Assembly: GCA_014237365.1 (NCBI GenBank)
Contig: JABZFQ010000190.1
Location: 1-36,254, forward strand
Origin: Desulfobacteraceae bacterium
GTDB taxonomy: Bacteria; Desulfobacterota; Desulfobacteria; Desulfobacterales; ETH-SRB1
Direction of reading: 5' to 3'
DNA length: 36,254 nucleotides
The position numbers were made by a program, and so were the translations under genes. This document shows, in pieces, positions 1-36,254 of the stretch (within the stretch, counting starts at the first letter, position 1; each line of letters begins with the position of its first letter). The notes below the pieces were generated by a model. It saw only the letters and a list, made by a program, of their open reading frames with translations, did no database searches and was not told the origin of the DNA.

Positions 1-116
1 ATAGCTATCCTCCTAATTTTATTATGGATGATAAAAAATGTGATAGTTATGACCATTCGTTCAATTTTGCAAGTGTTTCATGCTTTGTTGTGCCCGCAGG
101 GCATGGGGGTTCCTAA

Positions 117-277
117 GAGCCTGTTTGAAAACTGATGAATTGGCTGCAAAAGCGTGAAAATGGTTCAAATCTTCCCAAATTTTCAGCCAATAGGCCGGCT
201 ATTAATCTCAAATTTGAAAAAATTTGACCTCATTTTCACACTTTTTCGCTTCAATTCCCTATTTTTCAAACAGGCTC
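117..277. mobile_element. MITE-like palindromic element, GAGCCTGTTT family, 161 bp
   Basis: The two ends are an imperfect inverted repeat of about 50 bp. Each arm begins GAGCCTGTTTGAAAA and continues through an AATTG...GCG...GTGAAAATG pattern. The element is bordered by TAA on both sides (114-116 and 278-280), as expected for a 3-bp target duplication. It has no coding capacity. The right end lies 5 bp from the stop codon of the downstream IHF-like gene, which reads towards it, so its hairpin could act as a transcript 3' end. A truncated copy lies at 19495. The ends and TTA/TAA target resemble non-autonomous IS5/IS1031-type elements, but that assignment is inference. Confidence 0.75.
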
Positions 278-282
278 TAAGT

Positions 283-561
283 TTATTTGTTAATTTTATC
301 CCTTAACTTTGCGGAACATTTAAAAGTAACGACTTTTCTTTCCTTAAGAATCAAGTTAGTTCCTGTTGCAGGATTCCGGCCCATTCTTTTTTTCTTGTCT
401 TTGATACAGAATTTTCCAAAGCCGGAGATCAGAACATCATTACCTTTTTCAAGCGTACTTTTAATAACTTCCATCAGGGATTCGATAACTTCAACTGATT
501 TTTGCTTGGTGAAACCCAGTCTGTGAAGGTTTTCAACAATATTATTCTTAGTTAATGACAC
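283..561 (-). CDS. IHF/HU family DNA-binding protein (IhfA-like)
   Basis: This is a small histone-like protein that binds and bends DNA, acting in nucleoid structure, recombination and transcription. At 92 residues it has the usual family length. The beta-arm motif GRNPATG (around residues 61-67) inserts into the DNA minor groove, and the N-terminal helices (LTKNNIVENLHRLGFTK) are typical of the dimerisation core. The FGKF turn is also present. The start is GTG at 561, supported by a strong GAGGAGA ribosome-binding site about 6 bases upstream. It looks closer to IhfA than to HU because of the N-terminal sequence and the RMGRNPATG arm, but assignment to a subunit is not certain. A palindromic element sits directly after the stop. 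Confidence 0.9.
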   Translation of the reverse strand: MSLTKNNIVENLHRLGFTKQKSVEVIESLMEVIKSTLEKGNDVLISGFGKFCIKDKKKRMGRNPATGTNLILKERKVVTFKCSAKLRDKINK

Positions 562-662
562 GGTATCTCCTCAAACACCTTATAGTGGTTCGCATATGAA
601 ATGATACTCTATATTGTATGATACGACTAATGTAACCCTGTGTATAGTATACATATAAGGAA

Positions 663-992
663 CTATTGAGGATAAACTCCATGATTATATATATAGTCGA
701 AATAATAGTCGTAGTATCCCTTATCTTCATCATGGGATGTAACATTTTCAGTATAAGATTTTTCTAAATTTGCTAACCATAATTCTTTTGAAAAAGAATA
801 AAGAACCTGTTTAAGCATTTTGGCTTCACTAACAATTTCTTTGTTGTTCTGGATGAACATGTCAATCCCATCAATTATTGCCTTGATATTTCTTATATAT
901 TCAGTATCATCAAGCCCTTCTTCAATATATATTTGATGAAACTCGGATATAATATATTTTATCGTACCTTCAATAGCATCTATACACTTCAT
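663..992 (-). CDS. Hypothetical protein, 109 aa
   Basis: I do not recognise a family. The product is acidic and predicted largely helical (for example the stretch from IEGTIKYIISEFHQIYIEEG to about residue 70). It ends in an unusual aromatic tail rich in tyrosine (around residues 92-107, YYDYYFDYIY). No signal peptide or membrane segment is visible. It lies upstream of the IHF-like gene on the same strand with about 100 bases between them, and no clear ribosome-binding site precedes the ATG at 992. Codon use is AT-rich like the surroundings. It may be a real small gene, but evidence is limited to an uninterrupted frame with plausible protein composition. Confidence 0.5.
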   Translation of the reverse strand: MKCIDAIEGTIKYIISEFHQIYIEEGLDDTEYIRNIKAIIDGIDMFIQNNKEIVSEAKMLKQVLYSFSKELWLANLEKSYTENVTSHDEDKGYYDYYFDYIYNHGVYPQ

Positions 993-1215
993 GGCACAAT
1001 TTAAATATTTAGAGATTTGTTTTGCTCAAAAATTGATAAAACGCAAAAAACCCTGTAATTATTTAATAATATACTGATATTAACTGTATGTCAAGATTCA
1101 TTGAAGGAAAAATTAGATTTTTAGTAGCCGTTCACGGCTCGAAAATTGAAATTAGAAATTGGGAACAACTGTACAAAAGCATGAATGCCAAATTTCCAAT
1201 TTCCTCGTTCCTTAA
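993..1215. other. Intergenic region with short inverted repeats
   Basis: No gene is seen. The stretch contains the small palindrome TAGCCGTTCACGGCT near 1128 (repeated near 32007, upstream of the PPC gene). It also has an imperfect inverted repeat between about 1150 and 1205 (AGAAATTGGGAAC against ATTTCCAATTTCC, followed by CGTTCCTTAA). The last piece resembles the tip of the GGAACG element family, so this may be a decayed copy. Confidence 0.4.
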
Positions 1216-1291
1216 TGGAGCCGGCGAGCGGATTTGAACCGCTGACCTGCTGATTACGAATCAGCTGCTCTGCCATCTGAGCTACGCCGGC
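1216..1291 (-). tRNA. tRNA-Thr (anticodon CGU)
   Basis: The minus strand reads as a 76-base cloverleaf. The acceptor stem GCCGGCG (1291-1285) pairs with CGCCGGC (1226-1220), followed by discriminator T and an encoded CCA (1218-1216). The anticodon stem GCTGA/TCAGC encloses the loop TTCGTAA, giving anticodon CGT, which reads the threonine codon ACG. The T arm carries GGTTCAAATCC and the D arm carries TAGCTCAGATGGCAGAGCA. It is divergent from mfd, which starts 39 bases to the right on the other strand. Confidence 0.96.
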
Positions 1292-1329
1292 ATATTTATA
1301 GACCTGTTAATAAATGGACTACTTTTTTT

Positions 1330-4300
1330 ATGAGCCAAAATCAAGAAAATATTGCATTTAAATCCTTGATGAATAAAATTTTCCACAGGGATTGTGGAAT
1401 AGATTGTATTGGATTGTCCGGATCTGATATGGCATTTTTTGTATCAAGGTTGTATTCGGAACATAAAAAGCCTTTTATTGTGATAGTGCCTTCGCAAAAA
1501 CAAGGCGCAATGTTTATAAATGACCTGTCTTTTTTTATAAATGAATCTGAGCTGCATGTAATACACTTTTTTTCTTACAATATATTACCTTTTAAGAAAC
1601 TATCTTATCACAATGAAACAGCAGCAAAAAGGATCAGCGCACTTTACCGGAGTATTAATGATGAGGTGCCGTTAATTGTTGTTACTACTGTCAGCGCTCT
1701 TTTACAAAAGCTTATTCCTAAACAGGAAATTTGCAACTATGTTGAGCTTATTATGGCAGGCGAGGATATAGAACGTGATCATTTGATCGAAAAATTGATT
1801 TCCGGCGGGTATGTCAGGTCAGCGATTGTGGAGGAACCTGGTGATTTTTGTATAAGAGGAGGCATTATTGATATATTTTCTCCGCTATATCCTGATCCAC
1901 TCAGGATAGAACTGTTTGGAGATACAGTAGATTCATTGAGGTTTTTTTCAGCAGCAACCCAGAGAACCATAAAAAATATCAAGGAAGCAGTCATTCTCCC
2001 TGCCAGAGAAGTAATTTTGAAAAAAGAGTCTATAGTTCAAATAATCGGCAGGATCAGACAGCAGGCATCACATCTTGATATGCCCGTAACCAAAGTTAGG
2101 GCTATCGTTGATATTATCAAGAAGGAGGGTTTTTTCTCGGGGATTGAGGGCTTAATTCCGCTGATTTATCCAAAACTTGATACTTTTTTTGATTATCTTC
2201 CCGATAATGCGAATTTTGTTCTGATAGAGCCAAAAAATCTTGAAAACGTTGCTATTGAATCACAAGAGCTGGCAAAAATAAACTACCAGAATGCCTGCAT
2301 GGAAAAAAGACTCTGTGTTGAGCCGGATTCTCTTTACCTGACATGGTTAGAGATTAAAGAGACGCTTTTACATAAGAAGCCGTTAGCATTAAAGATGCTT
2401 CCTGTATTAAGCGAAAGCTGGGACAGGGGGATAACTTTCCCGCAGTATAATTTTTCAGTGATAAACAACACCTCTATCAACGAACAGCTCAAGTGCCGTC
2501 GTGGGGATGAGAAACAGTATTTGCCTTTAGCTGACTGGATTAATGATACGCAGCGTTCCGGCTACGCCACGGTTATTGTTTGCAGCAACAGGGCACGTGC
2601 CGGCAACCTGAAATCCATACTTTCGCCATATGGTATTCAAGCTAAATTTGTTGATAGTTTCCACCATATTAAACTCAGAGAGAATTGTGTTTATCTATGC
2701 TATGGCGCTCTTTCTTCCGGTTTTGTCTTGCACGACTTGTCTTTGGCCATTATCACGGAAGATGAAATATTTGGAAAGCAGCATAGAAAAGTAAAGCCCA
2801 AACAGCCGATACAAACCGAACAGCTTTTATTCGAAGATCTTAAAAAAGGAGACATTGTTGTTCACACAGAACACGGCATAGGCAGATACGATGGTTTGGT
2901 AAAATTGAAGATAAACGGAGCAATAAATGATTTTCTTCTTATTTATTACAGGGATGATGATAAACTCTATCTTCCCGTAGAACGTATGAACATGGCGCAG
3001 AAATACGTTGGAGTTGATGGAATGCAGCCGGTTCTTGACAAAATGGGCGGGAAATCATGGGATCGAGTTAAAAAGAGGGTTAAGAAATCGGTAGAGAAAA
3101 TTGCAGGGGAGCTTCTTAAAATCTATGCGGCGCGTAAATTTAATAAAGGTTATGCTTATAAACATATAGACAGCTATTCCAGAGATTTTGAGTCGGATTT
3201 TTCATATGAGGAGACAGTTGACCAGCTTAGAGCAATAGAGGACGTGCTGCATGATATGAAGCAGCCAAGCCCAATGGACAGGCTGGTGTGTGGTGATGTG
3301 GGTTACGGCAAGACAGAGGTTGCTCTTCGAGCATCGTTTATGGCTGTAAATAATGGGAAACAGGTCGCTATACTGGTTCCAACTACAGTTCTTGCAGAGC
3401 AACATTTTTTGACCTTTTCTGAACGAGTTAAGAATTATCCCTTTAATGTGGGATGCCTGAACAGGTTTAGAACTATAAAGGAGCAACGCGACATTATCAA
3501 TAATTTGAAGACAGGCAAAATAGATATTGTTATCGGAACTCACAGGCTCTTGCAGAAAGATGTGGATTTTAAAGATCTTGGCCTTTTTGTGATTGATGAA
3601 GAACAGCGCTTCGGTGTTAAGCAAAAAGAGATGTTGAAAAAAATAAGGACAACAGTTGATGTTTTGGCATTAACAGCAACTCCCATACCCAGGACCCTTC
3701 AAATGTCCCTGTTTGGGATACGTGACATAAGTATTATTTCAACCCCGCCCGAACATCGCCATTCCATTATAACCTATATTTCGGAGTTTGATGATGTGAT
3801 TATTACGGAAGCTATAAGAAAGGAGTTGAAAAGGAGTGGTCAGATATTTTTTGTTCATAATAATATTCATAATATATGGTTAATTGCAGAGCATTTAAAA
3901 AAGCTGGTGCCTGAGGTCAGGCTGGGTGTTGCACATGGCCGTTTAAGCGAAGATGAGCTGGAAAGAGAAATGTTTAAGTTTATGAAGAAAGAAATAGATA
4001 TGCTGGTGTGTACAACTATAATTGAGTCAGGCATTGATATTCCTTCTGCCAACTCAATACTCATCAACAGGGCTGACAGGTTTGGATTAGCCCAGATTTA
4101 CCAGCTTCGCGGCCGTGTCGGAAGAGCTGATGAGCAGGCATATGCATATCTGTTTATTCCGGAAGAAAGTACATTGACTAAAGATGCCAGGAAACGACTT
4201 AAAGTGTTAATGGAACATAGTGAGCTTGGAGCAGGCTTTCAAATAGCCATGAGTGATTTGAAAATCAGGGGAGGGGGCACAATACTTGGCGCTTCACAGA

Positions 4301-4842
4301 CAGGTCATATCGCCGCGGTCGGATATGACATGTTTCTCAAGCTGATGGAAAACTCTATGTCTGAGCTAAAAGGAGAAACGGTTATAGAAAGCCTGGAACC
4401 GGAGATTAACATGACTCTCTCTGCGTTTATCCCTGAAAATTTTATCCCTGATATTGATCAGAGGCTTTCGGTTTATAGAAAGCTGGCAAAGCTAACGGAT
4501 TTAAAAGAATTATCCGATTTCAAGGCTGAATTGATTGATCGATTTGGGGCTGTGCCAAATGAGGCCGCCAATCTTTTTTTAAAGATTATGTTTAAAGTTT
4601 TATCCATAAAAGCTGGAGTGAAAAGGCTTGACCTGGCAGGACGGCATCTTTTACTTTATTTTTCACCAGCTCACCAAAAAAATTCCTTTGGAATAGTTGA
4701 TATGATAGTTTCAAACCAGGATCGTTTTAAGATTACACCTGACCATGTTTTTAAGGCCAGGCTTTCAAAAGGCGATATGAAAAACCTTTTAGTTCAGGCC
4801 AGAAACATCTTGAAAGAAATAGCTCAACATGTTAACGGCTAA
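1330..4842 (+). CDS. mfd: Transcription-repair coupling factor Mfd
   Basis: Mfd is a cytoplasmic DNA translocase that removes RNA polymerase stalled at lesions and recruits UvrA for nucleotide excision repair. At 1170 residues it has full family length. In order: a UvrB-like N-terminal module (around 1-350); an RNA-polymerase-interacting CarD-like domain near residues 495-565 (GDIVVHTEHGIGRYDG); a RecG-type helicase core with Walker A GDVGYGKTE near 655, a DEEQ box near 755, the TATPIPRT motif near 780 and the QLRGRVGRADEQAYAY motif near 925; and a C-terminal regulatory domain. The ATG at 1330 lacks an obvious ribosome-binding site but gives the expected N-terminus. A SurA-like lipoprotein follows 28 bases downstream, so these genes are probably co-transcribed. 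Confidence 0.97.
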   Translation: MSQNQENIAFKSLMNKIFHRDCGIDCIGLSGSDMAFFVSRLYSEHKKPFIVIVPSQKQGAMFINDLSFFINESELHVIHFFSYNILPFKKLSYHNETAAKRISALYRSINDEVPLIVVTTVSALLQKLIPKQEICNYVELIMAGEDIERDHLIEKLISGGYVRSAIVEEPGDFCIRGGIIDIFSPLYPDPLRIELFGDTVDSLRFFSAATQRTIKNIKEAVILPAREVILKKESIVQIIGRIRQQASHLDMPVTKVRAIVDIIKKEGFFSGIEGLIPLIYPKLDTFFDYLPDNANFVLIEPKNLENVAIESQELAKINYQNACMEKRLCVEPDSLYLTWLEIKETLLHKKPLALKMLPVLSESWDRGITFPQYNFSVINNTSINEQLKCRRGDEKQYLPLADWINDTQRSGYATVIVCSNRARAGNLKSILSPYGIQAKFVDSFHHIKLRENCVYLCYGALSSGFVLHDLSLAIITEDEIFGKQHRKVKPKQPIQTEQLLFEDLKKGDIVVHTEHGIGRYDGLVKLKINGAINDFLLIYYRDDDKLYLPVERMNMAQKYVGVDGMQPVLDKMGGKSWDRVKKRVKKSVEKIAGELLKIYAARKFNKGYAYKHIDSYSRDFESDFSYEETVDQLRAIEDVLHDMKQPSPMDRLVCGDVGYGKTEVALRASFMAVNNGKQVAILVPTTVLAEQHFLTFSERVKNYPFNVGCLNRFRTIKEQRDIINNLKTGKIDIVIGTHRLLQKDVDFKDLGLFVIDEEQRFGVKQKEMLKKIRTTVDVLALTATPIPRTLQMSLFGIRDISIISTPPEHRHSIITYISEFDDVIITEAIRKELKRSGQIFFVHNNIHNIWLIAEHLKKLVPEVRLGVAHGRLSEDELEREMFKFMKKEIDMLVCTTIIESGIDIPSANSILINRADRFGLAQIYQLRGRVGRADEQAYAYLFIPEESTLTKDARKRLKVLMEHSELGAGFQIAMSDLKIRGGGTILGASQTGHIAAVGYDMFLKLMENSMSELKGETVIESLEPEINMTLSAFIPENFIPDIDQRLSVYRKLAKLTDLKELSDFKAELIDRFGAVPNEAANLFLKIMFKVLSIKAGVKRLDLAGRHLLLYFSPAHQKNSFGIVDMIVSNQDRFKITPDHVFKARLSKGDMKNLLVQARNILKEIAQHVNG

Positions 4843-4870
4843 CCCCCCGTTCCTTAGCGATTGATTTTTA

Positions 4871-5557
4871 ATGAAAATATTCTATAAGCTATTTTCGATG
4901 TTAACAGCTTTATTGGTTTTATGTGCATTATCAAGTTGCGCTGATTCTGAAGATAGACTAAGGGATAAATATCTGATTCGGGTCGGCAAAAAAATTACGA
5001 CTATAGATGATTTTAACAGGGCTTTCGAGATAGTAAAGTCAGCTTATTCTCACAATACATTGAAGAGTTCAGCGTACTTAAGAGAAGCTCGATTAAGTCT
5101 TTTGAATCAGTTAGTTGAACAGATGATTATTCTGGAGAGAGCCGATGAGCAAAATATTGGCATTTCTGATTCAGAAGTTGCAGAGGTTATAGCCGGGATA
5201 AGAAAAGATTATCCTGAGGGTGAATTTGACAAGACATTACTTGAGTATGCCATATCATATCAATCTTGGGAAAATGCATTAAAGAATCGTTTGCTTATAA
5301 AAAAAGTTATCGCAGAGGAGTTGGAGGAAAAAATTGTAATAACTCCGGAAAGTATATCTGAATATTATGAGAAAAATTACGATAGATTTTTTTTTAATTC
5401 TGGTTCAAAAGAGAACCCTGCAAATATTAATGAGTTTATTGTAAAGCATTTACGTAGAGAAAAGGCTGAAGAAGCTTATAAAAATTGGATTAAAGAACTC
5501 AAGAAAAATTATAAAATTGAGATAAACAGAGAGCTATGGGAAGAAATCTCTCAATAA
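4871..5557 (+). CDS. SurA N-terminal-like lipoprotein (periplasmic chaperone-like)
   Basis: The 228-residue product begins with a short positive region, a hydrophobic stretch and a lipobox ending LSSC (cysteine near residue 23), so it should be an anchored lipoprotein. The body resembles the helical SurA/trigger-factor N-terminal chaperone domain: LLNQLVEQMIILERADEQ near residue 80, then ISDSEVAEVIAGIRKDYP, then the ITPESISEYYEKNYDRF module that in SurA precedes the isomerase domain. There is no peptidyl-prolyl isomerase domain, because the protein ends about 60 residues later. It lies between mfd and surA, a common arrangement in deltaproteobacteria, and is probably a companion outer-membrane-protein chaperone. 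This functional assignment is inference from domain similarity. Confidence 0.75.
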   Translation: MKIFYKLFSMLTALLVLCALSSCADSEDRLRDKYLIRVGKKITTIDDFNRAFEIVKSAYSHNTLKSSAYLREARLSLLNQLVEQMIILERADEQNIGISDSEVAEVIAGIRKDYPEGEFDKTLLEYAISYQSWENALKNRLLIKKVIAEELEEKIVITPESISEYYEKNYDRFFFNSGSKENPANINEFIVKHLRREKAEEAYKNWIKELKKNYKIEINRELWEEISQ

Positions 5558-5591
5558 AGTAATAAATAATTTTTTTATACAAATAGTAACA

Positions 5592-5616
5592 GTTCACGGT
5601 TGTCGGTTTACAGTTC
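5592..5616. repeat. Dispersed 25-bp repeat, copy 1
   Basis: The 25 bases here (containing CACGGTTGTCGGTTTAC) are an exact reverse-complement match to 19535-19559. The core AGTTCACGGTT recurs again a few bases downstream (around 5612). The repeat lies between the lipoprotein gene and surA. Its function is unknown. Confidence 0.7.
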
Positions 5617-5692
5617 ACGGTTTTAAGTTTTGATCAACTGTAAACTCTTAACTGCGAACGGTTACGAATTATATTATAATCTTGGTGTCTTT

Positions 5693-6703
5693 GTGGCTAA
5701 ACTATTAGGACAAATATTCTGTAAAATTGTTTTTTGGATACAACTCTTTCCCCTTTTTTGTGCTCTTAGTTTTTTCGCGATTGCTGATGTGCAGAGCGCA
5801 GAAGTTATTGATCGAATTGTTGCTGTTGTTAACGATGATATAATTTTACTTTCCGAACTTGACGAGTCGTTTAAGCCATATACTGATAGAATAATGGCCA
5901 TTGGTTATTCGCTTGAGGAGGAACGCCGGACGCTATTCAACATTCGGGAGGAAATTCTTAATCAACTGATTGATCAAAAACTTACTGACCAGCAGATAAA
6001 GCAATCTAAAATTACAGTCAGTGATGATGAAATAGATAAAGCAATAGAGCGTTTAAAAGAAGCAAATTTATTGACCGATGAAGAGCTCAGAGAAATGCTT
6101 AAAGCAGAAGGTTTAACCATGGAGGAGTATCGGAAGCGTATAAAGGATCAGATACTCAGAGCTAAACTGGTTAACTTTGAAATAAAATCCAAAATCGTAA
6201 TTACAAAAGAGGATATAGAGTCTTACTACAAAAGCCGCAGTGACAAGTATGGCAGAATAAAGAAATATCGCCTCAGCAACATAATTATGAAAGTACCTTC
6301 TTTTGCTTCTGAAGAAGAAAAACTTGTGGTATTAGAAAAAATGGAGACAGTTTCAACGGAATTGAATACGGGAAAACCTTTTGATATAATAGCCAAAGCT
6401 TACTCTGAATCATCATACCTTAGTAATGAAGGCGGATTAGGCTTATTCGAACTTAAAGAACTCTCTCCCAAGATACAAGAAGCAATAAAAAATATGAAGG
6501 CAGGTGAGTTTACTCCGGTACTTGATACTGATCAAGGGTATCAGATATTCTATATTCAAAAGATTGTTAGTGTTCCAGGGAAGTCGCTTGAAGAGGCATC
6601 CCCTGAGATTGAAGATATACTTTATAAAGAGATAGTTGATAAGAAATTCCGTTCATGGATAGATGAACTTCGGAAGAAGTCTCATATAAAAACTATAAAA
6701 TAA
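5693..6703 (+). CDS. surA: Periplasmic peptidyl-prolyl isomerase/chaperone SurA
   Basis: SurA escorts unfolded outer-membrane proteins across the periplasm. From the GTG at 5693 the product is 336 residues. It has a signal peptide (MAKLLGQIFCKIVF followed by a hydrophobic run) and a cleavage region near VQSA. The mature protein starts with the characteristic VIDRIVAVVNDDIILLSELD. The N-terminal chaperone helices follow, then ITKEDIESYYKSRSDKYG, and one parvulin-type isomerase domain (SNEGGLGLFELKELSPKIQEA near residues 245-265). E. coli SurA has two such domains; one is common in this group. The frame is open further upstream to a TTG at 5630, but that stretch lies in repetitive DNA and would spoil the signal peptide, so GTG 5693 is preferred. 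Confidence 0.88.
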   Translation: MAKLLGQIFCKIVFWIQLFPLFCALSFFAIADVQSAEVIDRIVAVVNDDIILLSELDESFKPYTDRIMAIGYSLEEERRTLFNIREEILNQLIDQKLTDQQIKQSKITVSDDEIDKAIERLKEANLLTDEELREMLKAEGLTMEEYRKRIKDQILRAKLVNFEIKSKIVITKEDIESYYKSRSDKYGRIKKYRLSNIIMKVPSFASEEEKLVVLEKMETVSTELNTGKPFDIIAKAYSESSYLSNEGGLGLFELKELSPKIQEAIKNMKAGEFTPVLDTDQGYQIFYIQKIVSVPGKSLEEASPEIEDILYKEIVDKKFRSWIDELRKKSHIKTIK

Positions 6704-6922
6704 CTGGCAGGTGTCAGGGATCAGATGTCAGAAGTTAACTTGACGCTTAATGGTAAGGGCTACCAACGTAAGGCGGGACAGACTGTAAATTCAATCAGTT
6801 GGCAACCCCTTAGATTTTGCTTGATTGCGAAATTGCCATAGAACCAAAATAGCGTAAAGTGTCCCGCTTTAAGTTGAAGCCAAAGACATGCTGGATTCTG
6901 CAAAGGAGCTTATAAAACAATT
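6704..6922. repeat. Intergenic stretch holding a 111-bp inverted-repeat element (6765-6875)
   Basis: No gene is seen. AACGTAAGGCGGGACA at 6765-6780 is matched in inverted orientation by TGTCCCGCTTTAAGTT at 6860-6875 (14 of 16 positions pair). The interior is non-coding and not obviously palindromic. This looks like another small non-autonomous element, different from the GGAACG and GAGCCT families. No other copy was noticed in the window. Confidence 0.5.
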
Positions 6923-7356
6923 ATGCTGAGAGAGCAAATAGAAAAACTTCAAAATGTAGAAAAAAGCCTTAGAGCCTATTTCAGTAGGCGACTAAGCGCG
7001 ACCCAAAAGGCCTGTTGGAAGGGCACGAATCTTGTGTACATGGCCTACTGAAATAGGCTCTTAGTGAGTCGAAAGGTCAATTTGAATTATTTGCACTGTT
7101 TTTAAGAGAAGACTCCCCTAACAAATGGGATCTATTAATTTCAGCTGACTGGGCAATAGCTGATAAAAAGGCTTCAATCAATATTATAATTAAAGAAATT
7201 CGAAAAGTATTATCTGACAAAGAATTACTTGTTGAACATGGATTAGCAGAAATATCGGATAGTAATTTTTTGGATTTGGCTATTAAGCATGCTTTTTTAA
7301 TAACGTCGCGAAGAGAAGATCATAACAAAGTCCTGGTAAAGAATAATGCTGAGTGA
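6923..7356 (+). pseudogene. Small conserved-type gene interrupted by a palindromic insertion
   Basis: The ATG at 6923 opens a frame encoding MLREQIEKLQNVEKSL, which then runs into an 89-bp inserted palindrome (6972-7060) and a stop. Removing the insert together with one copy of the flanking TTA leaves exactly 342 bases, an uninterrupted frame of 113 residues. That frame continues SESKGQFELFALFLRED and SPNKWDLLISADWAIADKKA and ends at the TGA at 7354-7356. The restored product looks like a small soluble alpha/beta protein; I cannot name its function with confidence. Its end overlaps the start of mgtE by 11 bases, typical of an operon. The intact part downstream of the insert has no obvious start, so the gene is probably inactive unless the insert is bypassed. 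Confidence 0.8.
6972..7060. mobile_element. 89-bp palindromic MITE-like insertion with TTA target duplication
   Basis: The ends are a perfect 18-bp inverted repeat, GAGCCTATTTCAGTAGGC at 6972-6989 and its reverse complement at 7043-7060. They are flanked by direct TTA repeats (6969-6971 and 7061-7063). The interior of about 53 bases has no coding capacity. Exact removal with one TTA restores the host reading frame, which defines the insertion boundaries. The termini share GAGCCT with the 161-bp element at 117-277, so both may be mobilised by the same type of transposase. Confidence 0.88.
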
Positions 7357-8698
7357 GCGCAATAAAATACTTGTTGAAAGCATCAAAAGATTGTTGAGAA
7401 GAGATGCTACAACTCATCTCCGCAAAATTGTATACAAAACACATGCGGCTGATATGTCTGTTGTGTTTCGTTCTTTATCGCTTCTTAACCAGCACAAGCT
7501 TTTTGATATGATAAAGGACGCACAGCAAAAGGGCGCCCTTTTCAGCGAGCTTGATGAAGATATCTTCTCTAACTTCATAGAAGACATGGATTTGGATGAA
7601 ATTGTCGAGATCCTTGAACAAATGCCCACAGATGATGTTGCTGACATAATAGGACGACTGCCAAAGGAAAAGTCTGATACCATCCTTGAGAAAATGAAGG
7701 AAGAGGGGTCTGAAGAGGTTGAAGACTTACTGCGATATGGTGATGATACGGCCGGCGGTATCATGGTCCCGGATTTTATTGCCTTGAAGGAGGACACAAC
7801 CGCAAAAGAGGCAATCAAGTCGCTGCAGAAAGAGCATTTGGATGTTGAGATGCCTTTTTATCTTTATGTTGTAGATGATCATGGAAGACTTGTAGGCGTA
7901 AGTTCATTAAGGCAGTTAGTCGTAGTCCCTCCTGAATCTCCTCTAAAACAATTTATGACAACTGATGTTTTTTCCGTTGAGACAGGAATGGATCAGGAGG
8001 AGGTGGCTAAGATAGTTGCCCGATATGATATCCTGGCTGTTCCTGTTGTAGATGATACAAACAGGCTGGTTGGTATAGTTACTGTCGATGATATTATTGA
8101 TATTATTAGAGAGGAGGCCACAAAGGATATATTGAAAATGGCTGGGGCAGGTGAGGAATTTATCGAAACCCAGTCTGTTTTTAAAAGCACGAAGACTCGT
8201 TTGCCCTGGTTATTTGCAAGCTGTGTTGGTGGTATAATTGCATTTCTTATTATTGGTCGTTTTGAAGGCAGTTTGAGCAAGCTCGCTTATCTTGCGGCTT
8301 TTATCCCGGTAATAATGAATATGGGTGGAAATATCGGCACTCAGTCTTCCTCTATTGTTGTACGTGGTTTAGCAACAGGGCAGCTCAATGTAAGAGATAT
8401 CTGGGCTGTTGTTTTTAAAGAACTATCTGTCGGTTTGATCCTGGGCGTGGCATATGGCTCTCTTATAGGTATGGCAGCTCAATTTCGTTATGATTCCTTG
8501 GGACTTGCGTTGTCCGTTGGACTTTCCGTTATCTGTTCCATGTCCGTTGCTGCCTTGTTAGGCTCCATTGTCCCGATGGCTTTTGCGAGAATAAATATAG
8601 ATCCTGCCGTAGCTTCCAGTCCTTTTGTAACAACCTCCGTCGACATTATCAGTGTATTTTTCTATTTTGAGATAGCCACAACCCTCCTTGGTATTTAA
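7346..8698 (+). CDS. mgtE: Magnesium transporter MgtE
   Basis: MgtE is an inner-membrane, gated Mg2+ channel. The 450-residue product has the standard order. First is an N-terminal superhelical Mg2+-sensing domain (about 1-130, including EDMDLDEIVEILEQMPTDD and DIIGRLPKEKSD). Then comes a pair of CBS domains (about 135-260; MTTDVFSVETG and VGIVTVDDIIDIIREE). The last part is a membrane domain with five expected helices (about 285-450), containing the pore signature PVIMNMGGNIGTQSS near 324-338. ATG 7346 overlaps the end of the broken upstream gene by 11 bases, and recO begins 3 bases after the stop, so an operon is likely. Confidence 0.96.
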   Translation: MLSERNKILVESIKRLLRRDATTHLRKIVYKTHAADMSVVFRSLSLLNQHKLFDMIKDAQQKGALFSELDEDIFSNFIEDMDLDEIVEILEQMPTDDVADIIGRLPKEKSDTILEKMKEEGSEEVEDLLRYGDDTAGGIMVPDFIALKEDTTAKEAIKSLQKEHLDVEMPFYLYVVDDHGRLVGVSSLRQLVVVPPESPLKQFMTTDVFSVETGMDQEEVAKIVARYDILAVPVVDDTNRLVGIVTVDDIIDIIREEATKDILKMAGAGEEFIETQSVFKSTKTRLPWLFASCVGGIIAFLIIGRFEGSLSKLAYLAAFIPVIMNMGGNIGTQSSSIVVRGLATGQLNVRDIWAVVFKELSVGLILGVAYGSLIGMAAQFRYDSLGLALSVGLSVICSMSVAALLGSIVPMAFARINIDPAVASSPFVTTSVDIISVFFYFEIATTLLGI

Positions 8699-8701
8699 TA
8701 A

Positions 8702-9484
8702 ATGTCAAGTTTTTCTACGCCTGCCATTGTCCTCCGTCGTATTAATTTTGGTGACTATGATTTAATAATTAATTTTTTTACGTTAAATAAAGGAAAAATT
8801 TCCGCAATTGCAAAATCGGCAAAAAAGAGTGTTAAAAGATTTTCAGGAGTCCTGGAACCATTTTCTGTTTTGGAAGTAGTTTGCAGTTCCGGTTGCGGCA
8901 AAGGATTGCCTGTTTTACAGGAGGCAGCATTAAAACAGCCTTTTTCAAAAATTAGAACAGATATAAATAAAATCGCATATGCCAGCTACTGGGCTGAATT
9001 GATTAATATGTGGATGGAAGATGGTAAAAAACAGGTTCAAACATATCAACTTTTTCAGCACGTTCTTGGAGAATTAGATCTTGGCTATATATCCCAGGAT
9101 GCCCTGAGTATAATTTTTCAGATTAGATTTATGAAGCTATCCGGTTTTTGTCCTGATTTGAATCAATGCGGCAACTGCCGAATTGAGGTAGAAGAGATCA
9201 AGAAAGGCAAAATTGCTTTTGATATTGTTAAAGGCTGTCTTATTTGTGACAGATGCCCTTCTGTCAAGTCAGGTAAAATATATCTTTCCAGGGGAACAAT
9301 AAAACAGTTACTATGGGTTGAAAGCGGTGATTTAAAAAAGGCGGAAAGGATCAGATTTACAAAAACAGCTTTAAATGAGGGTTTGAAATTTCTTGAGGCG
9401 TTTGTGCCTTATCATTTGGGGATGGAGCCCCGGAGCTTGAAATTCCTGAGGCAGATAAGAGGTAATGGATTGAAAAACCGGTAA
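8702..9484 (+). CDS. recO: DNA repair protein RecO
   Basis: RecO works with RecF and RecR to load RecA onto SSB-coated single-stranded DNA in recombinational repair. At 260 residues it has normal length. The N-terminal OB-fold begins STPAIVLRRINFGDYDLIINFF, and the KISAIAKSAKKSVKRFSGVLEPF stretch is typical. A zinc-binding site is visible as CGNC (around residues 157-160) followed by CLICDRC (around 179-185), as in many bacterial RecO proteins. It follows mgtE with only three bases between stop and start. A GGAACG-family palindromic element lies 28 bases after its stop. Confidence 0.93.
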   Translation: MSSFSTPAIVLRRINFGDYDLIINFFTLNKGKISAIAKSAKKSVKRFSGVLEPFSVLEVVCSSGCGKGLPVLQEAALKQPFSKIRTDINKIAYASYWAELINMWMEDGKKQVQTYQLFQHVLGELDLGYISQDALSIIFQIRFMKLSGFCPDLNQCGNCRIEVEEIKKGKIAFDIVKGCLICDRCPSVKSGKIYLSRGTIKQLLWVESGDLKKAERIRFTKTALNEGLKFLEAFVPYHLGMEPRSLKFLRQIRGNGLKNR

Positions 9485-9512
9485 AGGTATCAACGGAATG
9501 GATTTTTATATC

Positions 9513-9711
9513 TTAGGAACGTGGACGAAATAACTTCCCCAACTATGCATCACAGCTTTAGGCCGCCTTTGTTTGATCTCAAATCCCAAAATTATTGAAA
9601 TAGCTCGCTATTCCATCAACTTTTGTGATCTGAGCCTATATTTGAGATTTGGGCAAATTCGACCCAAATCTGTGCGCCTACTTGGGGAAATTAATTCGTC
9701 CACGTTCCTTA
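9513..9711. mobile_element. GGAACG palindromic element, copy 1 (arm order ATGCATCAC first)
   Basis: The 193-bp core (9516-9708) is bounded by TTA on each side. The left end GGAACGTGGACGAAATAACT is matched by the inverted right end AATTCGTCCACGTTCC. The interior is itself a long imperfect palindrome around ATAGCTCGCTAT. The two arms differ near the tips: one carries CTATGCATCACAG and the other carries GTAGGCGCACAGA or a variant. No transposase is encoded; short open frames inside are by-products of the palindrome. It fills most of the gap between recO and cheA, and the remaining bases up to the cheA ribosome-binding site hold only a C-rich/G-rich short hairpin. Confidence 0.85.
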
Positions 9712-9796
9712 TCAGCAATTCTAATTTTGAAGAAAAACAACCCCTGCCCCCCCTCAAGTGGGGAATCCTTGTATGAGCCTGTTTGAGGAGAAAATT

Positions 9797-12700
9797 ATGA
9801 ACAGCCAAAATGATGCGCTTTTGCAAAGTTATATTGATGAATCCTTAGAACATTTATCTGACATTGAAAATGACATATTGGCTATTGAAGATGAAGGAAC
9901 AAAAATAAATAAAGAACTGGTAAATAAAGTATTTCGTGCCGCACATTCCATAAAAGGAGGAGCTGGTTTTTTAGGTCTCGCTAACATTAAAGAACTTTCT
10001 CATAAAATGGAAAATGTATTAGGTATGATCAGGAATCAGCAAATTGCTCCAAACGCAGAGATCATTACTATCCTGCTGTCAGCCTCAGATGCGCTTAAAG
10101 ATCTTATTAATAACGTTAGTGCCAGCGATGAAATAGACATATCAAAACATATTAAAGTGTTGAGCTCTGTTGATGAAACTTTGCTTCATACAGCAGATAA
10201 CAAGCTTGATCACGATACAACATCAAATATGATTGACATTTCATTTCCTGATGGAATTAGTGCTTTTACAGTACCCAAAAATGATATTATCAATGCCTGG
10301 AATGAGGGTCAATATATTTACCTGTTTGAAATTGATAAAGCTTATAATGAAAGCATAAAAGATAAAACTCCTCAAAACATCCTCGAAGAGCTGCAAAATT
10401 CCGGCAGTATTTTAGCCACAAATCTTGATAAAAATACTGCTTGTACATTTGAAGACTATAAAAATAAAGATAATCATCCATTTGCTGTATTGTTTGCCTG
10501 TGTATTAGAACCCGGTAACATTGATGCATTAGTTGAAATTGACAAAAAACATATTTTCAAACTCACAAAAGATTTAAATATCCAGCCCATTGATCATCCC
10601 GATGTTATAGAAGATTCAGACAGCGAAAAGCTTAAATCAAAATCTTCAGCAATAACAACTGCGAAAGAAGCTGTTTTTAAGGAACGCCTATTGAATAATA
10701 AAAAGAGAATTGATTTACACAACGCTGATGATAAGAGAACAAAAGGAAAACCGCTCACAGCTTCACAAATAAAAGATACAAAAACAAGCCTCAGGATTCA
10801 TGTCAAACTTTTAGATTCACTTATGACTTTGGCAGGCGAAATGGTGTTGAGCAGAAATCAACTTTTACAGACTATATCATCAGGCAATTACAATAATTTA
10901 GAAGCTATAGGGCAAAGAATAGATATAATTACTTCTGAGTTGCAGGAAGCTATCATGCTTACCCGTATGCAGCCAATAGCTGATGTATTTAACAAATTTT
11001 CTCGTTTGGTGCGTGATTTTGCCAAAAATTTGCAAAAAGAAATTGAATTAACGATTCAAGGGAAAGAAGTTGAATTAGATAAAACCATAATAGAGGCTAT
11101 AGGCGATCCGCTGACTCATCTGATTCGGAATTCCGTTGATCATGGAATAGAAATGCCCGGTGTAAGACATAAGGCTGGAAAAAATACCGTAGGAAAAATT
11201 ATATTAAAAGCCTATCATGAAGCCGGACATGTCAATATTGAAATTTCTGATGATGGAAAAGGTTTAGACGGCGAAAAACTGGCAGCAAAAGCGGTTTCTA
11301 AAGGTTTGTTAACCGAAGAACGAGCTAAAATAATGTCAAAAAAAGAAAAGATGTATTTGATATTTATGCCCGGTTTTTCAATGGCTGAGAAGATAACCGA
11401 TGTGTCCGGACGCGGAGTCGGCATGGATGTTGTCAAAACCAATTTGGACAAGCTAGGGGGAATTATAGATATAGATTCCTTGCCTGGAAAAGGTACAACA
11501 ATCAAGATTAAACTTCCTCTTACTTTGGCCATTATTCCAAGTCAGATCATTCTTGATCAAGGAAACCGATACGCCATTCCACAAGTCAATTTAGAGGAAC
11601 TCTGTAGAATTACTGCTAATCAAGTTAAGCACAAAATAGAGATCGTAGGACAAGCTGAAGTCTTAAGACTGCGTGGAAACTTGCTTCCACTGATAAGATT
11701 AGCTGATGTAATTGGAGTTGAACGAAGTTACTATAACAATGAAGATAAAAATCTGGAGAAAGACCAAAGACAAAATATTACAGATAGAAGATCAAGGCAA
11801 AATCAAGTGTTTGTTAATAATTCATCCGAAGATGAATATATAAAAAATGGATCAGAATTTATTAAACGCGATTCACAAGATAGGCGGTATCACACAGAAA
11901 GTGCTTTTAATATTGCTGTGATTTCAACAGGATCAATGAAATATGGTCTGATAATTGATAAACTTTATGACTCTGAAGAAATTGTTGTCAAACCTTTAGG
12001 CTGCCATCTCAAATGTTGTAAAGGATACCTGGGCGCTGCAATTATGGGTGATGGACGGGTAGCCCTTATTCTGGATGTCATCGAAATTGCAAAGATGGCT
12101 GAACTGTTTTCCATTGAAAGTTCCGACAAAGCCTTAGATACAACCATAAAAGATAATAAAAGAATCAAGACTGAAAAAAAGAGATCTTTGCTCGTTTTCA
12201 GAAATGCGGAAGAAGAACGATTTGCCGTTGCTCTTAACCAGGTTGTGCGTATTGAAAAGATCAAAAATACAGATATCGAAAGGGTGGGGAACAAAAAAGT
12301 TATACAATACCGTGGTAGAAATCTTGTTGTGTTGAGGATTGATGAAGTCGCTGATGTTAAACCTATAGCGCTGAAAAAAGACTTGCTTGTTATTATTTTT
12401 ATCCTTGCAAACAGGGAAGTTGGCCTGCTTGCTATTGGACCTATAGAAGTGAAAGATGTAAAAACATCAATAAAAATGGATGAAAACACTCTAAAACAAC
12501 CAGGAATATCAGGTTCTATAATAATAGATAAAAACACTACATTGTTAATAGATATGTTCGATTTAGTTCATACATTAAGTCCTGAGTGGTTTTATGAACA
12601 AAAGCCTGTTTTAATATCAGACAAAAAAGAAAATACTGTCTTAGTGGTAGAAGATTCCAATTTTTTCCGCAATCAGGTAAAAGGCTTTATTGAAAACGAG

Positions 12701-13027
12701 GGGTATAATGTCATCGAAGCAGAAGATGGTACTGTTGCATGGAGTCTTCTTTTGAAACATGTTGACAAGATATCTTTAATAGTTACTGACATAGAAATGC
12801 CGAATCTTGATGGTTTGGGTTTAACCGAAAAAATCAGAGAAGACGACCGGTATTCACATTTGCCTGTCATTGCATTGACTACTATGGCTGAAGATAAGGA
12901 GATTAAGAAAGCCAAAGAAATTGGAATAAATGATTACCTGATCAAACTAGACAAAGAAAAGCTGATAGAAACTATTCGTGGTTATTTAGTGGATAATTAC
13001 AAGGAGGAAGCATGTTCAAAAACATGA
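9797..13027 (+). CDS. cheA: Chemotaxis histidine kinase CheA with two CheW domains and a receiver
   Basis: CheA autophosphorylates in response to receptors and passes phosphate to response regulators. From ATG 9797 (GAGGAG 8 bases upstream) it is 1076 residues, longer than E. coli CheA. In order: an Hpt domain with [14 protein letters not shown] (phospho-His near 50); a variable P2-like region (about 130-330); a dimerisation domain ([20 protein letters not shown] near 330-350); an ATPase domain with N box [12 protein letters not shown] near 440 and G boxes SDDGKGLDG and GRGVGMDVV; a CheW-like P5 domain; a second CheW-like domain (about 795-935); and a C-terminal receiver with phospho-Asp in VTDIEMP near 997. 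The receiver suggests internal phosphate relay or sink. It overlaps the next gene by 16 bases. An ATG at 9758 is in frame but poorly placed. Confidence 0.95.
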
Positions 13028-14949
13028 AATTAGGATCAAAACAAGGGCTGGGATTTGGCATAATTATTCTTTTAACTGCAATCCTCGGCATACAAAGCTG
13101 GATGAGTTTGGGAAAACTGTCGGATGTGATTAAAATTTATGAGGAGCAATCCAGTCTCGTAGAACATGTTTTTGAAATACGCCGGCATGAAAAGAATTTT
13201 ATTCTTCGTCAAGAACAACAATATGCTGACAAAGTTTTTAATCTCTTAGATGATATAAAATTAGAAGTAAAAAATATTCATGATGCATCTACAAAAGCCA
13301 CAGATTTTTCAAATGTAGTTACATCTTATCAAAAGGCATTTGAACAAATTGTAAATCTGACAAATCAGCAAAACGAAAAGAAAAAGATATTCATTAATTG
13401 TTCCAGAAGTGCTATTTCCCTTTCGGAAGAACTTATAAAGACAGCTATTGCTGAAGTTCAAGTTTCAGATAATATTGTTCAGTTAAGAGAAAAACACAAA
13501 ATTTCGAGCGATTTAAACCTGCTTTTAAGATATTTTCTTGAAATACGCAGCCAGGAAAAAAATTATCTGTCGCGTAAGGAGCAAAAATATGCCGAAGCTG
13601 TTTTTGCAATGTGCTCTGAAACAAAAACACTTATCAGCAGAATAAAAGAAAAATTAAAACAGGATAAAGGCATTTATAATTTACTGGAAAATTATCAAAC
13701 AGCATTTGAGGAACTGGTTCAACTTGTTCACCAACAAGAATTGCAAGAAGAAATAATGGTTGAATCTGCTCAAAATTTTATTGAAAATTCTAAAGAATTC
13801 CTGGCAGCAACTAAAATTGATGTAAATTCAACCATTGCTTCATCAAACCTCCTAATAATTATTTTAACTTTTTTATGTGTTGCAATTGGAGCATTTTTGT
13901 CGTTTGTCATTACTAGGGCAATTGCCAGGCCCATGCAAAATGGTGTAAATTTTGCAATGAAGTTGTCTGAAGGCGATTTTACACAAACTCTTGATGTCAA
14001 ACAAAAAGATGAAATTGGTGTTTTAGCCAAAGCGCTGAATCATATGGTTGTAAATTTACGCAAAATATTTGAAGAATTAGCTTCAGGAGTGGATACATTA
14101 TCGTCATCTTCAACTGAACTTTCCACTATATCACAACATATGGCTTTAGGAGCTAAACAAACTTCTGCAAAATCAAATGATGTTACAGCAGCAGCAGAAC
14201 AAATGAGCGCCAGCATGGCATCTGTTGCTTCCGCATCTGAACAGACATCAACAAATGTCAGTATGGTTTCAACGGCAGCAGAAGAAATATCCGCGACTAT
14301 CAGTGAAATTGCACAAAATTCTGAAAAAGCCCGTTTGATTACCGGCAAAGCTGTTTTAGAAGCGGAAAATGCTTTATCTACAATACACAAGTTAGGTAAA
14401 TCAGCCTTGGAAATAGGAAAGGTAACTTCTACTATTACCGAGATATCAGAACAGACCAATCTTTTAGCCTTAAATGCTACAATTGAAGCGGCACGCGCTG
14501 GTGAAGCCGGAAGAGGATTTGCCGTAGTGGCAAATGAAATCAAAGAGTTGGCAAAACAAACCGCTGAAGCAACTGAAGAAATAAAAAACAAGATTGAAGG
14601 AATACAAAGTTCCACTAAAGGAACTGTAGAACAGATTGAACAGATTTCAAAAATTATTAATGATGTAAATGGAATTGTCACCACAATAGCAACAGCAGTT
14701 GAGGAACAGTCGGTAACCACTAAGGAAATTGCCCATAATGTAGTGCAGGCTTCCCAAGGCATTCAGGAAGTAAACGAGAATGTAAATCAAAGTTCAATGG
14801 CAGCTAATGAAATTGCCAAAGACATTTCTGAAGTAAATCGTGCTTCTGTTGAAATGTCTGAAAACAGTTCCCAGGTAAATCTGAGCGCTGAAGAGTTGAG
14901 TAACTTAGCTGAAAAATTAAGAAAAATAGCCGGAAACTTTAAAGTATAA
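13012..14949 (+). CDS. Methyl-accepting chemotaxis protein with helical bimodular (HBM-like) sensor
   Basis: This is an inner-membrane receptor that controls CheA. It has 645 residues, with a first membrane helix at about 11-31 ([18 protein letters not shown]). The periplasmic domain (about 35-275) is all helical, with two related motifs, [20 protein letters not shown] and [20 protein letters not shown], as in HBM sensor domains. A second membrane helix follows (about 280-300), then a HAMP domain and a long cytoplasmic coiled-coil signalling domain. Its hairpin tip reads [20 protein letters not shown], the CheA/CheW contact. The start lies inside the end of cheA with AAGGAGG just upstream, so translation is probably coupled. 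The ligand is unknown; known HBM sensors bind organic acids, but this is not evidence for this protein. Confidence 0.94.
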
Positions 14950-14957
14950 TTTTTAAA

Positions 14958-15425
14958 ATGACTGAGAAAGAGCCCATAATTATAAATCATAACAATAAAA
15001 CAGCAAAGCTGGCAACTTTTTATATTGGAAAAGATCTTTGGGGTATAGATATCCTCAATGTTCAGGAAATAAATAAAATATTTGATATAACACCTGTACC
15101 TCAATCGCCGGATTATGTGAAAGGTATTATCAACCTGCGCGGCAAAATCGTTACCATAATAGATCTCGGCGAAAAACTTGGTCTTTCTCCATCAAAGCAA
15201 AGCGCAGACCGATGCAATATTATAGTAAATATGCAAAACGAGTGTATCGGACTTATGGTTGACAGCATTCAGGATATAACGATTATTGATTGGAATGAAG
15301 TTGAAGCATCTCCTGCCAACATTGAAAGTGTACATGAAAAGTTCCTTAAAGGTGTTTTTAAAACGGAAAAAAGTTTGATTGGAATATTGGACTTAGAAGA
15401 AGTACTTGGCTCTTATAATATGTAA
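14958..15425 (+). CDS. cheW: Chemotaxis coupling protein CheW
   Basis: CheW links receptors to CheA in the membrane-associated signalling array. The 155-residue product is a single CheW domain of two SH3-like barrels: KLATFYIGKDLWGIDILNVQ near 15-35, then the family-typical VPQSPDYVKGIINLRGKIVTI near 50-70, and GLMVDSIQDI near 95. Length and content are normal. It sits 8 bases after the receptor gene and 28 bases before cheB, in the middle of the operon, which fits its role as adaptor for the upstream CheA and receptor. Confidence 0.95.
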   Translation: MTEKEPIIINHNNKTAKLATFYIGKDLWGIDILNVQEINKIFDITPVPQSPDYVKGIINLRGKIVTIIDLGEKLGLSPSKQSADRCNIIVNMQNECIGLMVDSIQDITIIDWNEVEASPANIESVHEKFLKGVFKTEKSLIGILDLEEVLGSYNM

Positions 15426-15453
15426 CTTTTCAATATGAATAAACGGATATCAC

Positions 15454-16566
15454 ATGGCAAATTCAAAACTCAGAATATTAGTAGTCGATGATACAGTGGT
15501 TTACCGTACAATTCTTAGTAATGTTGTGGCTGAACTTCCTGATGTTGAACTTGCGGGTGTAGCTCATAATGGCAGGATAGCTATGTCAAAAATTATTTCT
15601 CTGAAACCGGATCTTTTACTGCTCGACATTGAAATGCCGGAAATGAATGGTCTTGAAGTTCTGGCTGAAATTAGAAGCCAGTCGCCTCATGTTGGAGCTA
15701 TAGTTGTGAGCATACTTACAAATGAGGGTGGAGAAATGACAATTAAAGCGCTGGAACTTGGCGCATTTGATTTTATATGCAAGCCGCAACACAATGATAT
15801 AAACAAGAATAAAAAAGCCATTAAAAACACCCTTGCTCCTATGATCAAATCATTTGCACGTATGAGAGAAATAAATTCTATTTTAGAACAAAGCTCTTTT
15901 GCTTCAAATAATGCGATAAGTAATAAAAAACAGCAAAACTTTGCTGAAACATTCCACCGCAATGATTCAATAACCGCTTTTCCTAATAAAAAGTCGGCAA
16001 TTGTGGCAATTGGCATTTCTACCGGCGGGCCAAAAGCTTTGATCCAAATGATGCCGAAAATCCCTCACAATCTCGGAGTTCCCATATTAATTGTACAGCA
16101 TATGCCGCCATTTTTCACGAAAGCTCTTGCAAACAGTCTTGATTCCAAATGTTCTATTAAAGTAAAAGAGGCTCAACATGGTGAAATCGTTCAATCAAAT
16201 ACAGCGCTAATTGCTCCTGGAGGCAAACAGATGAAGATTGAGCCATCTGTTGACGGAAAGCATAACATGATCAGAATTACCGATGATTCTCCTGAAAACA
16301 GTTGCAAACCATCTGCTGATTATCTTTTTAGATCAATTGCCAATCATTATGCTGGGCGTGCCACTGGAGTGATTATGACGGGTATGGGTTCAGATGGTGC
16401 AAACGGCTTGAAACTTATGAAACAAAACGGTGCATTTATAATTGCTCAAGATGAAAAAACATCTGTTATATATGGAATGCCGAAAAAAGCAATTAAAGCC
16501 GGTATTGTTGATGTTGTTGCGCCGCTTGATGAAATGGCTGAAGAGATTTGCCGTACTGTAAGGTAG
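15454..16566 (+). CDS. cheB: Protein-glutamate methylesterase CheB
   Basis: CheB removes methyl groups (and deamidates glutamines) on receptors during adaptation, when its receiver is phosphorylated. The 370-residue product has an N-terminal receiver (RILVVDDTVVYRTIL; phospho-Asp in LLLDIEMPEMNG near 56) and a long linker. The C-terminal esterase domain has its catalytic triad in AIGISTGGPKAL (Ser near 188), LIVQHMPPFF (His near 214) and MTGMGSDGANGL (Asp near 310). All expected residues are visible. It is followed immediately by cheR, giving the receptor modification pair together with the receptor and kinase. Confidence 0.95.
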   Translation: MANSKLRILVVDDTVVYRTILSNVVAELPDVELAGVAHNGRIAMSKIISLKPDLLLLDIEMPEMNGLEVLAEIRSQSPHVGAIVVSILTNEGGEMTIKALELGAFDFICKPQHNDINKNKKAIKNTLAPMIKSFARMREINSILEQSSFASNNAISNKKQQNFAETFHRNDSITAFPNKKSAIVAIGISTGGPKALIQMMPKIPHNLGVPILIVQHMPPFFTKALANSLDSKCSIKVKEAQHGEIVQSNTALIAPGGKQMKIEPSVDGKHNMIRITDDSPENSCKPSADYLFRSIANHYAGRATGVIMTGMGSDGANGLKLMKQNGAFIIAQDEKTSVIYGMPKKAIKAGIVDVVAPLDEMAEEICRTVR

Positions 16567-16574
16567 AGTTTTTT

Positions 16575-17417
16575 GTGAAAAAAATTACTCCGGATGAAGT
16601 TAGAATTTTTTCCAAATACATATATGATATATCGAAAATTGCACTTGATCAAAGCAAGGCATATCTTATTGAATCAAGACTAAGTGAACTGCTTAAAGCA
16701 CAAAACTGTTCATCTTTTTACGAATTATATCAAAGGGCAAAAGCCGATCTTACTAAATCACTCGAAAAAAAAATTATAGATAAAATCACCACAAAGGAAA
16801 CTTATTTTTTTCGAGATAACAGACCTTTTGAATTGCTTCAACATAAAATCTTGCCGGATCTTATTGATATGCGTACAACCAAATCCTCAAATTTTTTTCC
16901 AATATCTATCCGTATTTGGAGCGCTGCTTGCTCGACAGGACAAGAGATTTACAGTATTGCAATTGTCATAAAGGAACTATTGCCTGCTTTAACAAAATAT
17001 AATATCAAAATATTAGGGACGGATATATCAAACACAGCTATTGCTCAGGCAAGCTATGGCGTATTCAATAAGTTCGAAATAGAACGCGGTCTTACGCACG
17101 ATAAATTAGAGAAATATTTTATTCCATTTAAAGATAAATGGAAAGTTAAAGATGAATTAAGAGCTATGGTCAGTTTCAGCAAACACAATTTAATGTTCCC
17201 TTTTACTCATATTGGTAAGTTTGATATAATATTTTGCAGGAATGTGGGCATATATTTCAACATTGAGGACCGAAAAAAACTTTTTAACAAAATAGCAGAT
17301 GTTCTGGCACAAGACGGTTATTTAATCATAGGAGCAACTGAATCTTTAACTAATGTCTGTTCCGGATTTGAGCCTAAAAGGGCTTTGAAATCAGTTTATT
17401 ATCAGTTTAAAAAGTAA
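16575..17417 (+). CDS. cheR: Chemotaxis protein methyltransferase CheR
   Basis: CheR uses S-adenosylmethionine to methylate glutamates on chemoreceptors. From GTG 16575 it is 280 residues. It has the small helical N-terminal domain (including KITTKETYFFRDNRPFELL near 70-90), then the SAM-binding domain with IRIWSAACSTGQEIYSIA near 110-127, GTDISNTAI and FDIIFCRNVGIYFN near 210-225. The CheR family usually has NVLIYF where this has NVGIYF, a mild change. GTG 16575 is preferred because AGGTAG lies about 8 bases upstream and it starts after the cheB stop. An in-frame ATG at 16548 would overlap cheB and add nine poorly conserved residues. Confidence 0.93.
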   Translation: MKKITPDEVRIFSKYIYDISKIALDQSKAYLIESRLSELLKAQNCSSFYELYQRAKADLTKSLEKKIIDKITTKETYFFRDNRPFELLQHKILPDLIDMRTTKSSNFFPISIRIWSAACSTGQEIYSIAIVIKELLPALTKYNIKILGTDISNTAIAQASYGVFNKFEIERGLTHDKLEKYFIPFKDKWKVKDELRAMVSFSKHNLMFPFTHIGKFDIIFCRNVGIYFNIEDRKKLFNKIADVLAQDGYLIIGATESLTNVCSGFEPKRALKSVYYQFKK

Positions 17418-17447
17418 CTTTTTAATGGTCATAAATTGGGAGGAAGC

Positions 17448-19433
17448 ATGGCGGCCAACCCAATGAAAATATTGGTTGTGGATGACAGTTCCATGATACG
17501 CGAAATAATCAAAAGCGAACTCGAAGAAGGCGGATATAATGTTGTTGAAGCTGTAAATGGAATTGAAGCTTTAATTCAAATAACCAAATCTTCGCCTCCC
17601 GACTTAATTACCTTAGACATTGAAATGCCAAAATTAAATGGCTTTGATACATGTCAAAAAACTCGCGAAAAACACTATGCCCATTTTTTCACAAATTACA
17701 AATACAGTCAGGTTCCAATCATTTTTGTGACAAGTAAGGACACAATGGAAGACCGTAAAAAGGGTTTTTTGCTTGGCGCCGCCGATTTCATTGTAAAGCC
17801 TTTTGATAAGGGTGAAATTCTTAGGATTGTCAATAAAATACTCAAGCCTGAAAATTTTTTAAAAGGCATTACAGCATTGGTTGTTGATGATAGCAAAATA
17901 GCAAGGGAAATAGTATCGGAACTTCTTCAAAGAGAAGGACTGACTGTTATTGAAGCCAAAGACGGCATTCAAGCTTACGAAATTATATGCAATCGTATGT
18001 TGGAAATTGATATAGTACTTACAGATTTCCTAATGCCGTTGATGAATGGAAGCGAGTTGTGCAGCAAAATAAGAAAAGATCTGAATTTGCGTGATTTGCC
18101 TGTCATTTTATTAACTGCCATGAATGAGCATTCCTGTCTGCTTAACCTGTTTAAAGCTGGAGCAACTGATTATATAGTCAAGCCGTTTGTTAAAGAAGAG
18201 CTGCTTGCCCGTATCAACGTTCATTTGCAGAGAACCTTGCTCAATAAGCGTCTCAAACAAACAGTTATAGAGCTTAAAAAACTTAATCGAATGAAAGATG
18301 ATTTAATGGCGGTTTGTTCTCATGATTTGCGTTCACCATTAAACGGTATTTTAGGATTCACTGAATTGCTGCTTGAAAAAAAACATATTGCCGCAGAAGA
18401 TCAGCAGAGTCTTTTCCAGATTAAGAAGTCTGGTGAAATTCTATTAAACTTCATTAACGACCTTCTTGATGTTAGCAAGATTAAATCTGGCAGGTTTGAA
18501 ATCAAGATGGAACCTGTTTCCGTGCTTGAAGTAGTCAATGTTAGCATTAACGCTTTAAAACATCTCTCTGATCATAAGCAGCAACAACTCGAATTGATCA
18601 ACAATTTTCCAGATAATACGATTTTAGGAAACCATGTTGATTTGATTAGGGTAATAAATAATCTCTTGTCAAATGCCATAAAATTTACGCCGACAAAGGG
18701 ACAAATTAAATTGGTAATTGAACCTGACGCTGCAAATTATATAAAAATTTCCGTTATAGATTCCGGAATTGGCATTTCCGAAGATATCATACCGCATTTA
18801 TTCGATAAATTCACTAATACAACGCAGGATGGAACAAACGGAGAAAAAGGAACGGGTCTTGGACTTTCGATTGTCAAGGAAATTATCGAACAACATGATG
18901 GCAGGTTAAATGTGAGCAGCACAAAGGGACGGGGCTCTTGTTTTGAAATCATTTTTCCATTAGCTGCTGAGGCTGAAAAAGAAGTTTCTCATGCCCTGGA
19001 AAACAATACTGGGTTAATGGAAAAACATTCAGCGCCGGTTGAAACAGAACATGCAAAAACTTGCAACATACTGATGGCAGAAGATAATCCAATAAATATT
19101 ATGCTTGTAAAAAAAATACTTCAAAGCGCAGGTCATAATATTACAGTAGTTGAAAATGGCAGTATTGCTTTGGAAACCTCCCAAAAAGGTGATTTTGATA
19201 TAATTTTAATGGACATACAAATGCCGGAGATGGATGGCCTTAAAGCAACAAAAGCAATCAGAAATTCGGGCATGCATGACATTCCAATTATAGCTCTTAC
19301 CGGCAATACAAGCCAGGACAATATTGACACCTATCTTAATGTTGGCATGAATGACTTTCTCGGCAAGCCCTTTGATCCAAAAGATCTTCACGCCAAAATT
19401 GATAAGTGGTGTTTCAAAAGAAAAAAATCTTAA
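17448..19433 (+). CDS. Soluble hybrid histidine kinase, REC-REC-HisKA-HATPase-REC
   Basis: This is a multidomain phosphorelay protein of 661 residues with no membrane segment. Receiver 1 (about 6-130) has phospho-Asp in TLDIEMPKLNG near 57. Receiver 2 (about 142-260) has Asp in LTDFLMPLMNG near 192. A short coiled link leads to a HisKA domain with SHDLRSPLNGILGFTELL (His near 291). The ATPase domain has NLLSNAIKFTP, DSGIGISEDIIP and GTGLGLSIVKEI. A final receiver has Asp in MDIQMPEMDG near 588. ATG 17448 is preceded by GGGAGGA; a TTG 12 bases earlier lies on that site and is rejected. As the last gene of the chemosensory operon it may be an output or partner of CheA; no stand-alone CheY is present. 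Confidence 0.93.
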   Translation: MAANPMKILVVDDSSMIREIIKSELEEGGYNVVEAVNGIEALIQITKSSPPDLITLDIEMPKLNGFDTCQKTREKHYAHFFTNYKYSQVPIIFVTSKDTMEDRKKGFLLGAADFIVKPFDKGEILRIVNKILKPENFLKGITALVVDDSKIAREIVSELLQREGLTVIEAKDGIQAYEIICNRMLEIDIVLTDFLMPLMNGSELCSKIRKDLNLRDLPVILLTAMNEHSCLLNLFKAGATDYIVKPFVKEELLARINVHLQRTLLNKRLKQTVIELKKLNRMKDDLMAVCSHDLRSPLNGILGFTELLLEKKHIAAEDQQSLFQIKKSGEILLNFINDLLDVSKIKSGRFEIKMEPVSVLEVVNVSINALKHLSDHKQQQLELINNFPDNTILGNHVDLIRVINNLLSNAIKFTPTKGQIKLVIEPDAANYIKISVIDSGIGISEDIIPHLFDKFTNTTQDGTNGEKGTGLGLSIVKEIIEQHDGRLNVSSTKGRGSCFEIIFPLAAEAEKEVSHALENNTGLMEKHSAPVETEHAKTCNILMAEDNPINIMLVKKILQSAGHNITVVENGSIALETSQKGDFDIILMDIQMPEMDGLKATKAIRNSGMHDIPIIALTGNTSQDNIDTYLNVGMNDFLGKPFDPKDLHAKIDKWCFKRKKS

Positions 19434-19491
19434 AGTCCGTAGAAAGCAATCAATATCCATATTCATAGCTATTGAAATAGTTCTGTCCCCC

Positions 19492-19563
19492 TAAGAGCCT
19501 GTTTTAAAAATAGGGAATTGAAGCGAAAAAGTGTGAACTGTAAACCGACAACCGTGAACCGTT
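19492..19563. repeat. Truncated GAGCCTGTTT element end joined to the second 25-bp repeat copy
   Basis: A TAA followed by GAGCCTGTTTTAAAAATAGG and onward to about 19538 matches one arm of the 161-bp element at 117-277, but the other arm is missing. From 19535 to 19559 the sequence is the reverse complement of the 25-bp repeat at 5592-5616. The two repeat types are thus directly fused between the hybrid kinase gene and the GHMP kinase gene. CCGTTCCTTATT at the junction with the next gene also resembles a GGAACG element tip. Confidence 0.65.
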
Positions 19564-19570
19564 CCTTATT

Positions 19571-20632
19571 ATGTATAATGATCTGAGAAATATACTTGAA
19601 ACAGAGCATATTGAGGCCTCTGCGCCATGCAGGATTGACATGGGAGGAACCCTGGATATCAGTACTTTCCATTATCCGCTCAGGCATTTTTCTCCTTGCA
19701 CATTTAACATAGCATTGGACTTAAGAACAAGAGTTTGTCTTTCAGCATATAATAAAGGCATGGTAAAGGTATCTTCGAAAGGTTTTGAGAGTGTTGAATA
19801 TCCTTTATCTAAAGTTCCTTTTGATCATCCACTCGGGCTTATGTTTGCAATTGCAGCCTATTTTGGGGTCCAGGGCGTTCATATTCAGCTTGAATCTTCG
19901 TCACCCCCCAGAAGCGCCCTTGGCGGATCTTCTTCGGCGGCGGTCGCTCTTGTTGGTGCGTTTTCAAGGATTTTCGAAAAAATTGATGCAGGCAGTCTTT
20001 TGTCAAGAAAGCAAACAGCCATGCTTGCATATGCTATTGAGGGAAGTGCCGCAGGTGTGCCTTGCGGTCTCCAGGATCAACTGGCTGCTGCTTATGGAGG
20101 AGTTAACGTATGGTATTGGCTTGATGGAATTAAAAGCCCTTGTTTCAGAAAAAAAGCTGTCTGCCAGAAAAAATTTTTCAAGAAATTTGAGAAGCATCTT
20201 TTATTAGCCTATTGTGGAATTCCGCATGTATCAAAGGATATTAACGAAAAGTGGGTAAGACAGTTTATTTCAGGAAGATATCGGGAACGCTGGGTAGAGA
20301 TAATTGCTTATACGCATAGATTTGTTGATGCTTTAATTAGACGCGATTTTAAATTTGCAGCCGAATCAATGAACGGAGAAATGGCTTTAAGAAAAAAGAT
20401 GACACCTGAAGTTCTTGATTCAATGGGTGAAAAACTTGTCGATTCGGCTGTTGAGAATAATTGCGGTGCAAGATTCACGGGTGCCGGAGGCGGCGGCTGC
20501 ATATGGGCAATAGGTGAAAAAGAAGATATTGCAGGATTAGAAAGAGTGTGGGAATTTATTCTTTTAGAAAGAGAAGAATCCCGTATGCTTGAGGTGAAGA
20601 TAGATTCTAAAGGATTAATGACGGATGGCTGA
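19571..20632 (+). CDS. GHMP family sugar kinase (galactokinase/heptose-kinase-like)
   Basis: GHMP kinases transfer phosphate from ATP to small sugars or alcohols in the cytoplasm. The 353-residue product shows the ordered family motifs: an N-terminal substrate region with SAPCRIDMGGTLDIS near 17-31; the ATP-binding loop SPPRSALGGSSSAAVAL near 110-126; a GLQDQLAAAYGG segment near 164-175; and the C-terminal ARFTGAGGGGCIWA near 300-313. The layout resembles heptose-7-phosphate or fucose/galactose kinases more than mevalonate kinases, but the substrate cannot be fixed from sequence alone. There is no obvious ribosome-binding site before ATG 19571, and repeat remnants lie directly upstream. It may be a single-gene unit. 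Confidence 0.85.
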   Translation: MYNDLRNILETEHIEASAPCRIDMGGTLDISTFHYPLRHFSPCTFNIALDLRTRVCLSAYNKGMVKVSSKGFESVEYPLSKVPFDHPLGLMFAIAAYFGVQGVHIQLESSSPPRSALGGSSSAAVALVGAFSRIFEKIDAGSLLSRKQTAMLAYAIEGSAAGVPCGLQDQLAAAYGGVNVWYWLDGIKSPCFRKKAVCQKKFFKKFEKHLLLAYCGIPHVSKDINEKWVRQFISGRYRERWVEIIAYTHRFVDALIRRDFKFAAESMNGEMALRKKMTPEVLDSMGEKLVDSAVENNCGARFTGAGGGGCIWAIGEKEDIAGLERVWEFILLEREESRMLEVKIDSKGLMTDG

Positions 20633-20650
20633 TGGGTTGTTCGTTACCCC

Positions 20651-20677
20651 ACAAAACACTCCTTTGCAGTGTTTTGT
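20651..20677. terminator. Hairpin after the GHMP kinase gene, possible terminator
   Basis: ACAAAACACT and AGTGTTTTGT form a perfect 10-bp stem with a 7-base loop, starting 18 bases after the stop of the kinase gene. No U-run follows directly; a T-rich stretch (TTTTTTATTT) begins about 37 bases later. It may be a weak or factor-dependent terminator, or a repeat-derived hairpin. Confidence 0.4.
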
Positions 20678-20780
20678 ATGCAAAGCCTCAGGCGAACCCT
20701 GGCCTGTTCCGCCCTTTTTTATTTCGTATTTTTTTTGATTGATTAAACTAAGGAATGGGGACTAAAAAAAGGATAAATTG

Positions 20781-21372
20781 ATGAAAAGACTACGAAAAAT
20801 TATAGAAATTGATGAAGAATTATGTGACGGTTGCGGCCAATGCGTGCCCGGCTGCGCAGAAGGATCATTGCAGATCGTTGACGGCAAGGCAAAAATGGTT
20901 TCGGATAATCTTTGTGACGGTCTTGGGGCATGTATCGGCGAATGCCCCAATGGAGCCCTCTGTCGAACGTGAAACCGAGGAATTTGATGAAGAGGCAGTA
21001 GAAAAATATCTGGCAGAAAAAAAAGCCGCAAAACAAAAGCAACAGCCGGTATTGGCCTGCGGGTGTCCATCGACTAATATCCAGACATTTGCACCGGTTT
21101 CATCATGCAGGGAAGCCAACATCCCTGCCGGCTTTGAAGATAGTGAATCCGCCCTTTCTCACTGGCCGATTCAGATACGGCTGGTACCTGCAACAGCGCC
21201 GTTTTTAAAAGGCGCAGATCTTCTTGCAGCCCAATTGACCAGATCCAAACAGCGTTTGATACCTCGGACATTGGTACCACTTTGGGTCGCCAAGCAAGAT
21301 GATTTAAAAAAGCGGCAATGGCCGGGTGTAGAGTTGTTTCAATACTTCATGGCCTTTTTTAGCAACTGGTAA
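20781..21372 (+). pseudogene. Frameshifted 4Fe-4S ferredoxin-like protein
   Basis: ATG 20781 (AGGA 8 bases upstream) opens a frame with two cluster motifs: CDGCGQCVPGCAEG near residues 15-28 and CDGLGACIGECPNGAL near 46-61. It stops at 20970-20972 right after. In the next frame, from about 20962, the expected continuation VERETEEFDEEAVEKYLAEK appears, with LACGCPS and HWPIQIRLVPATAPFLKGADLL further on. One extra base near 20961 explains the break (ALC against AL-V). Beyond ADLL the sequence no longer looks like this family, so the 3' part may also be replaced or deleted before the stop at 21372. A sequencing error could explain the frameshift but not the divergent tail. The role of the intact family is not established. 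Confidence 0.75.
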
Positions 21373-21388
21373 AACAGGAAATGATGAA

Positions 21389-22180
21389 ATGATGAAAAAA
21401 GTATGGCTTACTTCACTGATTTCTTCTCGAGACATAGTCAAGAAGCTCATGTCCCAAGTGAAAACCTATGGTCTTGAGGTCAACGGCCATTTTTGGGAAG
21501 ACGATTTAGAAAAGGTGGCATGGATCAAGGCAAAAAATAAATTGATTGACCCAAAGATCGTTCTCTGGGTTATCCTGGCATCAGAAAAAAATTTGCTGAC
21601 CCCTGCTATTCAGTACGGACTTTCCCTCCTAACAATCGCCGTCCAGGTACAAAGAGGGCATGAGTTCCCAATTATAATATTACAGACACAAGGCGAACCC
21701 ATTTCTCCTGATATACTCACGACGCCCCTTAAAGGTGTTGATGTTTTGCCTGTCTCGTCTCCAGGCTTAGGAGCAAAACTGGTAGCTAAAGCTCATACTC
21801 CGGCAAAGGAAATATCGTCAGGATATCGCTTGGACATCCACGGAAACGGCCAGATAGGACAATGGTTTGAAGTTGGACCCCGCAATATCCCCTGGCATGG
21901 AGCTATGTTTGGCGTAGCCTGCGGTGAGATCGCCTTTCATGCTGTTGGCCCCATGGGAAGACTTCCGAGCCGATCGTTACTGAATTATCCGATTAAGGGC
22001 CTAAAATTGAGTTCAGAAAAAAAAGAGTATAAAGCATGGGCAGTGCAGAATGAACTTGATTCTCAGAACTCCTATTTTGTAAAGGTAGAAGGATTTCCTG
22101 AATCAATTATTTTTGGCTCTTATTCAACCGAGGAAAAAGGAGAAGTGTATGTTGTGGAGCTAAAGTTGACGTCGGGTTAG
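21389..22180 (+). CDS. Unrecognised protein, 263 aa, possible alpha/beta N-terminal domain
   Basis: I do not recognise a family. The first 120 residues alternate strands and helices: KVWLTSLISSRDIVKKLM, YGLEVNGHFWEDD, PKIVLWVILASE, LSLLTIAVQVQRG, FPIIILQTQG. This pattern would fit a Rossmann-like or TIR-like fold, but no catalytic motif can be assigned with confidence. The C-terminal half (from about residue 145) is beta-rich, with RLDIHGNGQIGQWFEVGPRN and a histidine/glycine-containing WHGAMFGVACGEIAFHAVGP. No signal peptide or membrane helix is seen. It lies 16 bases after the broken ferredoxin-like gene and upstream of another unknown gene and the sheath-like gene, so it may belong to an accessory secretion or defence cassette. 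That is inference. Confidence 0.6.
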   Translation: MMKKVWLTSLISSRDIVKKLMSQVKTYGLEVNGHFWEDDLEKVAWIKAKNKLIDPKIVLWVILASEKNLLTPAIQYGLSLLTIAVQVQRGHEFPIIILQTQGEPISPDILTTPLKGVDVLPVSSPGLGAKLVAKAHTPAKEISSGYRLDIHGNGQIGQWFEVGPRNIPWHGAMFGVACGEIAFHAVGPMGRLPSRSLLNYPIKGLKLSSEKKEYKAWAVQNELDSQNSYFVKVEGFPESIIFGSYSTEEKGEVYVVELKLTSG

Positions 22181-22232
22181 ATGCTTTAGATTGACATTGA
22201 CATCCTTCCAGAAAATTGTTATGCAACATACG

Positions 22233-22419
22233 TTAGGAACGTGGACGAAATAACTTCCACAACTATGCATCACAGATTCAGGCCACCTTTGTCCGATCTC
22301 AAATCCCAAAAATATCGAAATAGGTAAGCTATTACATCAACTTTTGTGATTTGAGATCGAACAAATTTGACCCAAATCTATGCGCCTACTCGGGGAAGTT
22401 ATTTCATCCCTATTCCTAA
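22233..22419. mobile_element. GGAACG palindromic element, copy 2 (same orientation as copy 1)
   Basis: The left end TTA plus GGAACGTGGACGAAATAACT is intact. The right end is diverged (CATCCCTATTCC in place of CGTCCACGTTCC) and followed by TAA. The interior carries CTATGCATCACAG near the left tip and the GCGCCTAC arm near the right tip, as in copy 1. It occupies nearly all of the gap between the two unknown genes. Confidence 0.8.
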
Positions 22420-22445
22420 AATAGCAAAAAATTACCTCTATTCCC

Positions 22446-23216
22446 ATGAATAATGAAGAAATAGTTCGCAAGAATTTAGAAAGCCAACAATTCCTGGAGC
22501 TTCGTCAGGCTACGGAGAAAATTGCCGGTGTTTTGGACAAAGGCCTCAAGAGTCACCTGTCTGTCCTAAAATCTCTCTTTATACCAAGGAAACTACTCGG
22601 TACCTATATAAAAAGTGCTGCAATGGAAGAAGTACCAGGATCAAATAAGGCCTTTGCCAAACTTCAGGAACAATATGCAGCAATTTGTGATAAACCATTC
22701 GGTCTTTCTAAAAAGCTTCACCCACCTTTGCCACCCATTTCGAATCACTTGGAGGCAACGGCCTTTCAATACTCTCTTTCCATTGGAGGTTCACAAGAGA
22801 AGGTTGCAAACATTACTTGTCCCACAAAGTGGATTCTTTCGTACCGAAGCGAGCGCTCTTTGAATCGTTTGAAGGCTATGCTTTCTGGCGCCGTATCTCG
22901 CCAGGCTGATGACATGAAACAGACTCTCATTGATCATCTTGTTATGGTTGTCTTCCTGAAACATTTTCGCACATTGACTCAGTTGCTCGAAGACCTGCGC
23001 TACGAGGTTGAAACCATACAATTAAATGATTTGGGAGGGCTTCCCGTGGTGGTGTTGAAAGCGCCTTTGGAGACCTTTCTTCCGCCTGACGATTTTATCC
23101 TTCAAGTCACGCAACTATCAGGTATTCCAGCCTTCCAGGAGATTATTGATCTTGAGGCAGTCGAAAACATCCCTGACCCCCTGAAGGAATCTTTCAAAAT
23201 AGCTCTTACCAAATAA
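22446..23216 (+). CDS. Unrecognised protein, 256 aa, next to sheath-like gene
   Basis: No family is recognised. The product looks soluble and mainly helical in its first two thirds (RKNLESQQFLELRQATEKIA; SRQADDMKQTLIDHLVMVVF; KHFRTLTQLLEDLRYEVETI). A short beta-rich stretch follows (GLPVVVLKAPLETFLPPDDF) and then an acidic C-terminus. There is no signal peptide and no membrane segment. The start has no clear ribosome-binding site, because the upstream DNA is a palindromic element. Its 3' end overlaps the 3' end of the convergent sheath-like gene by 11 bases. Position suggests a link to that gene, but I cannot assign a function. Confidence 0.6.
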   Translation: MNNEEIVRKNLESQQFLELRQATEKIAGVLDKGLKSHLSVLKSLFIPRKLLGTYIKSAAMEEVPGSNKAFAKLQEQYAAICDKPFGLSKKLHPPLPPISNHLEATAFQYSLSIGGSQEKVANITCPTKWILSYRSERSLNRLKAMLSGAVSRQADDMKQTLIDHLVMVVFLKHFRTLTQLLEDLRYEVETIQLNDLGGLPVVVLKAPLETFLPPDDFILQVTQLSGIPAFQEIIDLEAVENIPDPLKESFKIALTK

Positions 23217-24792
23217 ATTCCAACTCTACTTTTTCTCCGGAAGGCAATATTTGGCGAGAAGGTTCTATGACAATACGGATCGGAATCCGGTTGTCAGGAC
23301 GGGACTGGCTGGTTGAAATGATAAGACTTGTGGGAATCATATGACGGCTTCTTTCCCAATATAAAGAAAAGGCTTCCTCAAGACCTTCCTGAATTTCTGC
23401 AGGTTCAAGATCATCCTTAAAATTATCCTTACACCAGAAGAGTAGTTGGGTTAGCCTGGAAATAAGGCTTTGATACTTTAAGGAGCCGCCTGCAACAGTT
23501 GTTTCTACCGGCATAAAGGCAATATCTTGGTTGGGTGAGGCAACAAGGGGGATAATCCCAGCCCTTGCAAATTGATCAATTCTTTCCTCAGTAAAGTGAG
23601 TTTCTGTAGGAATAGGCTTATCTGCATCTGCTGTATTCAAGGCCAGATCCTCAACTCTGATATTCTGCCATTCTGTAAATCGTGTAGGCCAACCGGTCTT
23701 CACAAAACTTTTGCCTACGAGGCACCCTATGGCCCATACAGGGCTTGCCCAAAGACGATCGTGTTCCTCAAAACGAACTAACCGTGGTTTATTGTCTATC
23801 CCATAAGGATAACGGGCTAAAAAACTGTTGCAGGTGACAACCAACCATCTGGCTGAAGAAATCTTTCTTAAACGTCGCCACTTGGCAAAAGTCGGTTCTT
23901 TGAGATAATGGGGCAAAAAGGGAAGTCTTTTGATGTCCTTCCAGGTATCAAGGTATAAGAATTTGTGGGTAATCCAGCAAATAGATGGCACCATGAGGGT
24001 TTGTGAAAATTCAGCGATTTTTTCAAGAAGTTCAAGACTCCTCGGAGAATTATCAAATGGAAGAGCAATAATGAATAGAGAGGGAAGGTTGTGAATCAGG
24101 CCCGTAGTTAAGTTGTTTAACGTTTTATCCAATGTTTCAAAAGATACAGGAACAACTTCAAATGCAAGTTTTTTGTTTACACCTCCTTGTTGTATGAGAA
24201 ATCTTAGACCTCTCCAGATGGCTTCTAGATTCCTGAACTTTTCATTAGAAAAAATATGGCTCAAAATCGGTAGAAGGATGGCATCAATCTGGGCAGTCAA
24301 GACGTCGGTTTCAGCATGAGAGCTCGGTCTTTCTTCCGGCAAAGCGACTATCTTCAAAATATCATCAACGGCACTTGTCGAAGTCCTTCCTGCTTTTTGA
24401 TGTTCTGTAACAATATGAATCGGGGGTAGGCCTGGCCATTCTTTAAGCCGTGCGCCTATTTTTTGTACTGACAGACCTTTTAACCTGGTTTCGTCAATAA
24501 ATTTTTTGGCATCTAACAAGTTCTTTAAAAAAACGTTGTTTTTGATGAGACAGTCTGGATGGAAGTCTTTTAACCTTTTGCAGGTGATGGTTAGGCCTCC
24601 TGCTTGGCAAAGATCTTTGGGAAGAGAGACATAAAATGAGAGCCCCATGTCTTCCATGGCCTGATCCAAAGTCGTTTTATCTATTCGGATGGGCGCTGTG
24701 GACCACGGTGCGTGTTCTTCAAGGCTAAAAGGTGCCAGAGCCAGGATCTTAAAAGGAAAGGATGGAAGTTGCATCTTTATCAATCCATTCAT
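23206..24792 (-). CDS. T6SS-type contractile sheath protein, TssB-like plus TssC-like in one chain
   Basis: In T6SS, TssB and TssC form the contractile sheath that drives the Hcp/VgrG needle. This 528-residue product begins with a TssB-like part (about 12-105): PFKILALAPFSLEEHAPW, then VDK-like TTLDQAMEDMGLS, then the LKDFHPDCLIKNNVFLKNLL segment that matches the TssB DFHPD region. From about 185 it resembles TssC: NLEAIWRGLRFLIQQ; a central region with PSLFIIALPFDN; ARWLVVTCNSFLARYPYG; and FVKTGWPTRFTEWQ-N. A normal system encodes these as two proteins. The C-terminal part (about 440-528) contains the TssC-type end region. Start ATG 24792; ATG 24774 is an alternative. This call rests on motif memory and would need profile searches; some residues of canonical TssC are not matched. 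Confidence 0.7.
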   Translation of the reverse strand: MNGLIKMQLPSFPFKILALAPFSLEEHAPWSTAPIRIDKTTLDQAMEDMGLSFYVSLPKDLCQAGGLTITCKRLKDFHPDCLIKNNVFLKNLLDAKKFIDETRLKGLSVQKIGARLKEWPGLPPIHIVTEHQKAGRTSTSAVDDILKIVALPEERPSSHAETDVLTAQIDAILLPILSHIFSNEKFRNLEAIWRGLRFLIQQGGVNKKLAFEVVPVSFETLDKTLNNLTTGLIHNLPSLFIIALPFDNSPRSLELLEKIAEFSQTLMVPSICWITHKFLYLDTWKDIKRLPFLPHYLKEPTFAKWRRLRKISSARWLVVTCNSFLARYPYGIDNKPRLVRFEEHDRLWASPVWAIGCLVGKSFVKTGWPTRFTEWQNIRVEDLALNTADADKPIPTETHFTEERIDQFARAGIIPLVASPNQDIAFMPVETTVAGGSLKYQSLISRLTQLLFWCKDNFKDDLEPAEIQEGLEEAFSLYWERSRHMIPTSLIISTSQSRPDNRIPIRIVIEPSRQILPSGEKVELEFIW

Positions 24793-24848
24793 TTAGTTTG
24801 TTGAGCATCTAATTGAAAAATAATAGAATGATCTTATGATATTGTCAA

Positions 24849-25035
24849 TAAGGAACGGGGACGAAATAACTTCCCCAAGTAGGCGCATAGATTTGGGTCA
24901 AATTTGTTCGATCTTAAATCACAAAAGTTGATGGAATAGCCTATCTATTTTGATATTTTTGGGATTTAAGATCGGGCAAAGATAGCTTGAATCTGTGATG
25001 CATAGTTGGGGAAATTATTTCGTCCCCGTTCCTTA
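24849..25035. mobile_element. GGAACG palindromic element, copy 3 (opposite orientation)
   Basis: The element begins TAA, GGAACGGGGACGAAATAACT and ends ATTTCGTCCCCGTTCC, TTA; the flanking AATAA/TTATT extends the inverted repeat. The GTAGGCGCA arm comes first and the ATGCATAGTTGGGG arm last, opposite to copies 1 and 2. G replaces T in GGAACGGGG with a matching C on the other end, so the stem pairing is kept. It lies upstream of vgrG, and the remainder of the interval (to 25107) holds only a short palindrome around TTGACCATATAGGTCAA-like sequence and no gene. Confidence 0.85.
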
Positions 25036-25107
25036 TTATTGCTTAAGTTGATTGTTGACCTATATGGTCAACAATGATAAAAAATATGACTAGAAAAATT
25101 TTCCAGA

Positions 25108-25212
25108 ATGTCGAGTGAGATCCTCTCCCGGATGACTGAAGGAATCATCCCTTCTGAAGTTCATCCTGGCCTTACGGAAGATGATTCTTTCAAGATAGAT
25201 TTTGGAGGTTAA
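25108..25212 (+). CDS. Possible 34-residue ORF directly upstream of vgrG
   Basis: ATG 25108 encodes MSSEILSRMTEGIIPSEVHP followed by GLTEDDSFKIDFGG and a stop. The stop lies 2 bases before the vgrG start, and the last codons include the GGAGG that would serve as the vgrG ribosome-binding site. The composition is protein-like, so it may be a leader ORF coupled to vgrG or the tail of a lost upstream gene. No function is recognised. Confidence 0.3.
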   Translation: MSSEILSRMTEGIIPSEVHPGLTEDDSFKIDFGG

Positions 25213-25214
25213 GG

Positions 25215-27200
25215 ATGTCTCTATTCGGATCGGCAAGCAAAGCGCAATTCCTGTTTGAGATATCAGGCACAAAATTTAAGGTTGTGGACTTCAGTGCAAC
25301 TGAAACCATTTCCTCGCCATATAATGTCGATCTCAACCTGGCCTTGGAAGACGAGATTGATTTTGATGGTGTAATTGCCAAAGAAGCCGTTCTGACCATT
25401 CTGGGCAAGGAAGAGGACCGGTACTTTCACGGCATAATCAGCCAGTTCGTGCAGACGGGGAGCAGAAGTCGCTTTTACCTCTATCAAGCAAAGATGGCGC
25501 CGTCTGTCAGACTCCTTTCCTTTAAGCAGGACTGTCGCATTTTTCAAGACAAGAGCACACCTGATATTGTCGGACAGATCCTTAAAGACGGTGGCATAAT
25601 GACCGACTGTTTTGAGTTTCGACTTCAAAATCAGTATCAGCCCAGAAAATATTGCGTCCAATACTGCGAGACCGATTTAGACTTTATATCCCGCCTCCTC
25701 GAAGAAGAAGGAATCTTCTATTTTTTTGAACATGCCGAAAACAAACATCTCTTAGTGTTCGGAGACGGCCTCGTGAACTACCAGCCGATTGCCGGAGAGA
25801 CTGATGTCTTGTTTCACCCTCCCGATTCCATGGTTCCGGAAAAAGAGTTCATCCGGGCATTTGCTCTATCTCGTCAAATTCAGACAGGACAGGTGGCCAT
25901 AAGAGATTTTAACTTTGAAAGACCATCTCTTGATTTAACCGCCCGGGAAGAGGCTGATTCGTTTCAAAAGTTAGAAGTATATGATTATCCTGGCGAATAC
26001 TCTGATCAAGATAGAGGAAAGAGGCTCGCCAAAATCCGTCTTCAGGAAACGGTGATGTTCAAGGACAGGGCGGAAGGGGAGAGTTGTTGTCCTCGTCTCA
26101 TCCCCGGTTTTACCTTCAACCTGACCGGTCATATGCGGGATGCTTTCAATCAGGAATATCTCCTTGACGAGATAGTTCATACAGGTTCCCAACCACAAAC
26201 GCTTGATGAGCTGGCCGGTTCAGGAGCCGGCTTTAGCTATGCAAACAATTTTTTCGCTATTCCTTCTTCGGTGACCTTCAGGCCGGAAAGAAAAACTCCG
26301 AAGCTTGTGGTACAAGGGGCTCAGACCGCCATGGTGGTTGGCCCCGACAGTGAAGAGATCTATGCCGATAAATACGGCCGGGTCAAAGTTCAGTTCCACT
26401 GGGATCGTGAAGGCGAAAAAAACGAAAAGAGCTCCTGCTGGATCCGTGTGGCGAGCAGCTTTGCCGGTGGTAACTATGGCAGTATCTTTATACCCCGCAT
26501 CGGCCATGAGGTGATTGTCGAATTTGTGGAAGGCGATCCTGACCGGCCGGTTATCACAGGATGTGTTTACAATGCCAACACAATGCCCCCTTATACCCTT
26601 CCCGACGAAAAGACTAAAAGCGCTATCAAAACCAACAGCTCTCCGGGAGGAGAAGGGTTCAATGAAATCAGGTTTGAAGATGCCAATGGTAATGAAGAAA
26701 TATTTATTCATGCAGAAAAAAACATGGATCTTCGCATTAAGAATAATCGTAGAGAGTGGATAGGCAACGATCGGCATCTGGCAGTACAGCGCGACAAACT
26801 TGAAATAGTGGAACACGACAAGCACATCATCATTAAACAAGATGAACTCCAGGAAATCGAGCGTGACCGGAATCTTAAAATTGAGGGTGGAGATGCTATC
26901 GGTATTTCAGGATCGAGATCTATTGCAGTGCATGGCGATGTAATCAAGGTTTTCAAAAAAAAATACAGTCAGGAGGTTGCCCAAGACTACTATGTGAAGG
27001 GGGATAACATAGTGTTCGAGGGGATGACAGGTTTGTGCATGAAGGTAGGAGACAATTTTATTACCCTCAACTCAGGTGGAGTCTTTATCAAAGGGACCAA
27101 TGTGCTGATCAACAGCGGCGGCTCAGCCATTTCAGGAACGGCCGGCAACATCGTAGCTCCGGCGCCCCCTCTTGAAGCGGAAATTGCGGGTGAGGCATAG
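25215..27200 (+). CDS. vgrG: T6SS spike protein VgrG (TssI)
   Basis: VgrG forms the trimeric tip of the T6SS needle. The 661-residue product has a gp27-like N-terminal part (QFLEISGTKF to about 380, including YCVQYCETDLDFISRLLEEE, the family signature near 145-165, and FHGIISQF near 75). A gp5-type OB-fold follows (YADKYGRVKVQFHWDREG near 390-407, then SIFIPRIGHEVIVEF). The C-terminus is a repeated needle region (MDLRIKNNRREWIGNDRHL; VQRDKLEIVEHDKHIIIKQD; ERDRNLKIEGGD), and the chain ends in a short Pro/Ala tail. There is no obvious extra effector domain. GGAGG lies 4-8 bases before ATG 25215. Minus-strand genes converge on it from the right. Confidence 0.95.
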   Translation: MSLFGSASKAQFLFEISGTKFKVVDFSATETISSPYNVDLNLALEDEIDFDGVIAKEAVLTILGKEEDRYFHGIISQFVQTGSRSRFYLYQAKMAPSVRLLSFKQDCRIFQDKSTPDIVGQILKDGGIMTDCFEFRLQNQYQPRKYCVQYCETDLDFISRLLEEEGIFYFFEHAENKHLLVFGDGLVNYQPIAGETDVLFHPPDSMVPEKEFIRAFALSRQIQTGQVAIRDFNFERPSLDLTAREEADSFQKLEVYDYPGEYSDQDRGKRLAKIRLQETVMFKDRAEGESCCPRLIPGFTFNLTGHMRDAFNQEYLLDEIVHTGSQPQTLDELAGSGAGFSYANNFFAIPSSVTFRPERKTPKLVVQGAQTAMVVGPDSEEIYADKYGRVKVQFHWDREGEKNEKSSCWIRVASSFAGGNYGSIFIPRIGHEVIVEFVEGDPDRPVITGCVYNANTMPPYTLPDEKTKSAIKTNSSPGGEGFNEIRFEDANGNEEIFIHAEKNMDLRIKNNRREWIGNDRHLAVQRDKLEIVEHDKHIIIKQDELQEIERDRNLKIEGGDAIGISGSRSIAVHGDVIKVFKKKYSQEVAQDYYVKGDNIVFEGMTGLCMKVGDNFITLNSGGVFIKGTNVLINSGGSAISGTAGNIVAPAPPLEAEIAGEA

Positions 27201-27705
27201 CCGGGGCGGGACACGGCGCCAGCGGTAAATTCGACTGAAGGTCCGGCTGCAGCTCCGCCCGCCAGAGTTACCTGACCTTCTTCCTCCGGCACTGCTGCCA
27301 GGGGAGGTTCTTCTATAACCTCAGGCTGCTTCCTCCACTGCTGCCCCTGTTTGGAGGACAAGCGGAGATACAACAAACGGTACGATCCGATATAACCAAA
27401 GTTCAGTTGCCGGGCAAGCTGCTCAATTACCTTAGGAACGTGGACGAAATAACTTCCCACAAGTAGGCGCACAGATTTGGGTCAGATTTGGGTCAGATTT
27501 GTTCGATTTCAGATCACAAAAGTTGATGGAATAGCAAGCTATTTCAATATTTTTGTGATTTGAGATCGGGCAAAAATTGCCTGAAGCTGTGATGCATAGT
27601 TGTGGAAGTTAATTCGTCCACGTTCCTAACGGTCTCTTCAGGCTGGATCTCTTGCCAGTCCAGAATCTTAAATGCCCGCAGCCCACTGCGGAGAACTCTC
27701 CTCAC
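27201..27705 (-). pseudogene. Small gene broken by a GGAACG element, convergent with vgrG
   Basis: On the minus strand, GTG 27705 with GGAGGG 5 bases upstream begins a frame encoding MRRVLRSGLRAFKILDWQEI and QPEET, then enters the element at 27432-27629 and stops there at 27544-27546. Beyond the element a coding-like stretch resumes: VIEQLARQLNFGYIGSYRLL followed by YLRLSSKQGQQWRKQ. After an acidic Pro-rich portion this frame stays open into the 3' end of vgrG (to 26990), so the true end is unclear. Exact removal of the core plus one TTA does not restore the frame, so another change has happened. The gene follows DUF2169 by 25 bases and was probably the last gene of the PAAR operon. I do not recognise the family. 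Confidence 0.6.
27432..27629. mobile_element. GGAACG palindromic element, copy 4 (orientation of copy 3)
   Basis: The core 27435-27626 has perfect outer pairing, TTAGGAACGTGGACGAA at the left against TTCGTCCACGTTCCTAA at the right. The GTAGGCGCACAGATTTGGGT arm comes first. A small tandem duplication (GATTTGGGTCA repeated) lengthens the left arm. It interrupts the small minus-strand gene beside vgrG. Confidence 0.88.
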
Positions 27706-27730
27706 AGTAACCCTCCGTTAACATTAAAAA

Positions 27731-28861
27731 TTACCAGACCTCTATCGTATTGACCTCCAGAGCGCTCAGGTCGTTTATGGGGCAAAGACCCCGCCATACC
27801 AGATAAAAACGTTTCTCATCCGGAATAAGGCAGAGAGTATCCGGTTTGAGTTCTACTTTTTCCGAAACAGGAGATGCCTCTTCAGCCTCTTCGATCTCTT
27901 TGCCCTCCTCCAGTTCCTCGTTTATGCCGTCTTGCTCAACTGCATCTAAGTCATCGCCCTTGCTTGCCCCCAAAGCCGACTCATCTGCAAAAAGATGCTC
28001 AAACGATTTGCTTACGGCACAGTTTACTCGTATGCCGGGCAAATGAAAGCGGACCGTTCCCTCAGGTGTAAGATTCACAAGCTCAACCTCTTCATCACAT
28101 TTAAGATAGCCCTTAACCTGCAAATCGGGATGCGCTCCGTTGTAATAGTCGAACCGAAAGTCTTCCGGCGGATCGGGAGAATGTTCCAGTCTCCATTTGT
28201 CATCGTATGTGCCCAGATAGCCCGCCCGAGGCATCCACGCCTTGCCGTAAAAGCCAAAACCAGCCGGCATGGGGTGATCTTTCCACGACTTGATGAGCTT
28301 TGCAGGGTCCTCAAGGTTCGGCAACAAGGCTCCATCAAGCGTTTTTTTCGATTTTTTTGCAAAAAAACCTCGTCCTGCCAAATTTTCTTTACAATAGCCA
28401 CCACTATGGGTATCAATGCCGCCAAAGGCTCGTTCGTACACAAGATCCATAATGCTAAACTGTTGGGGTCTGGAAAAATGCTCCGGTAACAATCGGCTCG
28501 AACATTTCCAGCGCCGATCGCCGATGACACGGATGGTCTTTTTTACGTGTCCGACATGCAGCGATACATCCAGAGCATAAACAGACCCTCCATGCGGAGC
28601 ATAGGCTTTTCCTACAAGAACAATATCAGCCCGTGGCTTGAAGGGGGCCACATCGGATTCAAACTTCACGCTGCCGCCATTCTTTTCATCGTAGAATTCG
28701 TCGCCAAAGGCTATTGGTATTTGCTCCGATGCTGCTTCTGCCTTTTCTCCGGAACAAATATCAAAGGTGCCTTTGACAACAACAGTCAGAACGGTTCTCC
28801 CTTCCGGTCCTCTCAAAGGGAGTGCTTTAACTTCAAACGGTGTATTGTTTAAAATCTTCAT
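27731..28861 (-). CDS. DUF2169 domain protein (T6SS VgrG/effector adaptor type)
   Basis: DUF2169 proteins are encoded beside vgrG and PAAR genes and are regarded as adaptors or chaperones for loading effectors on the spike. The 376-residue product starts MKILNNTPFEVKALPLRGPE. It shows the family pattern TVVVKGTFDI near 27-36, GDEFYDEKNGGSVKFESDVA near 55-74, FKPRADIVLVGKAYAPHGG, YERAFGG and a long beta-rich body. An acidic insertion (about 305-335, EEGKEIEEAEEA) and a C-terminal WRGLCPINDLSAL follow. ATG 28861 is the family-like start; the frame is open to a TTG at 28897 with GGGG upstream. It is 45 bases after the Pro/Gly-rich gene, in the minus-strand operon. Confidence 0.9.
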   Translation of the reverse strand: MKILNNTPFEVKALPLRGPEGRTVLTVVVKGTFDICSGEKAEAASEQIPIAFGDEFYDEKNGGSVKFESDVAPFKPRADIVLVGKAYAPHGGSVYALDVSLHVGHVKKTIRVIGDRRWKCSSRLLPEHFSRPQQFSIMDLVYERAFGGIDTHSGGYCKENLAGRGFFAKKSKKTLDGALLPNLEDPAKLIKSWKDHPMPAGFGFYGKAWMPRAGYLGTYDDKWRLEHSPDPPEDFRFDYYNGAHPDLQVKGYLKCDEEVELVNLTPEGTVRFHLPGIRVNCAVSKSFEHLFADESALGASKGDDLDAVEQDGINEELEEGKEIEEAEEASPVSEKVELKPDTLCLIPDEKRFYLVWRGLCPINDLSALEVNTIEVW

Positions 28862-28906
28862 TATCTGAAAACCCATATCTTTTTCAACAGCAACCAATCC
28901 CCAACC

Positions 28907-29737
28907 CTACTTCAAAACACCAGGTGTCGGGATAACCGATCCTGCCACGACTGGACCTGCCGGCACAACAGGCGGTGCAAACGACGGAATCGGACCCATG
29001 CCGAGTACATTCTGAACCAGGGTTGAAGTTTTAAAGATTTGAAATACCGTATTGAACGCATTTGCAATCGCGTCAAACAGATCCGACGCGTGCAAGGCTT
29101 CCGGATCGGCAAGATTGGCATCCATGGTGCTTTTCAAGGTGCCTGGGGATAGTCCCGATTCTCCGGGCGAAGAGAATGTTACCAGCGGTATCGGAATGTT
29201 TGGCGTGGGTGGAGCCATCGGCCCGGGAAATACAGCAAAAGCCGGATACATCAACGTACCCATCAGCCCCATGTGCCACGATTGCCAGAGTGTGCCCAAA
29301 GCGCCGGCGATTGCGTTGGAATATTTTATCTCCTGAGGTGTGCTCATCGGCGCACTTGCTAAAATCAACGGCATGAGCGGCGGCCCCACAACACCGCCCG
29401 GCAACAGCATGCCCGTAGGGCCGTTAATGATGACACTTGCAATCATGGTCATCTTCATCCAATTGTCGATGCCGTCGCAGATGGCGCCGGAAATACCGTC
29501 AATATAATCAGCAAGCTGCTCGCCGACCGTTGCGGCTGCATCAACATGGTACTTGTTCAGAGTCGCTTCCCTGAAAAGGTTCATGGGAAAGTTAGGCGAC
29601 ACCATCAATTCGCTTGGAGTAAAAGCATCAGAATATTGCTCCCCTGGCTCTAACCAGTCCATAGGTAACTCAACACCCTTGGACAGAAAATTACTTTTTG
29701 CCAGTTGGGCTAGCATATCTTTTTGTGGCGCCGGCAT
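28907..29737 (-). CDS. Pro/Gly-rich protein of unknown function in the PAAR-DUF2169 operon
   Basis: The 276-residue product is not recognised as a named family. The first 60 residues look soluble (QKDMLAQLAKSNFLSKGVEL). The centre (about 95-190) is rich in Gly, Pro, Met and hydrophobic residues (ASVIINGPTGMLLPGGVVGP; PLMPLILASAPM), punctuated by PMAPPTPNIPIPLVTFSSPG. The C-terminus ends in a Pro/Val-rich tail with PIPSFAPPVVPAGPVV. This could form hydrophobic hairpins or a spike-associated protein; a toxin role is possible but unproven. ATG 29737 has AAGAGA 6-7 bases upstream. It is placed between a damaged gene and DUF2169, all on the minus strand. GC content is visibly higher than in the chemotaxis genes. 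Confidence 0.7.
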   Translation of the reverse strand: MPAPQKDMLAQLAKSNFLSKGVELPMDWLEPGEQYSDAFTPSELMVSPNFPMNLFREATLNKYHVDAAATVGEQLADYIDGISGAICDGIDNWMKMTMIASVIINGPTGMLLPGGVVGPPLMPLILASAPMSTPQEIKYSNAIAGALGTLWQSWHMGLMGTLMYPAFAVFPGPMAPPTPNIPIPLVTFSSPGESGLSPGTLKSTMDANLADPEALHASDLFDAIANAFNTVFQIFKTSTLVQNVLGMGPIPSFAPPVVPAGPVVAGSVIPTPGVLK

Positions 29738-29746
29738 TGTCTCTTT

Positions 29747-30077
29747 TTAAGACCTCATCTTGTGTTTTTCAGCGGCATATACCCTTCGTGCTTTGATTAG
29801 AACGGGGACGAAATAACTTCCCCGTTCCTTAGGTGAACCAAAAAAAGAGTCCAATTTCGCGAATGGTGTCTCAGAGCCCAGGGCACGTTCAAAAACTCCT
29901 GCAAGACTCTGTACGTCTGTACCCATACTGGGAAACATGGTTCCCTGGAGAATATAGTGAACCATAGCAGGTGAGTCAAGTTCATCGCTTTCAAGGCCAT
30001 TCAGCAGGTTCGCAGATATCTGCACGCCGGCAACGAGGGCAGATTAATTCGATCTGCTCAATGATTTCCTTTCGCAC
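29747..30077 (-). pseudogene. Frame-disrupted small gene with zinc-ribbon-like start, carrying a mini element
   Basis: Five bases after the PAAR stop, GTG 30077 begins VRKEIIEQIELICPRCRRAD and stops at 29991. An overlapping frame from GTG 30025 then encodes QISANLLNGLESDELDSPAM and VHYILQGTMFPSMGTD, and on to a stop at 29747-29749. The CPRC motif at the start would suit the first half of a zinc ribbon, but no second pair is seen, so an internal deletion plus frameshift is likely. A 29-bp miniature of the GGAACG family (29798-29826) inserts KERGSYFVPVL near the C-terminus and changes the frame there. It resembles the N-terminal part of longer proteins with a CPxC region, but that is a weak comparison. 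Confidence 0.4.
29795..29829. mobile_element. 29-bp miniature of the GGAACG element between TTA repeats
   Basis: TTA, then GAACGGGGACGAAATAACTT followed by CCCCGTTCC, then TTA. It keeps one full tip and only five to nine bases of the other, so the whole interior palindrome of the larger copies has been deleted. It still can form a short hairpin (GAACGGGG with CCCCGTTC). Confidence 0.75.
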
Positions 30078-30081
30078 AATC

Positions 30082-30405
30082 TTATCCGCCCACATTCACA
30101 TCGGGGCTTCCTTCGATCAACTGGCCGACCCCGCCGCAGTGCTGATCCATATCGCCCATACGATGGGCAGGGCTATTGTTGATCAGAACCGTTGCGCTTC
30201 CCATGACAGCGGTCCAGGTGTTCGGCCCGCAACAGGCAGCATGAATACCCATATCTCCTACACGCAGGGCGGGCAGATAATTCACCAGCACATCCGGTGA
30301 GCCCTGAATCGCCGGACCCGTAACAGAAGGATGAGGGCATGCAACACAGCCGTGAGCATCGACCGGCGCCTGTGATTTGTCTCCTAATCGTCCTTGTTGC
30401 GGCAT
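30082..30405 (-). CDS. PAAR-domain spike-tip protein
   Basis: PAAR proteins cap the VgrG trimer and sharpen the T6SS spike, binding a metal ion near the tip. The 107-residue product covers the whole domain: GDKSQAPVDAHGCVACPHPS near 8-27, PAIQGSPDVLVNYLPALRVG near 31-50, DMGIHAACCGPNTWTAVMGS near 51-70, INNSPAHRMGDMDQHCGG near 74-91 and IEGSPDVNVG at the end. Conserved His and Cys residues are present as possible metal ligands. GAGGT stands 6 bases before ATG 30405. It is the first gene of the minus-strand operon that converges on vgrG. Confidence 0.93.
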   Translation of the reverse strand: MPQQGRLGDKSQAPVDAHGCVACPHPSVTGPAIQGSPDVLVNYLPALRVGDMGIHAACCGPNTWTAVMGSATVLINNSPAHRMGDMDQHCGGVGQLIEGSPDVNVGG

Positions 30406-30620
30406 GATTACCTCTTCTGTAAAATATATCTACTATTCTTGTTCTCTTGCTCCAAATACTGATGTCTGGAGAAAAAAAGAATGGTTTGGGGATATTAAGG
30501 AACGTATTTTTCCGAAACGTTTCATCGCTTCCTTTTTTACTGGCAAAACCTCATCATTTTTCCACACAATCCCTCTAAAATTGTAGCATCGCACGCTTCC
30601 TAAGGCATGTGAATGGTTGA

Positions 30621-30650
30621 ATTGGTTGAGCAGTCAACCACTCAACCAAT
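30621..30650. repeat. Perfect 10-bp inverted repeat in the PAAR-YkgJ gap
   Basis: ATTGGTTGAG (30621-30630) and CTCAACCAAT (30641-30650) pair perfectly around a 10-base loop that itself contains TCAACC. It starts two bases after the stop of the YkgJ-type gene (minus strand), so it could end that transcript, but no U-run follows. The rest of the 30406-30651 gap holds no gene; TAAGGAACGT near 30496 resembles a decayed GGAACG tip. Confidence 0.5.
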
Positions 30651-30651
30651 A

Positions 30652-31443
30652 TCAATCAGCTTTCTTCTCTTTTATGCTGAAATCGCCGTCTTTAAAAAAA
30701 AGCCATTTCAGCCACTTGATTCCAAATTCTAATAAAACAAGTTCATCTTTTTTTATTTTTTCAATAATTTCTTTTTTTATATTATAGCGCTCTAAAAATG
30801 AACTTTCAAAAACAAATTCTTTAAACTTGTCTATATTGTAACTGGCTAAAAAGAACATCTTCTTGCTCTGTTCGGTAAGCATAACATTTTTAGGAAAAGA
30901 TCTTTTCCTAACCAGCAAATCTGTCCAGCCGGCATTAATCTCATCATGAATGTCAACTCCCTGATCGTTTCGCCATTCTCGTACTGTCCACACTTTTTTC
31001 TCTTCAAAGCCAAGGCAGTGAGATTCATGAACAAAAAAATAGAAATCTTTATCATCGGCACCCTCTTTGTGACTCAAAGATGCAACTCCTATTGGATAAT
31101 AACGGCAGGTCGTTGGTCTATCTTCATAGATTATACATCCATCATCTCTTACAAAAGGGCATGATTTTTCATCATCGTCCATCAACTTTAAAGTTATAAT
31201 TGGTAGATCTGTTTTCTCTAAAAGCTGTGGTTTAGTATAGATTGCCAGGAATTCTTCTGATGAAAGCTGCAAACGATTTTTTAACCTGATAATATCATAA
31301 GGGGTAAGATTAATGTTAATACCCCTGCAACATTTAGTAAAACATTTTACACCCTTATGGCATTCGAACTTAAATTTGTCGTCAAGACTGAATCTAACAG
31401 GTTCAATCCCAGCCATATCGGGCATATTATTTGACATATTCAT
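30652..31443 (-). CDS. YkgJ family cysteine-cluster protein
   Basis: The 263-residue product has the cysteine spacing of the YkgJ/UPF0153 family, thought to coordinate zinc or an iron-sulfur cluster: FECHKGVKCFTKCCRG near residues 26-41, then CPFVRDDGCIIYEDRPTTCR near 95-114 followed by YYP. The C-terminal half is unrelated to those motifs, helical and lysine-rich (KKEIIEKIKKDELVLLEFGI). The biochemical function of the family is not established. ATG 31443 has AAAGGA about 10 bases upstream; an in-frame ATG two codons later is an alternative. It has no close neighbour on its strand and is likely a single-gene unit. Confidence 0.85.
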   Translation of the reverse strand: MNMSNNMPDMAGIEPVRFSLDDKFKFECHKGVKCFTKCCRGININLTPYDIIRLKNRLQLSSEEFLAIYTKPQLLEKTDLPIITLKLMDDDEKSCPFVRDDGCIIYEDRPTTCRYYPIGVASLSHKEGADDKDFYFFVHESHCLGFEEKKVWTVREWRNDQGVDIHDEINAGWTDLLVRKRSFPKNVMLTEQSKKMFFLASYNIDKFKEFVFESSFLERYNIKKEIIEKIKKDELVLLEFGIKWLKWLFFKDGDFSIKEKKAD

Positions 31444-31790
31444 ATGTTATTTTTCCTTTCACGGGATTTAGGCTCGGTCAAAAAGCTTGATCTTTCCTAT
31501 CTGAATAAAAAAATGATGTCAATAGATCAGATTTTGTAATATTTTGGTTTTATGAAACAAACAGCCTGGACGATATTTTCAAAAAGCTATGTTTCAAAAA
31601 ACTTATTGCTTGATTTAAAGCGAAAATATTTTTATATCTTAAAAATAAAAATATCAATCTATACCTCGCAAGGTCATAAATTGCGTTTTTTCGGTGAGCA
31701 ATGAAGCATCAAGAGCAAAGCGCGAAGGTGCCCAATAGCAAGCCTGAGCAACGCAGCTATTGGTGTTCAGTGCCAGCAAAAAATCACAAG
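31444..31790. other. Intergenic region with one hairpin, no gene seen
   Basis: The stretch is AT-rich up to about 31680. A hairpin with stem CCAATAGC (31732-31739) and GCTATTGG (31756-31763) and a 16-base loop follows, flanked by GCGTTTTTTCGG and AAAAAATC. It resembles a small repeat remnant. The right border is the TTA of element copy 5. Confidence 0.5.
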
Positions 31791-31976
31791 TTAGGAACGT
31801 GGACGAATTAACTTCCTCAAGTAGGCGCACAGATTTGGGTCGAATTTGTTTGATCTCAGATCACAAAAGTTGATGGAATAGCGAGCTATTTCAATGTTTT
31901 TGTGATCTGAGATCGAACAAAGGCGGCCTGAATCTGTGATGCATAGTTGTGGAAGTTGTTTCGTCCACGTTCCTTA
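31791..31976. mobile_element. GGAACG palindromic element, copy 5 (orientation of copy 3)
   Basis: The core 31794-31973 begins GGAACGTGGACGAATTAACT and ends TTTCGTCCACGTTCC, with TTA on both sides. The interior shows GTAGGCGCACAGATTTGGGT on the left and CTGTGATGCATAGTTG on the right, around the centre ATAGCGAGCTAT. It lies just upstream of the PPC gene and is the best-preserved copy for defining the family. Confidence 0.88.
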
Positions 31977-32033
31977 TGGCCTTTCGAGGTATATAAATTG
32001 GATTATAGCCGTTCACGGCTACCTTTTATTTAT

Positions 32034-32495
32034 ATGAAGAATATATCTATATCTGAATTTAAACTCGGACGTTTTTTTTTAGGAAAACTTCCTTTTGGTA
32101 AGGATTTGATAGCCTTTGTTGAGGATTTCTGTAAAGAAGCCTTAATCCAGACGGCCATTTTTTCAGTTCTTGGTTCTGTTTCATCTGTTACATTAGGATG
32201 TTATGACCATAAACAACAGGTTTATGTAACTTTCAACGAAGAAGCTCCTCTTGAAATCACAGTATGTATTGGTAACGTTTCAATAAAAGATGCTAGTCCA
32301 TTTGTACGTGCGCACATTCTTTTAAGTGATGAAAAAGGTAAAATCATTGGAGGGCATCTTTTTTCAGAAACAATTGTTTTTGCAGGCGAAATCAGCCTTC
32401 AGGAATTAAAAGGAAAGCCATTTGAAAGAGCTTATGATAATAAAACCGGTCTTATGCTATGGAATTTATCGGGCAAAAGTGGCCTGAATCTGTGA
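32034..32495 (+). CDS. PPC/DUF296 domain protein with element-derived C-terminus
   Basis: PPC (DUF296) domains form trimers; in plants they accompany AT-hooks, and bacterial members have no settled function. The 153-residue product fits the domain: SEFKLGRFFLGKLPFGKDLI near 6-25, TAIFSVLGSVSSVTLGCYDH, LEITVCIGNVSIKDASPFVR near 79-98, AHILLSDEKGKIIGGHLF and ETIVFAGEISLQELKG, ending RAYDNKTGLMLWNL. The last residues (SGKSGLNL and the stop) come from a truncated GGAACG element beginning near 32468, so the native C-terminus has been replaced. ATG 32034 is chosen; an in-frame start at 31947 would lie inside element copy 5. The palindrome TAGCCGTTCACGGCTA sits about 25 bases upstream. Confidence 0.82.
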   Translation: MKNISISEFKLGRFFLGKLPFGKDLIAFVEDFCKEALIQTAIFSVLGSVSSVTLGCYDHKQQVYVTFNEEAPLEITVCIGNVSIKDASPFVRAHILLSDEKGKIIGGHLFSETIVFAGEISLQELKGKPFERAYDNKTGLMLWNLSGKSGLNL

Positions 32496-32536
32496 TGCAT
32501 AGTTGGGGAAGTTATTTCGTCCCCCCCAGTTCCGTA
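32468..32536. mobile_element. Truncated GGAACG element, right end only
   Basis: From ATCGGGCAAA through GGCCTGAATCTGTGATGCAT and AGTTGGGGAAGTTATTTCGT to AGTTCC this matches the last third of copies 3 to 5. The left arm is missing, because the sequence joins directly to the PPC coding region. The tip is degraded by a C-run (CCCCCCC). Confidence 0.75.
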
Positions 32537-32591
32537 ATGATACGGTTAAAAACTTTCCGACTGTTGAATTAATTTGTTTGAGGAGGCTTGG

Positions 32592-33662
32592 GTGCAAATA
32601 ACTGTTAAAAGATGCAATAAATTGAAAGAGCGGCCAGATGATTCCAGCCTTGGTTTTGGGTCGATATTTACAGACCATATGTTTAATATGGATTACAATC
32701 CTGAAGATGGATGGCATAATCCGCGTATAGAACCATACTCATCCATCACAATGGATCCGGCGACAATGGTTCTTCATTATGGTCAGTCCATTTTTGAGGG
32801 GCTCAAATCTTTCAGGACAAAGTCAGGCATTATTCAGCTTTTTCGACCGACAGATAATTTTACGAGGCTGAATAAATCTGCAAAAGCTCTATGCATCCCC
32901 GATGTTGATGAGGACTTTCTCTTTCACGCTTTGAAACAGTTGCTGAATATTGAAAAGGACTGGGTCCCGAGTGCTCCGGAAACTTCCCTTTACATACGAC
33001 CGGCAATTATTGCCATGGACCCGTTTCTCGGAGTACGTGCTTCTCATACCTATCGTTTGTTTATTATTCTTTCACCAGTTGGTGCATATTATAAAGAAGG
33101 CTTTAATCCAGTTAAAATCTGGGTAACAAAAAACCATGTTAGAGCCGTACGAGGCGGTGTTGGAAATGTCAAAACAGCCGGAAACTATGCAGCAAGTCTT
33201 TATGCCGGCGAAGAAGCCCATAAAAATGGTTATACACAGGTTTTATGGCTTGACGGAGTTGAACGTAAATATGTGGAAGAAGTTGGATCTATGAACATAT
33301 TTTTTGTCATAGATGACGAGATTATTACTCCAGTGTTAACCGGAAGCATACTTCCGGGTATTACCAGAAATTCTGTAATCTCCCTTGCAAAAATGTGGAA
33401 TTTGAAAGTTGAAGAAAGAAAAATCAGTATAGACGAATTAATAGATGCACACGAATCAGGCAAGCTTCAAGAGATCTTCGGATCAGGTACCGCTGCCGTT
33501 ATTTCACCTGTCGGTGAAATAAAATACAGCGAAAAGGTTTTAACCATAAACGACGGTAAAGTTGGTCCAATGGCAAACAAGTTTTACAATGCCCTCACAG
33601 ACATACAGTATGGCAGGGTAGAAGATCCTTTTGGATGGATTGAACTGATTGTTGATTGTTGA
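32592..33662 (+). CDS. ilvE: Branched-chain amino acid aminotransferase
   Basis: This PLP enzyme performs the last step of valine, leucine and isoleucine synthesis (and the first of their breakdown) in the cytoplasm. From GTG 32592 it is 356 residues and fits the class IV aminotransferase fold: MDYNPEDGWHNPRIEPYSS, MVLHYGQSIFEGLKSFRT near 57-74, RPTDNFTRLNKSAKAL near 85-100, GVRASHTYRLFIILSPVGAY, catalytic Lys in GNVKTAGNYAASLYAG near 197, YVEEVGSMNIFFV near 227-239 and EIFGSGTAAVISPVGEI near 300-316. This long form is common. GAGGAGG ends 5 bases before GTG; a TTG 18 bases earlier overlaps that site and is rejected. Confidence 0.95.
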   Translation: MQITVKRCNKLKERPDDSSLGFGSIFTDHMFNMDYNPEDGWHNPRIEPYSSITMDPATMVLHYGQSIFEGLKSFRTKSGIIQLFRPTDNFTRLNKSAKALCIPDVDEDFLFHALKQLLNIEKDWVPSAPETSLYIRPAIIAMDPFLGVRASHTYRLFIILSPVGAYYKEGFNPVKIWVTKNHVRAVRGGVGNVKTAGNYAASLYAGEEAHKNGYTQVLWLDGVERKYVEEVGSMNIFFVIDDEIITPVLTGSILPGITRNSVISLAKMWNLKVEERKISIDELIDAHESGKLQEIFGSGTAAVISPVGEIKYSEKVLTINDGKVGPMANKFYNALTDIQYGRVEDPFGWIELIVDC

Positions 33663-33705
33663 TTTGTGGAATCGCTTCGCTCTGTCTTTTTTGTTATAAC
33701 CTATA

Positions 33706-33795
33706 AGCCTTTTGCAGAAACACATTAGGAACGTGGTCTGCGTTATGCATTGTGTAGTGTTGCTCTGTTGATTGGCGTTGTTTCTGCAATAGGCT
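33706..33795. repeat. 90-bp inverted-repeat element in the ilvE-pyrophosphorylase gap
   Basis: AGCCTTTTGCAGAAACA (33706-33722) and TGTTTCTGCAATAGGCT (33779-33795) pair at 16 of 17 positions. The interior carries TTAGGAACGTGG (33725-33736), a GGAACG-family tip, suggesting nesting of one element type in another. There is no coding capacity. It is close in length to the 89-bp insertion at 6972 but has different ends. The rest of the 33663-33873 gap shows no gene, only AT-rich DNA with two near-repeats of TCAACAGTCAACAATCA-like sequence. Confidence 0.6.
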
Positions 33796-33873
33796 GGCTC
33801 CTATATATAAAATTAATAGAATATCTTCAATCAACAGTCAACAATCATAAATAAATATTTCAGGGGTATTGCT

Positions 33874-35277
33874 TTGAGGAATTTGGACGAACCAAAATAT
33901 TTGCAATCATTTATATCAAAAATGAAAAAAGAGGGCATTCAGCCCATAGTTATTGATACATTTGTATATTATTATGAAAAGTTAGTTGCCGGTGAAAAAG
34001 GATTTATTTTTGACAGAGATATAAGACCCATTAATTCAGATGAGATTGAAGATGCAAGAGATGCATCTGAATATGCAGAAGCCGGTGAAAAAGCATTAAA
34101 ACATGTCGTTATGATAATTTTAAACGGCGGTTTGGGCACAACTATGGGCATGAAAAAAGCAAAGTCTTTAATACGAGCAAAAGATAACAAGACATTCCTT
34201 GAAATAATTTTAGAAAAAGCGAAAAAATCCAATGTTGCGCTGTGTCTTATGAACAGCTTCAGTACTCATCAGGATACAATTTCCGCGCTATCAATGATTA
34301 AACCATATAGATTCCCTAAATTATTCCTTCAGCATAAGTTCCCCAAAATTTTACGACATGAATTCGCTCCTGCAGACTGGCCAATGAATCAACGCCTGGA
34401 GTGGAATCCGCCAGGGCATGGAGATATTTATACAGCCCTGTTAACGTCCGGAACCCTTCAGCAACTGCTTGATGAAGGGATTCGATATGCTTTTATTGCA
34501 AATTCAGACAATTTAGTCGCCAATATAGATAAATCGCTCCTTGGATTTTTTTCCGAGAAAGGTTTCCCTTTTATGATGGAGGTCTCGGAAAGGATGCCCA
34601 TTGATTTCAAAGGAGGACATATGGCCAGACATAAGAACGGCCATTTAATTTTGCGTGAAGCTGCCCAATGTCCGAAAAGGGAGCTTGAAAAGTGCAGGGA
34701 TGTAATCAATTATAAATTTTTTAATACAAATAACATCTGGCTTGATTTAAAAATTTTAAAGAGTTTAATTGAAAAACATGGGACAATTAAACTTCCGATG
34801 ATCATAAACCCAAAGAATCTGGATCCAAGAAATGAATTCAGCCCGCTCGTATATCAGATAGAAACCGCAATGGGATCGGCAATCTCAATTATTGAGGGAG
34901 CAACAGCAATCAGAGTCCCCAGATCCCGTTTCTTTCCTGTTAAAACATGTAATGAACTATTGGCTGTTCGTTCTGACTGCTTTTTATTTTCAGACGATAA
35001 ACAGCTAATAGTAAACCCTGAAAGAAAACAAAATGATAACTGTTTCAATATAAATATAGATCTTGATCCTAGATATTACAGAAAAATAGATATGTTTAAT
35101 AAGAGATTCGCAAACGGCATTCCTTCTTTAGTTAATTGTGAATCTTTAACTATAAGTGGGGATGTTTTTTTTGAAAACAATGTAAAGATTAATGGAAACG
35201 TTGTAATCAATAACAGGAGCGGGTCCCATGCAGTTATAAAGGAAGGAGCAGTTATAGAAGAAGACATTTATAGTTGA
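33874..35277 (+). CDS. UTP-glucose-1-phosphate uridylyltransferase (UDPGP family)
   Basis: This family makes UDP-sugars from UTP and sugar 1-phosphate. The 467-residue product is of the eukaryote-like UDPGP type, not the short bacterial GalU type. Visible motifs are IILNGGLGTTMGMKKAKSLI near 81-100 (nucleotide-binding loop), LMNSFSTHQDT near 126-136, EWNPPGHGDIYTAL near 176-189, FIANSDNLVA near 205-214, FKGGHMARHKNGHLILREAA near 243-262 and FNTNNIWLDL near 281-290. A beta-helix-like C-terminus ends the chain (ISGDVFFENNVKINGNVVIN). The start is TTG 33874 (AGGGG about 12 bases upstream, a weak match). The sugar specificity is not certain; glucose is the usual substrate. Confidence 0.88.
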   Translation: MRNLDEPKYLQSFISKMKKEGIQPIVIDTFVYYYEKLVAGEKGFIFDRDIRPINSDEIEDARDASEYAEAGEKALKHVVMIILNGGLGTTMGMKKAKSLIRAKDNKTFLEIILEKAKKSNVALCLMNSFSTHQDTISALSMIKPYRFPKLFLQHKFPKILRHEFAPADWPMNQRLEWNPPGHGDIYTALLTSGTLQQLLDEGIRYAFIANSDNLVANIDKSLLGFFSEKGFPFMMEVSERMPIDFKGGHMARHKNGHLILREAAQCPKRELEKCRDVINYKFFNTNNIWLDLKILKSLIEKHGTIKLPMIINPKNLDPRNEFSPLVYQIETAMGSAISIIEGATAIRVPRSRFFPVKTCNELLAVRSDCFLFSDDKQLIVNPERKQNDNCFNINIDLDPRYYRKIDMFNKRFANGIPSLVNCESLTISGDVFFENNVKINGNVVINNRSGSHAVIKEGAVIEEDIYS

Positions 35278-35290
35278 TCAACCAAATGTC

Positions 35291-35311
35291 TATTTGAAAA
35301 ATAGGCTCTAA
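35291..35311. repeat. GAGCCT element tip remnant
   Basis: On the minus strand this reads GAGCCTATTTTTCAAATA, bordered by TTA, close to the tip of the GAGCCT elements. No second arm is visible nearby. It begins 14 bases after the stop of the pyrophosphorylase gene. Confidence 0.45.
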
Positions 35312-35332
35312 GGAAGCATAGTAGCTGCATTA

Positions 35333-35371
35333 TAAGGAACGTGGACGAATTAACTTCCCCAAGTAGGCGCA
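35333..35371. mobile_element. Truncated GGAACG element, left end only
   Basis: TAA, GGAACGTGGACGAATTAACT and CCCCAAGTAGGCGCA match the left tip of copies 3 to 5. The rest is absent; the sequence switches directly into the remnant of a DUF4143-type gene. The junction suggests element insertion or recombination followed by loss of the rest of both partners. Confidence 0.8.
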
Positions 35372-35480
35372 CCATAAATGTACCTTCCAGAATATCGATG
35401 TATTTTCTTACGGTCACATCGAAAATGCCGAATGAACGGCCAAGTTCTGAGTAGCTCATAATCTGCCCGTGATAGGGAAA
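35369..35480 (-). pseudogene. Remnant of an AAA+/DUF4143 ATPase
   Basis: The minus strand encodes YHGQIMSYSELGRSFGIFDV followed by TVRKYIDILEGTFMV, which matches the winged-helix-like segment in the C-terminal half of archaeal/bacterial-type AAA+ ATPases carrying DUF4143. Only about 35 residues are left. The ATPase core upstream and the DUF4143 end downstream are missing, and the 3' side is replaced by the tip of a GGAACG element. The open frame continues through that tip to 35268, but this is not the original C-terminus. Intact relatives are usually about 380-420 residues. Confidence 0.7.
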
Positions 35481-36141
35481 GACTATTTCTATTCTATCTT
35501 CACAGTTGATAAATCCCATTGAAGCAGAGTGTCACTCCCAAGAATGACGAAACCTAATGGATCATTGACCCATGCCATTCTGTTTCTAAGTGGCAGCCCA
35601 CTTGATTTCCCCAGTAAAAGCGGAGGACCCAAGTAATGGGGGAGATTTTCCCTGACAGGCATTACAACAAGTTTTGTCACTTTCTGAGCGTGATCAAAAA
35701 AAGAAACCATTTCCCGTTCGGCGAAAACGAGAATTCTGTAATCATCCTGCCATTTACGGGTGGTCCCTGCAAAACAATACGGGTCAATAATTTCAATAAG
35801 TTATCTATTATAACTTTTGCCACCTTTGCACGGAAGTGGGACTTTAGTCCCGCAAAAACACTGCGCAACAAGGCGGTGCTAAAGCCCCACTTCCTGATAG
35901 TAACACAGTGCAGAGCAATGATTTCAATTAGTTACATATCATGGTTGCTATTAGCACATAACAAAAAATCAGGGGACTGCAAAAGTCATACAGAACAGTA
36001 TGTTATAGCCTGCATTGCTTTGTAGGGACTACCAGCGTCTGGGTTCATAATGGGGTACATAGGCAGCAACCGCCATGGATTTGCAACTGAAGCCTTTCTG
36101 ATGTCTTTTTCCTGTTGGTTTCAGTTGGAAAAAGCGGCTAC
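35481..36141. other. Decayed or non-coding region
   Basis: No convincing gene is seen. A 73-codon minus-strand frame (35489-35710) contains protein-like stretches such as HYLGPPLLLGKSSGLPLRNR but no recognisable family and no good ribosome-binding site. Near-repeated AATTTCAATAAGTTA (about 35790) and GATTTCAATTAGTTA (about 35920) flank a REP-like hairpin. Near 36106-36133 TTTTTCC and GGAAAAA form a 7-bp stem with a T-run on each strand, which might be a bidirectional terminator. Confidence 0.4.
35832..35894. repeat. REP-like hairpin
   Basis: GGAAGTGGGACTTTAGTCCC (35832-35851) and GGTGCTAAAGCCCCACTTCC (35875-35894) pair at 17 of 20 positions around a 23-base spacer. The GTGGGACTTTAGTCCC arm also has its own small inverted repeat, GGGAC/GTCCC. 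This style matches REP sequences that are mobilised by REP-associated tyrosine transposases; none is present here, so that link is inference. Confidence 0.65.
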
Positions 36142-36254
36142 ATCGAGGTAGGGCAGCCAGTTACCTGACTGCCCCCTCACATCCCCCGGCGTGCGGAATT
36201 ACCGCACCGGGTTCCTCAAAGTTATTCGCTTATGTGCTTGCACTAATTGAATAG
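36142..36254 (-). ncRNA. Probable 3' end of a group II intron (domains V and VI), cut by the window edge
   Basis: Read on the minus strand, a domain V-like hairpin occupies 36215-36183: stem CCCGG/CCGGG with a two-base bulge, upper stem TGCGG/CCGCA and a short loop. GATGTGAGGGGG follows. A domain VI-like hairpin, GGGCAG...CTGCCC, spans about 36172-36149, and the sequence then ends in CTACCTCGAT, close to the usual CTACTCGAY 3' splice end with a branch-point A. The intron body and any reverse-transcriptase gene would lie beyond 36254. The catalytic triad normally written AGC is AAC here, so the intron may be diverged or inactive, or the call may be wrong. Confidence 0.55.

Follow-up and report, generated by a model that had tools for sequence, protein, structure and literature searches.

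The closest described counterpart of the protein reported here is the TssB/TssC (VipA/VipB) heterodimer of the T6SS sheath. The N-terminal linker of TssB normally connects each protomer with the adjoining ring on the baseplate side, and its length governs contraction (PMC5797969, PMC5813253). Addition of two residues to the VipA linker abolished contraction but not assembly (PMC5797969). It has been proposed that TssE, or gp25 in phages, is the acceptor of sheath linkers at the baseplate (PMC5813253). Fha and PpkA have been described as post-translational regulators of T6SS; in the parts of the two papers that were consulted, this control targets TssL, Fha and the site of membrane-complex assembly, and no sheath-like member of the pathway is named there (PMC3953482, PMC12607579). 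No description of a TssB-TssC fusion, or of TssC-like proteins, was found in searches of the open-access literature.

In this study, a stretch of 36,254 nucleotides from a Desulfobacteraceae bacterium (contig JABZFQ010000190.1; the window) was found to encode a single-chain TssB-TssC sheath paralogue on the minus strand (23206-24792). The gene is one uninterrupted open reading frame of 528 codons (528 aa). Its probable start is codon 7, an ATG at 24774 (MQLPSFPFK..., giving 522 aa), because in a comparison of orthologues most open with M-Q/K-x-P-x-x-P-F-K. The preliminary description had read this frame as a single chain with TssB first. That reading is right, since PF05591 (T6SS_VipA/TssB; residues 12-101, E 3.2e-7, 30.7 bits against a cut-off of 24) and PF05943 (VipB/TssC; to residue 428, E 2.8e-38, 132 bits against a cut-off of 27) match significantly in this order, both above the curated Pfam cut-offs. 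The TssB-like domain (residues ~12-101; 24490-24759, minus strand) is without the N-terminal linker strand of TssB. It is followed by the TssC N-terminal sheath domain (residues ~160-428; 23509-24315, minus strand), which was recognised by Pfam and by profile-profile comparison. In profile-profile alignments against the TssB and TssC proteins encoded by relatives, the probabilities were 98.9% and 99.9%, respectively. The NCBIfam models TIGR03358 (TssB; residues 12-101, 26.7 bits) and TIGR03355 (TssC; residues 138-427, 116.1 bits) scored well under their equivalog cut-offs of 97.25 and 271.5. The C-terminal ~100 residues (23209-23508, minus strand) stand at the position of the TssC gp25-like domain and are divergent and shorter, ending in ELEFIW. 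The Pfam model of the gp25-like domain (PF18945) gave no match to this region, and the profile match was weak (34% probability over 54 columns); by sequence, its gp25-like identity is weak.

The AlphaFold model of the chain (mean pLDDT 67, pTM 0.59, with low confidence in residues ~283-440) is of middling quality but has a TssC fold. The nine best PDB matches were all T6SS TssC sheath structures, and these were the only ones at E<=0.001; the whole model aligns with TssC 5mxn over 510 columns. Phage sheath proteins resemble the fusion in having one polypeptide per sheath subunit, but the best phage-type match was 3lml at E 0.05, compared with 1.8e-12 for TssC. A phage or extracellular contractile injection sheath was rejected, the fold being closer to TssC than to the phage type. 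Acidovorax TssW, considered as a relative, was also rejected, as it is an outer-membrane protein. The fusion thus shares with the TssB/TssC heterodimer its two domains, in the order of the two genes, and the TssC fold; it differs in being one chain with a divergent C-terminus and no TssB N-terminal linker, and in being mostly encoded with FHA, kinase and phosphatase genes. Absence of the linker was common to all members with a readable start, the sequences being compared alongside the genome's own TssB. The match begins at TssB model position ~28-35, and in most members this onset is a few residues at most from the first Met on which the orthologues agree. TssC residues ~1-63 are replaced in the fusion by a short linker. 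It carries a conserved motif, [VI]D[DN]IL.MVALP, resembling the ClpV-binding helix of TssC (S-L-L-D-D-I-V); a PSSM of this helix gave p values of 0.004-0.9 on fusion members, with better matches elsewhere in many of them, and both a lost and a retained ClpV-binding helix were set aside as readings.

Orthologues were sought in 193 genomes of the order, in GTDB contigs and in 395 genomes across the phylum, and 27 fusion loci were compared. The fusion was present in 12 of the 193 genomes. Most of the hosts are represented by assemblies from metagenomes. The scan of GTDB contigs yielded further members in Desulfobacterales and Syntrophaceae, and a strong match (at least 320 bits) was detected in 17 of the 395 phylum genomes. 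In a tree of TssC domains, the orthologues, from Desulfobacterota, formed one clade of 25 sequences (support 100/99) with a long stem. Full-length fused orthologues in independent assemblies exclude an assembly artefact, a caveat raised when the frame was first described; the fusion of TssB and TssC in one chain is real. With dN/dS values of 0.13-0.25, the gene is maintained under purifying selection. Fragments with stop codons were found in two genomes (G525 and G311), so the fusion is occasionally lost. A TssB-TssC-like single chain from Acidobacteriota (L078:7034-8722), whose gene has canonical tssB-tssC next to it, also falls with the window family in the tree, although its branch is very long.

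A second set of fusions, termed 'type II', was found inside T6SS clusters of another subtype, near clpV or vgrG (L046:16442-18007, L047:12766-14421, L049:6289-7863, L054:12983-14557 and L079:9902-11464). They form a clade of their own in the TssC-domain tree (support 100/100), and the tree excludes a shared origin with the window fusion. Both families are T6SS-linked single chains with TssB followed by TssC. The type II proteins, however, keep the TssB N-terminal region and end at TssC model position ~350, and therefore have no gp25-like domain, whereas the window family has lost the TssB N-terminal linker and kept the C-terminal region. Distant type II relatives, annotated as TssC, are found on plasmids of Leisingera and other Rhodobacterales, where one such relative is contained in a larger protein of 1244 aa (L114:11973-15707). 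Beside tssM, another locus (L048:1907-3655) encodes a single-chain TssB-TssC of 582 aa with a complete TssC, including the gp25-like domain; it is a candidate for a true one-protein T6SS sheath.

Genes for baseplate or membrane-complex proteins, for Hcp or for ClpV were not identified in the window, in agreement with the preliminary description. Both genes flanking the fusion had been called unrecognised. This still applies to the left one, C6 (22446-23216, plus strand, 256 aa, convergent with the fusion), a conserved gene without a known domain: there was no Pfam match of value, no NCBIfam match and, in a PDB sequence search, a weak CheX match at best (E 0.12). The right one (25215-27200, plus strand, divergent from the fusion) encodes the VgrG/TssI spike protein (TIGR03361, E 7.6e-195). 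Its start lies 422 bp from the fusion, and the product is 73% identical to VgrG in the main T6SS cluster of the genome. A DUF2169 protein is encoded at 27731-28897 on the minus strand (PF09937, E 1.7e-86); DUF2169 is a common gene of VgrG/PAAR islands. The C6 family is strongly conserved (56-67% identity to the window copy). It stands beside the fusion in 10 of the 27 loci and is present in eight of the 193 genomes of the order, six of which hold the fusion. C2 (21389-22180, plus strand, 263 aa) has a Rossmann-like (TIR/receiver-like) N-domain and a beta domain. Its AlphaFold model (pLDDT 90.6) gave weak structural matches to TIR and receiver folds; no known family was recognised in Pfam or NCBIfam, and a PDB sequence search was empty. 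C2 was detected in 11 of the 12 fusion genomes and in 9 of the 181 others (Fisher p 7e-12, in related genomes), and in two relatives tssK-tssL-tssM follows it, either immediately or after one intervening gene. C2 is a T6SS-associated family. When C6 and C2 were compared, profile against profile, with the collected T6SS clusters, neither matched a known T6SS core protein, and neither was retained as such. A defence-system reading of the locus was dropped, as there was no PADLOC match. Between the fusion and vgrG lies an inverted repeat of 38 nt (24847-24884 and 25000-25037; 92% complementary, 115 nt apart). A 20-mer of this repeat recurs on host contigs C68 (L051) and C102 (L112), which suggests a dispersed element of mobile or REP-like type.

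A search of the rest of the genome, as proposed in the preliminary description, revealed, on contig C206, a canonical T6SS cluster (tssA, B, C, hcp, E, F, G, clpV and vgrG) and, on contig C68, a divergent second T6SS-like cluster, whose TssF is diverged (92 bits) and whose TssC has a long branch. As separate tssB and tssC are present, the fusion does not belong to a genome without a normal machine; separate canonical tssB/tssC were also found in most other fusion genomes. Among the 193 genomes sampled from the order, TssF was detected in 50, namely in 10 of the 12 fusion genomes compared with 40 of the 181 others (Fisher p 3e-5); p values of these association tests are optimistic, because the tested genomes are related. 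The two fusion genomes of the order in which TssF was not found are G094 and G060. The former carries tssJ-K-L-M-tssA on a contig ending where tssB should follow (L122). In G364, from the phylum sample, separate TssC, Hcp and TssA were not found in the assembly; its contig (L115) starts just before tssE and holds the same-strand run tssE-tssF-tssG-clpV-fusion-vgrG, with 5 bp from clpV to the fusion. Neither G094 nor G364 was accepted as a fusion genome without T6SS, since T6SS genes are present in both and the contigs end at the missing tssB-tssC part. The sole such genome left is G060 (80% complete), where no T6SS gene was detected among those sought.

Gene order in relatives places the fusion with T6SS genes. 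In G320 (L119) the order is tssC-hcp-tssE-F-G-clpV-vgrG-DUF2169-DUF2169-DUF3540-C2, then the fusion, then a double-FHA gene, and in G038 (L042) the fusion adjoins tssA-tssB-tssC. In further genomes the fusion and tssC share a contig at a distance of 16-60 kb. They are more than 1 Mb apart in two single-contig genomes (G172 and G066); linkage to T6SS is therefore common but not universal. The fusion is very probably a functional T6SS accessory.

The most constant neighbour of the fusion is a gene for a protein with two FHA domains, which in 17 of the 27 loci directly precedes it in the same orientation, mostly with a gap of less than 140 bp. The fusion and this double-FHA gene probably form one operon in most loci. 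A PP2C phosphatase gene was present in 13 of the loci and a Ser/Thr kinase gene in 12. In the host genome, the FHA gene is on a different contig from the window fusion; contig C102 carries kinase, deacetylase, LysM/TPR, FHA-FHA and PP2C genes beside tssJ. The fusion loci are similar to the PpkA/PppA/Fha threonine phosphorylation pathway in that FHA, Ser/Thr kinase and PP2C genes are grouped near T6SS genes, but the FHA protein of the fusion loci differs in its two FHA domains. From this gene context, the fusion is probably tied to phosphorylation control of T6SS. Our best explanation, to which we assign a probability of roughly 0.5, is that the fusion is an intact sheath-protomer paralogue, accessory to an ordinary T6SS, and that it most likely regulates the assembly or firing of the sheath in a way linked to phosphorylation; it is the probable operon with the double-FHA gene, near kinase and PP2C genes, that points to such a role.

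A mechanism can be suggested from what the fusion has kept and lost, although our confidence in it is low. In the fusion, the TssB-TssC body is retained, as is a C-terminal domain at the gp25-like coupling position; without the N-terminal linker of TssB, the protein would join the sheath or the baseplate incompletely. As the body and C-terminus are kept and the linker is lost, it could dock either on free TssBC or at one sheath end, the simplest site being the baseplate or the first ring, as with TssE. A baseplate position is one that the fusion could share with TssE and gp25, but TssE is a protein of ~140 aa with the gp25-like fold only, and in L115 a canonical tssE is present in the same operon as the fusion. 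Once docked, the fusion might gate nucleation or hold the sheath unfired, as a cap, brake or gate. The FHA protein would then be the switch, recruiting or releasing the fusion according to threonine phosphorylation.

Other explanations were considered. The fusion might be a structural part of the sheath at a defined place, such as the first ring on the baseplate or a distal cap, with no regulatory role, its linkage to FHA and kinase genes reflecting general clustering of T6SS genes. Retention of the C-terminal coupling region with loss of the other linker recalls the one-sided position of TssE, the independent type II clade has lost the opposite end, and in G364 the fusion is part of the core operon, between clpV and vgrG. 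However, 40 of the 50 genomes of the order with TssF are without the fusion, which is therefore not a needed part, and the constancy of the FHA gene as its neighbour also argues against a purely structural protein; we consider this rather unlikely. It is improbable that the fusion, instead of regulating the sheath, serves the neighbouring VgrG/DUF2169/PAAR effector island as a chaperone, adaptor or decoy. In the window VgrG and DUF2169 are adjacent, in L119 the genes vgrG-DUF2169-DUF3540 are followed by C2 and the fusion, and the same order is indicated in G231/L118, but many fusion loci have no VgrG alongside and the homology to TssB-TssC points to the sheath.

The preliminary description had suggested an alternative contractile apparatus, or a relic of one. 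Neither a separate machine nor a relic is supported: the fusion is conserved, co-occurs with canonical T6SS genes, and in relatives is located within T6SS loci or immediately next to them (L042, L115 and L119). A simplified apparatus, in which the fusion would polymerise alone around the Hcp tube, has in its favor the presence of both sheath halves in one chain, as well as the assembly of G364, in which the fusion is the sole sheath gene found, though the contig begins just upstream of tssE. It is very unlikely given the canonical separate tssB and tssC in the host and most other fusion genomes, the absence of the ring-tying N-terminal linker from all members with a readable start, and the lack of a dedicated baseplate or tube set with the fusion. 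A decaying remnant, left after a deletion had joined two sheath genes, would fit the stop-codon fragments and the divergent C-terminal domain but is highly improbable in view of the open frame in ~25 diverse loci, the low dN/dS values, at least 25 invariant columns and the conserved neighbourhood.

As the two fusion clades lack opposite coupling parts, a role at the ends of the sheath is attractive. Single-chain TssB-TssC proteins may even represent a general, unrecognised class of 'one-sided' sheath protomers, which would have arisen on two or more occasions through reciprocal losses and would serve as end-pieces or brakes of a standard sheath, the first clade being under FHA/kinase control; we regard this generalization as speculative and somewhat doubtful. 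Such genes are hidden in databases under the name TssC. A natural protomer without one linker, encoded beside an FHA protein, would offer direct access to control at the level of the sheath. If the generalization is true, one-sided protomers would add a new level of post-translational regulation, with the sheath itself as its target.
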